Assembly: GCF_001007875.1 (NCBI RefSeq)
Contig: NZ_CP011412.1
Location: 1,488,001 to 1,552,000, forward strand
Direction of reading: 5' to 3'
Source of the DNA: Sedimenticola thiotaurini
GTDB lineage: Bacteria; Pseudomonadota; Gammaproteobacteria; Chromatiales; Chromatiaceae
Length of the DNA stretch: 64,000 nucleotides
A program made the position numbers and the translations under genes. Shown here piece after piece: positions 1-64,000 of the stretch (positions within the stretch are counted from its first letter, which is position 1; each line of letters opens with the position of its first letter). The notes beneath the pieces are model-generated. The model did no database searches. It worked only from the letters and a program-made list of their open reading frames with translations, and was not told the origin of the DNA.

Positions 1-147
1 TCCATCCTGGCACCGGTCGGCAGCGCACTGCTGGGGCTCTCCGTGGGCGACCATATCGAATGGCCCCGACCCGGTGGTGGGGTTACTAAAGTTCAAATCG
101 TGGAGATTATCTACCAACCGGAGAGGGCCGGCGAATACTTCCGATAA
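1..147 (+). CDS. rnk: Rnk/GreA-like C-terminal domain protein (5' truncated)
   Basis: The first 48 codons read in frame 1 to a TAA stop at 145-147. The visible peptide contains APVGSALLGLSVGD, then GDHIEW and a final VQIVEIIYQPE. This is the C-terminal FKBP-like fold of the GreA/GreB/Rnk family, where 'GSALLGLSVGD' and 'W..P.G' are typical. Rnk (regulator of nucleoside diphosphate kinase) is the closest match because of the IEWP.PGG and IVEIIYQPE ending; a short GreA paralogue is possible. The N-terminal coiled coil and start lie outside the window. Two hairpins follow the stop. Confidence 0.7.
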   Translation, partial: SILAPVGSALLGLSVGDHIEWPRPGGGVTKVQIVEIIYQPERAGEYFR

Positions 148-230
148 TCTCTCCGCCCAACCCTTCGCAGGCGTTGCCGGACAGGCGAATATCTCCTCCC
201 ACAACGCCGATTATGACGCCGGGGCAAGCC

Positions 231-251
231 CCCCCTGGCATTGCCAGGGGG
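231..251. terminator. Hairpin downstream of rnk
   Basis: A perfect 9-bp GC-rich stem (CCCCCTGGC / GCCAGGGGG) encloses a 3-base loop. No T-run follows, so intrinsic termination is likely but not certain. It lies 84 bases after the rnk-like stop. Confidence 0.5.
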
Positions 252-285
252 TGTCCCTGTAGCCGCTCCATGAGGGTTACAATCG

Positions 286-310
286 GGCTACCCGGTTCAC
301 ACGGGTAGCC
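286..310. terminator. Second hairpin before the antiporter gene
   Basis: A perfect 9-bp stem (GGCTACCCG / CGGGTAGCC) has a 7-base loop and is followed by AAATTC. It separates the rnk-like gene from the antiporter gene and may act as a terminator or processing site. There is no long T-run. Confidence 0.45.
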
Positions 311-390
311 AAATTCATCGGATTGCCATCTTCTCTACCGCCCTGTGGCCCGGTATTATCTGAGACCGTTTTAAAATAACCGGTGATCTT

Positions 391-2106
391 GTGCATCTGG
401 ATACCTTCATTTTTTCCGCCCTGTTGTTACTCGCTGTCACCTCGGTGGCTGTGACTCTATTCCGTCATCTGGGCCTGGGATCGATACTGGGATTACTTAT
501 TGCCGGTGTGGTCGTAGGCCCCCACTCACCCGGTCCTTACGTAACGGCACACGTGGATGATGTGCGCCGCTTTACTGAACTGGGCGTGGTGCTGCTGATG
601 TTTGTTATCGGACTGGAGATGCGTCCTACCCGACTCTGGTCCATGCGACGCTACCTGTTCGGTCTCGGCTCCCTGCAGATCCTGCTGGTGGGACTGGCCA
701 TTACCCTCTATGTCTCCATGGGTATCGACTCCTGGCCCACCGCACTGCTGATCGGGCTAACCCTGGCGCTCTCATCCACCGCCTTTGTCATGCAACTGCT
801 GCAGGAGCGGGGCGAACTGGCCAGTCGCCACGGTTCGGGCACCTTCGCCATCCTCCTGATGCAGGACCTGGCGGTGGTGCCACTACTGGCCATGGTGCCC
901 CTGCTATCGGAACATACCGCCATATCGTCAGGCATCCCGATGTGGCAACAGCTGCTGATCCTGTTGGGAATGTTCGCAGTACTCTGGCTGTTCGGCCTGA
1001 AGGTTGTGCCAATGGCACTGGAGTGGCTGGCCCGCCATGACAATCGGGAAGCATTCCTGCTGGTGGTGCTGCTGGCGGTCTTCTTCGCCGCCTGGATGAT
1101 GCACCAGGCCGGCCTGTCGATGGCGCTGGGCGCCTTTATCATGGGCATGCTGCTGTCCGGTTCCAACTACAACATGCAGGTGCGCGCCTTCATCGAGCCC
1201 TACAAGGGCCTGCTGATGAGCCTGTTCTTCGTGGCGGTGGGCATGTCCATCGATTTGGGCGCCTTAATGGAGCGCCCGTTGGTATTTATCGGGCACACCG
1301 CAGTTCTGATCGGCATTAAGCTGGTGGTACTGTTCCCCCTGGCGATCGCCTTTGGTTACAACCGAATCGAAGCAACCCGCATCACCTTTCTGCTGGCCCA
1401 GGCCGGTGAGTTCGGCTTTGTGCTGTTCGGTTCCGCACTGGCGCTGAAAGTGATCGATGATCAGGTGTTTGTCATGGCGGTGGCGGTTATCTCCCTGAGC
1501 ATGCTGTTCACCCCCCTGCTGGTGCGCCTGGGTGACTTGCTGGCCCGGTACCTGGAAAAACGCACACCCAATGCCAGCGTCACCATTGCCAAAGGGCTGG
1601 AACTGGAAGAGCGGAGTGTGTTGATTGGCGGCTATGGCCGTGTCGGCCACACGGTGGCCACCCTGCTGCAGACCAGCGGCATACCTTTTATCGCGTTCGA
1701 TACCAATCCTGAGAACGTCAAGCGCGGCAAGTCCAATGGTCACGCCGTCATGTATGGTGATATTTCCGATCCCGATCTGTTGGCCGCCGCCCACGCGGAA
1801 CGCTCATCCCTGGTGGTACTGACCATCGATCAGGGACCGACCGCCATGCGGGCAGTCTCCCATTTCCGTAACACCTATCCCCGTATTCCGGTGATTGCCC
1901 GCGCCCGGGACCTGGAATCGAGCGCCCGCCTGCTCAAGGCAGGGGCTACCCAGGCGTTCCCCGAGGCGATCGAAGCGAGTCTCCGGCTGGGGGCCGAGGC
2001 GCTGAAAATGGTCGGCACCGCCGAAGACAATGTTGAACTGCTGATGGATGGCATCCGCAGCGGCGGCTACCAGATGGTCCAGGAGGAGAAGGAAGACGCC
2101 GCCTGA
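391..2106 (+). CDS. Kef-type (CPA2) monovalent cation/proton antiporter with RCK domain
   Basis: 571 residues starting at GTG. Residues about 1-385 form a Na+/H+ exchanger domain with roughly 12 hydrophobic segments, including GLLIAGVVVGPHSPG near the N-terminus and the ELGVVLLMFVIGLEM motif typical of KefB/KefC. After a short linker, residues about 405-530 form an RCK/TrkA-N Rossmann domain (VLIGGYGRVGHTVA) that in this family binds nucleotide and gates flux. It probably exports K+ or Na+ in exchange for protons at the inner membrane. No KefF/KefG ancillary subunit lies next to it, so glutathione gating cannot be claimed. It converges on the HD-domain gene. Confidence 0.9.
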   Translation: MHLDTFIFSALLLLAVTSVAVTLFRHLGLGSILGLLIAGVVVGPHSPGPYVTAHVDDVRRFTELGVVLLMFVIGLEMRPTRLWSMRRYLFGLGSLQILLVGLAITLYVSMGIDSWPTALLIGLTLALSSTAFVMQLLQERGELASRHGSGTFAILLMQDLAVVPLLAMVPLLSEHTAISSGIPMWQQLLILLGMFAVLWLFGLKVVPMALEWLARHDNREAFLLVVLLAVFFAAWMMHQAGLSMALGAFIMGMLLSGSNYNMQVRAFIEPYKGLLMSLFFVAVGMSIDLGALMERPLVFIGHTAVLIGIKLVVLFPLAIAFGYNRIEATRITFLLAQAGEFGFVLFGSALALKVIDDQVFVMAVAVISLSMLFTPLLVRLGDLLARYLEKRTPNASVTIAKGLELEERSVLIGGYGRVGHTVATLLQTSGIPFIAFDTNPENVKRGKSNGHAVMYGDISDPDLLAAAHAERSSLVVLTIDQGPTAMRAVSHFRNTYPRIPVIARARDLESSARLLKAGATQAFPEAIEASLRLGAEALKMVGTAEDNVELLMDGIRSGGYQMVQEEKEDAA

Positions 2107-2161
2107 TCCCTGGACCAGCGGGGAGCCGGAAAGCGGTATGATGGCGGCCCACCGAACCCGA

Positions 2162-2740
2162 TCAGCCTGTGCCCTGCAGGTTGATCTGTTCCGCCACCTC
2201 ACGCATACCCAGGATGGTCTGAGTGACCAACTCCCGCCGTTCCATACCGAGCATGGCGGCGCCACGATCGATAATGTCGCGATCCACCTTGGCGGCAAAG
2301 CGCTTGTCCTTCCACTTTTTCAGGACCGACTTGGCCTCCAGATCCAGGATGCTTTTTGACGGACGCACCAGGGCGGTGGTGGTGACCAGCCCGGTCAGTT
2401 CATCGGTGGCATAGAGGACTTTTTCCATATCGCTGAGCGGTTCCACATCGGTGCAGATGCCCCAGCCGTGGCTGATGACCGCCCGAATGTAGCTCTCCGG
2501 CCACTGCTGTTCCCGCAGTATCTGCTCGGTTTTGATACAGTGCTGCTCGGGGAACTGGTCATAATCCAGATCATGCACCAGCCCCACGATGCCCCACTGC
2601 TCTTCGTCACCGCCCCGCTGCCGGGCGAAGTAACGCATCACCCCTTCCACCGCCAGGCCATGCCTGACCAGACTCTCGGTCTGGGTGTAGGTGACCAACA
2701 ACTGAAATGCCTCGTCCCGGGTGGGAATTCGCTCTTCCAT
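2162..2740 (-). CDS. HD-domain phosphohydrolase family protein
   Basis: 192 residues from ATG 2740, or 194 from ATG 2746. The 2740 start sits 7 bases after GGAG and is preferred. An HD metal-binding core is visible: a His in SLVRHGLAVE, then the VHDLDYD doublet, then ISHGW. These fit a small standalone HD hydrolase acting on nucleotides or other phosphoesters. The C-terminal third is helical and charged (KSVLKKWKDKRF). The substrate is unknown. Its promoter region is shared with the divergent DUF971 gene. Confidence 0.8.
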   Translation of the reverse strand: MEERIPTRDEAFQLLVTYTQTESLVRHGLAVEGVMRYFARQRGGDEEQWGIVGLVHDLDYDQFPEQHCIKTEQILREQQWPESYIRAVISHGWGICTDVEPLSDMEKVLYATDELTGLVTTTALVRPSKSILDLEAKSVLKKWKDKRFAAKVDRDIIDRGAAMLGMERRELVTQTILGMREVAEQINLQGTG

Positions 2741-2810
2741 CTTCATGCTCCAGCGACTGTTCAACGGGTCGACTATTATATTGATACCAGCCACCCATAG
2801 CCTAGTCACC

Positions 2811-3161
2811 ATGCAACCAAAGACCAAGCCGACCGATATTATTCTGCACAACCAATCCCGCACCCTGGAGCTGCTGTTTGATAACGGAGAACGTTTTCAG
2901 CTGCCCTGGGAGTACCTGCGGGTTTTCTCGCCCTCCAAGGAGGTCAGGGCCCGCTTCGGCAAAGATCGGATTCTGGTGCTGGACAAGCAGGATGTGGTGC
3001 TGGAGAAGATCAAACCGATCGGCAACTACGCCGTCAAACTCTATTTCAGTGACGGCCACAACTCAGGACTCTACGACTGGCGTTTCCTCTACGAACTGGG
3101 GATCAACCAGGCCTCCTACTGGCAAGAGCATCTGGACCGGGTGGCTCAGCTGGATAACTGA
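2811..3161 (+). CDS. DUF971 domain protein
   Basis: 116 residues. Upstream in-frame ATGs lie inside the promoter region shared with the HD gene, so the ATG giving MQPKTKPTDI is chosen. The family signature is clear: LPWEYLRVFSPS after a short beta-strand, then IGNYAVKLYFSDGH and GLYDWRFLYELG. DUF971 is the N-terminal domain of gamma-butyrobetaine hydroxylase-like enzymes and also occurs alone, as here. In other gammaproteobacteria it is often near hslUV, which is not present here. Its role may be iron or Fe-S related, but that is unproven. Confidence 0.85.
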   Translation: MQPKTKPTDIILHNQSRTLELLFDNGERFQLPWEYLRVFSPSKEVRARFGKDRILVLDKQDVVLEKIKPIGNYAVKLYFSDGHNSGLYDWRFLYELGINQASYWQEHLDRVAQLDN

Positions 3162-3178
3162 CCGGAGCGGCAACCAAT

Positions 3179-3907
3179 CTAAGCCCTTGTCGCTCCCGCC
3201 TGGTTGACCCGCCCCTCGTTCGGGCTGATACCACAGCGCTGATTACCCGGCACCGCCACATCCATCTTTTGCGGCTTGTCCAGATCCATACTCTCCATGA
3301 TCTGTATATAACCCTCCCGGCTCTGGTTGTTTGCCAGGCGGGGGTTGTGGCGCTTCTCCTCACCGATGGTGGAACTGGTCATGCCGTTGTAGTCATGGGC
3401 CGGATAGATGGGGATATGGTCGGGTAATACAAACAGCTTGCCGGTAATCGAATCATACGCCTGGCCCGCATTACCTGACTGAAAATCGGTGCGGCCGCTA
3501 CCGCGAATCAGCAGCGTGTCACCGGTGAATACCCGGTCATCTGCCAGGTAACAGATGTCGGTATCGGTATGACCCGGGGTATACAGCACCTTCAGCTGAT
3601 GCTCGCCAAAGCGGATCTGGTCATCCTGTTTCAGCCAGACATCGGCACAGGAGACCTGGGCATGCTCATGGACGCCAACATGGCAACCGAACTGCTCCCG
3701 CAACCGGCCGCTACTGGTGATGTGATCGGCATGGATATGGGTCTCCAGGGACCAGGTCAGTTTCAGCTCCAACTCGCCGATCAGCCGGGTATCCCGTTCA
3801 TACTGCTCCAGTACCGGATCGATAATCACCGCCTCCCGGCTCTTCTCGTCCCACAGCAGGTAACTGTAGGTACTGGAATTTTTGTCAAACAGTTGTCGCA
3901 TCTGCAT
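3179..3907 (-). CDS. MBL-fold hydrolase, ETHE1-like persulfide dioxygenase
   Basis: 242 residues. The metallo-beta-lactamase metal ligands are in place: THIHADH at about 56-62, GHTD with His113, GDT with Asp130 and AHDY with His171. The absence of glyoxalase II's second metal set, the RGSGRTDFQSG segment and the late AHDYNG motif match the iron-dependent ETHE1/persulfide dioxygenase group, which oxidises glutathione persulfide to sulfite. The tail (about 25 residues) is longer than usual. No rhodanese fusion is present. It may detoxify sulfane sulfur in a sulfide-exposed host. Confidence 0.82.
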   Translation of the reverse strand: MQMRQLFDKNSSTYSYLLWDEKSREAVIIDPVLEQYERDTRLIGELELKLTWSLETHIHADHITSSGRLREQFGCHVGVHEHAQVSCADVWLKQDDQIRFGEHQLKVLYTPGHTDTDICYLADDRVFTGDTLLIRGSGRTDFQSGNAGQAYDSITGKLFVLPDHIPIYPAHDYNGMTSSTIGEEKRHNPRLANNQSREGYIQIMESMDLDKPQKMDVAVPGNQRCGISPNEGRVNQAGATRA

Positions 3908-4004
3908 GGTCTATCCCTCAATTTATGAACCTTTCCCTATTAAGACTACAGATGCTGTTTAAATGTTCTGAGATCAACCCGTCGGTTTCCGTGGTATTGG
4001 GGAG

Positions 4005-4038
4005 ACGGGGCCGGTAAAAAGAGAGACACCGGCCCCGT
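4005..4038. terminator. Strong hairpin terminator downstream of yceI
   Basis: A perfect 11-bp stem (ACGGGGCCGGT / ACCGGCCCCGT) encloses a 12-base loop. It sits 18 bases after the stop of the leftward YceI gene, between it and the persulfide dioxygenase-like gene. Confidence 0.7.
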
Positions 4039-4055
4039 TTGGATCAGCATGGCGG

Positions 4056-4634
4056 CTACTGGCGGATACCCTCAACCGACAGGAACAGCTCCACCTCCTG
4101 TGAGGCTGGCCCCAGGTTGGTGGGTATACCGAAATCCGCCAGGGTCAGCCGGGTGGTTCCTTCGAAGCCCCGACGATAACCACCCCAGGGATCCTTGCCG
4201 GCACCAATCTGGGTCACATCAATGGTGATCGGCCGGGTGACTCCGCGCAGGGTCAGGTCCCCCTTCAACAGCCCCGTGTTGTCCCCCGTGACTTCGTAAC
4301 TGGTGCTTTTGAAGGTTGCCGTGGCGAACTCATCCACATTAAGAAAGTCGGGACCGCGCAGATGTTTGTCCCGTTCGGCAAAATTGCTATCCACACTGGC
4401 TGGATTGACGGTGACCGATACGGTTGCCGCCGAAGGATTCTTCTCATCGTAGTCGAAGCTCCCCTCAAACTCGTTAAAACGGCCCAGCACCCAGCTGTAG
4501 CCCAGATGGGAGATCTTGAACTGGATAAAGGCGTGGGCTTTCTGGGTATCGATCACATAATGCTCTGCCGACACCGGGCCGGAGAGTGCAAACCCGGCGA
4601 CCGTGAGCAGTGAAGCCAGAAGATATTTTTTCAT
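4056..4634 (-). CDS. YceI family periplasmic lipid-binding protein
   Basis: 192 residues with a classical signal peptide (about 1-23, ending SGPVSA). The mature part begins EHYVIDTQKAHAFIQF and carries GRFNEFEGSFDYD and LKGDLTLRGVTRP, the hallmark strands of the YceI lipocalin-like fold. In YceI proteins this barrel binds a polyisoprenoid, probably a quinone-like molecule. A strong AAGGAGG precedes the ATG. It lies 36 bases after the cytochrome b561 gene on the same strand, a common pairing, so the two are likely cotranscribed. Confidence 0.92.
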   Translation of the reverse strand: MKKYLLASLLTVAGFALSGPVSAEHYVIDTQKAHAFIQFKISHLGYSWVLGRFNEFEGSFDYDEKNPSAATVSVTVNPASVDSNFAERDKHLRGPDFLNVDEFATATFKSTSYEVTGDNTGLLKGDLTLRGVTRPITIDVTQIGAGKDPWGGYRRGFEGTTRLTLADFGIPTNLGPASQEVELFLSVEGIRQ

Positions 4635-4670
4635 GTTGCCTCCTTGGAAAAGTGCCTCTGAATGAAAAGT

Positions 4671-5234
4671 TTAATCCGACCGACGGGTCGCGCGGCCGAG
4701 CATCCGCACCAGGGTTGAATCCCGGTCGATAAAATGGTGTTTGAGCGCGGCCAGGGTATGCATACCTACCAGGACCATCGTGACAACGGCCAGCACCCAA
4801 TGAACTTCGCCCGCGCTATCCTCCAGGTTATCAATGGCCGGTAGCAGTGCCGGCACGGTGAACCAATCGAACACCGCTATTCCGCGGCCGCCTGCGGTTG
4901 AAATAAGATAGCCGCTGACAGTAATGGCAATCAGCAGCAGATAGAACCCCCAATGCACCAGCTCCGCCACACGTTGCAGAATACGGGGATCATTGCCGAC
5001 CGGCTCCGGCTGCACGGTGACAAGTCGCCACAGCAGACGGAACAGCAGCAGTGCCAGGGTAATGATGCCGAGACTGCGGTGGATGTCCGGTGCCGACTGG
5101 TACCAAGGATCATAGTAGTCCAGACCGGTCATATAGAGTCCCAGCAGAAACAGGCCGATCACCAGCAACGCCATCAACCAATGCAGAGCGACAGAGATAA
5201 CGCCATAGGTTTGCCGGCTATTGCCCAACATCAT
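4671..5234 (-). CDS. Cytochrome b561 family membrane diheme protein
   Basis: 187 residues with four hydrophobic helices. Conserved histidines lie in ALHWLMALLV, DIHRSLG, LVHWGFYLLL and GMHTLAALKHHF, the axial heme ligands of the CybB/b561 family. The first helix begins at about residue 12, and the cytoplasmic C-terminus is basic. The family transfers electrons between quinol and periplasmic acceptors such as superoxide. It is first in a two-gene unit with yceI and has AGGAG upstream of the start. Confidence 0.9.
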   Translation of the reverse strand: MMLGNSRQTYGVISVALHWLMALLVIGLFLLGLYMTGLDYYDPWYQSAPDIHRSLGIITLALLLFRLLWRLVTVQPEPVGNDPRILQRVAELVHWGFYLLLIAITVSGYLISTAGGRGIAVFDWFTVPALLPAIDNLEDSAGEVHWVLAVVTMVLVGMHTLAALKHHFIDRDSTLVRMLGRATRRSD

Positions 5235-5587
5235 GCTTCCATTCTCCTGTTACCTGCACCGGTTGGTGATAATCCCTGTCGCCCGGCCATCACTTTCCCG
5301 CCAATCCCCCACCAGGCAATATTCCGCTTCCTGTGACCAAGCGTAGCAGTGTCACGGTTTCCTGTATGAACAGTTGCACCGGGCGATCGGGTTTCCGGTT
5401 TCAGCTATGATCCGAGCCAGAGCGCTGACCATTGTGATTGACCCGCTTTACGGGGCAAAAGTTCCAAATCACCGAGCCGTTCGCCCCGCAGCGGTTCACA
5501 CAGAAGTTGTGACGCCATTTTCACTGGATTAGGATGGCAGGGCACCCAGCCACCCGCCAACACCCGCAGTTAAGCCAGGACAACCCG
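5235..5587. other. 353-bp divergent intergenic region
   Basis: This lies between the cytochrome b561 gene (leftward) and the ModE-like regulator (rightward), so it should hold promoters for both. I see no convincing -35/-10 pair or palindrome. AGGA at 5577-5580 serves as ribosome binding site for the regulator. Confidence 0.4.
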
Positions 5588-5935
5588 ATGAAAACAAAAC
5601 TTCGACTGCAGATCCGCTTCAATGACACGGTGATCGGACCGGGCAAGATCGCCCTGCTGGAGTCGGTGGCTGAGCACGGCAGCATCTCCGCAGCGGGCAA
5701 GGCCTGTGGCATGACCTTCCGGCGCGCCTGGCAGCTCATAGAGACGGTCCAGGAGGCACTGGGACAATCGCTGGTGGAGACCACTGTCGGTGGAAAAGGG
5801 GGTGGCGGCGCGACACTGACCCCGTTTGCCGAAGCACTTATCAAGCAGTACCGGCATGTTGAACAGCAGGCCAACGAGTCGGCCATCCCTCTGTTCCAAC
5901 TGCTGAACGATACCGAACAGCAAGCGGACCCGTAA
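5588..5935 (+). CDS. ModE-like N-terminal winged-HTH regulator, single domain
   Basis: 115 residues from the ATG preceded by AGGA; upstream in-frame codons look like leader. The sequence GKIALLESVAEHGSISAAGKACGMTFRRAW followed by LIETVQ and a glycine-rich wing is the LysR-like HTH of ModE N-terminal domains. The molybdate-binding MOP domains of full ModE (about 260 residues) are missing: the protein stops soon after the dimer helix (TPFAEALIKQY). Such short homologues are common and of uncertain ligand. The stop touches the stop of the convergent VOC gene. Confidence 0.8.
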   Translation: MKTKLRLQIRFNDTVIGPGKIALLESVAEHGSISAAGKACGMTFRRAWQLIETVQEALGQSLVETTVGGKGGGGATLTPFAEALIKQYRHVEQQANESAIPLFQLLNDTEQQADP

Positions 5936-6319
5936 TCAGTCTGCCGCCTGCTGGATGAACTCCAGGGCATTCTGATCGGGATCACGGCAAAACAGCGCCC
6001 GGCGTCCGGAGCGACTCAGGGTATAGTCAATACCCTGTCGCTCCAGCGCCTCTATCAGCAGATCCAGATCACCCACATAGCAGGCCAGATGGCGATCACG
6101 CCCGCCATGGACCGGCCGACCATCGAGCGGGTCGGGATTGGGCAGTTCCAGGAGATGGATCTGATGATCACCCAGATTAAGCCAGGCGCCGGGATATCCC
6201 AGGTCAGGACGAGTGGTGTCGACTTCCAGCCCCAATACTCTGTGATAAAAATCCAGCGCCCGTGTCGTATCGGCCACGATCAGGCTGGCATGGTGAAAAC
6301 CTGTTACCAGAGTCGACAT
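5936..6319 (-). CDS. VOC (glyoxalase/bleomycin resistance) family protein
   Basis: 127 residues with two beta-alpha-beta-beta-beta repeats. The first starts GFHHASLIVADTTRALDFYHRVLGLEV, the second DRHLACYVGDLDLLIEAL. Metal-ligand candidates are the His in FHHASL, the His in QIHLLEL, the His in DRHLACYV and the Glu in NALEFIQ. The family covers glyoxalases, dioxygenases and binding proteins; the substrate cannot be read from sequence. It follows the MFS gene by 27 bases on the same strand, so cotranscription is likely. Confidence 0.85.
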   Translation of the reverse strand: MSTLVTGFHHASLIVADTTRALDFYHRVLGLEVDTTRPDLGYPGAWLNLGDHQIHLLELPNPDPLDGRPVHGGRDRHLACYVGDLDLLIEALERQGIDYTLSRSGRRALFCRDPDQNALEFIQQAAD

Positions 6320-6346
6320 GGCGGCTCCTCCCCTGTTCGTTATCCG

Positions 6347-7636
6347 TCAGGCCATCTGTCTGCAGTGGGTCTCCCGGGTGAACAGGATCAGCAGCAGCGC
6401 CAGGGCCAGCCACCCCAGCATCAGACTGAAGCCGTTGCGATAGGCCTCCAGACCATAAATCCGCACACTGTCACTCATCGTCCCCGACCAGTTCCTGTCC
6501 AGCAGCCAACCCACCGCTGGCTGCAGCAGCATGGGCCCGATCATCACCCCCATATTGACAATCCCCGAGGCGGTCCCGGCAAGGCGGGCCGGCGCCGACT
6601 CCCGGGCAAATGCGAAACCGATAATCATGTTACCGGTAAAGAAACCCACCACGATCAACAGACTTACCAGCAGCCAGATGGGCAGGTCGGGCACCAGGAT
6701 CAGCACTCCCCAACCCAGCAACTGCACCAGACAGCCCGCCAGGTAGAGCGGTTTGCGACGCCCCAGGTGATCCGACGCCCAGCCGAACACCGGGCCGCCA
6801 ACCGCCCAGGAGACCAGCAGCGCCGAGCAGATGGCAGCGGCACTGGTCTTTTCCAGCCCGTAGTGGGTGGTGAGAAAGGGCACGCCCCAGAGGCCGGCAA
6901 AAGTCAGCACCGTGCCTACTCCCGCACCCGGTATAAAATGGAGCAGCCAGGTATTGCGATAACTCAGCACGGTGCGGATGCCGGCCATGATCCCCTGCCC
7001 GGGCTGACTGGTGCTGTCGTCATGGGACACCGCGTGGCTGGCATAACCCTTCTCCACCGGATCATCCCGCACCAGCAGCCAGATAGCCCCGGCAACCAGA
7101 AAGGTCACCACGGCGGAGACCAGCATCACGGGGCGCCAGCCAAAGGTATCAACCAGCAACCGCAGCGGGACGCCGGCAAATACCGCCCCAACCACGCCAC
7201 AGAACAGCGCCATACCGGAAGCCAGTGAGTATTGCTTGGGCGGCAGCCAGTGACCCGCCAACTTCAGCATGCCGACAAAGGCCACCGCCACCGAACCACC
7301 GATCAGCAGACGCCCCAGATTGGCCCAAAGTGCATCCGGCGCCATGGCGAACAGCAGGGTACCCAGTCCGGCGATGGAAGCCCCGCTGGCCAGCAGACGT
7401 CGGGGACCCCAGTGATCGGCCAGCAGTCCGGTCGGAACCTGCATCGCCACATAACTGTAGAAATAGAATGCCGAGAGATTGCCCAATGCGGTGGCATTGA
7501 GCTGAAAATCACCCATCAACTCGGTGGTCATCACCCCGGGAGCTACCCGCTGATAAAAACCGATAAAGTACGGCGCCGCACCCAACCCCCAGATCGTCCA
7601 GGCCAGGCGCAGCGGGGGAAAGGCCGCTGGGTTCAT
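6347..7636 (-). CDS. MFS transporter
   Basis: 429 residues with about 12 membrane helices. The MFS signature between helices 2 and 3 is LLADHWGPRRLLASG, with a related motif FGWASDHLGRRKPLY in the second half. N-terminal residues RLAWTIWGLGAAPYFIGFYQRVAPGVM resemble the glycerol-3-phosphate/hexuronate-type branch that takes up organic anions. The substrate is unknown. The downstream VOC gene may be part of the same unit. Confidence 0.88.
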   Translation of the reverse strand: MNPAAFPPLRLAWTIWGLGAAPYFIGFYQRVAPGVMTTELMGDFQLNATALGNLSAFYFYSYVAMQVPTGLLADHWGPRRLLASGASIAGLGTLLFAMAPDALWANLGRLLIGGSVAVAFVGMLKLAGHWLPPKQYSLASGMALFCGVVGAVFAGVPLRLLVDTFGWRPVMLVSAVVTFLVAGAIWLLVRDDPVEKGYASHAVSHDDSTSQPGQGIMAGIRTVLSYRNTWLLHFIPGAGVGTVLTFAGLWGVPFLTTHYGLEKTSAAAICSALLVSWAVGGPVFGWASDHLGRRKPLYLAGCLVQLLGWGVLILVPDLPIWLLVSLLIVVGFFTGNMIIGFAFARESAPARLAGTASGIVNMGVMIGPMLLQPAVGWLLDRNWSGTMSDSVRIYGLEAYRNGFSLMLGWLALALLLILFTRETHCRQMA

Positions 7637-8198
7637 GAATTATCCTAGTTGATGGTCAGGTCACTATAGTCCGGGTTGCAGGGAAAAAACCCGCAGGATA
7701 CCACTGCTATTGCACCAGCCGTTCAGGTACGAAACCCTCCAGTTTCGAACACGACGCTGATAACGGCCCTCAGCTGAACCACACCAGAGTGGAACAATTC
7801 CGAAAACTGGCCGCTATGGCCTGCAGACGCTCAATTATCCCGCTTGCAGGCCTCGTAATCCTTACGCTTTTTACAGTTCTGGAAAATCTTGGGCGTGCAC
7901 TCCAGCTGGTCGCAGACATATTCGCAACGGGCGCTTTCGGCCGGGACATCATTGATCAGTGGGGAAAACAGGTCACGCAGCAAGACGTTTATACTTTTTG
8001 TAACTATCATCAATACACTCTGCTTTTCGGGGTTATCTCAGCATCCTGGTTCCGATGACTTAAGCATCGGGCCATCCCTGATCTCCCTTCGTCCAGAGCC
8101 TAAACAGCAGGCTTGCTGTTAAAATATGCCAACTGCAGATTTCAACTGTATCGGATACTACTCAACCAACTATCCCCCGTCAACGCGGGTGAAGGGCA
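7637..8198. other. 562-bp region with only one weak small ORF
   Basis: This separates the MFS gene (start 7636) from the end of the small membrane protein gene (8199). Apart from a possible 59-codon leftward ORF at 7831-8010, I see no convincing gene, hairpin or RNA element. The base composition is slightly more AT-rich than in the neighbours. Confidence 0.4.
7831..8010 (-). CDS. Possible small cysteine-rich protein
   Basis: 59 residues from an ATG at 8010; a TTG directly upstream is also possible. Five cysteines at about 29, 33, 38, 46 and 55 lie in a basic C-terminal half (CKKRKDYEACKRDN). The regular cysteine spacing is what makes it look coding. No clear ribosome binding site precedes it, and an opposite-strand ORF spans the same bases. 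I do not recognise a family. It could be a spurious ORF. Confidence 0.3.
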   Translation of the reverse strand: MIVTKSINVLLRDLFSPLINDVPAESARCEYVCDQLECTPKIFQNCKKRKDYEACKRDN

Positions 8199-8603
8199 TC
8201 AACGGCGCCCCTTTTTGGCCCGACGCAGATGGATGATTTCGGCAAACAGCCCGCCGATGGCACCCCACAGTCCCCCCAGAATTATCACCACCAGCGACTT
8301 GTCACCAGCCAGCTGTTGCAGCACCGCAACCGCTGGCATCAGGTTCAGCAGCAGGGCGAGCAGCAGCGCACCCGCCAGCCCGGTCACCATGCCATGCAGC
8401 AGCCGTCCGTCACGGGCCTTGAGGCCGGTGAACAGACCCGGCGCAATCCACAGCGCAGAGAGCGTCAGCAGCTGGGGTGCGGTGGCCTTCTGCACATCCA
8501 GCAGCAGGGCCACGATGATCATCCCCAGGGAGAGTGCCGTCAGCATCAGGGCACCCAGCAACAGGGCACGATAGTTGAGAAAGGGGGTATCAGTTGTCGT
8601 CAT
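8199..8603 (-). CDS. Small integral membrane protein, unknown function
   Basis: 134 residues with four predicted helices: about 12-34, 43-60, 69-90 and 102-122. The C-terminus is basic (RRAKKGRR), which suggests a cytoplasmic end. The helices are rich in Leu, Ala and Gly (MVTGLAGALLLALLLN). I do not recognise a named function. It starts 14 bases after the stop of the BtuF-like gene and is probably the last gene of that unit. Confidence 0.65.
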   Translation of the reverse strand: MTTTDTPFLNYRALLLGALMLTALSLGMIIVALLLDVQKATAPQLLTLSALWIAPGLFTGLKARDGRLLHGMVTGLAGALLLALLLNLMPAVAVLQQLAGDKSLVVIILGGLWGAIGGLFAEIIHLRRAKKGRR

Positions 8604-8617
8604 GGTTATAGGGCCGG

Positions 8618-9349
8618 TTATTGACTATGGGATTCCAGAAAACGCAGGCTACGGGTGCCGTACCAGGAGTAACTCTCGCCGTCCACCAGGCCACAGGCAT
8701 AGCCGAGTGCCCGCAACTCATCCCGATATCGCTGAAACGGAAACGGCTCACTGGAGAAGAGCAGCGCCGTCTCCCGGGGATTCAGCGCGGTCAGCTCGAT
8801 CTTGGGATACTTCTCCCCGTGGGGGACTGACTCCACCCCCATGCGCTGCAACATGGAGTGTATGAAGGTACCTTCACCGATCGCCATCCAGGGGTCGCGC
8901 CAGATCAGATACTCCACCCGGCTCTGGGTGGTCGGTGGTCGCCACCACTCGATCACCCCGGGCAGGGATTGAAGGGGATAGTGCCTGCCGGCGCCACTAC
9001 TGACCCGCTCCCAGCGTTGCGCCACCCGCTGCAAAGCGCCACTGTCGATCCGTTCCGCCAGGCGCCGGAATTCCGAGGCCACATCCTCCACCCGGGTGAT
9101 ATGCAGCGCCAGGTAGGGGTAGGGACAGCTCTCGGCCATCTCCAGGGTGTTCTCCTCCTTGTCCAGGATTACCAGTTCCGGTTCGAGATGGGCCATCGCC
9201 GCCCAATCCACCTGCTTGGTACCCCCCACCGACGGCAGCTTCCTCACCGCCTCCTCGGGATGAATACAGAACCGGGACCGGCCCACCAGGTTGGCCTGGC
9301 AGTCGATCAGGGTTTCGGTAATGGAAGGAACCAGGGAGACCAGCCTCAT
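8618..9349 (-). CDS. BtuF-like helical-backbone binding protein, cytosolic
   Basis: 243 residues. The N-terminus RLVSLVPSITETL is the start of the mature BtuF/FepB-type fold, with no signal peptide ahead of it. PSVGGTKQVDWAAM and EPELVILDKEENTLEM correspond to the conserved 'VG...D.E.I..L.PDLVI' stretch of cluster A-2 binding proteins. These normally bind cobalamin or iron chelates in the periplasm, but this one seems cytosolic, and no permease or ATPase lies nearby. The start ATG overlaps the stop of the DUF5522 gene by 4 bases, so translation is coupled. Confidence 0.75.
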   Translation of the reverse strand: MRLVSLVPSITETLIDCQANLVGRSRFCIHPEEAVRKLPSVGGTKQVDWAAMAHLEPELVILDKEENTLEMAESCPYPYLALHITRVEDVASEFRRLAERIDSGALQRVAQRWERVSSGAGRHYPLQSLPGVIEWWRPPTTQSRVEYLIWRDPWMAIGEGTFIHSMLQRMGVESVPHGEKYPKIELTALNPRETALLFSSEPFPFQRYRDELRALGYACGLVDGESYSWYGTRSLRFLESHSQ

Positions 9350-9537
9350 CTGACCGGCTTTACGTTGATGTGATCAAAGGGGCAGTGACGACAGGCGGAA
9401 CCACAGCAGTTACCCCGGCTGCGGTGATAGCATTCAGTAAACACCATCAGCCCGTCCTCCCAGTAGTAGTGCCGCCCCTCAATCAGCTCATCCAGTGGCC
9501 AGGGATCGGTCCCATCGGTCTCGTTGTCTTCTCGCAT
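9346..9537 (-). CDS. DUF5522 cysteine-rich small protein
   Basis: 63 residues from ATG 9537, placed 6 bases after GGGAG; ATG 9543 directly abuts that site and is less likely. The family core is obvious: HYYWEDGLMVFTECYH, then RGNCCGSACRHCPF. Five cysteines (36, 44, 45, 49, 52) suggest a metal or Fe-S site. The function is unknown. It is flanked by 3-hydroxybutyrate dehydrogenase and overlaps the BtuF-like gene by 4 bases. Confidence 0.8.
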   Translation of the reverse strand: MREDNETDGTDPWPLDELIEGRHYYWEDGLMVFTECYHRSRGNCCGSACRHCPFDHINVKPVR

Positions 9538-9568
9538 AGCCATCTCCCGCCGAGAGATCAGGTCCGCT

Positions 9569-10327
9569 TTACTGGGCCGTCCAACCTGAATCGATGGTGA
9601 ACGTGGAGCCGGTGATGGAAGAAGCCTGATCACTGGCCAGATAGGCCGCCAGGCTGGCCACCTCTTCCGGCTCAATCAGCTTTTTGATGGCTGCGTTTTT
9701 CAACATCACTTCGCTCACCACCTCTTCTTCCCGAATACCCCGGGTTCGCGCCTGGTCGGCAATCTGGTTCTCCACCAGGGGGGTCCGCACATAGGCGGGA
9801 CAGATGGCATTGGCAGTGATACCGAACTCGCCACCCTCCAGGGCCGCCGTCTTGGTCAGGCCGATCACCCCGTGTTTGGCGGAGATATAACCGGCCTTGA
9901 AGGGTGACGCCACCATGGCATGTACCGAAGCGATATTGATTATCCGACCCCAGCCATTCTGTTTCATCGACGGCCAGGCATAACGCATCAGCAGAAACGG
10001 GGCGGTCAACATAACCGCTAGCAGCTTGTTCCACTGTTCAACCGGGAAATCCTCGATCGGGGAGATATGCTGGAAACCGGCGTTATTGACCAGAATATCC
10101 ACACTGCCATGCAGCGCAGTGGCCTGGGTAATCACCGACCGACACTGTTCGGCATCGGAAAGATCGCCCTGCACAAAGCTGGCATCGATCCGTTGCGCCG
10201 CCTTGCCACCGGTTTCGGCGTTGAAATCCGCTATTACCACCTTGCAGCCCAGACCGGCCAGTTTTTCCGCCACTGCCAGTCCAATGCCACTTGCTCCACC
10301 GGTCACAACGGCAACTTTATTCTGCAT
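9569..10327 (-). CDS. hbdH: 3-hydroxybutyrate dehydrogenase (SDR family)
   Basis: 252 residues from the ATG preceded by AGGAG. Classical SDR features are present: the NAD-binding TGGASGIG near residue 9, NNAG, the catalytic Ser in NIASVHA, and YISAKHG with the Tyr-x3-Lys pair. The C-terminus SGWTAQ is typical of D-3-hydroxybutyrate dehydrogenases. It oxidises 3-hydroxybutyrate to acetoacetate with NAD+, in polyhydroxybutyrate turnover or ketone use. No PHB synthase or thiolase is visible nearby. It probably starts the four-gene leftward unit ending at 8199. Confidence 0.88.
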   Translation of the reverse strand: MQNKVAVVTGGASGIGLAVAEKLAGLGCKVVIADFNAETGGKAAQRIDASFVQGDLSDAEQCRSVITQATALHGSVDILVNNAGFQHISPIEDFPVEQWNKLLAVMLTAPFLLMRYAWPSMKQNGWGRIINIASVHAMVASPFKAGYISAKHGVIGLTKTAALEGGEFGITANAICPAYVRTPLVENQIADQARTRGIREEEVVSEVMLKNAAIKKLIEPEEVASLAAYLASDQASSITGSTFTIDSGWTAQ

Positions 10328-10605
10328 CTGATCGTTCTCCTGAAATTTATGCGACACCACAGCCAATCTTGTGGAGCAAAATTATAACCCAGCCGCGTGA
10401 CGATTTATCGACGAATAAAACAGGTGAATCGGGAATAGGGAGAAAATCGACTGATTTGCCACAGAAACCGGCACCTATTCACCCGGTTGGCCGGACAACC
10501 GACACCACCCGGGCATCAGTGCCACCGTTTATAAACCGTTCTTGCAGCGGTAACGGGATTGCGAATGGAACAGAATTGACCGGAAACTGGTGAAGAGCGG
10601 GAATC

Positions 10606-10627
10606 GGTGGGCCGGGTACGGCCCACC
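10606..10627. other. Perfect hairpin between divergent genes
   Basis: GGTGGGCCG / CGGCCCACC forms a 9-bp stem with a GGTA tetraloop. No T-run follows on either strand. Placed between divergent genes it is unlikely to terminate either of them; it might belong to a long hbdH leader or an unannotated RNA. Confidence 0.45.
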
Positions 10628-10777
10628 TCAGACCAGGTTTTCCCTGCTACCAAGCCGCCTGCCCCGGGTGGTCGCTCCCCCTGATTCCGCGCCTTTCCCA
10701 CTCTTGTGAAGCGGTTCTGGCAACCGACCCTTGTGGGGTCTTACCCGGGAGCTGACCGGGCAGGCTTGTTCAGTGGG

Positions 10778-10897
10778 TTTAGTATAGAAAAATAAGATGA
10801 GCGAATGAATGCAAATATCGCGTCATTACCCATCAGAAATAATAATATTCTCTATTTATTACCATTTTTATAGTGATAAACTTACTTCTATACTAAA
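10778..10897. promoter_or_regulatory. 12-bp inverted pair framing the AT-rich lrp-like promoter region
   Basis: TTTAGTATAGAA at 10778-10789 is the exact reverse complement of TTCTATACTAAA at 10886-10897. Each arm contains TATACT, a good -10 hexamer: rightward at 10889-10894 towards the Lrp-like gene, leftward at 10781-10786 towards hbdH. The arms could be two mirrored -10 regions, two regulator sites, or both. The intervening 96 bases are AT-rich, as expected of an Lrp-type control region. Confidence 0.5.
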
Positions 10898-10936
10898 CTC
10901 TTCCCTATTAATCACCAATCACTACGCTAAAACATC

Positions 10937-11410
10937 ATGAAACTGGACCGCATCGACCGACGTATCCTCACCGAGATGCAACAGAATGGCCGCATCAGCA
11001 ATCTGGAACTGGCGGAACGGGTTGGACTCTCCCCCACGCCATGCTCCCGGCGGGTCAAGCAACTGGAAGAGGCCGGCATCATCCGCCAGCATGTCACCCT
11101 GCTCAATCCGGACCGGCTAAACCTGAAACTGACCGCCCTGATCCAGATCAGCATGGACCGACACACTCCGGATCGCTTTGAGAACTTTCAGGCCCGGGTG
11201 GCGACATTCCCTGAAGTGGTGGAGTGCAGCCTGATCACCGGACAGGCTGCCGACTATCTGGTTAAAGTGGTGGTGCCCGACATGGACGCCTACCAGCAGT
11301 TTCTGCTGGGCAAGATCACCCGTATCGAAGGAGTATCCGGGGTCCAGTCCAGCTTTGTCATGCAGCAGATTATTAACAAAACGGCGCTGCCCCTGGATTA
11401 TCTGACCTGA
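10937..11410 (+). CDS. Lrp/AsnC family transcriptional regulator
   Basis: 157 residues. The N-terminal winged HTH reads KLDRIDRRILTEMQQNGRISNLELAERVGLSPTPCSRRVKQLEE, and residues about 70-150 form the RAM ligand-binding domain with ECSLITGQAADYLVKVVVPDM. Lrp-like proteins respond to amino acids and usually repress themselves. The length and 'SPTPCSRRVK' motif place it in the Lrp rather than the AsnC half of the family. No Shine-Dalgarno is visible ahead of the ATG. The target genes are not evident. Confidence 0.9.
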   Translation: MKLDRIDRRILTEMQQNGRISNLELAERVGLSPTPCSRRVKQLEEAGIIRQHVTLLNPDRLNLKLTALIQISMDRHTPDRFENFQARVATFPEVVECSLITGQAADYLVKVVVPDMDAYQQFLLGKITRIEGVSGVQSSFVMQQIINKTALPLDYLT

Positions 11411-11635
11411 CACAAAGCCATCCCGCTCCCCTCCCTCACACCCCCCCGGAAAGCTCGACCAGACCGCTCCTTGTCACAATCCAACTTGTATTCCCGTGAA
11501 TTGTAAACTATTGCAATATCTGGGAATGCAAGGAGGTTTTGCCATTCCGTAACAGGTGCAGCAGGGATATAGTCCTTAACACAGGGCGGCTGTATTGCAC
11601 TGAAAAATACTGGCGTCACTCAAGAGGGAAATATC

Positions 11636-12094
11636 ATGCTCAAGGAATTCAAAGAGTTTGCGATCAAGGGCAATGTCATCGACATGGCCGTCGGCATCGT
11701 TATCGGAGCAGCATTTGGTTCTATTGTTAAATCTCTGGTCGCCGATGTGATCATGCCGCCGGTCGGCATGTTGCTCGGCAATGTGGATTTTTCAAACCTG
11801 TTTCTGGTGCTGAAAGATGGCACCAACCCAGGCCCCTATCTGTCCATTGCTGCTGCTACGGAAGCGGGTGCAGTGACACTCAACTATGGGCTGTTTATCA
11901 ATACGATTGTCAGCTTCGTGATTGTCGCCTTCGCCATTTTCATGGTGGTGAAGATGATCAACCGACTGAAGCGTGAACAGGAATCGGCTGAGGAAGCACC
12001 AACCACCAAGGAGTGTCCGTTCTGTCTCTCCAAAGTGCCGCTCAAAGCGACTCGCTGCGCTCACTGTACCTCAGAACTTCCAGAAACCGCTTAA
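11636..12094 (+). CDS. mscL: Large-conductance mechanosensitive channel MscL with C-terminal zinc-ribbon
   Basis: 152 residues. The first about 110 residues are canonical Msc[25 protein letters not shown] for helix TM1, then TM2 at about 88-108 and [13 protein letters not shown]. The channel opens under membrane tension and releases osmolytes. After a short acidic linker the usual C-terminal helix is replaced by CPFC (127-130) and CAHC (141-144), a four-cysteine zinc-ribbon-like knuckle. The GAGGGAAATATC leader supplies the ribosome site. The DUF4332 gene follows after 30 bases. Confidence 0.95.
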
Positions 12095-12124
12095 TCAACT
12101 TTAGCCTCTTACGGAGATATAACC

Positions 12125-12532
12125 ATGGCAAAACTGACACAGATTGAAGGGATTGGTGAGAAATACGGTGAAAAACTTCAGGCCGTCGGCGTCACCACGC
12201 AGGAGAAACTGCTTGAAGCTGGCGGCACCAAGAAAGGCAGAAAAGAGCTGGCTGAAAAATCGGGCATCAGTGAAAAGCTGATCCTCGGCTGGATCAATCG
12301 CGCCGATCTGGCACGGGTTAAGGGAATCGGCGAAGAGTATGCCGACCTGCTGGAACTGGCCGGAGTGGATACCGTCCCCGAGTTGGCCCAGAGAAACGCT
12401 GCCAACCTGCACACCCGGATCCGGGAAGTTGCCGAAGAACGGGGCAATGTGGTGCGCCGCGTGCCTTCTCCTGCAGAAGTGGAGAAGTGGGTAGCCCAGG
12501 CAAAAGAGCTGCCAAGAGCCATCAACTATTAA
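12125..12532 (+). CDS. DUF4332 helix-hairpin-helix protein
   Basis: 135 residues. Two tandem helix-hairpin-helix-like repeats are visible: LTQIEGIGEKYGEKLQAVGV at the start, and RVKGIGEEYADLLELAGVDT at about 62-81. Both have the GIG turn used to bind the DNA backbone. DUF4332 proteins are small, predicted nucleic-acid-binding proteins of unknown role. It is likely cotranscribed with mscL and ends in a strong hairpin 20 bases after the stop. Confidence 0.85.
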   Translation: MAKLTQIEGIGEKYGEKLQAVGVTTQEKLLEAGGTKKGRKELAEKSGISEKLILGWINRADLARVKGIGEEYADLLELAGVDTVPELAQRNAANLHTRIREVAEERGNVVRRVPSPAEVEKWVAQAKELPRAINY

Positions 12533-12552
12533 CCTGTTACCCAACAACCCCC

Positions 12553-12581
12553 GACCGGGGTGGAGAGTACCCACCCCGGTC
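12553..12581. terminator. Hairpin terminator after the mscL-DUF4332 unit
   Basis: A perfect 11-bp stem (GACCGGGGTGG / CCACCCCGGTC) with a 7-base loop starts 20 bases after the DUF4332 stop. It lacks a T-run, so its strength as an intrinsic terminator is uncertain. Confidence 0.6.
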
Positions 12582-12650
12582 TGGATGAAGCTGAGGAATT
12601 CAGATCGAATCCTGGTAATTCCTCAACACCCCAGTGACCAGACCAAAACC

Positions 12651-12989
12651 ATGGACTTACTTACCAAAGGGACAAACCTCTTGATTGAGCGACTCAACCT
12701 CGATCTGCAGACCGGCACCGTCAGGAAAGCCCTGGGCGAAGCGTTACTGGCCGTCAACTTCGAAGACCTGCACCGGACACTGTCACAAAACCAGCAAACC
12801 CAGCACCAGATCAGCGCCTGGCTTGGGGCAGGGGATCACCAATGGCTCGCAATTGAACAGGTCGAGTCGATTCTGGGTGCTGATAAGGTGAAGGTTTTCG
12901 CCGGTCGGCTGGGCATCGACCAGGCAACCGCAGCCACCGTACTGGCCGACATCCTGGCCATGCTGACCCCGGAACAGGTTGAATCCTGA
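12651..12989 (+). CDS. YidB/DUF937-like protein
   Basis: 112 residues from ATG 12651; an earlier in-frame ATG at 12585 sits only 3 bases after the hairpin and is less likely. The C-terminal half, QVESILGADKVKVFAG then LGIDQATAATVLADILAMLTP, matches the helical YidB/DUF937 domain. The N-terminus MDLLTKGTNLLIERLN is amphipathic. Function is unknown in the family. Neither start has a good ribosome site. Confidence 0.65.
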   Translation: MDLLTKGTNLLIERLNLDLQTGTVRKALGEALLAVNFEDLHRTLSQNQQTQHQISAWLGAGDHQWLAIEQVESILGADKVKVFAGRLGIDQATAATVLADILAMLTPEQVES

Positions 12990-13265
12990 AGACCGGAAGC
13001 GGACCGCCGGCCATACCGGAATGGATCGCATGCAGGGCCATCAACCGGGATCACATATACCGACGGACCGCGCCCCATCACCTCCCCGCCACTCGCCGTA
13101 ACCACACGCCGTCAACCGCTTCCACACTGACCAATCAGCCACACCGGGCTTGTCCGAAACCGGGATGACGGGTATGGTGTGCCCCGTTTAACGGCCGGAC
13201 ACAGACTGCCAGGCGAACGCTCCGTCCCAACTATTTCAGACTTTTCCATTCGAGCATCCACCACT

Positions 13266-13847
13266 ATGAGCACAGAACAGGCACTACTTGAGCGCAGTGA
13301 ATCCAAATGCGAACTCTGCGGGGCAACCGAGAATCTTCAACCCTACCCGGTACCTCCCAGCTCTGATGGTAGCGCCGATCAATCTGTACTGCTGTGCAGC
13401 ACCTGTCTGGAACAGATTGAGGAGCCGGACAAGACCGATCCCAATCACTGGCGTTGTCTCAATGACAGCATGTGGAGCCAGGTGCCCGCCGTGCAGGTGA
13501 TGGCCTGGCGTATGCTGAAGCGGCTCGCTGCCGAAGGCTGGCCACAGGATCTGCTGGACATGCTCTACCTGGATGAAGAGACCCAGGCCTGGGCGGAAGC
13601 CGCCGGCGATGGTGCAGACAACGAAGAACAGGTGGTACATCGGGACTGTAACGGCGCCACCCTGGAAGCGGGCGACACCGTCACCCTGATCAAGGATCTG
13701 AACGTCAAGGGCGCCAACTTTACCGCCAAGCGGGGCACCGCGGTGCGCGGCATCTCCCTGGTCGCCGACAACCCGGAGCAGATCGAGGGACGGGTGAATG
13801 GCCAGCAGATTGTCATCCTGACCCAGTTCGTCAAGAAATCCAACTGA
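13266..13847 (+). CDS. PhnA/YjdM-type zinc-ribbon protein
   Basis: 193 residues from ATG 13266, giving MSTEQALLERSES. The N-terminal zinc ribbon has CELCG and CSTC about 35 residues apart. The C-terminal PhnA domain shows VVHRDCNGATLEAGDTVTLIKDLNVKGANF and RGTAVRGISLV, ending QIVILTQFVKK. Despite its name, PhnA/YjdM is not a phosphonoacetate hydrolase; its cellular role is unclear. The gene is monocistronic and converges on ppc across a strong hairpin. Confidence 0.9.
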   Translation: MSTEQALLERSESKCELCGATENLQPYPVPPSSDGSADQSVLLCSTCLEQIEEPDKTDPNHWRCLNDSMWSQVPAVQVMAWRMLKRLAAEGWPQDLLDMLYLDEETQAWAEAAGDGADNEEQVVHRDCNGATLEAGDTVTLIKDLNVKGANFTAKRGTAVRGISLVADNPEQIEGRVNGQQIVILTQFVKKSN

Positions 13848-13852
13848 TCCAC

Positions 13853-13885
13853 CGCCTGTCGGCGGGCAACCCCCGCCGACAGGCG
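13853..13885. terminator. Bidirectional hairpin terminator between phnA-like gene and ppc
   Basis: A perfect 14-bp stem (CGCCTGTCGGCGGG / CCCGCCGACAGGCG) has a 5-base loop. It lies between two convergent stops (13847 and 13898), as expected for a shared terminator. Confidence 0.75.
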
Positions 13886-13897
13886 TAAGCCGCTCCC

Positions 13898-16501
13898 TCA
13901 GCCGGTGTTCTGCATACCGGCCGAAATGCCCGCCATCGTCACCATCAGCGCCTGCTCCAGGCGCTCATTCGGTTGATTCCGGTCCCGGTGAAGCAGCTCC
14001 GCCTGCAGATAATGGAGCGGATCGATATAGGGATTGCGCACGTTGATGGAGCGCCGGATCAGGGGAAAATCGGCCAGCAGCTTGCCGGTCTGCTTGATTT
14101 TCAACACCATGTCGAAAGTGTCCCTCAGGCGCTCCCGCAGCGTCGCACCCAGCTCCTGCAACTCCGCTGGCACCAACCGGGCGGCATAGTATTCGGCAAT
14201 GGCCGGATCGCTCTTGGCCAGCACCATCTCCAGCATATCCACATAACTGGTGAAGAAGGGCCAGGCCCCATACATCTCGTGCAGCCGCTGTAACTGACCG
14301 GCGGCGATCGCCTGCCCCAGGGCGGCATCGGAGCCCAACCAGGCCGGCAGCATCAGGCGGATCTGGGTCCAGGCGAATACCCAGGGGATGGCCCGCAGGC
14401 TCTCGACCCCGCCGTCGGCACGCCGCTTGGCCGGACGTGACCCCAGCGGCAGTTTGCCCAGCTCATGCTCCGGGGTCGAGGCACGGAAGAACGGCACAAA
14501 GCGGGGATCGTCCCGCACCACCGCCCGGTAGGCCTGGAAAGCGTCTGCGGCCAGCGACTCCATCATGGCGCGCCACTCCGGCCGGGGGGCCGGTGACGGG
14601 CACAGGGTGGCGGCCAGAACGGCGCCACTGTAGCGCTCCAGGTTGCGCTCGGCAATCTCCGGAATACCGAACTTGAAGCGGATCACCTCGCCCTGCTCGG
14701 TCACCCGAATGGTGTGGTTCACCGATCCGGGCGGCTGGGCCAGAATGGCCCGATGGGTGGGACCACCGCCCCGCCCCACCGTACCGCCCCGACCGTGGAA
14801 CAGGGTCAGGTGGACACCCCGGGCCCGGCAGGTGGCGGTCAGCGCCTCCTGGGCCTTGTACTGTCCCCAGACCGCCGCCAGCTGACCGGCATCCTTGGAG
14901 GAGTCGGAATAGCCGATCATCACCTCCTGGTGGCCATGGGTATAGTCCCGGTACCAGTCGATGGCGAGCAGCTGATCGACACAGTGGTGCGCCTCCTGCA
15001 GATCCACCAGGGTCTCAAACAGGGGCACCACCCGCATGTCATGCCCCACCCCCATCTCCCGCAGCAGCAGGATCACCGACAGCACATCGGAGGGCTGGCT
15101 GGCCATGGAGATCACGTAGGAGCCCAGGGCGTCGGGGTCGGCCTCGGCAATCACCCGGCAGGTCTCCAGCACTTCACGGATCTGCTCATCCGGCTCCCAG
15201 CCGACCGGTATCAGGGGGCGCTTGCTGCGCAGCTCCTTGAGCAGAAACGCCTGTTTCCGGGCCTCGTCCCACTCCAGGTAAGAGCCCATTTCATAGAACC
15301 GGGTCAGGGCATCAAACACCGCTGCGTGGCGGTCGGCATTCTGGCGGATATCGAGCCGTACCAGGGTGACGCCGAAACAGGCGATACGCCGGATAATATC
15401 CTCCAGCAGGCCGCCGGCGATAATCTGCATACCGCATTCGATCAGGGAGCGATGGCAGAGCCGCAGCGGCTCCAGCAGATCCTCTGCGGTCATCAGCGCC
15501 TCGTTGCTGAACGGCTGCCCGGACAGACCCGCCTGGATCAACTCCTTGGTCTGTCCCAGGCGACGCCGCAAACCGGCCAGCAGATGGCGGTAGGGTTCCG
15601 CCGCATCCCCGACCCGCTGCCGCAGTTCCGCATTGCATTCGAACATGGAGAGTTCCGTGCGCAACTGGGTCAGATCCCGGTCATACAGATCCGCCGCCAT
15701 CCAGCGCGCCAGCATCAGCACCTGGCGGGTCACCTCCGCCGTCACATAGGGATTGCCATCCCGGTCGCCGCCCATCCAGGAGGAGAAACGTACCGGTGAG
15801 CAGTCCAGGGGTAGCGGACGATTGAGCACCGCCTGCATGGACTCATCCAGCTGCCGGAGATAGTTGGGCACCGCCTGCCAGAGCGAGCCCTCGATCACGG
15901 CAAAACCCCACTTGGCCTCGTCGATCGGGGTCGGGCGCTGCTGGCGGATCTCATTAGTGTGCCAGATCTGGCTGACCAGCTCATTCAGGCGACGCTGGCG
16001 GTACTCACCCCGCTCCAGCTGGCGCAGGCAGTCGGTGATGGCGTTGTATTTTTTTATCAGGGTACGGCGATTCACCTCGGTGGGATGGGCGGTCAGCACC
16101 AGGTCCACGTCCATACGGTCAATCGCCTGCAGAATCTGCTCATCGGTCAGGCCATCCGCCTGCAACTGCTTGAGCTGGCGGGCGAAAGAGTCCTCCGCGT
16201 CCAGCTCGCACACATCCTGATGCAGCCGCACCCGGTGAAACTCTTCGGCGATATTGGCCAGGTTGAGAAACTGGCTGAAAGCGCGGGCCACCGGCAGCAT
16301 CTCCGCCTCACTGAGACCGGAAAGCTCTTCCAGCAGCGCATCGTGATTCGAGGCCGCATCCAGTCGTCCCGCCTTGGCCAGGTGACGAATACGTTCGATC
16401 TTCTGCAGAAATGCCGATCCCAGGTGGTTTTCAATGGTCTGCCCCAGACTTTCACCCAGCATTCGCACATCGTCGCGCAGTGATTCATCCAGTTTGGTCA
16501 T
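13898..16501 (-). CDS. ppc: Phosphoenolpyruvate carboxylase
   Basis: 867 residues from the ATG giving MTKLDESLRDDV. The two PROSITE-type active-site regions are intact: VLTAHPTEVNRRT, with the catalytic His, in the first third, and FHGRGGTVGRGGGPTH in the middle. The C-terminus ends in the conserved ISAGMQNTG. The enzyme converts PEP and bicarbonate to oxaloacetate and phosphate to replenish the TCA cycle. Length matches the usual 870-880 residues. It is the last gene of a possible leftward unit with trmN6, the HugZ-like gene and the NosD-like gene. Confidence 0.97.
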   Translation of the reverse strand: MTKLDESLRDDVRMLGESLGQTIENHLGSAFLQKIERIRHLAKAGRLDAASNHDALLEELSGLSEAEMLPVARAFSQFLNLANIAEEFHRVRLHQDVCELDAEDSFARQLKQLQADGLTDEQILQAIDRMDVDLVLTAHPTEVNRRTLIKKYNAITDCLRQLERGEYRQRRLNELVSQIWHTNEIRQQRPTPIDEAKWGFAVIEGSLWQAVPNYLRQLDESMQAVLNRPLPLDCSPVRFSSWMGGDRDGNPYVTAEVTRQVLMLARWMAADLYDRDLTQLRTELSMFECNAELRQRVGDAAEPYRHLLAGLRRRLGQTKELIQAGLSGQPFSNEALMTAEDLLEPLRLCHRSLIECGMQIIAGGLLEDIIRRIACFGVTLVRLDIRQNADRHAAVFDALTRFYEMGSYLEWDEARKQAFLLKELRSKRPLIPVGWEPDEQIREVLETCRVIAEADPDALGSYVISMASQPSDVLSVILLLREMGVGHDMRVVPLFETLVDLQEAHHCVDQLLAIDWYRDYTHGHQEVMIGYSDSSKDAGQLAAVWGQYKAQEALTATCRARGVHLTLFHGRGGTVGRGGGPTHRAILAQPPGSVNHTIRVTEQGEVIRFKFGIPEIAERNLERYSGAVLAATLCPSPAPRPEWRAMMESLAADAFQAYRAVVRDDPRFVPFFRASTPEHELGKLPLGSRPAKRRADGGVESLRAIPWVFAWTQIRLMLPAWLGSDAALGQAIAAGQLQRLHEMYGAWPFFTSYVDMLEMVLAKSDPAIAEYYAARLVPAELQELGATLRERLRDTFDMVLKIKQTGKLLADFPLIRRSINVRNPYIDPLHYLQAELLHRDRNQPNERLEQALMVTMAGISAGMQNTG

Positions 16502-16551
16502 AGTGTTTACTCCAACAAGGGTCTGGCGGTCAGGTAACACCCGGGGAACAA

Positions 16552-17268
16552 TCAGGTCGGGTCAGCAAATCGCAGCAGAAAGGGGGAGAGGTAGCGGGCA
16601 CTCTCTCCACTATAAACGCGCGGCGCATTATAGATGACCAGCCGACGACTGACGAACATTTCAGCACGGTATGCAAATGTGAGCGCCGCCACTTTGGCCC
16701 GGCTGTGGGGGTGACCGGCAAAATCGACCCGCCCCACCAGGTACAGCCCCAGGGATGCAGCCAGGGCCACAACCCGATCAATCCCGTGCAGGGGAATCAG
16801 CAGGTAAAACCGGCCCGCGGGCGCTATCAGCCGGGTTACCAGCCGCAGCAGCTCGTCGTGGGGCAGCTGATCGGCATGCCGGGCCAGGCTGCGCAGAGGG
16901 GCGCTGTTTCTGCTGTGCTGCTCGAAAAAGGGCGGATTACAGATAATCAGGTCAAAGCGGCCCTGGCAACATTCAGCATAGGCCTGGATGGATCCGGATA
17001 CCAGCTCCAGCCGGCCGGCCCAGGGGCTGTGGGAAAAATTGACCGCAGCGTCACGGCACGCTTCGGGCGTCAATTCCACCGCTGTCACATGGCCCGCCCC
17101 CAGCTGTGCCAGCATCAGGGACAGCAGTCCGCTGCCGGCACCGATATCCAGCACCCGCTCGCCACCCGCCAGCGGCGCCATGGCACCGAACAGGGTGGCA
17201 TCGGTGCACACCTTCATGGCGCTCTCCTGCTGCCGTACGCTGAACTGCTGGAAACGGAAGGTCGACAC
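16552..17268 (-). CDS. trmN6: tRNA1(Val) (adenine(37)-N6)-methyltransferase
   Basis: 238 residues. The SAM-binding motif I is VLDIGAGSGLLSLML, and the N6-adenine methyltransferase motif IV is NPPFF. The start FRFQQFSVRQQESAMKVCTDATLFGAM matches the YfiC/TrmN6 N-terminus (F.QF.I.q....MKVgTDg.LLGaW). The enzyme methylates A37 of tRNA-Val. It ends 50 bases before the ppc start and begins 7 bases after the HugZ-like gene, so tight cotranscription is likely. Confidence 0.93.
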   Translation of the reverse strand: MSTFRFQQFSVRQQESAMKVCTDATLFGAMAPLAGGERVLDIGAGSGLLSLMLAQLGAGHVTAVELTPEACRDAAVNFSHSPWAGRLELVSGSIQAYAECCQGRFDLIICNPPFFEQHSRNSAPLRSLARHADQLPHDELLRLVTRLIAPAGRFYLLIPLHGIDRVVALAASLGLYLVGRVDFAGHPHSRAKVAALTFAYRAEMFVSRRLVIYNAPRVYSGESARYLSPFLLRFADPT

Positions 17269-17275
17269 CGGGCAC

Positions 17276-17782
17276 TCAACCGGGGGGTAAAACCGGACTC
17301 AGTCGGCCAGCCGGCAGCTCCAGCTGGTAGGTTTTACCGAACCCAACCACGTAGTGGCCCGCCGTCGGGGTCAGCACAAACAGGTGAAAATCCGGCAGAC
17401 CCTTTAACAGCGCCACCGTGTCACCGAAGCGCTGCTCCAGCCGGGCAAGCATTTCCCCGTAATCGGGATCGCTCCGGGAGAGCTCATCCGCCCGGCACTT
17501 GAGCACCAGCCGTTCCCGAGCAAACGGGTTACGGGACTCCGCCTCCGCCCGGATAAACAGGATGGCGGCCCAGCCCTGCTGCTGCAGGTTACGGGTATGT
17601 CCGGCCAGTTCGCTGACAAAGATATAGAAACGGCCGGCCTGATCACGCACATAGGGGGCGTAACTGATCTCCGGCTGGCCATCAGCCGTTACCGTGGAGA
17701 GCAGCAGGGTCTGGTGGGCTTCGATCAGGGCCTGATAATCCGCCTCGGCCCGCTGCAGATCGGTTGAATCGGGATTGGACAT
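17276..17782 (-). CDS. HugZ-like pyridoxamine 5'-phosphate oxidase-fold protein
   Basis: 168 residues from ATG 17782 (MSNPDSTDLQRAE). The split-barrel flavin-binding fold is indicated by LIEAHQTLLLSTVTADGQPEISYAPYV and AGHTRNLQQQGWAAILFI. The pattern resembles the N-terminal domain of HugZ heme-utilisation proteins, but the C-terminal heme-oxygenase extension (DUF2470) is absent. FLDF is replaced by LPDFHLFVLTPTAGHYVVGFGKTY, typical of the group. A flavin- or heme-binding role is inferred. Confidence 0.78.
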   Translation of the reverse strand: MSNPDSTDLQRAEADYQALIEAHQTLLLSTVTADGQPEISYAPYVRDQAGRFYIFVSELAGHTRNLQQQGWAAILFIRAEAESRNPFARERLVLKCRADELSRSDPDYGEMLARLEQRFGDTVALLKGLPDFHLFVLTPTAGHYVVGFGKTYQLELPAGRLSPVLPPG

Positions 17783-17855
17783 GGACACTCTCAGCCTAGG
17801 CAAACAGGTCTCCATGCTGACACGAGCCGGCGTCGAGATAAACCCCGCCTGCGGC

Positions 17856-19067
17856 TCAGTAGACGCTCGGTTTGGGATCGGAGAGGATCAGGTCAGGCAT
17901 GGAGAAGGGTGCCAGACGCTCAATAAAATCCACCATCTCCAGTGCCGGCGAGGCCCGGAAAAAGCGCGCCATGGGCCGGTCCATCCAGAGCCGGTCGGAA
18001 TAGAGAAAGATGTTGTGTGGAGTGTCGCCGATACCGTCCCGGTTGCGGTCGAAGCCCCGGTAGGTATCCCACTGGTTACCCCGCCAATCGTTATCCAGGG
18101 CACTGGAGGCGGCACTCACCGCAATGGTGGTGATATTGCCGGTAAAGCGGTTGCCATGGACCACGTGCCCACCCTTTTCGCCATAGAAGTACATGGCCAC
18201 ATCGTTGTAGGCAAAATGGTTGTTCCTGAGATAGATGATATTGCCCGGATCGGTAGGTGAGTTGGCGGTCAGGCCGACGGCACAGCGCACAATATCGTTG
18301 GACTCCAGCCGTACCTGGGAGCTCTCTTTCACCGCCAGGGCCGAGCTGGTGATATCCGGCATATTGAGCAGGTGGTTTTCACGGACCACCACGCCATTTG
18401 AGTAGACCAGCACGATGCCGGCGATATTGCGCAGCAGGGTATTCCGGGCGATCAGGTTGTCCGGGGAAAAGATCAGCTCCATGCCGATACGGCTGTCTTC
18501 AATGGTATTGCCGATAAAGCGGTTATCCGACGCGTTGGCGAACACCACGTCCCTGACCCGGCTGATATGGTTGCCCTGCATGAGATTTTCACGGCTGTAC
18601 CAGATACGGATGCCCTCGCCACGCAGACTGGGCACTTCGGGACGGGACTCTATCCGGTTGTTGCGCACCACATTGCCATCGGACTGGCGGATATGAATCC
18701 CGAACAGGACATTGTCTATGCGATTATCCTCCACCAGCGCCCCGTTCCCCAGCAACAGCAGGGCAGCGTCCACCTGGTCATGGGAGTTGCCGGAGTTGGT
18801 CAGGTGCAGTCCGCGCACCGTCACCCCGTCCGCCTCAACTGTCAGTACGGTACCACTGCCCTCGCCATCCACTGTCACCTCGCCCTGGCCGTCGATGGTG
18901 ATCGGCTGCCGGATCACCGCCGGACCGGCATAGCTTCCGGCCGGCAGAGTCAGCACCCCGCCCGGCGGGGTCAGATCGATAAACAGTTGCAGGGGCGGGA
19001 GTGCAAATCCCAAGGCGGGCAGCAGGCAACCAACCAGGACAGAGACCAGCAGAGATAACCGTTTCAT
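17856..19067 (-). CDS. NosD-like right-handed beta-helix periplasmic protein
   Basis: 403 residues from ATG 19067 with a signal peptide ending GFA. Residues about 55-330 form a parallel beta-helix with repeated RNN and NNRI turns (VEDNRIDNV, VVRNNRIES, RFIGNTIEDS). A NosD/DUF1565-like end follows: NQWDTYRGFDRNRDGIGDTPH. In denitrifiers NosD helps assemble the Cu sites of N2O reductase, but no nosZ, nosF or nosY lies in the window. It may be a remote accessory gene or serve another copper or carbohydrate-binding role. Confidence 0.82.
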   Translation of the reverse strand: MKRLSLLVSVLVGCLLPALGFALPPLQLFIDLTPPGGVLTLPAGSYAGPAVIRQPITIDGQGEVTVDGEGSGTVLTVEADGVTVRGLHLTNSGNSHDQVDAALLLLGNGALVEDNRIDNVLFGIHIRQSDGNVVRNNRIESRPEVPSLRGEGIRIWYSRENLMQGNHISRVRDVVFANASDNRFIGNTIEDSRIGMELIFSPDNLIARNTLLRNIAGIVLVYSNGVVVRENHLLNMPDITSSALAVKESSQVRLESNDIVRCAVGLTANSPTDPGNIIYLRNNHFAYNDVAMYFYGEKGGHVVHGNRFTGNITTIAVSAASSALDNDWRGNQWDTYRGFDRNRDGIGDTPHNIFLYSDRLWMDRPMARFFRASPALEMVDFIERLAPFSMPDLILSDPKPSVY

Positions 19068-19336
19068 GGCGGATGTTTGGCAATAAGCTCCAGTGAGTCG
19101 CGCTGACATTGTGAAGGACGCAACAATCGAACCATTGCCGTCCTATTTGACATATCAAGAGTAGGGTTATTGTGGTGCAGCGTCCTTGAGAAAAATCAAT
19201 TCAATCCGACCAACCGGCAGCGGGCCCGCCCATGTCCCCCTCTCACCGGGATAACCCCTATAACCCGGACGACCACAATTTCCCACGCTTACTATACTCA
19301 GGAGAAGATTGAGCGATGAGAGTGAGAGGTGCAGCC

Positions 19337-19780
19337 ATGTTTGTGGAAAATCTGCTGGCGGATAAGGATGACCAGATCTGGTCCATCACGCCGGACGCAA
19401 CGGTTTATGAAGCACTGGTGCAGATGGATCGGAAGAATATCGGTGCTCTGCTGGTGATTCAGGGGGGAGAGTTGATCGGCATCCTGTCCGAGCGGGACTA
19501 CGCGCGCAAGATCATTATCAAGGGCAAATCATCCAGAGAGACCCTGGTGAAAGAGGTGATGACCACAGAAGTCTGCTACGTGGGCAGGAAGACGCGCATG
19601 GAGGAGTGCCTGGCCATCATGTCGGACAAGCGCATTCGCCACCTGCCGGTCATGGAGGACGACCAGTTGATCGGCCTGGTCAGTATCGGCGACGTGGTCA
19701 AGAGCATCATCAATGAGCAGGAGATCGTCATCGATCACCTGTACAACTACATCCACGGGGTCTACTACTCACCGCACTGA
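19337..19780 (+). CDS. CBS-pair domain protein
   Basis: 147 residues from ATG 19337 (MFVENLLADKDDQ), 7 bases after AGAGG. An in-frame ATG at 19316 would add 7 residues and has AGGAG 11 bases away. A TATACT at 19293-19298 would start transcription within that AGGAG, which favours 19337. Two CBS motifs are clear: DATVYEALVQMDRKNIGALLVI with SERDYARKI, and RMEECLAIMSDKRIRHLPVM with GDVVKSII. CBS pairs bind adenosyl ligands and regulate a partner. The gene's end overlaps the end of the convergent kinase gene by 16 bases. Confidence 0.9.
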   Translation: MFVENLLADKDDQIWSITPDATVYEALVQMDRKNIGALLVIQGGELIGILSERDYARKIIIKGKSSRETLVKEVMTTEVCYVGRKTRMEECLAIMSDKRIRHLPVMEDDQLIGLVSIGDVVKSIINEQEIVIDHLYNYIHGVYYSPH

Positions 19781-21834
19781 GCGCCGGCCGGAACCGGGAA
19801 AATAACCCGGAACGCCGCACCGGGCTGCTGGTTGAGTACATCCACCCGACCACCCATGGCAGCGGCCAACTGGCTGACCAGGGCCAGTCCGATCCCGGTA
19901 CCAACGGTCTCCCGGGTCAGTTCATTTTCAGAGCGATAAAACAGTCGGAAGATCTTTTTCATCTGGTCCCGGGGCACGCCGGGACCAAAATCCCGGACCG
20001 TGAACACCACCTGGTTGTGCCGTTCCAGCGCTGCCCCTATCTCGATTCGCTGCACTTCTGCCCGGGCGGAGAACTTCAGCGCATTGTCCACCAGGTTGAT
20101 CATGATCTGGCTGAAGCTGTCACTGTCCAGCTTCAGCATGTTGTCCCCTACCACCCCGTCGCTGTGGAGCTCCAGCTGAAAACCGGCCCGGGCCACCGGA
20201 GCACTGATTTTCGTCCGGATACTCTCCATCAGTTGCGCCACACTGACCGGCTTCAACTCCAGGACCAGGCCGTTGCGGGTCATGCGGGCCAGTTGCAGTA
20301 CATTATTGATCAGGCGGCTGAGACGTTCACTCTCGTCATAGATGTAGTCGTAATAGGCCCGCTTTTTCTCTTCACTGGCCCAGCCCTCCCGCAACATCTC
20401 CCCATACATGCGGATCGAGGTCAGAGGTGTCTTCAGTTCATGGCTGATGGCGGAGACAAAATCCTGTTGCTGCCGCGCCAGCGCGATCTGGCGCAGACCG
20501 AGCCGATAGAGCAGATAGAAGCCGCCACACAGCACCAGCAGCAGGATCAGTGCCACCCAGAGGATCAGTCGTCCCCCCGGCCCGGCCGGCAGCTGCCGGA
20601 TACTGTAGATCAACACCATTTCACTCAGGGGAGCGGCAAGACGCGTGCGGTAGAGCAGCGAACCCGTCACGGCCTGGGCCCGGCTCTGGTAAGCGGCGGC
20701 AAGCTGACCACTGAAGGTGCTGAACAGCTCGCCCCGGTAGGCGACGGTCAGCTCACTCATGCCGGACAGGTTGGTCTCCCGGAACAGGTCGCCGATGGCC
20801 GCCTGCAGAAACGGTTGCTGCTCGATCAGCAACCCCTGGATAAAGCGTCGCCCATCCCGCCACACCTTGCGAAACAGCACCAGATGGCCACTATCCAGCA
20901 GGCTGAACTCAAACGGATCCAGCTCACTCTCAAAGGTGTGGATGCGCAGGCCGGACTGACCGGGTCGGGCAGCCGCCGGATCGCCATCAACTTCCGCCTC
21001 GATGGACGTCGGTGCCGGCAGTGCGCTGCGCTCCTTGCGGGCCGTACGCGCCTTGCTCACGGCCACCTTGGGAGCCTCAGGAGCGGCCAGCTGTTCCTCG
21101 AATCGGCGGTCGAGCTGCAGATCCTCCACCCGGCTGCGCGGTTGACTGATGCCCGCTTTGTTCGCCGGTTGGACTTTGCGCTGCACCTGGTTCAGGGCAT
21201 CAAACGCCGCCTGGGGCTGACCGGCACGACCCGCCCGCAGGGCATCGGGTGCGCTGGACAAGCTGCCGGTGGACGGGCGCAGTGAGCTATCATCCGCCGT
21301 CCCATGCTCATCTATCGCCGGGGCGGGAGCCACCGCCGCCTGAACCAGCCGGTTCTCACTGAGGATCTGCTGTAACCGGTTGTGCAGTGACTGTCGCTGT
21401 GCCAGTTCCGCCGCGGAGATACCGTAGCGGGCCGCCTGATCCGGCGGAGCCGGCAACAGCGGCGTACTGAAACGGCCGGCATCATCCACCTGGAAATAGC
21501 CGATCACCCCAGGCAGTGGCGCCTCCACCGGATAGCGGGACAGGGCCGAGCGCTGCACAAATCCCGCCCGGGCCTCCCCCGCCACCACCAGGAAGGCGTA
21601 GTCGGTAAAACCGCGCTGCTCTTCGGTTCCGACCAGGCGCATCAGGCGTTCATTGATACGGCTACTCAGCTCCTCCGCCTGCACCCGGTAGAGGTGGAAC
21701 GCCTCCCACTTGAGCTGGCTGTAGGATTGCTGGATCAGTATGCCGGAGGGGATCAGCAGCGCCAGGAAAAACAGCAGCAGCCAGCGACGCAGCTGTGCGG
21801 GACTGAGACCGGCCAATCGGGATCCAGAGCCCAT
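19765..21834 (-). CDS. Sensor histidine kinase with large Pro/Ala-rich extracytoplasmic region
   Basis: 689 residues from ATG 21834. The first transmembrane helix is at about 17-35 (LLLFFLALLIPSGILIQQ) and the second at about 415-440. The roughly 380-residue periplasmic part contains a Pro/Ala-rich, low-complexity stretch at about 165-300 (PAPAIDEHG..., ERSALPAPTS). The cytosolic half has HisKA with ISHELKTPLTS, the N box NLVDNALKF, the G1 box DFGPGVP and G2 GTGIGLALV. Its start lies 2 bases after the regulator's stop, so they form one operon and probably a cognate pair. Confidence 0.92.
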   Translation of the reverse strand: MGSGSRLAGLSPAQLRRWLLLFFLALLIPSGILIQQSYSQLKWEAFHLYRVQAEELSSRINERLMRLVGTEEQRGFTDYAFLVVAGEARAGFVQRSALSRYPVEAPLPGVIGYFQVDDAGRFSTPLLPAPPDQAARYGISAAELAQRQSLHNRLQQILSENRLVQAAVAPAPAIDEHGTADDSSLRPSTGSLSSAPDALRAGRAGQPQAAFDALNQVQRKVQPANKAGISQPRSRVEDLQLDRRFEEQLAAPEAPKVAVSKARTARKERSALPAPTSIEAEVDGDPAAARPGQSGLRIHTFESELDPFEFSLLDSGHLVLFRKVWRDGRRFIQGLLIEQQPFLQAAIGDLFRETNLSGMSELTVAYRGELFSTFSGQLAAAYQSRAQAVTGSLLYRTRLAAPLSEMVLIYSIRQLPAGPGGRLILWVALILLLVLCGGFYLLYRLGLRQIALARQQQDFVSAISHELKTPLTSIRMYGEMLREGWASEEKKRAYYDYIYDESERLSRLINNVLQLARMTRNGLVLELKPVSVAQLMESIRTKISAPVARAGFQLELHSDGVVGDNMLKLDSDSFSQIMINLVDNALKFSARAEVQRIEIGAALERHNQVVFTVRDFGPGVPRDQMKKIFRLFYRSENELTRETVGTGIGLALVSQLAAAMGGRVDVLNQQPGAAFRVIFPVPAGAQCGE

Positions 21835-21836
21835 GG

Positions 21837-22538
21837 CTACTCCACCAGCAACCGGTAACCGGCGCCGCGTACCGTCACCAGGTAACGGGGATTGGTTGCG
21901 TCCGGCTCGATCTTGCGCCGCAGCTTGGCGATATGGATATCCACCGTGCGGGTCTCCAGGTCGAGATTCCGGGCATAGCCCCACACCCGGGTCAGCAGTT
22001 CATCCCGGGAGACCGGCCGTTCCGCGTTGGCATGCAGATACTGCAGCAGCTCCATCTCCCGGCGGGTAAAGGCGTGCTCCTGATCCCCGCAGCGACCGGA
22101 CAGATTGCGGCAATCCAGCTCCACGGTGTCACCCAGCCGTATCCGGTTCTCCACCTCACCACTGACCCGTGCCCGGCGCAACACCGCCTGCACACGCAGC
22201 ACCAGTTGGGCGACCGAAAACGGCTTTGCCACGTAGTCGTCGGCCCCCAGGGAGAGTCCCTGGATCACATCTTCGTCAGCACTCTTGGCGGTCAACATGA
22301 TGATCGGCTGTTCCCGATCCTGCTCCCTCACCTGGGCACAGATATCGAAACCGTTGACGCCGGGCAGCATCACGTCCAGCAGGAGCAGATCATAGCGTCC
22401 ACTCAGGGCCAGCCGCAGCCCCTCCCGGCCATCTTCGGCGCACTCCACCTGGTAGCCATGAAACACGAACAGATCCACCAGGCCGGTGCGTATGGCCGGT
22501 TCATCTTCCACTATCAACAGACGGATCTTGCGTGACAT
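21837..22538 (-). CDS. OmpR/PhoB-family response regulator
   Basis: 233 residues. The receiver domain begins RLLIVEDEPAIRTGL; LLLLDVMLPGVNGFD carries the phosphorylatable Asp, and AKPFS the conserved Lys. The C-terminal winged helix has FTRREMELLQYLHANAERPVSRDELLTRVWGY and the terminal RGAGYRLL. It is transcribed with the kinase gene directly downstream and is divergent from the pspA-like operon, whose promoter region has OmpR-like direct repeats. It probably controls both. Confidence 0.95.
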   Translation of the reverse strand: MSRKIRLLIVEDEPAIRTGLVDLFVFHGYQVECAEDGREGLRLALSGRYDLLLLDVMLPGVNGFDICAQVREQDREQPIIMLTAKSADEDVIQGLSLGADDYVAKPFSVAQLVLRVQAVLRRARVSGEVENRIRLGDTVELDCRNLSGRCGDQEHAFTRREMELLQYLHANAERPVSRDELLTRVWGYARNLDLETRTVDIHIAKLRRKIEPDATNPRYLVTVRGAGYRLLVE

Positions 22539-22608
22539 CGCTTCCCAGACTCTCTGACATACGGTTTCAGACTGCCCAAAAGCCTACCAGTTTGTGTGAA
22601 CAGCGACA

Positions 22609-22650
22609 TGTAAAACTTTTGTAAACCGGCAGCGGATCATTTTACAAAAC
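22609..22650. promoter_or_regulatory. TGTAAA repeat cluster in the divergent promoter region
   Basis: TGTAAAAC (22609-22616) and TGTAAACC (22620-22627) start 11 bases apart, one helical turn. The exact 9-bp inverse of TTTTGTAAA (22617-22625) appears at 22641-22649. Tandem half-sites spaced about 11 bp are how OmpR/PhoB-type regulators bind. The cluster lies between the regulator gene and the pspA-like gene, so it is a good candidate operator for the adjacent regulator. Confidence 0.55.
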
Positions 22651-22727
22651 CGCTCCTACAAGCGGCCGATGGCCAACCCTAGACTGTATCCATCCCATCA
22701 CCAGGACCAGTCAACAGGAGGTCATCC

Positions 22728-23264
22728 ATGGCATTGATAAACCGAATATCCCGACTCTTCCGGGCCGACCTGCATGCGGTACTCGACCGTATAGAGGAGC
22801 CGGATCTGCTGCTTAAACAGGCGATCCGGGAGATGGAGTCGGCCTACGCCGAGCAGAGCCAACGCAGTCGCCTGCTTAAGCATGAACTGGCGCAGCTGAA
22901 CAGCCGCCTGCAGGGGTGGCAGGAGAAGCTGGCCGGCATGGATCAGGAGCTGGATATCTGTTTTCAATCAGACCAGGAGTCCCTGGCCAGGCAGCTGATC
23001 CGGAAAAAACTGGAGCTGGCACAGTTCGCCGAGCAACAGCAGCGCCGCCGTGACAGCCTGCACCAGACCCTGGCCGAACTGTCCAGGCGTCAGGATGAGA
23101 ACCGCACCCGACTGGAGAGCCTGCGTCAGAAGGCCCGGTTGCTGGCAAGTGACGCAGCACCGGACAGGGAGCACAACAGCGGAGGCCCCGAACCGATCCG
23201 GGTCGAGGAGGCGGACGTGGAGGTCGCCTTTCTGCGGGAGAAACAGCGCAGGAGTCAGTCATGA
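22728..23264 (+). CDS. PspA/IM30-family membrane-stress protein (short form)
   Basis: 178 residues against about 222 in E. coli PspA. It is almost entirely coiled coil. The N-terminus LINRISRLFRADLHAVLDRIEEPDLLLKQAIREME is the diagnostic PspA helix, where an amphipathic segment docks on the membrane, but the characteristic later helices are shortened. A strong CAGGAGG precedes the start. The stop overlaps the next ATG by 4 bases (ATGA). No pspB, pspC or pspF lies nearby, so sigma-54/PspF control is not expected; the divergent two-component system is the likely regulator. Confidence 0.85.
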   Translation: MALINRISRLFRADLHAVLDRIEEPDLLLKQAIREMESAYAEQSQRSRLLKHELAQLNSRLQGWQEKLAGMDQELDICFQSDQESLARQLIRKKLELAQFAEQQQRRRDSLHQTLAELSRRQDENRTRLESLRQKARLLASDAAPDREHNSGGPEPIRVEEADVEVAFLREKQRRSQS

Positions 23265-23833
23265 AACGGCCCACTTTTCTGGAAGGGGTCGGCATCGCCC
23301 TGGCCGCCAGCCTGACCGGTTCGATCCTGTTCAGCGCCCTGTCACCGGTGATGCCGGATCTCCCCCTGCTGAAACTGCTGATTGCCGGGCTCGGCCTGGC
23401 CTACAGTCTCTACCTGTTCCGACGCAGCAGTGAACGGCTGGGTCGGCTGGTTACCGCCGTTGTCTGGCTGATCTGCGCCATCCTGATCGGCTTGCTGGAT
23501 CCGCCGCTCACGCTCTATCTGGCGCTGCACATCGGCCTGATCTGGCTGATTCGCTCGCTCTATTTCCACAGCAGTCCGCTCTCTGCCCTGGCGGACCTGG
23601 GGCTGAGCGGACTGGGCCTGGCGGCCGCCATCTGGGCGGCCCTGCACACCGGCAGCCTGCTGCTCACCATCTGGTGCTTTTTTCTGTTGCAGGCGCTGTT
23701 CAGCGCCATCCCCGCCGATCTGAAAAAAACCACCCGGGACAACCGATCGTCAGGGCACTCAACCGACCGCTTCCAGCAGGCCGAACAGGCCGCCGAGGCC
23801 GCTCTGTGTCGCCTGACATCCATGCATCGATAA
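23261..23833 (+). CDS. Polytopic membrane protein of the PspA-like operon
   Basis: 190 residues with about six hydrophobic helices between residues 7 and 150. Examples are LALHIGLIWLIRSLYF and SLLLTIWCFFLLQALF. A hydrophilic, basic then acidic tail follows (about 155-190). I recognise no domain name. Translation is coupled to the PspA-like gene by a 4-base overlap, and the VWA gene follows after 16 bases. It could be the membrane anchor or partner for the PspA-like protein. Confidence 0.8.
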   Translation: MKRPTFLEGVGIALAASLTGSILFSALSPVMPDLPLLKLLIAGLGLAYSLYLFRRSSERLGRLVTAVVWLICAILIGLLDPPLTLYLALHIGLIWLIRSLYFHSSPLSALADLGLSGLGLAAAIWAALHTGSLLLTIWCFFLLQALFSAIPADLKKTTRDNRSSGHSTDRFQQAEQAAEAALCRLTSMHR

Positions 23834-23849
23834 CCAAGGGAACAACATC

Positions 23850-25061
23850 ATGAAAGCAAAAATCATCGCCATTTCGTTATTCACCGCCACCGCAGGCGGT
23901 ATCGTCCTCTATCCCGCCTACCAGGGCACCGGCGCCGTGGCAGCGCCGATCATCCAGCCGGCTCAGCCGCCGCAAACCGATCCGGCCATCCGGCAGCAGC
24001 AGCGCATCGAAGTGGTGTTCGTGCTGGATACCACCGGCAGCATGGGCGGTATGATCCAGGCGGCCAAGGAGAAGATCTGGTCCATCGCCAGCTCCATGGC
24101 TTCCGCCGAGTCGGCCCCGGAGATCCGCATGGGCCTGGTGGCCTATCGGGATCGGGGGGACAGCTATATCACCCGGGTACTGGATCTGTCGGATGATCTG
24201 GACAGCATGTACGCGGCCCTGATGGAGTTCCAGGCGGCGGGTGGCGGCGACGGCCCGGAGAGTGTCAACCAGGCCCTGAATGATGCGCTCAACCGGATCT
24301 CCTGGAGCCAGGATGAGAACAGCTACCGGGTGGTCTTCCTGGTGGGGGATGCACCGCCCCACATGGACTATAACGAAGTGCAATATCCCGCTCTGGTCGG
24401 CCAGGCCAGACAGCGGGGCATCCTGATCAATACCATCCAGTGCGGTGAGGACCGCAACACCCGGCAGAGCTGGAGCCGTATCGCCCAACAGGGCGGCGGC
24501 CGCTATTTCCAGGTGGAACAAAGCGGCGGCGCCCTGGCCATCACCACCCCCTTCGATGCAGAGATCGCCAGCCTGTCAGAAGCGCTGGACCGGACCCGTA
24601 TCTACTACGGCAGCGCGGCAGACAAACGGCTCCAGCAGAAGAAGTTGGCCGCCAGCGAGAAACTGCATGCGGACGCGTCGGTGGCCTCCCGCGCCCGCCG
24701 CGCCACCTTCAACGCCTCGTCGAGCGGCAAGGCGAACTTTCTCGGCAAGGGTGAACTGGTGGATGATATCGCCAGCGGCCGGGTCGATATCGCCACCATT
24801 GAAACGGAAAAACTGCCCGCCCCCATGCAGGCCATGGCGCCGGAGGAGCAGCAGGCGTTGATCGAGGAGCAGGCGGCGACACGTCAGGCACTGCAACAGA
24901 AGATCAGCCGACTGGCGGAACAGCGGGCCGACTATATCCGTCAGAAAGTGGCACAGAGCGGCGAAGCGGAGGAGTCTCTGGATTACAAGCTCTACAGCAC
25001 CATCAGGGAGCAGGCCGTCGAGAAAGGCCTGCACTACCAGGCAGACGCGCCTGCATACTGA
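23850..25061 (+). CDS. Secreted or membrane-anchored von Willebrand A domain protein
   Basis: 403 residues. An N-terminal hydrophobic segment (about 4-30) suggests a signal peptide or anchor, placing the protein outside the cytosol. The VWA domain (about 52-240) starts EVVFVLDTTGSMGGMI; the D-x-T-G-S MIDAS residues are intact, with Asp in YRDRGD and DGPESV nearby. The C-terminal 150 residues are Gln/Glu/Ala-rich and helical (RQALQQKISRLAEQRADYI). No LPXTG-like sorting signal is present. It is the last gene of the PspA-like operon and may be a periplasmic metal-dependent interaction module. Confidence 0.88.
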   Translation: MKAKIIAISLFTATAGGIVLYPAYQGTGAVAAPIIQPAQPPQTDPAIRQQQRIEVVFVLDTTGSMGGMIQAAKEKIWSIASSMASAESAPEIRMGLVAYRDRGDSYITRVLDLSDDLDSMYAALMEFQAAGGGDGPESVNQALNDALNRISWSQDENSYRVVFLVGDAPPHMDYNEVQYPALVGQARQRGILINTIQCGEDRNTRQSWSRIAQQGGGRYFQVEQSGGALAITTPFDAEIASLSEALDRTRIYYGSAADKRLQQKKLAASEKLHADASVASRARRATFNASSSGKANFLGKGELVDDIASGRVDIATIETEKLPAPMQAMAPEEQQALIEEQAATRQALQQKISRLAEQRADYIRQKVAQSGEAEESLDYKLYSTIREQAVEKGLHYQADAPAY

Positions 25062-25115
25062 AGAGGACGGAAAAAAGGGAAGCGATTGGGGATCGGCCGG
25101 CTGGATCGGGCGTCA

Positions 25116-26378
25116 CTACCGTTGCCCTATATCCAGCTCCGTTTCCGATGCTGGTTCCAGGTTCTCGTCCACGTCGGGATGCATCTCCAGTACCACCGGC
25201 GTGGTACGTACCAGGGGCACGAACTCGGTCTGCTCCTCCACCGGCGGCGCCGAGCGTCGGGACATGCGGTAGAGTCCGAACAGGGCCAGGGTGCCGGTGG
25301 TGGTGGCGGATACCACCGGTAACCCGACCGGCCCGATCAGATCCATGGCGATACCCACCAGTAGCGGCCCGCACAGAGCCCCCACCCCGTAAATCAGCAG
25401 CAGGCTGCGGGTCGCCTCCAGCGCCTGCCCCGGTTTCAGGTGATCATAGGAGTAGGCCACGCTGATACCGTACAGCGAGAACATCAGGCCACCATGCAGA
25501 AAAGCGGAAACGGTCAATCCCGGGTAGTTTCGTATCACGATCAGTGCCGTGACACCCGCCACCACCGCCGTGCAGAGACTGGTGAGCACCAGCACCAGGC
25601 GCCGGTCCAGGCGATCAGAGATATGCCCGATCGGCCACTGCAGAATGGCCCCGCCGAAAATGGTCGCACTCATCAGCATGGCGATCTGCCCATCCCCCAG
25701 CGCCAGCCGTTGGCCGAACACCGGCGTCATACCCCAGAAAGCGCCATTCACCAGCCCGGCAGAGAGAGCCCCGATAAATCCAAAAGGGGTGGCCCGCAAC
25801 AGTTCGGTAAAGCGGGCCGTCACCTCGTTCTCGATGCGGGGTTCATGTACCCGGGTCACGGCCACCGGCACCACGCCCAGGGAGATCAGTATGGCCGCCA
25901 GGGCAAACAGAGTCAGTTCCATGGTGTCACCCGCCAGCAGCAGCATCTGACCAAGACCCAGCGCCACCAGGGTGCTCATCATGTAGAGTGAGAAGATGCG
26001 ACCCCGGGCAGATCCGTCACTCTGCTCATTGAGCCAGCTCTCCACCACCATATAGAGCCCCACCACACAGAGTCCATTGAATACCCGCAACACCAGCCAG
26101 ACCCAGGGATGCACCAGCAAGCCAAAGGCCAGGCTGGTGGCCGCACCCACAGCGGCAAAAGTGGCGAACGATCGGATATGCCCCACGTTACGGATCACCC
26201 GGGGCACCACCAGGGTGCCGATGATGTAGCCGGCGTAGTACCCCCCCATGATGAAGCCGATATCGATATTGCTGAACTGGGCCAGGGTCGCCCGCATACC
26301 CAACAGGGTACCCAGCAGCCCGACCCCTACCAGCAGCAGGCCCAGGCCACTTAACAGTATCAGGATTGTGGGTGTCAT
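25116..26378 (-). CDS. MFS transporter with C-terminal tail (YcaD/YfkF-like)
   Basis: 420 residues from ATG 26378. Twelve helices are visible, with GGYYAGYIIGTLVVPRVIRNVGH between helices 2 and 3 and GHISDRLDRRLVL in the middle loop. VFNGLCVVGLYMVVESWLNEQ is characteristic of the YcaD/TIGR00897-like branch of putative exporters. A roughly 50-residue hydrophilic tail after the last helix (FVPLVRTTPVVLEMHPDVDE) is unusual. The substrate is unknown. It is divergent from the TRAP transporter. Confidence 0.85.
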   Translation of the reverse strand: MTPTILILLSGLGLLLVGVGLLGTLLGMRATLAQFSNIDIGFIMGGYYAGYIIGTLVVPRVIRNVGHIRSFATFAAVGAATSLAFGLLVHPWVWLVLRVFNGLCVVGLYMVVESWLNEQSDGSARGRIFSLYMMSTLVALGLGQMLLLAGDTMELTLFALAAILISLGVVPVAVTRVHEPRIENEVTARFTELLRATPFGFIGALSAGLVNGAFWGMTPVFGQRLALGDGQIAMLMSATIFGGAILQWPIGHISDRLDRRLVLVLTSLCTAVVAGVTALIVIRNYPGLTVSAFLHGGLMFSLYGISVAYSYDHLKPGQALEATRSLLLIYGVGALCGPLLVGIAMDLIGPVGLPVVSATTTGTLALFGLYRMSRRSAPPVEEQTEFVPLVRTTPVVLEMHPDVDENLEPASETELDIGQR

Positions 26379-26711
26379 CAGTAGACCAGTTTGGCAGGCG
26401 TATACAGGACAGCATAAGCCAAACAGTACCGGTTGCCTAACCCAAAAACGCTCATCAATGGCCTTGCTGAGCCGGCTGATCGGGGTCGATCCGGCGCTGG
26501 TGAGACAACCGGTTGCCCACAGCGACACCGGGCGGCGGCGCTATCCATTTCAAATAGCCGTAATAAGTGCGTATTATTGGGGGTTTTTCGGAAACAGCCA
26601 CTGAAAAGGCTCCAAATCACAAACTGCAGTAACTGTTTGAAGAGCCCCTATCGGCGCCCCGACTTTCCAGTCAAAACAGCTCCTGCATACCCGACTGCGC
26701 AGAGGACACCC
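26379..26711. promoter_or_regulatory. 333-bp divergent region with a TAATA/TATTA palindrome
   Basis: The region lies between the MFS gene and dctP-like gene. TAATA (26561-26565) and TATTA (26572-26576) flank a 6-base spacer, in an otherwise GC-rich stretch, followed by GGGGGTTTTT. This could be a regulator half-site pair or a weak terminator. No clear -35/-10 pair is seen. Confidence 0.35.
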
Positions 26712-27743
26712 ATGCGAATGCCTACCAGAAAACTTTTTCAATCTGCGATTCTGGCCCTGCTGCTGCCCGGCTTGTCAGCCGCCGCGGAGGTGGAACTGAA
26801 AATCCACCACTTCCTGCCCCCTTCATCCACCGCCCATAGCCAATTCATCCAACCCTGGGCCGACAAGGTGATGAAGGAGTCCAATGGACGCATCGAAATC
26901 AAGATCTACCCCGCCATGCAACTGGGAGGCAAGCCGCCACAGCTGTTTGACCAGGCACGGGATGGCGTGGCCGATATTGTCTGGACCGTGCCCGGCTACA
27001 CCCGCGGTCGCTTCCCCCTGACCGAGGTGTTCGAACTGCCCTTTGTGGCGGGCACCGCCGAGGCCACCAGTCAGGCGGCCTGGGAGTTCTATCAGCAGCA
27101 CATGCAGGCGGAGTACCGATCGATCCACCCGATCCTGATCCACACCCACGCACCGGGACAGTTCCATATGCGGGACAAGCCGATCCGCACCCTGGAGGAT
27201 CTGCAGGACAGCAAGGTCCGGGCCCCCACCCGTACCATCAACGAGGCGTTGAAACTACTGGGCGCCACGCCGGTCGGCATGCCGGTTCCGGCGGTTCCCC
27301 AGGCCCTCTCCAAGGGCGTGGTGGATGGCACAGTGCTGCCCTATGAAGTGACCCTGCCCCTCAAGGTCCACGAACTGGTCAAATATCACAGTGAATTTGG
27401 TGGGGAACAGGGCATCTACACCACCGTGTTCCTGTTCGGCATGAACAAGGCCCGTTACGACAGCCTGCCGGCGGATCTGAAACAGGTCATCGACAACAAC
27501 TCCGGCCTGGCCCTGGCCAGGCAGATCGGCGCCATCTGGGACCAGGCCGACAACCCGGGCCGGGAGGCCGCCAGGCAGGCCGGCAATCAGTTCAACACCA
27601 TTGAGGGAGAAGAGTTGGAGCGCTGGAAACAGGCAGCCCAACCGGTGGTGGAGAACTGGATCAAGGCGATGGACAAGCGGGGACTGGATGGTCGACAGCT
27701 CTACGAAGAGGCCAAGGCCCTGGTGACCAAGTACAGCCAATAA
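26712..27743 (+). CDS. dctP: TRAP transporter substrate-binding protein
   Basis: 343 residues with signal peptide (about 1-24, ending LSAAAE). The DctP fold is shown by IKIYPAMQLGGKPPQLFDQARDGVADIVW and by the arginine that grips carboxylate substrates in KVRAPTRTINEAL. It is the periplasmic receptor for a carboxylate or related anion carried by the DctQM pair that follows. ATG 26712 is preferred over 26718 because AGAGGA lies 5 bases upstream. The ligand cannot be predicted, and no catabolic gene adjoins the operon. Confidence 0.9.
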   Translation: MRMPTRKLFQSAILALLLPGLSAAAEVELKIHHFLPPSSTAHSQFIQPWADKVMKESNGRIEIKIYPAMQLGGKPPQLFDQARDGVADIVWTVPGYTRGRFPLTEVFELPFVAGTAEATSQAAWEFYQQHMQAEYRSIHPILIHTHAPGQFHMRDKPIRTLEDLQDSKVRAPTRTINEALKLLGATPVGMPVPAVPQALSKGVVDGTVLPYEVTLPLKVHELVKYHSEFGGEQGIYTTVFLFGMNKARYDSLPADLKQVIDNNSGLALARQIGAIWDQADNPGREAARQAGNQFNTIEGEELERWKQAAQPVVENWIKAMDKRGLDGRQLYEEAKALVTKYSQ

Positions 27744-27770
27744 GTTTCGCTGGCCGCCCGGTTTCCCATC

Positions 27771-28283
27771 ATGACCACCATCACCGATAACAGATCCCGC
27801 TCTCCACTGGAAAGGGTGGTATACGGCCTCAGCAACCTGTTCGCCACCGCTGGCGGACTGGTGCTGCTGGGACTGGCCCTGATGACCGTGGCCAGCATTA
27901 TCGGCCGTTACCTGTTCAGTCTGCCGGTACCGGGGGACTTTGAACTGGTCGAGGTCGGTTGTGCCATCGCCGTATTCGCCTTCCTCCCCTACTGCCAACT
28001 GCACAGCGGTAACGTGGTGGTGGATTTTTTCACCCTGCGGGCCCGGGACAGAACCCGCAGCCGTATGGACGCCGTCAGCAGCCTGATCTACGGGCTGATC
28101 GCCGGGCTCCTGACCTGGCGCCTGGCACTGGGTGGCTATGACATGTACCAGTACGGTGAACAGACCATGATCCTGGGACTGTCCCGCTGGTGGGGTTTCA
28201 TCCCTATTGTGGCCTCTCTCGCCCTGCTGACCCTGGTCTGTCTCTACACCGGGGTGCGCCAATGGAGTCATCGTTCCCTATGA
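27771..28283 (+). CDS. dctQ: TRAP transporter small permease
   Basis: 170 residues with four helices. The DctQ signature is present: RYLFSLPVPGDFELVEVGCAIAVFAFLPYCQL, where the conserved E of helix 2 lies. The gene begins 27 bases after dctP and its stop overlaps the dctM start by 4 bases. It works as the membrane scaffold between receptor and large permease. Confidence 0.9.
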   Translation: MTTITDNRSRSPLERVVYGLSNLFATAGGLVLLGLALMTVASIIGRYLFSLPVPGDFELVEVGCAIAVFAFLPYCQLHSGNVVVDFFTLRARDRTRSRMDAVSSLIYGLIAGLLTWRLALGGYDMYQYGEQTMILGLSRWWGFIPIVASLALLTLVCLYTGVRQWSHRSL

Positions 28284-29599
28284 GTGGTATGGAAATTGGT
28301 GCCCTGATGTTTGCGGTACTGCTGTTACTGATCGCACTGCGCATCTCGATCGGGGTGGCCATGCTGCTGGTGGGCATGGTGGGTTATGTGACGCTGTCCG
28401 GCTGGACACCGCTGATCAGCTATCTCAAAACCGCCGCCTACTGGCGTTTCAGCACCTACGATCTCTCCGTGGTTCCGCTGTTTCTGCTCATGGGGCAGTT
28501 CGCCAGCAAGGCCGGCCTGAGTCGTGCCCTGTTCCATACCGCCAGTGTCTGGCTGGGACATCGCCGGGGTGGGATCGCCATGGCGGCCATCGGTGGTTGT
28601 GCCGGCTTCGGTGCCATCTGCGGCTCATCACTGGCCACCGCCGCCACTATTGGTCAGGTGGCGCTGCCGGAACTGAAACGCCACGGCTACTCCGGCAGTC
28701 TGGCGACCGGCGCCCTGGCTGCCGGCGGCACGCTCGGCATCCTGATCCCCCCCTCGGTAATCCTGGTGATCTATGCCATCCTCACCGAGGGCAACATCGC
28801 CACCATGTTTCAGGCAGCCTTCATTCCCGGCTTCCTGGCGGCCCTGGGTTACCTGATAGCGGTCTCGGTCTATGTGCGGCTGGTGCCCGACGCGGGCCCC
28901 GCCGGTCCCGCCAGCAGTTGGCGGGAGAAACTGGCCAGCCTGGCCGATGTGTGGGCGGTCACCGTGATCTTCCTGATCGTGATCGGCGGCATCTATGGCG
29001 GCGCTTTCACACCAACCGAGGGAGCTGCTGTGGGGGCGGTCGCTACCGGTCTGCTGGCATTTTTTCATGGCCATTTGCACTGGGAGGGATTGCGCGAGTG
29101 TCTGCTGGGCACCGCCTCTGCCACCGGCATGATCTTCCTGATCGTGTTTGGCGCCGATGTGTTCAACGCTTTTCTGGCCCTGACCCAGATGCCATCGGAG
29201 GCCGCCAGCCTGATCAGTGACAGTGGCCTGTCACCCTACCTGGTACTGATCGCCATGCTGGTGCTCTACCTGATTTTCGGCTGCGTCATGGACTCCCTCT
29301 CCATGATCCTGCTCACCATTCCGGTGTTCTGGCCGATTCTGATGGGACTCGACTTCGGTATGGATCCGGAGGAGCTGAAGGTCTGGTTCGGCATTATCGC
29401 CCTGATCGTGGTGGAAGTGGGGCTGATCACCCCGCCAGTGGGGATGAATGTGTTCATCATCAACAAGATGGCGGACAATGTGCCGATGATCGAGAGTTTC
29501 AAAGGGGTCGCCCCCTTCCTGATCTCCGACTTTGTCCGCGTTGTGATCCTGATCCTGTTCCCGTCCATCACCCTGCTGTTGCCGCGCCTGTTCAGCTGA
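28280..29599 (+). CDS. dctM: TRAP transporter large permease
   Basis: 439 residues with about 12 helices. Motifs of the family are seen: FLLMGQFASKAGLSRALF, CGSSLATAATIGQVALPELKR, GGTLGILIPPSV and TPPVGMNVFIINKMA. It moves the substrate with Na+ or H+ symport. ATG 28280 overlaps the dctQ stop; an upstream ATG at 28262 would add six residues. No terminator is obvious before the convergent cbpM. Confidence 0.93.
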   Translation: MSGMEIGALMFAVLLLLIALRISIGVAMLLVGMVGYVTLSGWTPLISYLKTAAYWRFSTYDLSVVPLFLLMGQFASKAGLSRALFHTASVWLGHRRGGIAMAAIGGCAGFGAICGSSLATAATIGQVALPELKRHGYSGSLATGALAAGGTLGILIPPSVILVIYAILTEGNIATMFQAAFIPGFLAALGYLIAVSVYVRLVPDAGPAGPASSWREKLASLADVWAVTVIFLIVIGGIYGGAFTPTEGAAVGAVATGLLAFFHGHLHWEGLRECLLGTASATGMIFLIVFGADVFNAFLALTQMPSEAASLISDSGLSPYLVLIAMLVLYLIFGCVMDSLSMILLTIPVFWPILMGLDFGMDPEELKVWFGIIALIVVEVGLITPPVGMNVFIINKMADNVPMIESFKGVAPFLISDFVRVVILILFPSITLLLPRLFS

Positions 29600-29667
29600 G
29601 CCCCTGCCGGGACTGACTCGAGCAGTGGTTCCGGAGCGCTCGGCGTCCGGCGGCTTTCGAGACAGGT

Positions 29668-29988
29668 TCAGCGCAGCCCCTGCTCCAGTATGGACAGGCG
29701 TCGGCGCAGACGGCGCACCTCATCCAACAGCTCCAGGGCCAGAGCGGCACCGGCCAGGTTCACCCCGAGATCCCGTTGCAGCCGCTGCACCTGTTGCACC
29801 CGGCTCAGGCAGTCGCCCGGGAAGCGCCAATGCTGCAGATCATCACCATGGGGTTCGATGATCCCCTGCTCCACCAGCTCCACGATCCACTCCGCATGCA
29901 CCCGGCAGGAACGACTCAGTTCGCCCAGCGTGAGCAGACACTCTTCATTCAGCAACAGGCCGGCCACAATGTCATTTTCCTGTTTCAT
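29668..29988 (-). CDS. cbpM: Chaperone-modulator protein CbpM
   Basis: 106 residues, MerR-like HTH fold. LTLGELSRSCRVHAEWIVELVEQGIIEPHG is typical of CbpM, which binds the J-domain of CbpA and blocks its DnaK activity and DNA binding. A C-terminal coil follows (LDEVRRLRRRLSIL). The start directly abuts the cbpA stop, so the two are one operon. Confidence 0.88.
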   Translation of the reverse strand: MKQENDIVAGLLLNEECLLTLGELSRSCRVHAEWIVELVEQGIIEPHGDDLQHWRFPGDCLSRVQQVQRLQRDLGVNLAGAALALELLDEVRRLRRRLSILEQGLR

Positions 29989-30945
29989 CTATACCCCCAG
30001 TCCGGCACGTGGGTTGAATGCCAGTTCTTGTGCCATTTTACGGTACAGCGCTTGCGCTTTCTCATTGTCCGCCGGCGGCAGGGCGATCTGCAATATGGCG
30101 TACAGATCACCAGGATGGCTGGCGGGTATTCCGCGCCCTTTCAGGCGCAGTTTACGCCCGCCGCTTGAACCGGCGGGAATGGTCACATCGATCACCCCGG
30201 CCGGCGTCGGCAATTTCACCTTGGCGCCCAGCGCCGCCTCCCAGGGCGACACCGGCAGATCGATATAGAGATCCCGTCCGTCGATCCGGAACAGCCGATG
30301 CGGTTTGAACTCGATTTCCAGATAAAGGTCTCCGGCCGGCCCCTGGCCAATGCCGGGAGTTCCCTGGCCGGCCAGACGGATCTGCTGGCCCTGACGGACG
30401 CCCTTGGGTATGCGGACATTCAGAGTCCGCTCCCGGGTAACCACATGTCCCCGTGGATCCAGCTCCGGGGTGCGCAGACTGATGCTGCGAACCGCCCCGG
30501 TGAAGGCGTCTTCCAGATCAATCAATACCTTGGCGTGATGATCCTGGCCCGATGCATGAAACTCGCCCGCCCCATGATGGGCAGTGTGAAAAGCCGAACT
30601 GAAGCCGCGCCCAAACAGGGTCTCGAAGAAGTCGCTGTAATCCGCCGCATCACCACCGGTGAAACCGCCTCCACTGAATTCAAACCCCGCATCCCAGTCC
30701 GGCGGCGGCCGGAAATCCTGCCCCGCTTTCCAGTTGGCCCCCAACTGATCGTAGGCGGCCCGCTTCTCCGGGTCCTTGAGCACCTCGTAGGCTTCACCCA
30801 CCTCCTTGAAGCGGGCCTCGGCATCCGCCTCTTTGCTGACATCCGGATGATACTTTCTCGCCAGCCGACGGTAGGCGCGTTTGATCTCATCCTGAGTCGC
30901 GTCCTTTTTGACACCCATGACCGCATAATAGTCTTTGTATTGCAT
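29989..30945 (-). CDS. cbpA: Curved-DNA-binding J-domain cochaperone CbpA
   Basis: 318 residues. The J-domain (about 4-70) has the DnaK-contacting HPD in YRRLARKYHPDVSK. A Gly/Phe-rich linker (GFEFSGGGFTGGD) leads to the two C-terminal beta-domains, with no zinc-finger region. That layout defines CbpA, a DnaJ paralogue that assists DnaK and binds curved DNA in stationary phase. It is followed at once by its regulator cbpM. Confidence 0.93.
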   Translation of the reverse strand: MQYKDYYAVMGVKKDATQDEIKRAYRRLARKYHPDVSKEADAEARFKEVGEAYEVLKDPEKRAAYDQLGANWKAGQDFRPPPDWDAGFEFSGGGFTGGDAADYSDFFETLFGRGFSSAFHTAHHGAGEFHASGQDHHAKVLIDLEDAFTGAVRSISLRTPELDPRGHVVTRERTLNVRIPKGVRQGQQIRLAGQGTPGIGQGPAGDLYLEIEFKPHRLFRIDGRDLYIDLPVSPWEAALGAKVKLPTPAGVIDVTIPAGSSGGRKLRLKGRGIPASHPGDLYAILQIALPPADNEKAQALYRKMAQELAFNPRAGLGV

Positions 30946-31089
30946 AACTTTTACCTGATTCCGGCGATATTGTTGTGCTACTTAAGATGGGGCTTGGCGG
31001 GTGGATTTTCCAGCTGACCGGGCACCCACGGGACCTACATTAACAGTTAACCGGCCAGGTCCGCCTGGAGAGTTGTCAATCGCTGACCC

Positions 31090-31314
31090 CTAGTGCTGCC
31101 GATCATCCTTTGGCAGGGCGGCCATTCTCCTGTCGTACTCTTCAGGGGTTATTTCACCCGCCACCAAGCGACGCCTGAGGGATTTTTCCAGCTGCGCCCG
31201 ACGCACCGGATTGCGTCCCTTTATCCTGGCCCAGCTGATACCCAACGCGATACTGCCAAGCGCGGTACCCCAGAACACCAGCATTGCCCAAAATCCAAAT
31301 TCAGAAGTATCCAT
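31090..31314 (-). CDS. Small membrane protein with SHOCT domain
   Basis: 74 residues. One N-terminal transmembrane helix (about 9-27, WAMLVFWGTALGSIALGIS) is followed by a SHOCT motif: LRRRLVAGEITPEEYDRRMAAL. SHOCT domains mediate oligomerisation and often sit on small membrane proteins of unknown function. The gene is monocistronic and close to cbpA but separated by 144 bases. Confidence 0.8.
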   Translation of the reverse strand: MDTSEFGFWAMLVFWGTALGSIALGISWARIKGRNPVRRAQLEKSLRRRLVAGEITPEEYDRRMAALPKDDRQH

Positions 31315-31623
31315 GCGCCTATCCGGCAGGGTGAAGTGATCTCTTCCGTGCCATGGTCAACCGGACAAAAGAGACTGATTAGGCCATTCTAGTCCAGTCT
31401 GCTGCCCGGCTGAACCAGATGAAGACAAAAACTCAACTACCGGATTGCAACGACCCCCGCCACCACTGCCGGCCTTTTCGATTTTTTAACCTGTATTCAG
31501 TAAGTTATTGATGCAATCCGGGATAGATAAATAGGCCATCGTCTGATAGCCTTGAGCAGTGGCTCTGCCAGCCCGGGGTATCAACACCACCGGGGAGGCA
31601 TGGACTTATGGGGTGTCGGACCG
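31315..31623. other. 309-bp divergent intergenic region
   Basis: Between the SHOCT gene (leftward) and the LapG-like lipoprotein gene. It should hold promoters for both. The stretch at about 31480-31540 is AT-rich, but I see no promoter or palindrome that I would defend. Confidence 0.35.
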
Positions 31624-32262
31624 ATGATCAACCTGTTTCGTTATCTACTGATTGGCCTGGCCGCCCCCGCGCTGCTGAGCGGCTGCGCCACCCATAAAAT
31701 CCAGCCCCAGAAGATCCAGGCCAAGGTTCACCAGAAACGCCTGCCAGGCGGTCCCGACATCGGGGAACTGGCAGCCATCAATCGCCAATGGAACCGGTTG
31801 ATCAGGTACAAACCGGACAGCAGGGAGGATCACTGGCAATCACCCGCCGAGACCCTGCAACTGGGAACCGGGGATTGCGAGGATATCAGCATCGCCAAGA
31901 TGTTGGATCCGGCCATCCACAACACCATCCCGGCAGACCAGCTGCGGTTGAGTTACGTACACACTCCGACAGGCGTACCCCACATGGTACTGATCATCGG
32001 GGAGGGGCCGGATTCTCTGGTGCTGGACAATCTGTCTGATGAGATCAAACAGCTCAGCGAATCCGGTTACCGACCTGTCTATCAGTTGGATGCCGCTAGA
32101 CAGGTCTATCAAAACAACCAGCCGCTGCAAAGCCACCCCAAGTTCGAAAAGTTTGAGATGATCATCTCCCAGCTGAATCCAGGCCGGGACCATCAAATTC
32201 CCGGCCGGGGAAGCCGCCAACTTGCCGACTCTTCCACACCCTCCGAGCAGACCGGTTATTAA
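31624..32262 (+). CDS. LapG-like transglutaminase-type cysteine protease, lipoprotein
   Basis: 212 residues from ATG 31624; ATG 31600 would add eight. A type II signal peptide ends in LLSG-C21, so the protein is a predicted lipoprotein. The BTLCP (DUF920) catalytic triad is visible: Cys85 in GTGDCEDIS, His120 in VPHMVLII and Asp135 in LVLDNL. The preceding W....AETL matches LapG, which cuts a periplasmic adhesin when LapD is not bound to c-di-GMP. Neither a LapD nor a large adhesin lies nearby, and LapG itself is not usually a lipoprotein. Confidence 0.82.
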   Translation: MINLFRYLLIGLAAPALLSGCATHKIQPQKIQAKVHQKRLPGGPDIGELAAINRQWNRLIRYKPDSREDHWQSPAETLQLGTGDCEDISIAKMLDPAIHNTIPADQLRLSYVHTPTGVPHMVLIIGEGPDSLVLDNLSDEIKQLSESGYRPVYQLDAARQVYQNNQPLQSHPKFEKFEMIISQLNPGRDHQIPGRGSRQLADSSTPSEQTGY

Positions 32263-32305
32263 TTCTCATCGACCGGGTATCAGCGGTTGATTACACTGGA
32301 ACCTG

Positions 32306-32674
32306 ATGAAGATCTTGATACCCCATGTTCCCCCCACCATCACCCGGCAGGCGCTTACCGAGGTGATTCAGGCCGCTTTAAAACCCAGGTGGTACTTTCC
32401 TTTCCATAACGGCCCCGCCGTCACCAAATGCAAGCTGGTCCGTATCCTGGACGTGGACAGTGGCGCGATAGAGTTTCATGGGCTGATCGATATCTATCCC
32501 GACGATAAGGTGAATAAGACCATCAAACGGCTTAATGGAACCACCATTAACGGATTCCGGCTGTCGGTTCGAAAATGGATCGATCGCCCCCAGGTACCGG
32601 ACGGGCAGAGCCGTCTCCCGAACGGCCAGAACCGTTGCAAGCGCCGCAGCCACCTGGAGATCTCAATTTCATAA
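32306..32674 (+). CDS. RRM-like small RNA-binding candidate
   Basis: 122 residues. An RRM-type beta-alpha-beta-beta-alpha-beta order can be traced: KILIPHVPP, then TRQALTEVIQAAL, KLVRILDV, EFHGLIDIYPDD (RNP1-like position), VNKTIKRLNGTTINGFRLSVRKW. The 'LNG..I.GF.L.V' stretch is close to canonical RRM helix 2 and strand 4. The tail is basic (NRCKRRSHLE). The RNP1 aromatic residues are mostly missing, so RNA binding is not assured. It follows the LapG-like gene by 43 bases. Confidence 0.6.
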   Translation: MKILIPHVPPTITRQALTEVIQAALKPRWYFPFHNGPAVTKCKLVRILDVDSGAIEFHGLIDIYPDDKVNKTIKRLNGTTINGFRLSVRKWIDRPQVPDGQSRLPNGQNRCKRRSHLEISIS

Positions 32675-32921
32675 ACAGGCTGAGCAGACCGACCCGTATG
32701 ATTGCTGCCATCGTCGGAACGTTGCCCGATTTCATCCGGATTTCACATTACCTCTTCAGTATCCACCAATCAACCTGTTTCCGGGTTGCTGTGGATCGGC
32801 TGCCCCCGACGGATTAGCGCCGGCGCTGCGAGGAAAGTGTTTCGGCAGCCCCGCGTCACTGCTCTCCAGTTTGAGATATTGCCGGGCTCTGGGGGAGTTG
32901 GCAGGCGAAATCTCCGCAGGA

Positions 32922-32950
32922 TTGACATCTTAATAACCTATCATTATCGT
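32922..32950 (+). promoter_or_regulatory. Sigma-70-like promoter upstream of the FMN reductase-like gene
   Basis: TTGACA at 32922-32927, a 17-base spacer and TATCGT at 32945-32950. The -35 is perfect and the -10 matches four of six positions. Expected transcription start is around 32957. Confidence 0.55.
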
Positions 32951-32962
32951 AGGTTTTTAACA

Positions 32963-32985
32963 GCCCACCGATGGTGGGCGTTTTT
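32963..32985 (+). terminator. Intrinsic terminator-like hairpin in a leader position
   Basis: GCCCACC GAT GGTGGGC (7-bp stem, 3-base loop) at 32963-32979 is followed by G and TTTTT at 32981-32985. It has the shape of a rho-independent terminator. It lies between the promoter at 32922 and the gene start at 33004, so it may attenuate that gene or end transcription from upstream. Confidence 0.6.
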
Positions 32986-33003
32986 AACACCCCAGGAAGA
33001 AGC

Positions 33004-33618
33004 ATGAAAATAACCATTATCAGTGGCAGCCATCGCAACCCCTCCCAAAGCATGAAAGTGGCCCGGCATATGCGCCAGGTTCTGCAAGATTCAGACTACT
33101 GTGACGAGGCAGAGATTTTCAGCCTGGCAGACAATCCGCTGCCCCTGTGGGACCAGCGAATCTGGGAGAACGACCCGGAGTGGAACGAACTTCTGCAGCC
33201 GATGCGCGACCAGTTTGGCAGCAGTGACGGGTTCGTGGTTATCTCCCCCGAGTGGCATGGGCAGGTCCCCTCCGGACTGAAAAACCTGTTTCTCCTCTGT
33301 GGCCATAAAGAAGTGGGACACAAACCGGCGCTGATCGTGACGGTCTCCTCCGGCGATGGCGGCGCCTACCCGGTGGCCGAATTGCGCATGAGCAGCTACA
33401 AAAACAACCGCATCTGCTATATCCCGGAACAGGTCATCGTGCGCCATGTTGAGGGCGTGTTGAACTCCGACCCGGCCGACAACAAGCCGGAGGCGGATGC
33501 CTATTTCAGGGAGCGGATTGAATGGGCCCTCAGCCTGCTCGGTAACTACGCCGCCGCCCTCAAGCCGATCCGCGAAAGCGGTATTACCCAGCACAAAAAG
33601 TTCGCCAATGGTATGTAA
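33004..33618 (+). CDS. NADPH-dependent FMN reductase-like flavodoxin-fold protein
   Basis: 204 residues from ATG 33004, which follows AGGAAGA; upstream in-frame codons run through the hairpin. The fold is shown by IISGSHRNPSQSMKVARHM (FMN phosphate loop) and VVISPEWHGQVPSGLKNLFL (FMN ring contact PEW.G.vp..lKn). The family reduces FMN, azo dyes or quinones with NAD(P)H. 'HKPALIVTVSSGDGGAYPV' also matches the group. It is followed by hemF after 31 bases. Confidence 0.88.
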   Translation: MKITIISGSHRNPSQSMKVARHMRQVLQDSDYCDEAEIFSLADNPLPLWDQRIWENDPEWNELLQPMRDQFGSSDGFVVISPEWHGQVPSGLKNLFLLCGHKEVGHKPALIVTVSSGDGGAYPVAELRMSSYKNNRICYIPEQVIVRHVEGVLNSDPADNKPEADAYFRERIEWALSLLGNYAAALKPIRESGITQHKKFANGM

Positions 33619-33634
33619 CCGGCTATTCCGCTGA

Positions 33635-34576
<942 letters not shown>

Positions 34577-34592
34577 ACAAGGGAAGGGATGG

Positions 34593-35255
34593 ATGGATAA
34601 ACAGTTCTGGCACGAACGCTGGGAGAAAAATCAGATCGGCTTTCACCAGCAGGAGATCAACAGTTACCTGCAGGAGTACTGGTCCCGGTTGCAACTGCCC
34701 GCCGGGTCCACCGTTTTTGTGCCCCTGTGCGGCAAGAGCCGGGACATGCTCTGGCTGCTGGAGCAGGGTTACCGGGTATTGGGTATTGAACTCAGCCCGA
34801 TTGCGGTGGCCGACTTCTTCCGGGAGAACAACCTGCAACCCGAAGTCAGATCGGAAAACGGCATGGAACACTGGTCCTGCGATGAACTGGAGATTATCTG
34901 TGGCGATTTCTTTTCCCTGCAGCCATCCGCTGTCGCACACTGTCAGGCGGTCTATGACCGCGCCTCACTGATCGCCATGCCGCCGCGCCTGCGGCCTGCT
35001 TACGCGGACAAGTTGCAGAGCCTCTGCCCCACCGCCCTGCCCATTTTACTGGTCACCATGGAGTATCCCCAGGAGCAGATGGCTGGCCCACCCTTCTCGG
35101 TGCACCAGAGCGAGGTAAATGGCTTCTACGCAGACCGCTATGACGTGGAGAACATCCTCACCCGGGATATTCTGGATGAAAGCCCCCGTTTCCGGCAGCG
35201 GGGTCTGACCGCCATGCAGGAGCGTGTCTACCTGCTGCACCCGCACCCGGTGTGA
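34593..35255 (+). CDS. tpm: Thiopurine S-methyltransferase
   Basis: 220 residues. FWHERWEKNQIGFHQ at the N-terminus, VPLCGKSRDMLWL (SAM motif I) and GIELSPIAV are the fingerprint of the TPMT family. PPRLRPAYADKL and YADRYDVENIL continue the match. The bacterial enzymes methylate selenium and tellurium oxyanions or thiols and give resistance to them. The gene is cotranscribed with hemF. Two ATGs lie close together; 34593 has AAGGG at a suitable distance. Confidence 0.95.
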   Translation: MDKQFWHERWEKNQIGFHQQEINSYLQEYWSRLQLPAGSTVFVPLCGKSRDMLWLLEQGYRVLGIELSPIAVADFFRENNLQPEVRSENGMEHWSCDELEIICGDFFSLQPSAVAHCQAVYDRASLIAMPPRLRPAYADKLQSLCPTALPILLVTMEYPQEQMAGPPFSVHQSEVNGFYADRYDVENILTRDILDESPRFRQRGLTAMQERVYLLHPHPV

Positions 35256-35389
35256 CATGCCGATGATGGATCAGTTCCACCGGTTGGTCGGCACCGGCGC
35301 GGGGTGCAGGATTTTTCCAAACGATCCGCGTCACTGCATCCTTCAAGACGGGCAGATTTGCTCCATCACCCACTGCCGGGGACTACCCC

Positions 35390-35680
35390 TCAGCAGATAC
35401 TCAGCAGGTAATCATCCAGCTCGGCATTGATCCGCTGTGGTTCGGTCGCAGTGAAGATCCCGGCCTGCTCCCGCTCCTGTCGGGTGGCGCACGGCACACA
35501 AAGGGAACAGCCGGGCACCGCCTTGACCCGGGCCCGGGGAATCGGGGTATCGCAGTGGCTGCAACGGCGCTGGTTGAGCGGCGCTGAAACACCCTGTTTG
35601 ACGCCATGCTCCCGAATCCGTCTCACCGAGGTCAGTACCTGGTCTTCGATAAACTTGTCTGCCATGTCCGCAATATCCAT
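35390..35680 (-). CDS. Short DksA/TraR-family zinc-finger protein
   Basis: 96 residues. A C4-type zinc finger is present: C40 and C43 in RRCSHCDTPIPRAR, and C61 and C64 in LCVPCATRQE, preceded by a single short helix. It lacks the long coiled coil of DksA and is closer to the TraR or YbiI type. TraR-like proteins enter the RNA polymerase secondary channel. AGGAG precedes the start. It converges on tpm and lies 31 bases after the acyltransferase gene. Confidence 0.85.
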   Translation of the reverse strand: MDIADMADKFIEDQVLTSVRRIREHGVKQGVSAPLNQRRCSHCDTPIPRARVKAVPGCSLCVPCATRQEREQAGIFTATEPQRINAELDDYLLSIC

Positions 35681-35711
35681 CGTTCGCTCCTTGGTTATTC
35701 TGCTGTCGGGA

Positions 35712-37427
35712 TCACGCCCCGATATAACGTTTCCGTTTGGAAGCCTTTACCCGCTCCAGATCCACCAGGATCAGCCCGTCCACGCAATCGGCAAATTGGG
35801 GATCCACCCCGAATGCCAGGAACTGCACGCCGCCCGGCTCACACAGCTCGGTGTACTGTTTGTACAGGGTAGGTACGGTCAGATTGAACAGGGAGAGCTG
35901 GTACTTCAGTTCCTGGAAATCGGCCTTCGCATCATCGCCGACAAAAATGCGCCGGCACTCATTCAGGGCCGCCTGGCTGATACGGTAGGGGTTGTAGGAT
36001 TCCGCCAGTGCCTGTCCGGCACCGTAGTAGTGGCTGAAGTAGTAGACAATCAGATCACGGGCATGGCCCGGATAGCGGGCACTGAGGCTGACCGGTCCGA
36101 ACAGGTAACGCACCCGGGGTTGATGCCTCACATAGGCGCCCAGTCCTTGCCATAAGTAGTCCAGCGCCCGCGAACCCCAGAAGGCCGGCTGGACAAAGCT
36201 GCGCCCCAATTCCAGACCGGCCGCGCAATAGGTCTCAAAGGCCGGATCCAGCCGGAACAGGCTGGCACTGTAGAGACCATCCAGTCCCCGCGAGCCCACA
36301 ATGGCCGCCGCATCACCAAAACGGTAAGCTCCGGCGATCTCCAGTTCGGCGTCATCCCACAGCACCAGGTGCTGGTAATACTGGTCATAGGCATCCACAT
36401 CGCGCCGCTGCCCGGTCCCCTCACCCACCTTGCGAAAACTCAGTTCCCGCAGACGGCCTATCTCTCGGATGAAACTGGAGTCCGCCTGCCAGTCGGACAG
36501 GATGATCTGCTTGCCGTCGGTGGTGGTGCCCAGCTGTTCCGCCGCCCGCAGTTCGCTCTTCAGCGACTGGCGTGATTCCGGGTGCGCGATACTCTTCTCG
36601 GTGGCGAAGATGCCGTTGCGACACTGGCCGATGCGATAGAGATGCTTGCGCAGCATCTTCACCTGGGCCTTGGGCCTGAGACCGGACTCGCTGATGGTAC
36701 GGATCGGGATCGCCTCACCGATACGGAATCCGATGGTGTTGTTCCGCTGACGGAACATCTCACGCACCAGCAGCAGCGCGGCCAGGGGTTTGGACAACAT
36801 GGATACGCCATAGAACAGGGGTGAATTCCTGGCATCGATGTAAACCGGCACCACCGGCGACGCGGTACGTTTGGCAAACTGCAGGAAACCGGGCTTCCAG
36901 TGCACATCCCGCACGCCGCTGGGCCGCAGTCGGGACACTTCACCGGCAGGAAACACGATCACCGCCTGCTCCCGGTGCAGCGCGTCGTAGATGCGCTTGA
37001 TATTGGCGCGACTGGACCCACCGCCGAAATTATCCACCGGCAGCAGCATCTCCTCCAGCGGTTTCAGGGAGGAGAGCAGATCATTGGCAATCACCCGGAT
37101 ATCCGTGCGAACCCGGCTGATCATCAGAATCAGTGCGAGGGCGTCCAGGGCGCCAAGGGGATGGTTGGCCACAATCACCACCCGGCCGGTGGGCGGTATG
37201 TTCTCCAGCTCCTTGCTGATCAGGGAGTAATCGAGATCGAAATACTCCAGCACCTTTTCGATAAAATCGAGCCCCTTGATTCCGGCGTGACGTTGCAGGA
37301 ACTGGTTGATCTCCCGCTCGTTGAAGAGCATGCGCAGGAAGCGGACCAGGGGGCGGGAGACCAGGGATGGTTTGGTCTCAAAAAAATCGGGAAAGCGGTT
37401 GGTTATTACCTGTTCTACGTTTAACAC
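35712..37427 (-). CDS. OlsF-like fused acyltransferase (PlsC-type plus GNAT-type)
   Basis: 571 residues from a GTG with GGAG seven bases upstream. Residues about 75-270 form an LPLAT domain with the catalytic NHPLGALDAL and FPAGEVSRL. Residues about 295-480 form an OlsB-like N-acyltransferase: REIGRLRELSFRKVGEGTGQRRDVDAYD, LGRSFVQPAFWGSRAL and YLWQGLGAYV. This order matches the bifunctional ornithine-lipid synthase OlsF, which first N-acylates ornithine and then adds a second chain. It may make phosphorus-free membrane lipids. Confidence 0.82.
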   Translation of the reverse strand: MLNVEQVITNRFPDFFETKPSLVSRPLVRFLRMLFNEREINQFLQRHAGIKGLDFIEKVLEYFDLDYSLISKELENIPPTGRVVIVANHPLGALDALALILMISRVRTDIRVIANDLLSSLKPLEEMLLPVDNFGGGSSRANIKRIYDALHREQAVIVFPAGEVSRLRPSGVRDVHWKPGFLQFAKRTASPVVPVYIDARNSPLFYGVSMLSKPLAALLLVREMFRQRNNTIGFRIGEAIPIRTISESGLRPKAQVKMLRKHLYRIGQCRNGIFATEKSIAHPESRQSLKSELRAAEQLGTTTDGKQIILSDWQADSSFIREIGRLRELSFRKVGEGTGQRRDVDAYDQYYQHLVLWDDAELEIAGAYRFGDAAAIVGSRGLDGLYSASLFRLDPAFETYCAAGLELGRSFVQPAFWGSRALDYLWQGLGAYVRHQPRVRYLFGPVSLSARYPGHARDLIVYYFSHYYGAGQALAESYNPYRISQAALNECRRIFVGDDAKADFQELKYQLSLFNLTVPTLYKQYTELCEPGGVQFLAFGVDPQFADCVDGLILVDLERVKASKRKRYIGA

Positions 37428-37509
37428 CAGTCATCTCCACTCGGTTTTGCAGCAGCCTAACCGGGTGATGTGACGGTGAATTTACGTGGTGGTTAACAAA
37501 TCGTGACAA

Positions 37510-37701
37510 TCAATCATCTTCCCGCCGCACCGACAGGAACAGATCATCCGGATCTTCACACTTCAGGGTAACGGTGATGGGCCGGCAACAGACCTGACAA
37601 TCCTCGATATACTCCTGCTCCGGAACCGAACAGTCCAGCAACAGCAGCAGCGGTTCACCACAATAGGGGCAGTTCACGGTACGTTGCTGAATCAGATCCA
37701 T
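37510..37701 (-). CDS. CPXCG-motif cysteine-rich protein
   Basis: 63 residues from ATG 37701. The defining pair is CPYCGE near residue 11 and ECQVCCRP-like DCQVCCRPI near 35, a rubredoxin-like zinc knuckle; the tail is acidic (CEDPDDLFLSVRRED). The family is small, conserved in gammaproteobacteria and of unknown function. It starts 31 bases downstream of the OsmC gene and is likely cotranscribed. Confidence 0.88.
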   Translation of the reverse strand: MDLIQQRTVNCPYCGEPLLLLLDCSVPEQEYIEDCQVCCRPITVTLKCEDPDDLFLSVRREDD

Positions 37702-37732
37702 GGGTATCCTCCCGGCATTGAGAGTCAATTGC

Positions 37733-38194
37733 TCAGAGCAGCTCCACCACCACCTCAGTCTTCACCGAGTTGGCGATAAAACAGCACTGGTGTGACTGGC
37801 GATGCAGCGCCTGCAGTTGGGATTCAGTCGGTTTGCGCTGTCCGCCAAAAATAATAATCGGCCGTAATTTCACCCGCAGCATGACGGTCCTCCCTTCGGC
37901 GTCTTTGCCCAACTCGCCCACTGCCTGGTCATCGTAGGACTCCACCAGAAATCCGTACTGGGCCGCCAGGGAGAGGAAAAACAGCATGTGGCAGCTGGAG
38001 AGAGCGGCGATAAAGGCCTCTTCCGGATCCACGTTCGCCTCCACCGACAACGGTGCCGGTACTACCTGGGGCGATGCAGAGGCGGGCACTGACAGCCCCC
38101 CGTCAAATTCCCAGCGATGTCCCCGGCTGTAGCGGTTATCCAGAAAACTGGCGTCACCTCTTTTCCAGATCACCCGGGCGCTATGTTCGGACAT
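37733..38194 (-). CDS. OsmC family thiol peroxidase-like protein
   Basis: 153 residues from ATG 38194; a TTG two codons upstream also opens the frame. The OsmC fold has a peroxidatic Cys in ALSSCHMLFFLSLAA, and the second, resolving Cys in HQCCFIANSVKTEV. EANVDPEEAFIAALSSC is the family's signature. Such proteins reduce organic hydroperoxides. AGGAT lies 8 bases before the ATG. The CPXCG gene follows. Confidence 0.92.
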   Translation of the reverse strand: MSEHSARVIWKRGDASFLDNRYSRGHRWEFDGGLSVPASASPQVVPAPLSVEANVDPEEAFIAALSSCHMLFFLSLAAQYGFLVESYDDQAVGELGKDAEGRTVMLRVKLRPIIIFGGQRKPTESQLQALHRQSHQCCFIANSVKTEVVVELL

Positions 38195-38271
38195 CGGCAA
38201 TCATCCTCGTTACAGGTTCCAGGCAACAGTTTAGCGTACCGGATCCGACTGCCCGGACAATCCGCTCCGCC

Positions 38272-38691
38272 TCACTCGATCGGGTCTGTCTCCACCTTCA
38301 GAGCGCTTGGCCGGGTCAGCAGATAGCTTGCCACCACCAGCATGATCGCCGCAGTCAGCCAGACAGCCACTTGCGGTACCTGGCTGTAGCCGATCAGATA
38401 GGTGAGACTGGCCGACATGGTCACCACGATAATCACTTTGGCATGCAGCGGGATAATCCGGTGCTGATGCCAGCGTTGCAGGGCCGGTCCGAAAACCCGG
38501 TGCTGGTAGAGCCACTGGTGTAACCGGAGCGAACTGCGGGAGAAGGCCCAGAGGGTCAATAACAGAAACGGCGTGGTAGGTAACAGCGGCAACACCACCC
38601 CGAGCATACCGAGACCAAAAAAGAGCCACCCCAGGGTGAGGTAGACCAGCCGGACAGGGCCGGTACGCAGAGGTGAAGATTGCATAGTCAT
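38272..38691 (-). CDS. DUF454 (YbaN-like) inner membrane protein
   Basis: 139 residues from ATG 38691; ATG 38685 is two codons later. The DUF454 core is FGLGMLGVVLPLLPTTPFLLLTLWAFSRSS followed by WLYQHRVFGPALQRW and the last two helices (VIIVVTMSASLTYLIGY, VAVWLTAAIMLVVASYLL). Four helices in total. The function is unknown; one homologue, YbaN, appears in heme and recombination neighbourhoods. The ribosome site is weak. Confidence 0.88.
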   Translation of the reverse strand: MTMQSSPLRTGPVRLVYLTLGWLFFGLGMLGVVLPLLPTTPFLLLTLWAFSRSSLRLHQWLYQHRVFGPALQRWHQHRIIPLHAKVIIVVTMSASLTYLIGYSQVPQVAVWLTAAIMLVVASYLLTRPSALKVETDPIE

Positions 38692-38825
38692 AGCATAAAT
38701 CACACCGGGCATCGGTACAGGCTTCCATTGAAGCAGATGGACAAGCCACTGTCGACAGTATAGCCGGTACGGCGCAGCTGGGTTCGGATCAGTACGGGAT
38801 GGTTCCTTGCCCGCCCCGTCGGGGT

Positions 38826-39896
38826 TCAGGCAATCCCGGGAAACGCGGTGGCAGGACTGGGCATATCCAGGCTCAGGCAAGGGGCGTAACCGGCCAGCCC
38901 GCTGACCTCGGCACGGAATTCACCACTCTCCATGGTTTCCAGAATCGGGCGCAGACGGCGATCATGCTGCAGGGACTGGTCAAACATCAGGAAATAGTTT
39001 TCCGTCAGCAGGGGTACAAAATCGAGGTTGAACTGGCGTGCCGCCGCCTCCACGCCGATCCCCACATCGGCCTTGCGGCTGGCAATATAGGCCGCCACTG
39101 CGGAGTGGGTGAACTCGACACTCTCGAAGCCCTGGATATCCCGCTTGTCGATCTGGTGCTGCTCCAGCAGCAGTTCCAATAGCATCCGGGTACCGGAGTT
39201 CTCCTGGCGATTGACCAGCCGGATATTGGGCTTTTTCAGATCGGCGATACTCCAGATACCGTGGGGATTACCCGGCGCCACCATGATCCCCTGTCCCCGG
39301 GTGGCCAGGCAGAGCAGCCGGAACGACGGTTTGAACAGCTTGGCAAAGCGCGCCAGCACCGGCTCCATCAGCGGACCCTGGGGAATATGGAAACCGGCAA
39401 TATCACAGACACCGCGGTTTAACGCGTCGACCGCTTCCAGACTGCCCCGGTAGTTGATCTCAAACTGGTTCTTGCGTTGGGTGAGGCGCTTGCGCAGGGC
39501 ATCGATGGCGAAGCCGTGGCTGGCGAACAGGCGCAACGCCCCATCCCCCTGGGGTACGATGCTGTTAATTTCCGCCTCGATCTCAGACGCCATGCTGTCC
39601 AGGAAGGGGCCCAGGCGCGCTTCCATCTGCCGGTGCGCCCAGAGCAGCTTGCGGCCCAGTTCGGTCAAGCGGGATCCACGACCCCGGGTCATCTCAACCA
39701 CGCTGTCACCCAGCAGGGCATCCAGATCCGCCAGCAGATTCCAGGCGTGTCGGTAGGAGATGCCCAGCTGCCTGCTCGCCTCGCGCAGGTTACCGGAGGT
39801 TTCAATTTCGCCCAGTAACAGCAGTGCCCGGTCCAGCGGTTTGCTCTCGCCATTGGCCTCGATGTGGCTGATCACCGGTTTGATAACGAATCTCAT
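38826..39896 (-). CDS. ModE-HTH plus periplasmic-binding-protein-like regulator (probable fds regulator)
   Basis: 356 residues. The N-terminal LysR/ModE-type HTH spans about 20-95 (LREASRQLGISYRHAWNLLADLDALLGDSVVEM, RGSRLTELGRKLL). Residues about 120-340 form a PBP-like domain (LRLFASHGFAIDALRKRL, RQENSGTRMLLELLL, RKADVGIGVEAAARQF) of the PF12727 type linked to molybdate sensing. It is divergent from fdsG across 267 bases. Because formate dehydrogenase needs molybdenum, this regulator probably matches fds expression to molybdate or formate supply. Confidence 0.85.
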   Translation of the reverse strand: MRFVIKPVISHIEANGESKPLDRALLLLGEIETSGNLREASRQLGISYRHAWNLLADLDALLGDSVVEMTRGRGSRLTELGRKLLWAHRQMEARLGPFLDSMASEIEAEINSIVPQGDGALRLFASHGFAIDALRKRLTQRKNQFEINYRGSLEAVDALNRGVCDIAGFHIPQGPLMEPVLARFAKLFKPSFRLLCLATRGQGIMVAPGNPHGIWSIADLKKPNIRLVNRQENSGTRMLLELLLEQHQIDKRDIQGFESVEFTHSAVAAYIASRKADVGIGVEAAARQFNLDFVPLLTENYFLMFDQSLQHDRRLRPILETMESGEFRAEVSGLAGYAPCLSLDMPSPATAFPGIA

Positions 39897-39932
39897 AGTT
39901 GCAATTTATTTCATATTAAAAGCGACTACAAA

Positions 39933-39986
39933 TAGTATTTTATTCGGGCCAAAACGTCATATTGCTCTGATTTGTAAACAATACTA
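39933..39986. promoter_or_regulatory. Inverted TAGTATT elements between the regulator and fdsG
   Basis: TAGTATT at 39933-39939 is the reverse complement of AATACTA at 39980-39986. ACAAAT and ATTTGT lie beside them. The AT-rich 50-base stretch stands out from its GC-rich surroundings and is placed where operators of the regulator and of fdsGBACD are expected. Confidence 0.45.
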
Positions 39987-40163
39987 GCATCATTACCCAG
40001 TGGATCGCTCAAGAATCCAGTCGGCCATAAGTGGCTGATATACATTAGCCGGCCCACAAGCACTGTTCAGGCCGCGACCACTACAGAATAACCGGTCACC
40101 GTCACTACCCGGACAGGCGTAGTCACGGGATGAAGCGGAAAAATAACAAGCGAGGAGGTTCCA

Positions 40164-40634
40164 ATGAGTGCAGACCCGTCTTTTGACCCGCAGGCCATCC
40201 AGGCGGCCATCGACGCCTTCGCGGATATGCCGGGCGCCCTGCTGCCCATATTGCATAGTATCCAGGAACGCGTCGGCTATATTCCCCCTGCCGCAGTCAC
40301 TCCGGTCGCCGCCGCCCTGAACCTGTCCCGTGCCGAGGTCCACGGGGTGATCAGCTATTACCACCATTTCCGCGATCGCCCCTGCGGTAAACGGATGGTG
40401 GAGATCTGCCGCGCCGAAGCGTGCCAGGCTCGCGGGGCAAGACAGCTGGATGCACACGCCCGCCAGCGCCTCGGCTGCGAATTCCACCAGACCAGCGCCG
40501 AGCATGACGTCACCCTGGAGCCGGTCTACTGCCTGGGCCTGTGCGCCACCGGGCCGGCGGTCAGCATCGACGGCCAGCTTCATAGTCGGGTCACCCCGGA
40601 ACGGTTCGACGCACTGCTGGAGCAAAACCCATGA
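40164..40634 (+). CDS. fdsG: NAD-dependent formate dehydrogenase gamma subunit
   Basis: 156 residues, homologous to NuoE of complex I. The [2Fe-2S] ligands are in MVEICRAEACQARG and YCLGLCATGPAV (C-x4-C ... C-x3-C). FADMPGALLPILHSIQERVGYIP is the conserved N-terminus. It passes electrons between the diaphorase FdsB and FdsA. GAGGAGG lies ahead of the start, and the stop overlaps fdsB by 4 bases. First gene of fdsGBACD. Confidence 0.96.
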   Translation: MSADPSFDPQAIQAAIDAFADMPGALLPILHSIQERVGYIPPAAVTPVAAALNLSRAEVHGVISYYHHFRDRPCGKRMVEICRAEACQARGARQLDAHARQRLGCEFHQTSAEHDVTLEPVYCLGLCATGPAVSIDGQLHSRVTPERFDALLEQNP

Positions 40635-42184
40635 CTATCACCCTTTATGTATCCTGCGATTCCACCGCCCGCTCTCTGGGGGCCGACGCGGTGGCCAACG
40701 CCATTCGCAGCGAGGCGTTGCTCCGCAACATCGAAATCCGCCTGATCCGCAACAGCTCCCGCGGCCTGTTCTGGCTGGAACCCCTGGTGGAGGTGGCCAC
40801 CGAGGCCGGCCGGGTCGGTTATGGACCGGTTACCGTGGAAGATGTACCGGCCCTGTTCGATGCCGGCTTTCAACAGGGGGGCGAACACAGGCTGGCACTG
40901 GGCCTGGTGGAGGAGCTTCCCTACCTGAAGCGACAGGAGCGTCTCACCTTTGCCCGCATGGGTATCACCGACCCGCTCTCCCTGGATGACTATCTGCAGC
41001 ACGAAGGCTACGCCGGCCTTGAGAAGGCACTGGCCCTGAGTGGCAGGCAGATCGTGGAGACCGTGACCGAATCGGGCCTGCGGGGCCGTGGCGGCGCGGC
41101 CTTCCCCACCGGGATCAAATGGAACACCGTGCTGGAGAGTGAATCGGATCAGAAATACGTGGTGTGTAATGCCGACGAAGGCGATTCGGGCACCTTCTCC
41201 GACCGCATGGTGATGGAGGGTGATCCCTTCATGCTGATCGAAGGCATGACCATTGCCGGCCTGGCGGTGGGTGCCACCGAGGGCTATATCTATGTCCGCT
41301 CTGAATACCCGCAAGCCTTCGCCACCCTGGAGGAGGCCATCCGGATTGCCAGCCGTTACGGCTACCTGGGCAGTAACATTCTCGGATCTGACAAAGCCTT
41401 TAACCTGCAGGTACGCAAGGCGGCCGGCTCCTATGTCTGCGGTGAAGAGACCGCCATGCTGGAGAGCCTGGAGGGTAAACGGGGCATGGTGCGCGCCAAG
41501 CCGCCCCTGCCCGCGGTGCACGGCCTGTTCGGCCAGCCGACGGTGATCAACAATGTGATCTCCCTGGCCGCGGTGCCGCTGATCCTGGCCCGTGGAGCAG
41601 CTTACTACCGCGACTTCGGCATGGGGCGCTCACGGGGCACCCTGCCCCTGCAACTGACCGGCAATATCCGCTATGGCGGGCTGGTGGAGAAGGCGTTCGG
41701 TGTCACCCTGCGTGAACTGATCGACGACTTCGGCGGCGGCACCGAGAGCGGTCGCCCGGTACGGGCGGTACAGGTGGGCGGTCCGCTGGGCGCCTATCTG
41801 TCCGCCGGGCAGCTCGACGTGGAGGTGGACTACGAGGCCCTGGCCGCTATCGGTGGTGTACTGGGGCACGGCGGCATCGTGGTGTTCGATGACACCGTGG
41901 ACATGGCCGAACAGGCCCGCTTCGCCATGGAGTTCTGTGCCCTGGAGTCCTGCGGCAAGTGCACCCCCTGCCGTATCGGCTCCCCCCGTGGCGTGGAAGT
42001 GATAGACAAGATCATAGCCGGTCAGCAGGTGGAGTCCCAGATCACCCTGTTACGGGATCTGTGCGCCACCATGCAGGATGGCTCCCTGTGCGCCATGGGG
42101 GGCATGACCCCCTACCCGGTGCTCTCCGCGCTTGATCATTTTCCGGAAGATTTCGCCGCCGCCCCTGTGCGCAAGGCAGGCTGA
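40631..42184 (+). CDS. fdsB: NAD-dependent formate dehydrogenase beta subunit
   Basis: 517 residues, NuoF-like. A short N-terminal thioredoxin-like extension precedes the NADH/FMN domain: GLRGRGGAAFPTGIKW and VVCNADEGDSGTFSDR. The [4Fe-4S] ligands are in ESCGKCTPCRIGSPRG and a later Cys in LCATMQDGSLCAMG. It oxidises or reduces NAD(H) at the soluble complex. The start overlaps the fdsG stop by 4 bases. Confidence 0.96.
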   Translation: MTITLYVSCDSTARSLGADAVANAIRSEALLRNIEIRLIRNSSRGLFWLEPLVEVATEAGRVGYGPVTVEDVPALFDAGFQQGGEHRLALGLVEELPYLKRQERLTFARMGITDPLSLDDYLQHEGYAGLEKALALSGRQIVETVTESGLRGRGGAAFPTGIKWNTVLESESDQKYVVCNADEGDSGTFSDRMVMEGDPFMLIEGMTIAGLAVGATEGYIYVRSEYPQAFATLEEAIRIASRYGYLGSNILGSDKAFNLQVRKAAGSYVCGEETAMLESLEGKRGMVRAKPPLPAVHGLFGQPTVINNVISLAAVPLILARGAAYYRDFGMGRSRGTLPLQLTGNIRYGGLVEKAFGVTLRELIDDFGGGTESGRPVRAVQVGGPLGAYLSAGQLDVEVDYEALAAIGGVLGHGGIVVFDDTVDMAEQARFAMEFCALESCGKCTPCRIGSPRGVEVIDKIIAGQQVESQITLLRDLCATMQDGSLCAMGGMTPYPVLSALDHFPEDFAAAPVRKAG

Positions 42185-42211
42185 CCCCATTCCGGCCCAG
42201 GAGGATTGAAT

Positions 42212-45079
42212 ATGTACCAGCTTAGTGAAAAAGATTTCGGCACCCCGGCGCGGGAGTCGGAAAACCTGGTCTCGGTGGAGATCGACGGCATTCAGGTGAC
42301 CGTTCCCGAGGGCACCTCGGTGATGCGTGCCGCCACGGAAGCCGGCGTCAACATACCCAAACTGTGCGCCACCGATACCCTGGAGCCGTTCGGCTCCTGC
42401 CGCCTCTGCCTGGTTCAGATCAAGGATCGGCGCGGCTATCCGGCATCCTGCACCACCCCGGTGGAACAGGGCATGCAGATTCTCACCGAAACGCCACGCC
42501 TGGCGGAACTGCGCCGGGGGGTGATGGAGCTCTATATCTCGGACCATCCGCTGGACTGCCTCACCTGCCCCACCAACGGTAACTGCGAACTGCAGACCAT
42601 GGCCGGCACGGTTGGCCTGCGGGACGTGCGCTACGGTTACGAAGGCCGGAATCATTTGAGTGACGCGAAAGATCTCTCCAATCCCTATTTCACCTACGAT
42701 CCCTCTAAATGCATCGTCTGTAACCGCTGCGTTCGGGCCTGCGAGGAGATCCAGGGTACCTTCGCCCTGACCATCGACGGGCGCGGCTTCGAATCCCGTA
42801 TCGCGGCCAGCCAGAACGAGGCGTTCATGGCCTCCGAATGTGTCTCCTGCGGCGCCTGTGTGCAGGCCTGCCCCACCGCCACCCTGACGGAAAAATCGAT
42901 TATCGCCAAGGGTCAGCCGGATCACAGCGTGGTCACCACCTGCGCCTACTGTGGCGTCGGCTGTGCCTTCAAGGCGGAGATGAAAGGCAACGAAGTGGTA
43001 CGCATGATTCCCTGGAAGGATGGCAAGGCCAACGAAGGACACTCCTGCATCAAGGGGCGTTTCGCCTGGGATTACGCCAACCATAAGGATCGCATTCTCA
43101 AACCGATGATCCGCCAGAGCATCAACGACCCCTGGCAGGAGGTCTCCTGGGATGAGGCGATCAACTATGCCGCTTCCGAGTTCAAGCGTATCCAGAAAAA
43201 GTATGGCCGGAATGCGATCGGTGGCATTGTCTCTTCGCGCTGCACCAACGAAGAGGACTACCTGGTCCAGAAACTGGTACGGGCCGCCTTCGGCAACAAC
43301 AATGTGGATACCTGCGCCCGGGTCTGCCACTCCCCCACCGGCTATGGTCTGAAGCAGACACTGGGGGAATCGGCCGGCACCCAGACCTTCAAGTCGGTGG
43401 AGCAGGCCGATGTGATCATGGTCATTGGCGCCAATCCGACCGACGGCCACCCGGTATTTGCCTCGCGCATGAAACGGCGCCTGCGGGAAGGCGCCCGCTT
43501 GATCGTGATCGATCCACGCACCATCGACCTGGTCAACTCCGCCCATATCCGGGCCGATTACCACCTGAAGCTGAAACCGGGTACCAACGTGGCGCTGATC
43601 AGCGCCATGGCCCATGTGCTGGTCACCGAGAACCTGATTGATGAGGCGTTCGTCGAGGCCCGTTGCGATAGCGCCTCCTTCCGGGACTGGAAGGCGTTTG
43701 CCGCCCTGCCGGAGAACGCCCCGGAGGCGCTGGAGGAGGCCACAGGGGTACCGGCACAACAGTTGCGCGAGGCGACCCGGCTGTATGCCACGGCTGGCAA
43801 CAGCGCCATCTACTACGGACTGGGCGTCACCGAGCACGCCCAGGGATCGACCATGGTCATGGGTATCGCCAACCTGGCGATGGCCACCGGCAACATCGGC
43901 CGGGAGGGGGTGGGCGTCAACCCGTTGCGCGGCCAGAACAATGTACAGGGTTCCTGTGACATGGGCTCCTTCCCCCATGAGTTGCCCGGCTACCGGCACG
44001 TCTCCGATGTCACGACCCGCAGTCAGTTCGAGGCGGCCTGGGGCACCAGGCTGCAGGCGGAACCTGGCCTGCGCATACCCAACATGTTTGATGCCGCCCT
44101 GGAGGGCAGCTTCATGGGGCTCTACTGCCAGGGAGAGGATATCGTACAGTCCGACCCCGATACCCAGCACGTGGCCCGTGCGCTGGAGGCGATGGAGTGC
44201 ATCGTGGTGCAGGACCTGTTCCTCAATGAAACCGCCAAGTACGCCCATGTGTTCCTGCCCGGCTCCTCTTTCCTGGAGCGGGACGGCACCTTCACCAATG
44301 CGGAACGCCGTATCTCCCGGGTGCGCAAGGTGATGCCGCCGAAAGCCGGCAAGGCGGACTGGGAGACCACCATGGCCCTCTCCAACGCGTTGGGCTATCC
44401 CATGAACTACCGCCATCCATCCGAAATCATGGATGAGATCGCCGCCCTCACCCCCACCTTCACCGGCGTCAGCTATGCACGGCTGGAGGAGCTGGGCAGT
44501 ATCCAGTGGCCCTGTAACGATAGCGCCCCGGAGGGCACTCCAGTGATGCATGTGGATCAGTTCGTGCGCGGCAAGGGACGTTTCTTTATCACCCGCTACG
44601 TACCCACGGATGAAAAGGTGACCCGCCGCTTCCCGTTGATCCTGACCACGGGCCGGATTCTGTCGCAGTACAACGTGGGCGCCCAGACCCGGCGGACCGA
44701 CAATGTGCTCTGGCACAGCGAAGATCGCCTGGAGATCCATCCCCACGACGCCGAGGAGCGTGGCATCGTGGACGGCGGCTGGGTCGGTATCGAGTCCCGT
44801 GCCGGCCAGACGGTGCTGCGCGCCCGGATCTCGGAGCGGGTGCAGCCGGGCGTGGTCTACACCACCTTCCACTTCCCGGAGTCGGGCGCCAACGTGATCA
44901 CCACGGACAACTCCGACTGGGCCACCAACTGCCCGGAATACAAAGTGACCGCCACCCAGGTAACGGCGGTCAGTCAGCCCTCGGAATGGCAGAAAAACTA
45001 CCAGGCCTTTAACCGCCGGCAGCTGGCACTGTTAAAGGGGAAACCGGCACCTGAAAGCGCACTGGCGGAACAGCAGTGA
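42212..45079 (+). CDS. fdsA: Molybdenum formate dehydrogenase alpha subunit
   Basis: 955 residues from ATG 42212, seven bases after AGGAGG. The N-terminal NuoG-like part binds a [2Fe-2S] cluster (LCATDTLEPFGSCRLCLVQI), a His-Cys3 cluster (DHPLDCLTCPTNGNC) and two [4Fe-4S] clusters (CIVCNRCVRACEEIQG, CVSCGACVQACPT). Then come the proximal cluster CAYCGVGC and the bis-MGD domains. Cys372 in RVCHSPTG is the molybdenum ligand, so this is the Cys, not the selenocysteine, form. It interconverts formate and CO2, directly coupled to NAD(H). Confidence 0.97.
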   Translation: MYQLSEKDFGTPARESENLVSVEIDGIQVTVPEGTSVMRAATEAGVNIPKLCATDTLEPFGSCRLCLVQIKDRRGYPASCTTPVEQGMQILTETPRLAELRRGVMELYISDHPLDCLTCPTNGNCELQTMAGTVGLRDVRYGYEGRNHLSDAKDLSNPYFTYDPSKCIVCNRCVRACEEIQGTFALTIDGRGFESRIAASQNEAFMASECVSCGACVQACPTATLTEKSIIAKGQPDHSVVTTCAYCGVGCAFKAEMKGNEVVRMIPWKDGKANEGHSCIKGRFAWDYANHKDRILKPMIRQSINDPWQEVSWDEAINYAASEFKRIQKKYGRNAIGGIVSSRCTNEEDYLVQKLVRAAFGNNNVDTCARVCHSPTGYGLKQTLGESAGTQTFKSVEQADVIMVIGANPTDGHPVFASRMKRRLREGARLIVIDPRTIDLVNSAHIRADYHLKLKPGTNVALISAMAHVLVTENLIDEAFVEARCDSASFRDWKAFAALPENAPEALEEATGVPAQQLREATRLYATAGNSAIYYGLGVTEHAQGSTMVMGIANLAMATGNIGREGVGVNPLRGQNNVQGSCDMGSFPHELPGYRHVSDVTTRSQFEAAWGTRLQAEPGLRIPNMFDAALEGSFMGLYCQGEDIVQSDPDTQHVARALEAMECIVVQDLFLNETAKYAHVFLPGSSFLERDGTFTNAERRISRVRKVMPPKAGKADWETTMALSNALGYPMNYRHPSEIMDEIAALTPTFTGVSYARLEELGSIQWPCNDSAPEGTPVMHVDQFVRGKGRFFITRYVPTDEKVTRRFPLILTTGRILSQYNVGAQTRRTDNVLWHSEDRLEIHPHDAEERGIVDGGWVGIESRAGQTVLRARISERVQPGVVYTTFHFPESGANVITTDNSDWATNCPEYKVTATQVTAVSQPSEWQKNYQAFNRRQLALLKGKPAPESALAEQQ

Positions 45080-45936
45080 TGGCCTCCCTGCAAACCCGTC
45101 TGCTGGCGGATGGGACAGACGATAGCCTGCCCTGCAGTCCCTGTCTGACACGCACCTGGGATAACGGCAACCTATCGGCCGCTACCGACCAGGTGGCTGA
45201 CGAGGTGCCGGTGGCGCTGGAGTACAACGGCATTTCCCACGCGGTCATGCTGGCCTCGCCGGACTGCCTGGAGGACTTTGTCACCGGTTTCAGTCTGACC
45301 GAGGGCATCGTGTCCACGCCACAGGAGATCCGCGACATCCAGGTAGATCAGGGTGAAAAAGGTATCACGGTGAAACTGGAGATCGCCCCGGCCTGTTTTT
45401 TCAAACTGAAGGAGAAACGGCGAACCCTGGCGGGCCGCACCGGCTGCGGTCTGTGTGGTGCGGAGAGCCTGGAGCAGGTGTACCGACAGCCGGCTCCCCT
45501 GACCACAGGGTCACGCTTTTCGGCACCGCTTTTGCACCAGGCGTTCCGGCAACTGAAGTCCAGCCAGATCCTGATGCAGCACACCGGCGCCACCCACGCC
45601 GCCGGCTGGCTCAACCCTGAGGGGCAACTGGTGATGATCCGCGAAGACGTGGGTCGTCACAACGCACTGGACAAACTGATCGGCGCGCTGGCCCGGGGGG
45701 GAATCGATGGTGCCGGTGGCGCCGTGCTGGTAACCAGCCGGGCCAGTTACGAAATGGTATTGAAGAGTGCCGCCGCCGGCATCGGTTTCCTGGCTGCCCT
45801 GTCCGCTCCCACCAGTCTGGCGATCCGGCTGGCGGAGAGTGCCCAGCTGACCCTGGTGGGGTTCGTGCGCGGCCAGCGTATGAATATCTACACCCATCCT
45901 GAACGACTGAATCGAACAAGCGAGTCTGACTCATGA
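45079..45936 (+). CDS. fdsC: Formate dehydrogenase accessory sulfurtransferase (FdhD/FdsC)
   Basis: 285 residues from the ATG in TGATG, overlapping the fdsA stop by one base. The Cys pair that carries the sulfur lies in RTGCGLCGAES. SLTEGIVSTPQEIRDI, MQHTGATHAAGW and EDVGRHNALDKLIG are FdhD signatures. It delivers sulfur to the Mo ligand of FdsA, which is needed for activity. The gene ends 4 bases inside fdsD. Confidence 0.95.
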   Translation: MASLQTRLLADGTDDSLPCSPCLTRTWDNGNLSAATDQVADEVPVALEYNGISHAVMLASPDCLEDFVTGFSLTEGIVSTPQEIRDIQVDQGEKGITVKLEIAPACFFKLKEKRRTLAGRTGCGLCGAESLEQVYRQPAPLTTGSRFSAPLLHQAFRQLKSSQILMQHTGATHAAGWLNPEGQLVMIREDVGRHNALDKLIGALARGGIDGAGGAVLVTSRASYEMVLKSAAAGIGFLAALSAPTSLAIRLAESAQLTLVGFVRGQRMNIYTHPERLNRTSESDS

Positions 45937-46163
45937 ATATTGACCGACTGATCAAGATGGCCAACCAGATTGGCACTTTTTTCGAAAGTATCCCGGATCG
46001 GGAACAGGCCCTGCAGGAGATCGCCGGCCACCTGAAGAAGTTCTGGGATCCGCGCATGCGGGAAAAACTGATAGCTCATCTGGAGAGCAGCAGTGACAGC
46101 GGCCTGACTCCCATTGTGCTGGACTCGCTGCGGGCCCATAAATCGAACTTGGTCCGGGCCTGA
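45933..46163 (+). CDS. fdsD: Formate dehydrogenase delta subunit
   Basis: 76 residues. KMANQIGTFFESIPDREQALQEIAGHLKKFWDPRMR is the FdsD signature. It is helical, has no cofactor motif and is thought to help assembly or stability of the FdsABG complex. The 4-base overlap with fdsC shows coupled translation. A hairpin follows 13 bases after the stop. This completes fdsGBACD. Confidence 0.94.
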   Translation: MNIDRLIKMANQIGTFFESIPDREQALQEIAGHLKKFWDPRMREKLIAHLESSSDSGLTPIVLDSLRAHKSNLVRA

Positions 46164-46176
46164 CCACGCTCCCATC

Positions 46177-46200
46177 GCCGGTCGGGTATCCCCGGCCGGC
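46177..46200 (+). terminator. Hairpin after the fds operon
   Basis: GCCGGTCGGG, a 3-base TAT, then CCCCGGCCGGC give a 10-bp stem with one G-U pair. It starts 13 bases after the fdsD stop. No T-run follows. Confidence 0.5.
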
Positions 46201-46681
46201 AACCAGTTTATGCTCACCGGCTTCAGGACAGTTGCTTTGCAGGAGAGCGCTGCTTCAGCCGAGCAGCAAATCCGATAAAACAGTTGCCCAGCACATCTCT
46301 CCCGCCCAGCCATTGTTGGTCGCCCCGGGTCGCGGCCAAAACGCCATTACTCTCCCCCGCCACTACTGAACCGCCCGCCTGACCGCTCGGTATGATCCGG
46401 TCACGTCCCTCTGGCCGTATCACTGTTTGGTAGCCCCTGTGCAGCCTGAAGACGATCCATCAGGGTGCGCCTCTCACTGTGAATGCACCAAAAGCGCACG
46501 TCGGAAAATGCTACTGCATATCGCCGAACCGGCGACTGCTCATCAATTATCTTTTGAAAACAAGAAATTAAAAAAACCTCGCCCGATTGGCACAGGCTTT
46601 GCTCAAGACATTCACGTGATTCAAGTAACTTGAATTAAACGCATACATCTTGAACGTAACGCTTACCCTACGAGGTCCAGC
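46201..46681. other. Intergenic region carrying a sigma-54 promoter
   Basis: About 480 bases without a credible gene between the fds operon and the ABC importer. It contains the sigma-54 promoter at 46587-46603. Upstream of it, TGCACCA (46484-46490) and GGTGCGC (46464-46470) are NtrC-like half-sites in the wrong spacing, so no activator site is claimed. Confidence 0.55.
46587..46603 (+). promoter_or_regulatory. Sigma-54 (RpoN) promoter of the ABC importer operon
   Basis: TTGGCAC AGGCT TTGCT matches the -24/-12 consensus (TGGCAC-N5-TTGC). The GG (46589-46590) and GC (46601-46602) are 12 bases apart, as required. Transcription would start near 46614, giving a 68-base leader before the binding-protein gene. 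A bacterial enhancer-binding protein such as NtrC must activate it. Confidence 0.85.
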
Positions 46682-47539
46682 ATGAAAACAGCCTTTACAA
46701 AGTCCATCTCCATCGCCTGCGCGCTCGCTGCCACCCTGGCGCTGAATCCCCTCCAGGCGACAGCCGCCGACCTGCTCACCACAGTGAAGCAGAATAAAGA
46801 GATCAGTATTGGTACTGAAGCCCAATTCGCTCCGTTTGAGTTTGTAGAGGATGGCAAGATCGTCGGATACAGCGCCGATCTGCTCGACCTCATCATGGCG
46901 GACCTGCCCGGTGTGAAAGCCAAACGCCAGGATGTCCCTTTTCAGGCCATTCTGCCTGGCCTGGCAGCGAAAAAATTCGATTTCATTGTCACCTCGGTAA
47001 TGGTCACCAAGGCCCGTGCCGCCAAATTTGCCTTTACCGTGCCCATCGCAGAGGCAACGGTCGCACTCCTCAAACGGGCGGACGACAGCAGCCTGAGCAG
47101 CCCGGAACAGATCGCCGGCAAGGTGATCGGTTCCCAGGCCGGTTCCGCACAGCTCAAGGCACTGCAGGACTACGATCGGAAACTGCGCGACGCCGGCAAG
47201 CCCTCGCTGAAGGCGATCCGGGAGTACGTCTCCTTTGATGAAGCTTACGCCGACCTGGCCGCCGGCCGGCTCGACGCAGTCGCCCAGTCTATGTCCAATC
47301 TTGGCCCCCTGGTCAAACGTCGCGGTGATACCTACGCCATCGTCCAGCCGGCTATCGGACCCAAGACCTATTACGCCTGGGTTGGCCGCAAGGATAGCGA
47401 TAGCGCCCCACTGGTGGAGTTTTTCAGTCAGGGCATCGCACAGGCAAACCGCAGCGGCAAGATGACCGAACTGCAACAGAAATGGTTCGGTTTCACCATG
47501 GATCTGCCGGCCGATCATCTGCCTGAGCCGATGATGTAA
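46682..47539 (+). CDS. Polar amino acid-type ABC transporter substrate-binding protein
   Basis: 285 residues. Signal peptide about 1-29 (ending LQATAADL). The mature protein shows SIGTEAQFAPFEFVEDGKIVGYSADLLDLI and VTSVMVTKARAAKFAF, family 3 solute-binding motifs, with GKVIGSQAGSAQLKAL. It captures a small amino-acid-like ligand in the periplasm. It is first in an operon with two permeases, an ATPase, an amidase and a DUF1989 protein. The linked enzymes suggest a ureido or guanidino compound rather than a plain amino acid. Confidence 0.93.
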   Translation: MKTAFTKSISIACALAATLALNPLQATAADLLTTVKQNKEISIGTEAQFAPFEFVEDGKIVGYSADLLDLIMADLPGVKAKRQDVPFQAILPGLAAKKFDFIVTSVMVTKARAAKFAFTVPIAEATVALLKRADDSSLSSPEQIAGKVIGSQAGSAQLKALQDYDRKLRDAGKPSLKAIREYVSFDEAYADLAAGRLDAVAQSMSNLGPLVKRRGDTYAIVQPAIGPKTYYAWVGRKDSDSAPLVEFFSQGIAQANRSGKMTELQQKWFGFTMDLPADHLPEPMM

Positions 47540-47581
47540 CAGCGCCTGTTACTCACCACGTTAACTGACGGGAGCCACCCC

Positions 47582-48238
47582 ATGACGCTTATAGAACGCC
47601 TGGTCGACTATCTGCCCAGCATCGGCAACGGCATGCTGACCACCGCCGGTCTGTCCATCGTGGCCATTGTGCTCGGATTCCTGGCGGCTATCGGCCTCCA
47701 TGTGGTGCGCTCCCGCAACCCCTGGTTGGCTACTTTGGTGAGGATCTATGTCAGCTTCTTCCGCGGCACCCCCATCCTGGTGCAGTTGCTGATGCTGTTC
47801 TATCTGCCGGCGGCCTTTGCCATCAACCTGAAACCGGAACTGGCGGCCATCACCGCCCTGGCGCTCAATTCAGCCGCATTCCAGAGCGAGATTCTGCGCG
47901 CCGGATTCAGCGCCATTCCCACCGCCCAGATCGAAGCGGCCCGGGTGTTCGGCCTCTCCCCGCGCCAGATTCTCTGGCATATCCAGGTCCCCCAGGTGGT
48001 GCGCATCACCCTGCCTTCGCTGATGTCCGAGTCGATCGACATTATCAAAGGCTCCGCGGTCATCTCGGTTATTGCCATAGCCGACCTGATGCGGGTCGGC
48101 AAACAGCTGGTGGCGGTCTCCTACCGGCCACTGGAAGTCTACCTCTCCATTGCCTGTGCCTATCTGCTGCTGACCACGGTGATCGCCCTGCTGGCCACGG
48201 CCCTGGCACGCCGTTTTAACTCCGGGAGTCCGGCATGA
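47582..48238 (+). CDS. ABC transporter permease (amino acid type) 1
   Basis: 218 residues with five helices. The HisM/GlnP signature runs FFRGTPILVQLLMLFYLP at about 60-77 and the ATPase-contacting EAA loop is IEAARVFGLSPRQILWHIQVPQ. GGAGCCACCCC precedes the start. The stop overlaps the next permease start by 4 bases, so the two make a heterodimeric channel. Confidence 0.92.
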   Translation: MTLIERLVDYLPSIGNGMLTTAGLSIVAIVLGFLAAIGLHVVRSRNPWLATLVRIYVSFFRGTPILVQLLMLFYLPAAFAINLKPELAAITALALNSAAFQSEILRAGFSAIPTAQIEAARVFGLSPRQILWHIQVPQVVRITLPSLMSESIDIIKGSAVISVIAIADLMRVGKQLVAVSYRPLEVYLSIACAYLLLTTVIALLATALARRFNSGSPA

Positions 48239-48897
48239 ATATCGAACTGATCCTGGACATACTGCCCGCTTTCCTGACCGCCGCCTGGGTCACCCTGGAG
48301 GTCTCACTACTTGCCGTCCTGATTGGCGCCGCCTGCGGCTTTGTGTTGAACGGTCTGCGGGCACTGTTCCCCCGGCAGCTTGACACACCCTATCGTCTGT
48401 TTGTCTGGCTGGTGCGTGGCACACCCTTTCTGGCCCAGCTGTTTGTGATCTATTTCGGCCTGCCCCAGATCGGCATCACGTTTGACCCACTGCAGGCCAC
48501 CGTGGTGGGCCTGAGCCTCTACGGCAGCGCCTATTTTGCCGAGATATTCCGTGCCGTCTGGCAATCCATCCCATCGGGTCAGCTGGAAGCCGGTCGGGCG
48601 TTCGGACTCTCCCGCCTGCAGATCCTGGTCCGTATCGAGGCGCCCCAGGCGTGCCGGCTGGCCATTCCCATGCTGACCAACCAGGCGATCCTGATTCTCA
48701 AAGAGTCGTCCATCGCCTCCATCATCACCGTGCCTGAGCTGACCATGACCGCCGGCAGCATTGTTGCCGAGACCTTCTCCTACGCAGAGCCCTATATCCT
48801 GCTCGGTCTTATCTACTGGGTGCTGGCCCTCTCCATGGCGGGGCTTGGACGGGGCATGGAACATATTTTCTCACCCCGTGTGAACAAGGGAGTTTGA
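48235..48897 (+). CDS. ABC transporter permease (amino acid type) 2
   Basis: 220 residues with five helices. [21 protein letters not shown] is the family N-terminal motif, and [22 protein letters not shown] the EAA loop. The next gene (ATPase) starts 2 bases after its stop, a sign of one tightly translated importer. Confidence 0.93.
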
Positions 48898-48898
48898 T

Positions 48899-49726
48899 AT
48901 GAATTCGATTCACTTACCCATGGTTAGTCTGCGCGGCGTCGGCAAATCCTATGGCGAACACCGGGTGCTGCATGACTTCGACCTGGATGTGGAACAGGGT
49001 GAAGTGGTGACCCTGATCGGCCCCTCCGGTTCCGGCAAAACCACCGCACTGCGCTGTATGAATTTCCTCGAAGAGTACGACCAGGGGGAGATCCGCATCC
49101 GGGGCGCCCTACTCGGTTACACCCATACCGGAAATGGCCAGCGTCGGCGTGACAGTGACCGCAACATTGCCGAAGTACGGGCACCCGTGGCAATGGTATT
49201 TCAACAGTTCAACCTGTGGCCGCACATGCGGGTTATCGAGAACGTCACGGCCCCCCTGACCCTGGTCAAGGGCATACACCGGGACGCCGCCCGCAAGCGT
49301 GCCATGCGTGCGCTGGAGCGGGTCGGCATGGCCAACAAGGCGGATGCCTTCCCCGCTCAACTCAGCGGCGGCCAGCAGCAACGGGTGGGAATCGCCCGGG
49401 CGCTGGCAGTGGAACCGGAGGTGATGCTGCTCGACGAACCCACCTCGGCACTCGATCCGGAACTGGTCGACGAGGTACTGGAGGTGATCCAGTCGTTGGC
49501 CCGGGATGGCATGACCATGGTGATGGTTACCCACGAGATGGGCTTCGCCGCCAAAGTCTCCAGCCGGGTCGTTTTCATGGAGGCCGGCCGCATTATCGAA
49601 ACCGGTGTACCCAGCCGCCTGTTTACCACGCCGGCTACCGATCGTCTGCGCGCCTTCCTGCGCACCTGGTTTGATCGCAGTCGCAATGGCGCGATCGAGC
49701 TACCCACCAACACCCGGGACCACTGA
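48899..49726 (+). CDS. ABC transporter ATP-binding protein (amino acid type)
   Basis: 275 residues. Walker A is GPSGSGKTT (about 41-49), the Q-loop [10 protein letters not shown], the signature [16 protein letters not shown], Walker [12 protein letters not shown] and the H-loop VTHEMGFA. An extra stretch [20 protein letters not shown] sits between Walker A and the Q-loop, as in HisP/ArtP-type ATPases. It powers the two permeases just upstream. It ends 6 bases before the amidase start. Confidence 0.96.
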
Positions 49727-49732
49727 ACCACG

Positions 49733-51049
49733 ATGAGCATCACGACACTTTCCCAGACAGCAGCTTTGCCAGTCGAGGCCCGGTTGGCCATGCAACAGGT
49801 CAATCCGGCACGCTTCATGGATATGCTTCAGCGCCTGGCTACTTTCGGCGCAGTGCCGGGTGGTGGCGTCGCCCGGGAAGCGCTAACCATTTCCGAGCTG
49901 GAAGCGCGTCGCTGGCTCTGTTCCCGCTTCAGCGCACCCCACTACCGATGGTACATGGACGATGCGGCAAACCTGTTTCTGCGTCGAGCAGGCCTGGCAG
50001 ATGCCCTGACACCGGTGATGACCGGCAGCCACATCGACACTCAGCCGGTGGGCGGCTGGCTGGACGGCGCCTACGGTGTGGTCGCCGGTATGGAGCTGTT
50101 TCTTGCCCTGGACGACGCGGGTATTCGCACCCAGCGTCCCCTTGAGCTGGTTATCTGGACCAATGAAGAGGGGTCCCGCTTCAGTCCCGGTGCCATGGGC
50201 TCCAGTGCTTTTGCCGATCCCACCCGACTGGCCGATTTCCTGCCGGTCACCGACGCCGGCGGCGAGCGCTTTGAACAGGCCCGGGATGCAGCCCGCCAGG
50301 CCACCCCTGCCGCGACCTCCCGTGCCCTGGGGCGGCCGGTTCACGCCTATCTGGAGGCCCACATCGAACAGGGGCCGGTTCTGGAAGATGGCGGCTTTCA
50401 ACTCGGTATCGTGACCGGTATCCAGGGGGTGCGCTGGTTCGAGATCAGCGTCACCGGGGTCAGTGCCCATGCCGGCACCACGCCATTGGCAGCCCGGCAT
50501 GATGCCCTGATGAGTGCCGCCCAATTGATCAGCCGGCTGGGCGAGATGGCCGCGGCACGCCAGGATCCTGCCCTGCGTTTCACAGTCGGTCGCCTGGAAG
50601 TATCCCCCGGCTCAATCAACACCATTGCCGACCGTGTCACTTTCACCATCGATCTGCGCCACCCTGAAGAAGCCGTCCTGGCGGAGATGGAAGCCCTGAT
50701 CCGGCAGACAGTGGAAGCAAAAACCGGCGCCTGCGGTTATGCACTGCGCAGCCTGATGCGGCGCCCCCCGACCCGGTTCGACAAGGCTGTCATAGAAACC
50801 GTTGCAGCGGCCGTATCCGCCACCGGGGCACCCGCCTGCCGGTTGGGTTCTGGCGCCTTCCACGACGCCATGTACCTGGCGGATGTGTGTCCCACCGCCA
50901 TGCTGTTTGTACCCAGCCATAAAGGCATCAGCCATAACCCGGCCGAAGACACCGCCGAGGCGGACCTGGTCGCCGGTGTGCGAGCACTGGCTGGTGCAGT
51001 TATCACACTTGCCACGCCTGCCAATGCGTTGCAATCAACCCCTAATTGA
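49733..51049 (+). CDS. N-carbamoyl-L-amino acid hydrolase / allantoate-type M20 amidase
   Basis: 438 residues. Metal ligands of the hydantoinase/carbamoylase family are visible: GSHIDTQPVGGWLDGAYGV, WTNEEGSRFSPGAMGSSAF, EAHIEQGPVLED and a His in SGAFHDAMYLADVCP, SHNPAED. GVSAHAGTTPL is the dimerisation-domain motif that holds the substrate carboxylate. Such enzymes remove a carbamoyl or ureido group, releasing NH3 and CO2. It is cotranscribed with the importer, so it probably acts on the imported compound. Confidence 0.9.
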   Translation: MSITTLSQTAALPVEARLAMQQVNPARFMDMLQRLATFGAVPGGGVAREALTISELEARRWLCSRFSAPHYRWYMDDAANLFLRRAGLADALTPVMTGSHIDTQPVGGWLDGAYGVVAGMELFLALDDAGIRTQRPLELVIWTNEEGSRFSPGAMGSSAFADPTRLADFLPVTDAGGERFEQARDAARQATPAATSRALGRPVHAYLEAHIEQGPVLEDGGFQLGIVTGIQGVRWFEISVTGVSAHAGTTPLAARHDALMSAAQLISRLGEMAAARQDPALRFTVGRLEVSPGSINTIADRVTFTIDLRHPEEAVLAEMEALIRQTVEAKTGACGYALRSLMRRPPTRFDKAVIETVAAAVSATGAPACRLGSGAFHDAMYLADVCPTAMLFVPSHKGISHNPAEDTAEADLVAGVRALAGAVITLATPANALQSTPN

Positions 51050-51078
51050 TCTGAACAAACCAACCAAGGAGTCAACTG

Positions 51079-51771
51079 ATGAACACCATGACCGCCCCCG
51101 CCCTGCTTGCAGATAATGGCGATGCCGAAGGCACCAACAACACCCTGCATGAGCCGATCTCACCGGATGGTACGCCGGAGCCAGGAAAGCTGTACGAAGT
51201 ACCGGCACGGAACGGTCGGGCCGTGCGTGTCGCTGCCGGACAGACTATCCGTGTCATCAACACACACGGCACGCAGGTTTGCGATCTGTGGGCTTTCAAC
51301 GCGGACAACCTGAACGAGTTCATGTCCATGGAGCACCTTCGTGCCTGGATCGACCGGATCAATCCGCTACCGGGCGACGCACTGGTGACCAACCACCGTC
51401 GTCCTATTCTGACCCTGACAACCGATACCTCACCCGGCGTCCACGATACACTGATCGCTCCCTGTGATATCTACCGCTACCGCACCCTTGGGGTAGAGGG
51501 TTATCACGACAGTTGCGCCGATAACCTGAGGTTGGCCCTGAAGGCGATCGGCCTGCGTCAGCACGAAGTTCCCGGTTCACTTAATCTGTGGATGAATATA
51601 CCCTTTGATATCGATGGCGGAATCAAATGGTTGCCGACCGTCAGCCGGGCCGGCGATTATGTGGAATTCCGTGCCGAGATGGACAGTATTGTCGTCATGT
51701 CGGCCTGTCCGCAGGATATTGTGGCAATCAACAGCAGAGCACCGATGCCGGTGCATTTTTCAGTTGCCTGA
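51079..51771 (+). CDS. DUF1989 / urea carboxylase-associated family protein
   Basis: 230 residues. The DUF1989 core starts YEVPARNGRAVRVAAGQTIRVINTHGTQVCDLWAFN, followed by EFMSMEHLRAW and DICRYR-like PCDIYRYR with GYHDSCADNLRLAL. Family members CgdA and CgdB form a carboxyguanidine deiminase in guanidine breakdown, but those come as a pair next to a carboxylase; here there is only one and no carboxylase. A deiminase or hydrolase on a guanidino or ureido group is inferred. AAGGAG lies before the start. Confidence 0.88.
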   Translation: MNTMTAPALLADNGDAEGTNNTLHEPISPDGTPEPGKLYEVPARNGRAVRVAAGQTIRVINTHGTQVCDLWAFNADNLNEFMSMEHLRAWIDRINPLPGDALVTNHRRPILTLTTDTSPGVHDTLIAPCDIYRYRTLGVEGYHDSCADNLRLALKAIGLRQHEVPGSLNLWMNIPFDIDGGIKWLPTVSRAGDYVEFRAEMDSIVVMSACPQDIVAINSRAPMPVHFSVA

Positions 51772-51831
51772 TCCCTACTGTGGCGACGTCCCCATGGTGG
51801 GACATCGCCGCAAACAACCAGTGAGAACACC

Positions 51832-52473
51832 ATGTCGGCCAGAGAACGAAAAAAAACTAAAAAAGACAAACCCACCTCTACATCGGCGGAGACCGGTGCT
51901 CCATTGCCCCGGCTCGATCCGGCCCTGTTACTGGGTGGACGCATCCGCCATACACGCACACTAAGTGGATTGACTCTCAAGCATGTTGCCCGGGAAGCGG
52001 GTTGTTCGGAGAGCATGTTATCGAAAATCGAACGGGGCCAGGCCTCCCCCTCCCTGTCAGCCCTGCATCGACTGGCTAAAGCCCTGAACACCAACGTGGC
52101 TGAACTCACTGCCCAGGAGGAGGCGGTGCGATCCCCGGTGATGCGAGCCGACGAGCGCCCGGTGGTGAACTTTGGAAGCGGCCGTTCCGGTATTCAGCTG
52201 GAACGGCTGGTGGCTCCGGCACGCAGTCAGTTACTGCAGGGGGATATCCATCTGCTGGCGCCCGGCACCGAGTCGGAAGAGATGATTCACCACGTCGGCG
52301 AGGAGTTTGGTTATGTACTGGAAGGGGAGCTGGAGCTTAAACTGGGCGACAACACCTATACACTGTCGGCCGGCGACTCCTTCTACTTTGCCAGTGAAAT
52401 TCCCCACAGCTACCGAAATACCGGAAAAGTCACAACCCGGGTCTTGTGGATCAATACGCCACCCACTTTCTGA
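51832..52473 (+). CDS. XRE-family regulator with C-terminal cupin
   Basis: 213 residues. The HTH at about 35-90 reads RIRHTRTLSGLTLKHVAREAGCSESMLSKIERGQASPSLSALHRLAKAL. A cupin domain spans about 130-205 (GEEFGYVLEGELELKLGDNTYTLSAGDSFYF). PuuR-type members sense a small amine or amino-acid-derived metabolite. It lies 60 bases after the DUF1989 gene in the same direction and is likely the specific regulator of the cluster. A hairpin follows at once. Confidence 0.92.
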   Translation: MSARERKKTKKDKPTSTSAETGAPLPRLDPALLLGGRIRHTRTLSGLTLKHVAREAGCSESMLSKIERGQASPSLSALHRLAKALNTNVAELTAQEEAVRSPVMRADERPVVNFGSGRSGIQLERLVAPARSQLLQGDIHLLAPGTESEEMIHHVGEEFGYVLEGELELKLGDNTYTLSAGDSFYFASEIPHSYRNTGKVTTRVLWINTPPTF

Positions 52474-52474
52474 A

Positions 52475-52493
52475 ACCGGCCGGGTGTGCCGGT
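52475..52493 (+). terminator. Short hairpin after the XRE-cupin gene
   Basis: ACCGGC / GCCGGT, a 6-bp stem with a 7-base loop, begins right after the stop codon between convergent genes. There is no T-run. Confidence 0.4.
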
Positions 52494-52542
52494 ATATCCC
52501 GCGGTTAATCTGCTCGCTGCCATGACTCAACACAAGCAGCCA

Positions 52543-52956
52543 TTATCCCTCTGCAGCTTCCATCGGCAGATTCAGTTGCGACAACAGTGGCTGAAGCTGT
52601 TGAAAGATCTGATCCTTGGCGATGAACTGATCAGCACCTGCCGCAATAGCCAGTTCCCTGGTGCGAGGTGAATTGTCGGTGGACATAACAATGATCAATG
52701 TCTCATCCCCGAATCCCCGCACCCTTCGGGTGATTTCGATACCATTCATATCCGGCATGAATACATCCATCAGTACCAGTATCGGGCTGGACTTACTGAT
52801 GGTGGCAAACGCGGAGCTGCCGTTGCTGGCCTCCAGCACCCGGACACCTGGCAAGAAGATCGTCAGCAAGTCACAAAGCGCAGTGCGCATGGATGGTTGA
52901 TCATCCACGATCAACACCACAGGCGGTTTCGTCTCAGATACTGTTACTTTCATCAT
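52543..52956 (-). CDS. Single-domain response regulator
   Basis: 137 residues, receiver domain only. VVLIVDDQPSMRTAL carries the acidic pair, LVLMDVFMPDMNGIE the phosphorylation Asp, and MSTDNSPRT the Thr/Ser switch. The conserved Lys is in FIAKDQIFQQL. No output domain follows. It is the last gene of the leftward signalling block and may work as a phosphate sink or protein-protein switch like CheY. Confidence 0.9.
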   Translation of the reverse strand: MMKVTVSETKPPVVLIVDDQPSMRTALCDLLTIFLPGVRVLEASNGSSAFATISKSSPILVLMDVFMPDMNGIEITRRVRGFGDETLIIVMSTDNSPRTRELAIAAGADQFIAKDQIFQQLQPLLSQLNLPMEAAEG

Positions 52957-53050
52957 TATTCAATTCTTGCTGATTTTCGGTTGTCCATGACATTCATTAT
53001 CGTCGACCGTAAGCGAACCGGCGGGTGGGCATGGGAATGACCGTTGGCAC

Positions 53051-53079
53051 AGCCGGGTCAATCGACCCGTCATGGGCTG
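53051..53079. terminator. Hairpin between the two receiver genes
   Basis: GGGTC AATC GACCC forms an inner 5-bp stem, with CAGCC (53051-53055) and GGCTG (53075-53079) able to extend it with mispairs. It lies downstream of the REC-EAL gene and upstream of the lone receiver. Weak, no T-run. Confidence 0.3.
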
Positions 53080-53150
53080 TAGCGTTATCGGTCGTTATAA
53101 CAGGAATAGTACCTTTCCAGAGCGCAGTCATCGTGCCGGTTGTCCCTTGA

Positions 53151-54365
53151 TCATTTGGATACCGCCCTGGATTCGTAATACCAGGCCTGCACCCACTGGA
53201 TCAACTCCTCTCCGGCCATCGGTTTTGCAATGTAATAGCCCTGGCCGATATCACAACCGAGTTGAAGGAGACAATTCCAGTCGTCCAAGGTCTCGATACC
53301 CTCACCCACACATCTCAGACCAAGCTTACCGGCCACGTCCGCACTCGACTCCACAGCCGCAAGCAAATGGGGTTGGGAGGAGGCCCCGGTGACAAATGCC
53401 TGATCAATCTTCAACTCGGTATAGGGCACCCGGGACAACTGCTGCAGTGATGAAAACCCGGTACCATAATCATCAATGGAAAGGCCAAAGCCCTTGATTC
53501 GCAGGCGTGCCAGCGTCTCCAGACAGCGTGCCACGTCCGTCATGGCCACTGTTTCGGTGATTTCCACGATCAGTTGTTCAGGTGCAACTCCCTGGTCAGA
53601 CAGGAGATCCATGATCCGGTTGGATAGTCGTGTGTCACTGAGTGTTACTTGTGAAAAATTAATGCTGACAGTGAGGTGCAGACCCACACTGTTCCAGTAG
53701 GCCAACTGTGCAATCGCTTTCTCCAGTATCACCCAGGTCAGTTGATCGATAAGACCGTTCTGTTCGGCGACACCAATAAACAGGCCGGGGGGTATAATGC
53801 CCCGCTCCGGATGGTGCCAGCGGGCCAGCGCTTCAACACCAATTACCTGCCGGGATTGCAGCTCCACCTGGGGCTGAAAAAACGGCTCAAACTGTCCCTG
53901 TTCAATACCGTGTTGGATTTCCGCCCTTGAGAAAGACTCTACAGCCCGGAGAATTTTTGGTTTGGCCAGTTGCAGGGAAGCGGTGATTTTATGGCGTAAC
54001 TCCGGGATCATGGCCGGTTTTGACAAGGCCCCGAGCACGGTTAAGCCATACTCTTCTGCCATCAGCTCCACGCTACGCAGAATGCTGCGCTCCTTACCAC
54101 TCACGATCAGCACCGCCGAATCGATATTTTTATCGCCGAGTTGGTGCAGAAAATCCATGCCGTCAATATCCGGCATATCGAGATCGGTAATGATAATATC
54201 GGGCTGTTTTTTGGCTGTGGAAATAAACTGCAGGGCATGGAGCGCCGATTCCGACTGATGAATCTCACCGACACCGATCATGCTCATCATCTTCTCCAGC
54301 AAACCGCGCTGGTAGTTGTCATCATCCACGATTAATACGGATAAACAAGATAAGTTGGCATTCAT
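53151..54365 (-). CDS. Response regulator with EAL (c-di-GMP phosphodiesterase) domain
   Basis: 404 residues. Receiver at about 8-130 (VLIVDDDNYQRGLL; DIIITDLDMPDIDGMDF). EAL domain at about 150-400: GVEALARWHHPERG, the Asn in INFSQV, IVEITETVAM, SIDDYGTGFSSL and GEGIETLDDW. The motifs needed for metal and c-di-GMP hydrolysis look intact, so activity is expected. It lies in the same direction as the hybrid kinase gene, 198 bases downstream of it, so it may be its output. Confidence 0.93.
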   Translation of the reverse strand: MNANLSCLSVLIVDDDNYQRGLLEKMMSMIGVGEIHQSESALHALQFISTAKKQPDIIITDLDMPDIDGMDFLHQLGDKNIDSAVLIVSGKERSILRSVELMAEEYGLTVLGALSKPAMIPELRHKITASLQLAKPKILRAVESFSRAEIQHGIEQGQFEPFFQPQVELQSRQVIGVEALARWHHPERGIIPPGLFIGVAEQNGLIDQLTWVILEKAIAQLAYWNSVGLHLTVSINFSQVTLSDTRLSNRIMDLLSDQGVAPEQLIVEITETVAMTDVARCLETLARLRIKGFGLSIDDYGTGFSSLQQLSRVPYTELKIDQAFVTGASSQPHLLAAVESSADVAGKLGLRCVGEGIETLDDWNCLLQLGCDIGQGYYIAKPMAGEELIQWVQAWYYESRAVSK

Positions 54366-54563
54366 GCTGCGTTACCGCCTGACCGGTCACAGGGTCCATC
54401 TAACTGACTCCCCTGTATTGACAGCCACCGGTTTTCCGAAACCTTCACTATATCCATCCATTGAGTAATCATCGACTGTATTCCCGTGATAACTGTTTGA
54501 TAAAACAGCTGTGCCATTGCTGTGCGCCGTTCCGTGCTGCCGGGGATTCGATGCAGGCAATAT

Positions 54564-57500
54564 TCATGCTGTCAAACTGCCGATGGAGAGGATGTGACGA
54601 CGAACCTTATCGAACTCCTGTACCAGTCCATTTTTCATGGTGGCGACACCCTTTTTATCGCTTTTGCTGGCCGCTGATTCAATCTGCCCACAAATTTCTG
54701 CCAGCCGCATGGCGGCGATGGTCCTGGCCGCACCCTTGAGGCGATGCGCAATGTGAACGATCTCCTGCAGATCACCATCTTCGAGCAGGGAGACAAAATA
54801 GTCGGCTTCATCGTCCTTTTCAGCCAGGAAGCTGCGCAATATATCCTTCCCGAAAGCGACATCACCACCAGTGATCGCGTTCAGTCCCTGTTCATCTATC
54901 GGGCTCGTCACATCACCATTTCCAACTATCTTCGGCTCTGCCTTTACGCCGGCTTTCCGGTTATCCATGGATGTCAGCCAGAGATCCAGCATCACACCGA
55001 CCGCTTCCAGCGCAACAGGTTTGATCAGCACATCATCCATACCCGCCGCGGCACACAACTCTCTGGAATCCTTGCCCGCATCAGCGGTATAGCCAACAAT
55101 CACGATAGGGGCACGCTGCGGTTCACTCCATTCAACATGTCGGATGCTCTTGGCCAGTTCATAGCCATCCATTTCAGGCATGTGGCAATCGGTAATCAGC
55201 AGCGCATGGTCGCCGACACGCCACTTTTCGAGCGCCACTTTGCCGTTTTCCGCTTCATCGGCCGTGTAACCGAGCACCGTTAGTTGCCGCTGCAGGACTT
55301 TTCGATTGATAGCGTTATCGTCCACGATAAGCAGCTTGCGCTGATCCCTGCGCATCGATAGCTGGGCTCGCAGTTCCGGCAGCCTGGCCTTTACCGACTC
55401 ACCGGCAGTCACCGGCAGACTATTGGGGTCCGCCAGGGGGAGCGTCAGGGTGAGTACCATTACTGTACCTTCGCCCAGTTCGCTCTGAAGTGTCAGATTA
55501 CCGCCCAGCAGGTCGGCCAGCCGGCGGGAGATGGCCAGGCCGAGTCCGGTACCACCGAATTCACGTGTCGTGTCAGCTTCCGCCTGCACAAACGGCTGAA
55601 ATAACTTTGCCTGGGATTCAGCGCTGATACCGATTCCTGTATCGGCCACTTCCAACCTGATTTCCACCTGTTGATCTGTCTGGCTCTGTAAAATCGCCCG
55701 TACTTCAACGCCACCGATACGGGTGAACTTGATGGCGTTGCCAAGCAGGTTAAACAAAATCTGTCGTAGTCGTAATGGATCACATAATACCGCTTCCGGT
55801 ACCTGCTCATCACAGACCTGGCGCAGGTAGAGGCTGTTGGCACTGGCACTGCTGGAGAAGACTTCGACGGCGGATGTCACGATATCCCGCACCGATACCG
55901 GCTCCGGATTGATATCCAGCATCCCGGCTTCGATTTTCGACAGGTCCAGCACATCATTGATGATGCCGGTCAACGCCTCGGTTGACTGGCGTGTAATGCG
56001 CAGCATCTTACTCTGTTCATCCATGTCCTTGGTGTGTTCAATCAACTCCACCATTCCGGCAATAGCGTTTAACGGGGTACGGATCTCATGGGACATGTTG
56101 GCCAGGAAGGCGCTCTTCGCCCGGTTAGCCGAATCGGCAGCTTTCCGTGCCGCTTCCAACTCCCGCTCAGCCTGTTTTCGATCGGTTATGTCCTGAATGG
56201 CTCCCCAGACCCGGACAGCACGACCCTGGGTGTCGAAATTACGCTGATAATTGACCACCACGTCACGAACCTGGTCATTGTCCTGACGTCGGATTCGATA
56301 CTCGATGGTAAATACCTGATCGATTTCAGGTGAGTTGATTGCCTTGACGATCTCCTGACGAATACCATCAGCATCTTCCGGATGACAGAGCTTCTGGAGG
56401 TAACGCCGCGCAGCCATCTGATAGCCACCCTCCTTCTCTGCGGTCGTGCCGAATATCCGGTAGAAACGGTCATTCCAGGTAAAGATCTGGGAATCCACAT
56501 CGAATATCCAGGAGGCCATGTCGGCCGATTCCATCGCCTGTTCGAGCTGGTCACGGCTGATCTGGAGCCGCTCTTCAATCGACTTGCGTTCGGAAATATC
56601 CGTACGTATCGCGACATATTGGGTCAAGGTTCCCGCCGTATCCAGGAAAGGCACGATGGTGGTATCCACCCAGTAGTGAGTGCCATCCTTGGCCCGGTTC
56701 TTGATCTCCCCTTTCCAGACCCTTCCAGTGGAAATCGTATCCCAAAGTTCACGAATAAATGCCTTGGGATGGAAGCCGGAATTAATGATGCGATGGTCTC
56801 TCCCGAGCAGCTCCTCCCGGGCGTATTTGGATATCGCACAGAATTTGTCATTAACGTAGGTTATTCTGCCCCTGGAGTCCGTAATGGCAACGATGGAGTG
56901 TTGGTCCATCGCTGTGCGCAGATCACCCAGTTCGGCACTTCGGTTATACAGCAGTGTGTTCTGCTGCTCGACCTGGGTCTGCATCTGATTGATATTCCTG
57001 GCCAGCAGCATGGCCAGGTAGATGACAAGAACACTGCTCGTCACACTGGACAATGACATGGCCAGGGCCGAATCGTACAAACCGGCCACATTACCCTGGT
57101 GTATCAACAGGTTTATACCAACCAATGAGACCACCAGCGGCAGGGTAAACCTGCGTATGAGCATGCCGCCCACGTGCTTGTTACCGACCACAATTGTCAG
57201 TCCATTATCGGGTTTCACCAGAAACATGCCGACACCCATAACAATGAAGAGAATAGAGGTGTGGATAGCCATGGTGGAGAACGCGAAGTAACTGGAGAAT
57301 GAGTCACCACCAAACAGATAGCTCTTCACACCAATCAGTCCTCCCAGACCGACCAGTACCGACAGAATCTGGGACAGCGAGATCAACTTGACCGAACCGA
57401 AACACTGCAGCACCAGAGAGATACTCAACAGCAGAAACAGTGTGGCCGTTGACAACGACATGCGGCCGGGTGCAGTTCCTTCCTGAGGCAAACTGGTGTC

Positions 57501-57956
57501 GCGGACGAACAGTTGATCGATTGGAAGATTCACTCCAAACAGGTATTCGGCCAGTGTAAGAGAAACAATCACCAGCAACAAAAAGGTCGCCAGGAACTTA
57601 ACAATTTTGTCGGCAATTCCATGGGATTTCCGAGTCGTGAAGAGCAGTGCAATTCCACCCAAAAAGAAACAGAGCCCGATGTTGAACTTCACGACAGGCA
57701 GATGGGCGGTGATGCCGGTCAGTTCAAGCGGGTTTGATAACCAGCCGTACATGAGCAGGCTGCTGAATAGAATACTCAGCAGCCCCGCAGCCTTGTAAGC
57801 ACTGAAGCGACCAATAAGCGATATAAATCCACCGGTATCCATACGGCTGTTTACTTTGATCTCCGGAGCTGCCTCATCTGCCTGAAGCAGGGTTGACTTG
57901 TCAGGACGTGCATCGCCGTGGAGGAGAGAATCGGAGGCTGTTTTTGAATTTCCCAT
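54564..57956 (-). CDS. Hybrid histidine kinase: membrane sensor, two PAS, HisKA-HATPase, REC, Hpt
   Basis: 1130 residues. An eight-or-so helix membrane region (about 45-320) holds [20 protein letters not shown]. Two PAS domains follow (about 345-470 and 475-590), then HisKA with [11 protein letters not shown], HATPase with [10 protein letters not shown] and DTGIGIS, a receiver ([30 protein letters not shown]) and a C-terminal Hpt with [10 protein letters not shown]. That order makes a full phosphorelay like ArcB or BvgS. Final output is probably the REC-EAL protein or the lone receiver. GAGGA directly abuts the chosen ATG, so the true start is uncertain. Confidence 0.93.
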
Positions 57957-58028
57957 TCCTCAATACTATCCATTACATGGGAATTAATATGTAGGGAGAG
58001 TATGACTGACAGGATGGAGCTTGTGGGG

Positions 58029-58048
58029 AAACCCGGACAACCGGGTTT
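58029..58048 (-). terminator. Hairpin downstream of the NarL-type regulator
   Basis: AAACCCGG ACAA CCGGGTTT, an 8-bp stem with a 4-base loop, begins 3 bases past the regulator stop at 58052. It separates the NarL/kinase pair from the hybrid kinase gene. Confidence 0.55.
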
Positions 58049-58051
58049 TAT

Positions 58052-58678
58052 TCAGTCCGGCGGTGTCAACCCATGTTGAATGGCAAACTTGACCAGTGCA
58101 GCCACGTCATCGATACCCAGCTTCTTCTTCAACCGGCTGCGGTAGGTCTCTACGGTCTTGGGGGAGAGGTGAATACGCTCTGCGATTTCCACGCTTGACT
58201 TACCCTCCACCACCAGTTGAAGCACCTGGCGCTCCCTGGTGGAGAGCCCGGCGAGCAATCCACTTGACTTAATACTGTTACCGACATTACCGATCGCAGG
58301 GCTGATATAGCGCCGCCCGGCATTGACGGCCCGTACAGCTTCCACCACCTCCGTACCGGCGGAGGCCTTAAGCACATACCCCGTGGCGCCGGCGGTCAGT
58401 GCCTGGTGGACATGCTCCCGGCTGGAATACATCGACAGCACCACCACCCGCACGCCGGGGTACCGGGTCACGATATCTCGTGTTGCATCGAAACCGTTCA
58501 TTTCCGGCATCGATATGTCCATAATGACCACATCGATCTCTTTATCACACACCATGCGCACCGCATCGCGACCATTACCAACCGAACCGATCACCTGCAT
58601 ACCAGCACCTGCCAGCAGGGTAGCCAACCCCTCCCGCATAACCGTATGATCATCGGCAATCAGTACTTTCAGACTCAT
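58052..58678 (-). CDS. NarL/FixJ-family response regulator
   Basis: 208 residues from ATG 58678. Receiver: KVLIADDHTVMREGL, VVIMDISMPEMNGFD, LSMYSS and VLKASAG. The LuxR-type HTH at about 142-205 reads LSTRERQVLQLVVEGKSSVEIAERIHLSPKTVETYRSRL. Its start ATG overlaps the stop of the upstream kinase gene by 4 bases, so this is a cognate pair. Targets are unknown. Confidence 0.95.
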   Translation of the reverse strand: MSLKVLIADDHTVMREGLATLLAGAGMQVIGSVGNGRDAVRMVCDKEIDVVIMDISMPEMNGFDATRDIVTRYPGVRVVVLSMYSSREHVHQALTAGATGYVLKASAGTEVVEAVRAVNAGRRYISPAIGNVGNSIKSSGLLAGLSTRERQVLQLVVEGKSSVEIAERIHLSPKTVETYRSRLKKKLGIDDVAALVKFAIQHGLTPPD

Positions 58679-61122
58679 GGCGAACACTCTACGTCAATGA
58701 TTACCTGGGTACCACTTTCAGGTCCGGGTTTAACAGTAACTTTAGCGGCCACCGCTTCTGCCCGCTCCTGCATGGTAAGCAGTCCGTATCCACGCACACC
58801 GGTACCTGGTGGGTCAAACCCCACACCGTCATCCATGACAGTGAGGCGGAACAGGTTGTCCGTCAGCATCAGATCGATATTTACCATGCCCGCAGCGGCG
58901 TGCTTTGCGACATTGTTCAGCGCTTCATTGACAATTCGATAAATCGCCGTCTTCGTCAGCAGGGAAAGCGGTGGTTCACTGCGACAGCCCCCAACCAACA
59001 CCGGAATGCCAAGCCGCTGCTCGACCAATCCCGCATAGGTTTCAAGCGCTACTATCAGACCGTAGTCATCCAGTCCCGGCGGGCGCAGTTCCGCCAGGAT
59101 ATCGTGGGTATGTTCTATGGTGTTTCTTACCAGCAACTGGGTATCGGTAAGCCGTTGCCCGATGACCATGGAGGTGTCAGCAGGCAACACGCTGCGGATA
59201 ATATCCAGATTCAGGTTGATTGCGGAGAGTTCCGAACCAATCCGATCATGCAGCTCCCGGCTGATCTTGCGACGCTCATCCTCCTCCACCTCCGCAAGCC
59301 GGCGTGACAACTCCTGTTGTCGTGATAGAGATTGCCGGATGGTTATTTCGGCAATCTTGCGGTCGGTGATGTCCAGTGCTGTTCCCGCAACGGCTACAGT
59401 ATTGCCCTGTTCATCAAGTATTGGGTCTATAGTAGCCGATACATAACGCACCCCGCAGAGAGATGGGAGCAGGCGAAATTCCAGATGCTGTCGCCCACGT
59501 AGTGATCCATTACGGGTAAGCGTATTGATGATGGGCTTCCGGTCAGCCCGATGAATGAGTCGCAGGAATTGTGCAAATGCCGGTACCGGCTGGTTCGGGT
59601 CACGGCGGAAGATCCGGTACATCTGTCTCGACCAACTGGCCTGTGGTGCGCCGAATACCAGCTCCCAACTGCCGATATTTCCACGCTCCTGCGCTGCTTC
59701 CATATCCGCCTTGGCTTTCACCAGTCTCTCTATGGCGCGTGCCCGCTCGATGGCCACGGCTACAATCTGGGTAACAGTAGTTATCAGACGCTGCTGGCGT
59801 GCATCCGGGAATCTCGGTGTCTGGTAATAGATGGCGAAGGTTGCCAACACTTTGCCACTTGTGCCGAAAATGGGTGTGGACCAGCACGCACGCAATCCGT
59901 ACCTGGAGGCCAATTCCCGGTAATCAGCCCACAAGGGATCGGTCTGAATATCGCTCACCACGACCTGCTCTCCACGCCAGGCGGCCGTTCCGCAGGAGCC
60001 GGTCGATGGGCCGATTGAGAGGCCGTCGATGGCAGAAAGGTATTCACCCGGCAGGCGCAGCGAAGCGCCGTGCCTGACCCGGGTACCGTCTTCACTGAGA
60101 AATAGAATCGACGTCATCATCTCCGGTTCCAGCTTTTCCACATCCCGTATTATTTCGTTCAGCGTATCGGAGAGTTTGGCACCGAGCGCAACTTGCTCCA
60201 GGGCGTGTCGCTGAATCTCAACCAACTGAAATGCGCGCCTGCGTGAGGCACTGAAGCTGTTCAGGCGATAGGCGGCGAACAGGATCAGGCCTGTAAGCAT
60301 CGATATCAATGCCGTGGTATAGGTGGCCAGTCCGAAAGCCGCGTCATACCATCCGGCCAGTTCACCCTGCCAAAGCAACCAGCCGATCACCATCGGCGCC
60401 ACAATCGCAACCGGCAACAGCAGCCTGGCCGCCAATCCGCCACTATCTCTGGAATTTACCGCCAAAGCGAGCCCGCGATCCGGCCTTACCGCGAGCGTGC
60501 CGATACCCAATAGCAGAGATAACAGTGCAGTGTTGAAGGAGATGGAGGAGAAGGGCACTATACGGTACAGGGATGGCGCATCATACAGATAACCGTTGAT
60601 GGCAATGAGGGAGATAAACATGACCAAAAGCATCAGGATGTCCGGCGCGTAGCGCGCCCAACTGAACCGCCGGCCGAGTATCACCAGGGAAGTTCCTATA
60701 AGCAGAAAATTCAACCCTGTTGCCAGGGACATGCGTCCGGGGTAGGGTTGCCCCTCCCCGCGCATCTTGTCCCTGAACAGCAACAGATCGATCCCGAAGT
60801 CCTGGACGAACAGGTATTGGCAGATACTAAGAAGTCCGATCAGCGCAGCAATCAACGCCAGGACGGTGGCAAGCTTTTGTTTGATGATGACTGCTGCAGT
60901 CGGTGCCATCCCCGCCCCATCCTGCAGCCAGAGTGATATACCACAGAGCAGAAAGCACAACGCAGTGACCGGTTTCATGGTTGCGTAGCCGGGAAGCACA
61001 GTCGTCAACTGCGGGATGCCAAACATCCAACCACCCAGCGCAAGCAGTGCCGTCAGTACTATCAGGACTGCCACCACTTTAGCAAACAGTCCACTGTAAT
61101 ATCTGGTCACTTGACCATCCAT
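58675..61122 (-). CDS. NarX-type histidine kinase with membrane sensor, GAF and PAS
   Basis: 815 residues from ATG 61122; TTG 61128 is a possible alternative with a better-placed GGA. A helix-rich membrane region (about 12-290) contains GRMSLATGLNFLLIGTSLVI. GAF (about 310-455; SGLRACWSTPIFGTSGKVLATF) and PAS (about 470-590) follow. HisKA_3 has RKISRELHDRIGSELSAI; the ATPase has NEALNNVAKHAAAG, DDGVGFD and GYGLLTMQERAEAV. This is the NarX/DegS kinase class that phosphorylates NarL-type regulators. Its membrane region matches that of the hybrid kinase. Confidence 0.94.
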   Translation of the reverse strand: MDGQVTRYYSGLFAKVVAVLIVLTALLALGGWMFGIPQLTTVLPGYATMKPVTALCFLLCGISLWLQDGAGMAPTAAVIIKQKLATVLALIAALIGLLSICQYLFVQDFGIDLLLFRDKMRGEGQPYPGRMSLATGLNFLLIGTSLVILGRRFSWARYAPDILMLLVMFISLIAINGYLYDAPSLYRIVPFSSISFNTALLSLLLGIGTLAVRPDRGLALAVNSRDSGGLAARLLLPVAIVAPMVIGWLLWQGELAGWYDAAFGLATYTTALISMLTGLILFAAYRLNSFSASRRRAFQLVEIQRHALEQVALGAKLSDTLNEIIRDVEKLEPEMMTSILFLSEDGTRVRHGASLRLPGEYLSAIDGLSIGPSTGSCGTAAWRGEQVVVSDIQTDPLWADYRELASRYGLRACWSTPIFGTSGKVLATFAIYYQTPRFPDARQQRLITTVTQIVAVAIERARAIERLVKAKADMEAAQERGNIGSWELVFGAPQASWSRQMYRIFRRDPNQPVPAFAQFLRLIHRADRKPIINTLTRNGSLRGRQHLEFRLLPSLCGVRYVSATIDPILDEQGNTVAVAGTALDITDRKIAEITIRQSLSRQQELSRRLAEVEEDERRKISRELHDRIGSELSAINLNLDIIRSVLPADTSMVIGQRLTDTQLLVRNTIEHTHDILAELRPPGLDDYGLIVALETYAGLVEQRLGIPVLVGGCRSEPPLSLLTKTAIYRIVNEALNNVAKHAAAGMVNIDLMLTDNLFRLTVMDDGVGFDPPGTGVRGYGLLTMQERAEAVAAKVTVKPGPESGTQVIIDVECSP

Positions 61123-61564
61123 AATCAAATCATTCCACTGTCGTGTCGTGACGGAACCGACACCTGGTTCGGATGAACCCGCTAACGGATGGAGCAGGCT
61201 TAACTCAACGGCTCACTCGCATATTGCAGTGCACTGACAGATCAGCTCTGTCCGTTGCTGTTCCATATACCACTGACACCGGAAGGTTTTATCGAGCACC
61301 TGTCGGCAATGACACAGTGAAAAGTATTACTTGATTATGGATGATATTTCTATTCCCACCAGAGAATCTGCTGTCAACCGACAATCGGCACCCACCATCT
61401 GATCTGATGGTCGCTACTGAAATTGCTTCATGCAGTGCCGGTCCCGTGCATTAAAAAAGGACCGGACAAGTGACTGACCGGTTATCGGACTTGACGGCGA
61501 CAGCCTGCAGCAGGGGTGATTAATGGGAACTCAAGAGGGTTTTAGACCGGGCGCCTGTCCAGAC
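61123..61564. other. 442-bp divergent-from-nothing region between kinase and feoC
   Basis: This stretch holds the promoter of the leftward kinase operon and the 3' flank of feoBC. CCGGTCC and GGACCGG, 14 bases apart near 61440-61470, form a 7-bp stem with an A-rich loop, consistent with termination of the feo transcript. No coding sequence is credible. Confidence 0.45.
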
Positions 61565-61786
61565 TCACCCAACCCATTCATATATCTCCGTCGTGGCGGG
61601 ATCACATTTACAACAACCGCCACCACACGGGCTGCCCTGGGGTAATTTCTCGACTTTGCCCTTCGCTACCCATTTGTCCAGCATGCCCCGCAAGGCATCC
61701 GGGTCCGCATCAAAGCGGTGGGACAGGTCGATCAGGGCGGCCCGTTGATTGGTTTTCAGGTAGTCCCGCAGTTCGGAAAGAATCAT
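61565..61786 (-). CDS. feoC: FeoC-like Fe-S winged-helix protein
   Basis: 73 residues. The winged HTH runs LSELRDYLKTNQRAALIDLSHRFDADPDALRGMLDKWVAKGKVEKL. Cysteines 54, 58, 59 and 61 in PCGGGCCKCD bind an iron-sulfur cluster in FeoC homologues. FeoC stabilises or senses for FeoB. It lies 65 bases downstream of feoB in the same direction. An adjacent AAGGAGGAAT gives the ribosome site. Confidence 0.88.
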   Translation of the reverse strand: MILSELRDYLKTNQRAALIDLSHRFDADPDALRGMLDKWVAKGKVEKLPQGSPCGGGCCKCDPATTEIYEWVG

Positions 61787-61851
61787 GGATTCCTCCTTTC
61801 AATAAAATCGTTAACGGGATTCACCGGCCGCTGCCGGTGAATCCATCTGTT

Positions 61852-64000
61852 TCAGGCCTGTTCAGGTTGGCTGGTAAATGTAGCCAGCTGATTTCGGCCC
61901 CAGTTACGCAGCACCAGCAGTACCACCAGGAATATGGCCAGCATACCGGCTATCCAGGCCAGCGAGATCCCGGGATGGCGACTGAAGATAGCCGCTTGAT
62001 AAGAGATGGTCGCCGCCATGTAGGCCAGGCCGGTGGTCCAGCCCGCCACGAACAGGGTCCAGCCCATATTGGTCTCCCGGTAGATGGCAGCTATTGCCGC
62101 CGTACAGGGGAAGTAAAGCAGGATCAACAGCAGATAGGCGAAGGCCCCCGCTGCACCATCGAAGCGTGCCACCATGGCGCCGAAGGTGCCGGTAGCAACC
62201 GCTTGCTCCTCGGCCGCAACCTCAATACTGCTGACATCCCCCACGTCCAGTCCGAGCGGATCACCCCAGGTGCCCATGGCATCGCCCAGGTTGGCCGGAA
62301 TCGTGGCCAGGGCCTCATTGATTCCGCCCCAGAAATCAAAAGCGGCCTCTTCCTCAACTGCCTCACCGGCGGCCATGGCATCCGACCTGGCCAGTTCACC
62401 GTAAAGCGCATCCAGGGTTCCCACTACGGCCTCTTTCGCCAGCACACCGGTAAAGATACCTACCGCTGCGGGCCAGTTCTCCTCCGTCATGCCCATGGGC
62501 GAAAAAGCGGGAGCAATGGTACGGCCGATCTCACTCAGTACCGATTTATCACTGTCCTCATTACCGTAGGTGCCATCCGTTCCGATGGCGTTGAGCACAT
62601 TGAGTACCAGCACCATGGGTACGATGATTTTGCCGGCCCGGAACATGAAGCTCTTGGTCCGGTCCCAGGAACGCAACAACACCCCCTTGAGGGTCGGTAC
62701 ATGATAGGGCGGCAGTTCCATGACAAACGGCGTGGCCCGTCCCTGCAACAGGGTGTTCTTCATGATCAGACCGGTCAGTACCGCGACGGCGATGCCGATC
62801 AGATAAAGACCAAACACCACGTTCTGGGCACCGACCGGAAAGAAGGCTGCCGCAAACAGGGCATAGACCGGCAACCGCGCACCACAGGACATAAAGGGCG
62901 TCATCACAATGGTCATGATGCGATCACGCTCCTGCTCCATGGTACGGGTCGCCATGATAGCCGGCACATTACAACCGAAACCCACAATCAGCGGTACGAA
63001 CGCCTTGCCGGGCAGACCAATGGCACGCATGGCCCGGTCCATGACAAAAGCGGCACGCGCCATGTAGCCGGAATCCTCCAGCGCGGAGAGAAACAGGTAA
63101 AGGAAGCCAATCACCGGGATGAAGGTGGCCACCACCTGGATACCGCCACCAATACCACCAGCCACCAGCAGGGTCAGCCACTCCGGTGAACCCATACCCG
63201 TCATCAGCGTACCCAGGCCATCCACCAGGATAGTGCCGGTAAACAGGTCAAAAAAGTCAATAAACGAACCACCGATGTTAATGGTGAACATAAACATCAG
63301 GTACATCGCCAGCAAAAAGATGGGGATGCCCAGCACCCGGTTGAGCACAATGCGGTCAATCTTGTCAGAGGTACTGCGCTTCACCTCGCTACGCTTATCG
63401 ACGGTCGCCGAGGTAACCTGGTTAACGAATCCATAACGGGCATCAGCCAGGCTGATATCGATATCGTCACCCAGTCTCTGCTCTGTCTCTTTCTGCAGAG
63501 TGGCGACTTTTTCCAATTCACTGGCATTCACCAGGCGCCGGGCCAGGGAGTCATCCTCCAACAACCGTACCGCCAACCAGCGCCCATCGACCTTGTGCGC
63601 CTGGGCCACTGTTTCGATATCCGGCAGCAGAGAAGAAATCGCCTGTTCAATGGGTTCGGCGTAGCCTATCTGCTGCCCTGGGATCGCTTGTGCAGTGGCT
63701 GCCGCCAGGATCTGGTTCTTCAGGGCATCGACGCCCTCCCCTGTTGATGCCACCACAGGAACTACCGGACAACCCAGCCGGGCAGCCAGCGCTTCCACAT
63801 CAATTTTCAGATCCCGTTCCGCTGCCACATCCATCATGTTCAGCGCCAGCAAAACAGGTACTTTCATTTCCAGCAGCTGGGCAGTGAGATAGAGATTACG
63901 TTCCAGGTTGGAGGCGTCCACAATATTGATGGTCAGGTCCGCCCCGCGCTCCGCAACAAAATCACGGGCTATCTGTTCATCGAGGGAGACTTGCTCTTCC
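61852..64000 (-). CDS. feoB: Ferrous iron transporter FeoB (5' truncated by window end)
   Basis: At least 716 codons; the frame stays open to base 64000 without a start. The visible end of the G-domain includes IVDASNLERNLYLTAQLLEM, VPVLLALNMMD (the NKxD-like position is NMMD) and a GTG codon at 63921 that is internal, not a start. The membrane domain has GCNVPAIMATRT, FMSCGARLPVYALF and GGIQVVATFIPVIGFLYLFL. It takes Fe2+ across the inner membrane, driven by GTP. feoC follows; feoA, if present, lies beyond the window. Confidence 0.95.
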   Translation of the reverse strand, partial: EEQVSLDEQIARDFVAERGADLTINIVDASNLERNLYLTAQLLEMKVPVLLALNMMDVAAERDLKIDVEALAARLGCPVVPVVASTGEGVDALKNQILAAATAQAIPGQQIGYAEPIEQAISSLLPDIETVAQAHKVDGRWLAVRLLEDDSLARRLVNASELEKVATLQKETEQRLGDDIDISLADARYGFVNQVTSATVDKRSEVKRSTSDKIDRIVLNRVLGIPIFLLAMYLMFMFTINIGGSFIDFFDLFTGTILVDGLGTLMTGMGSPEWLTLLVAGGIGGGIQVVATFIPVIGFLYLFLSALEDSGYMARAAFVMDRAMRAIGLPGKAFVPLIVGFGCNVPAIMATRTMEQERDRIMTIVMTPFMSCGARLPVYALFAAAFFPVGAQNVVFGLYLIGIAVAVLTGLIMKNTLLQGRATPFVMELPPYHVPTLKGVLLRSWDRTKSFMFRAGKIIVPMVLVLNVLNAIGTDGTYGNEDSDKSVLSEIGRTIAPAFSPMGMTEENWPAAVGIFTGVLAKEAVVGTLDALYGELARSDAMAAGEAVEEEAAFDFWGGINEALATIPANLGDAMGTWGDPLGLDVGDVSSIEVAAEEQAVATGTFGAMVARFDGAAGAFAYLLLILLYFPCTAAIAAIYRETNMGWTLFVAGWTTGLAYMAATISYQAAIFSRHPGISLAWIAGMLAIFLVVLLVLRNWGRNQLATFTSQPEQA

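Follow-up and report, generated by a model that had tools for sequence, protein, structure and literature searches.

Conserved TGTAAA repeats between a two-component system and a PspA-like operon in Sedimenticola thiotaurini and related gammaproteobacteria as a probable operator of the adjacent OmpR/PhoB-family regulator

The window, namely the whole 64,000-nucleotide stretch of the Sedimenticola thiotaurini genome analyzed here, contains an intergenic gap flanked by divergent genes. A response regulator and its kinase are coded leftward of it, and three genes, coding for a PspA/IM30-like protein, a hydrophobic protein and a VWA protein, run rightward. The response regulator (positions 21837-22538, minus strand, 233 aa), the presumed binder of the repeats described below, combines a receiver domain (Response_reg, PF00072, 103 bits) with a winged-helix domain (Trans_reg_C, PF00486, 85.8 bits), both above cut-off, which bears out the OmpR-family assignment made in the initial annotation and places the protein in the OmpR/PhoB family. 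The sensor histidine kinase (19765-21834, minus strand, 689 aa) carries HisKA and HATPase_c domains (Pfam search of 19765-21831), and its ATG at 21834 lies directly past the regulator stop codon. On the other side of the gap, the first gene codes for a short PspA/IM30-like coiled-coil protein (22728-23264, plus strand, 178 aa), whose PF04012 score of 52.8 bits against a cut-off of 33.9 places it within the PspA/IM30 superfamily. The same protein scores 35.3 bits for the PspA equivalog TIGR02977, far under the cut-off of 242.95, and 34.3 bits for the LiaH equivalog (cut-off 380), the marker of a Lia-type PspA response. It is followed by a hydrophobic protein, presumably of the membrane, that belongs to no known family (23261-23833, plus strand, 190 aa; zero Pfam or NCBIfam matches) and is kept beside the PspA-like gene in relatives, and by a VWA-domain protein with a hydrophobic N-terminus (23850-25061, plus strand, 403 aa; VWA_4 and VWA above cut-off).

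The five-gene order is unchanged in most relatives. The PspA-like protein was found in 29 of the 112 genomes searched, its own genome included, and when named genomes were scanned with the regulator, further loci came to light, such as that of Sedimenticola hydrogenitrophicus (88% identity). The recognition-helix region of the regulator, TRTVDIH.AK, is unchanged in all 21 aligned regulators. In the nine genomes of the genus, the PspA-like gene is the only PspA-family gene found, with one such gene per genome in eight of the nine. None of these nine genomes codes for a PspF above cut-off, the activator expected for a PspF-controlled Psp response, and classical PspF/sigma54 control was rejected on this ground.

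Three hexamers occupy the center of the gap, with TGTAAAAC starting at 22609, TGTAAACC starting 11 bp further at 22620, and TTTACAAAA starting at 22641. A second reading of the window confirmed these positions and the 11-base offset exactly as they had first been noted. Half-site 1 (22609-22614) and half-site 2 (22620-22625) thus read TGTAAA on the plus strand, and half-site 3 (22641-22646) reads TTTACA on the plus strand, i.e., TGTAAA on the minus strand. With up to one mismatch, TGTAAA-N5-TGTAAA occurs once in the 64-kb window, against a mean of 0.04 in shuffled sequence. The exact pair occurs twice in the whole genome (3.96 Mb), where about 0.09 copies would be expected from base composition alone, and the composite that includes the third half-site occurs a single time genome-wide. 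The second exact pair (L001) was rejected as a regulon member, since it lies shortly past a tRNA-like stretch and by eye displays no sign of a regulated promoter. The three-motif arrangement is far beyond chance.

Conservation of the repeats was assessed in 44 loci (L007-L050), which yielded 34 distinct divergent gaps, anchored on the half-sites. Eight loci were dropped because the segment covered lacks a divergent pair of regulator and PspA-like gene (L025, L030, L031, L035, L042, L045, L049 and L050) and two as exact duplicates (L036 and L047); L042, L045, L049 and L050 were analyzed separately. GTAA-N7-GTAAA and TTTAC are invariant in all 34 gaps, so that the repeats, whose absence from relatives had been named as a possible refutation, are present in every relative aligned. 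The last A of half-site 1 is retained in 32 of the 34. The spacing of the half-sites is fixed, with 15 nt between the second and third in 25 gaps and 16 nt in the other 9, and the spacers themselves vary and are nearly information-free. The strict TGTAAA pair is present in 29/34 real gaps and the composite as written in 31/34, compared to 1 and 0, respectively, of 10,200 shuffled gaps. Of 65 sequences taken from upstream of other OmpR-type regulator genes (L051-L115), none contains the tandem pair. A longer composite, allowing up to three mismatches, was found once each in seven of the nine genus genomes, always at the PspA-like locus and with zero control matches; this search revealed no second operator site in Sedimenticola.

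Positions to which the alignment was not anchored are conserved as well, and these mark features that the initial annotation had overlooked, namely an element at 22653-22659 and two predicted -10 boxes. On the regulator side, a predicted extended -10 (TGGTAGGCT, minus strand) lies at 22581-22589; a TAnnnT occurs 20-22 nt from half-site 1 in 31/34 relatives, and the extended form TGnTAnnnT in 24/34. For the pspA-like operon, a -10 is predicted at TAGACT (22680-22685, plus strand), 33 nt past half-site 3, and its A(-11) and T(-7) are found in 34/34 gaps, while TAnnnT occurs at exactly 33 nt in 29/34. The additional element (plus strand, consensus TG[CT]CTAC) lies where the -35 of the pspA promoter would be expected, its C and T being conserved in 34/34, its G in 33/34 and its A in 26/34; the window version, CTCCTAC, is the sole sequence of the 34 without the G. 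It is possibly a degenerate fourth half-site. Its reading as a normal -35 was rejected, as the spacer would be 20-21 nt. A sigma70 consensus scan of the gap gave no match, which was read as a missing -35 on both sides, and a search with Rfam detected no known RNA element in the gap at the gathering threshold.

The gap is thus predicted to hold two divergent sigma70-type promoters back to back, each with a recognizable -10 and no good -35, and with transcription starts near 22574 (minus strand) and 22692 (plus strand). If the -10 boxes are real, a TTTAC would lie at approximately -51 at each of the two promoters and point the same way with respect to transcription, whereby half-site 2 would span about -51 to -46 on the regulator side and half-site 3 the same interval on the pspA side. 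Closer to each start, the regulator side would present a second TTTACA at -40 (half-site 1, about -40 to -35), and the pspA side would present G[CT]CTA at -38. Since 11 bp separate the centers of half-sites 1 and 2, and 20-21 bp those of half-sites 2 and 3, all three can share one face of the helix.

The distribution of the operator was compared with that of the regulator in 369 gammaproteobacterial genomes, 21 of which are regulator-positive (profile match at E <= 1e-75). Matches to the composite numbered 29, spread over 27 genomes, against 13 for the backwards pattern: 19 in a regulator/PspA-like gap, three immediately in front of VWA genes (L131, L138 and L143) and seven that look like chance, matches of this last kind occurring in genomes without the regulator. 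The exact composite is located at the locus in 18 of the 21 regulator-positive genomes; any match at all was found in 8 of the 348 others (Fisher p ~1e-21, ignoring relatedness). The remaining three of the 21 carry near variants, one with a 14-nt gap (L154) and two with TGTAAC as first half-site (L155 and L161). One of the eight matching genomes outside the 21 (G102) possesses the locus with a broken regulator frame; in this single-contig genome (L125) the operator and the PspA-like gene are intact, and the break may be a real loss or a sequencing error.

A family-level scan of 116 genomes with a looser gap produced 37 matches, against 4 for the backwards pattern, and 33 of the 37 adjoin a PspA-like gene. 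Of the other four, L205 precedes a VWA homologue, L195 lies at the end of a contig, L202 is an operator whose genes are missing, and L178 looks like a chance match. At L202 (G477, 1501-1536), a full operator with G[CT]CT and TAGACT is found, and the regulator and PspA-like gene are absent within 1.5 kb; it is possibly a remnant. Two genomes, G054 and G063, encode a PspA-like match and have no composite match.

In some loci the genes next to the regulator have been exchanged. In L042 the operator is kept, the VWA gene alone is divergent and no PspA-like gene lies beside the regulator. L049 (Shewanella hanedai) and L050 (Pseudoalteromonas rubra) carry similar boxes, with a repeat spacing of 10 bp rather than 11 bp, in front of unrelated divergent genes. 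The retention of the boxes in these three loci, none of which has an adjoining PspA-like gene, indicates that the operator follows the regulator rather than pspA. By eye, a hydrolase-like gene followed by one for a membrane-fusion-type protein faces the regulator relative in L049 (3840-5696), as does a gene for a membrane-fusion-type protein in L050. No box was seen in L045, within the 164 bp available.

Copies of the operator also occur away from the locus. The composites at L138, L143 and L205 lie upstream of homologues of the window VWA gene in genomes that contain the regulator, and the proteins concerned share 25-31% identity with the window VWA protein and 37-49% among themselves. The protein downstream of L131 has a VWA domain according to Pfam, without detectable similarity to the window VWA protein, and its genome lacks a regulator match. 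This operator (G243, 278-313) lies upstream of an unrelated VWA-domain gene, and its other side is near a contig end. The extra copies directly upstream of VWA-domain genes suggest that the regulator controls a small regulon, which in some genomes would include VWA paralogues.

Taken together, the repeats in all likelihood form a genuine operator, assembled from known parts in an apparently uncharacterized system, and the adjacent regulator is its most likely binder. The explanation in which we have good confidence is that they constitute the operator of this OmpR/PhoB-family protein, which would activate both sides; the sequence, its conservation, the fixed geometry and the co-occurrence are observed, and binding, phosphorylation, activation as opposed to repression and the stress signal are inferred. 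According to the proposed mechanism, envelope or membrane stress would lead the sensor kinase to phosphorylate the regulator, whose subunits would bind the half-sites in head-to-tail fashion and bring RNA polymerase to the two promoters. Docking would involve two perfect half-sites 11 bp apart on the regulator side, and TTTAC together with G[CT]CTA in place of a second half-site on the pspA side. The outcome would be positive autoregulation, with the PspA-like, membrane and VWA genes induced as well and, in some genomes, VWA paralogues located elsewhere. A conserved switch of this kind would probably allow the regulator to activate its own gene and a membrane-stress operon in many gammaproteobacteria. 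The presence of just one clear TTTAC half-site on the pspA side, where the window also lacks the conserved G, counts against this reading, as do the 10-bp spacing in L049 and L050, the PspA-like matches of G054 and G063 in the absence of a composite, the boxless L045 and the chance-like operator matches in genomes that lack the regulator.

The sign of control is the point at which a different explanation carries most weight. The same operator and binder could serve to repress one or both promoters, for example if the regulator represses itself and activates pspA, since OmpR-family regulators are capable of either sign, in a study of VicR the location of the box gave no indication of whether control was positive or negative (PMC4168254), and half-site 1, at -40 to -35 of the regulator promoter, lies where a protein could block the polymerase. 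Yet neither predicted -10 box is covered by a half-site, and promoters without a -35, one of them with an extended -10, have the usual look of activated ones; we thus consider repression unlikely, although it deserves more weight than the explanations that follow. The identity of the binder is another matter, as the sequence also suits WalR- and CpxR-type regulators, such that the site alone does not name the protein that binds it. The operator of WalR/YycF/VicR in Firmicutes, TGTWAH-N5-TGTWAH (PMC4168254), and the CpxR box, GTAAA-N4-8-GTAAA, which functions in either orientation (PMC5063474), both match, and the neighboring regulator might then be a mere target of another OmpR-family protein. 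This is improbable, given that the operator tracks the neighboring regulator over genomes and gene swaps and that all proteins of the genome itself score below the CpxR cut-off (best 187.7 against 341 bits).

The conservation might instead reflect an RNA element or shared core-promoter sequence, as the gap does hold two promoters, which themselves conserve -10 bases. The invariant bases, however, have the spacing of tandem half-sites and precede the predicted starts by 35-83 bp, outside the predicted transcripts, the Rfam search was negative, and the composite also precedes VWA genes that have no regulator gap, all of which renders this explanation very improbable. The second exact TGTAAA-N5-TGTAAA of the genome, which appears unrelated, illustrates that such pairs could be functionless products of chance; the 34/34 conservation, the 0/65 controls and the co-occurrence over genomes leave this a negligible prospect for the repeats in the gap, and their conservation in relatives refutes it.

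Activation of both sides by the adjacent regulator can be extended, tentatively and with more doubt than belief, to a self-contained, Lia-like membrane-stress system of gammaproteobacteria that lack PspF, in which an OmpR/PhoB two-component system would drive the cell's single PspA-family protein along with a membrane protein and a VWA protein. The mirrored promoter would offer two perfect half-sites for the regulator and one perfect plus one degenerate for the effectors, and for this reason autoactivation would come first, the effectors responding at high levels of phosphorylated regulator. The present work assigns a specific operator that is open to testing, along with a small predicted regulon, to an apparently uncharacterized two-component system tied to a PspA-family gene. 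If the proposal is true, PspF is not the universal controller of membrane protection by PspA in gammaproteobacteria. The gene set was not found in the keyword-matched passages of two Psp surveys (PMC11237479, PMC9239133) or by a keyword search of the literature, and may still be published.

In comparison with known systems, the regulator reaches the curated cut-off of none of the named families among the 25 NCBIfam matches listed. The best of these is RpaB, at 196.5 bits against a cut-off of 330. The RpaB HLR1 element of cyanobacteria likewise consists of TTACA-type direct repeats, yet with a spacing of 10 bp as opposed to 11 bp here. The sortase-linked PdsR (TIGR03787) was rejected as the identity of the regulator, because the score of 106.9 bits is far under the cut-off of 335.7 and a true PdsR-type regulator is coded elsewhere in the genome (C1:2020878-2021555, 379.7 bits). 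WalR/YycF/VicR shares both half-sites, the exact 11-bp spacing and an envelope-linked regulator of the OmpR/PhoB family (PMC4168254), whereas the regulator described here falls short of the YycF cut-off (177.6 against 340 bits), and the composite has in addition a third half-site in inverted orientation and a divergently transcribed PspA-like operon. CpxR has in common the GTAAA repeat core and the theme of envelope stress (PMC5063474), but its kinase and target genes differ, and orthology was rejected (134.9 bits, cut-off 341). The PspF - pspABC arrangement resembles the locus in that a PspA-family gene is divergent from its presumed regulator across a shared central promoter region (PMC11237479), yet the locus has no PspF-type enhancer-binding activator and its predicted promoters are sigma70-like. 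The nearest functional parallel is LiaRS of Bacillus, a two-component system which controls liaIH, coding for the PspA homologue LiaH and its membrane partner (PMC9239133); the system described here differs in its OmpR/PhoB-type regulator, in the VWA protein of its operon and in its gammaproteobacterial host.
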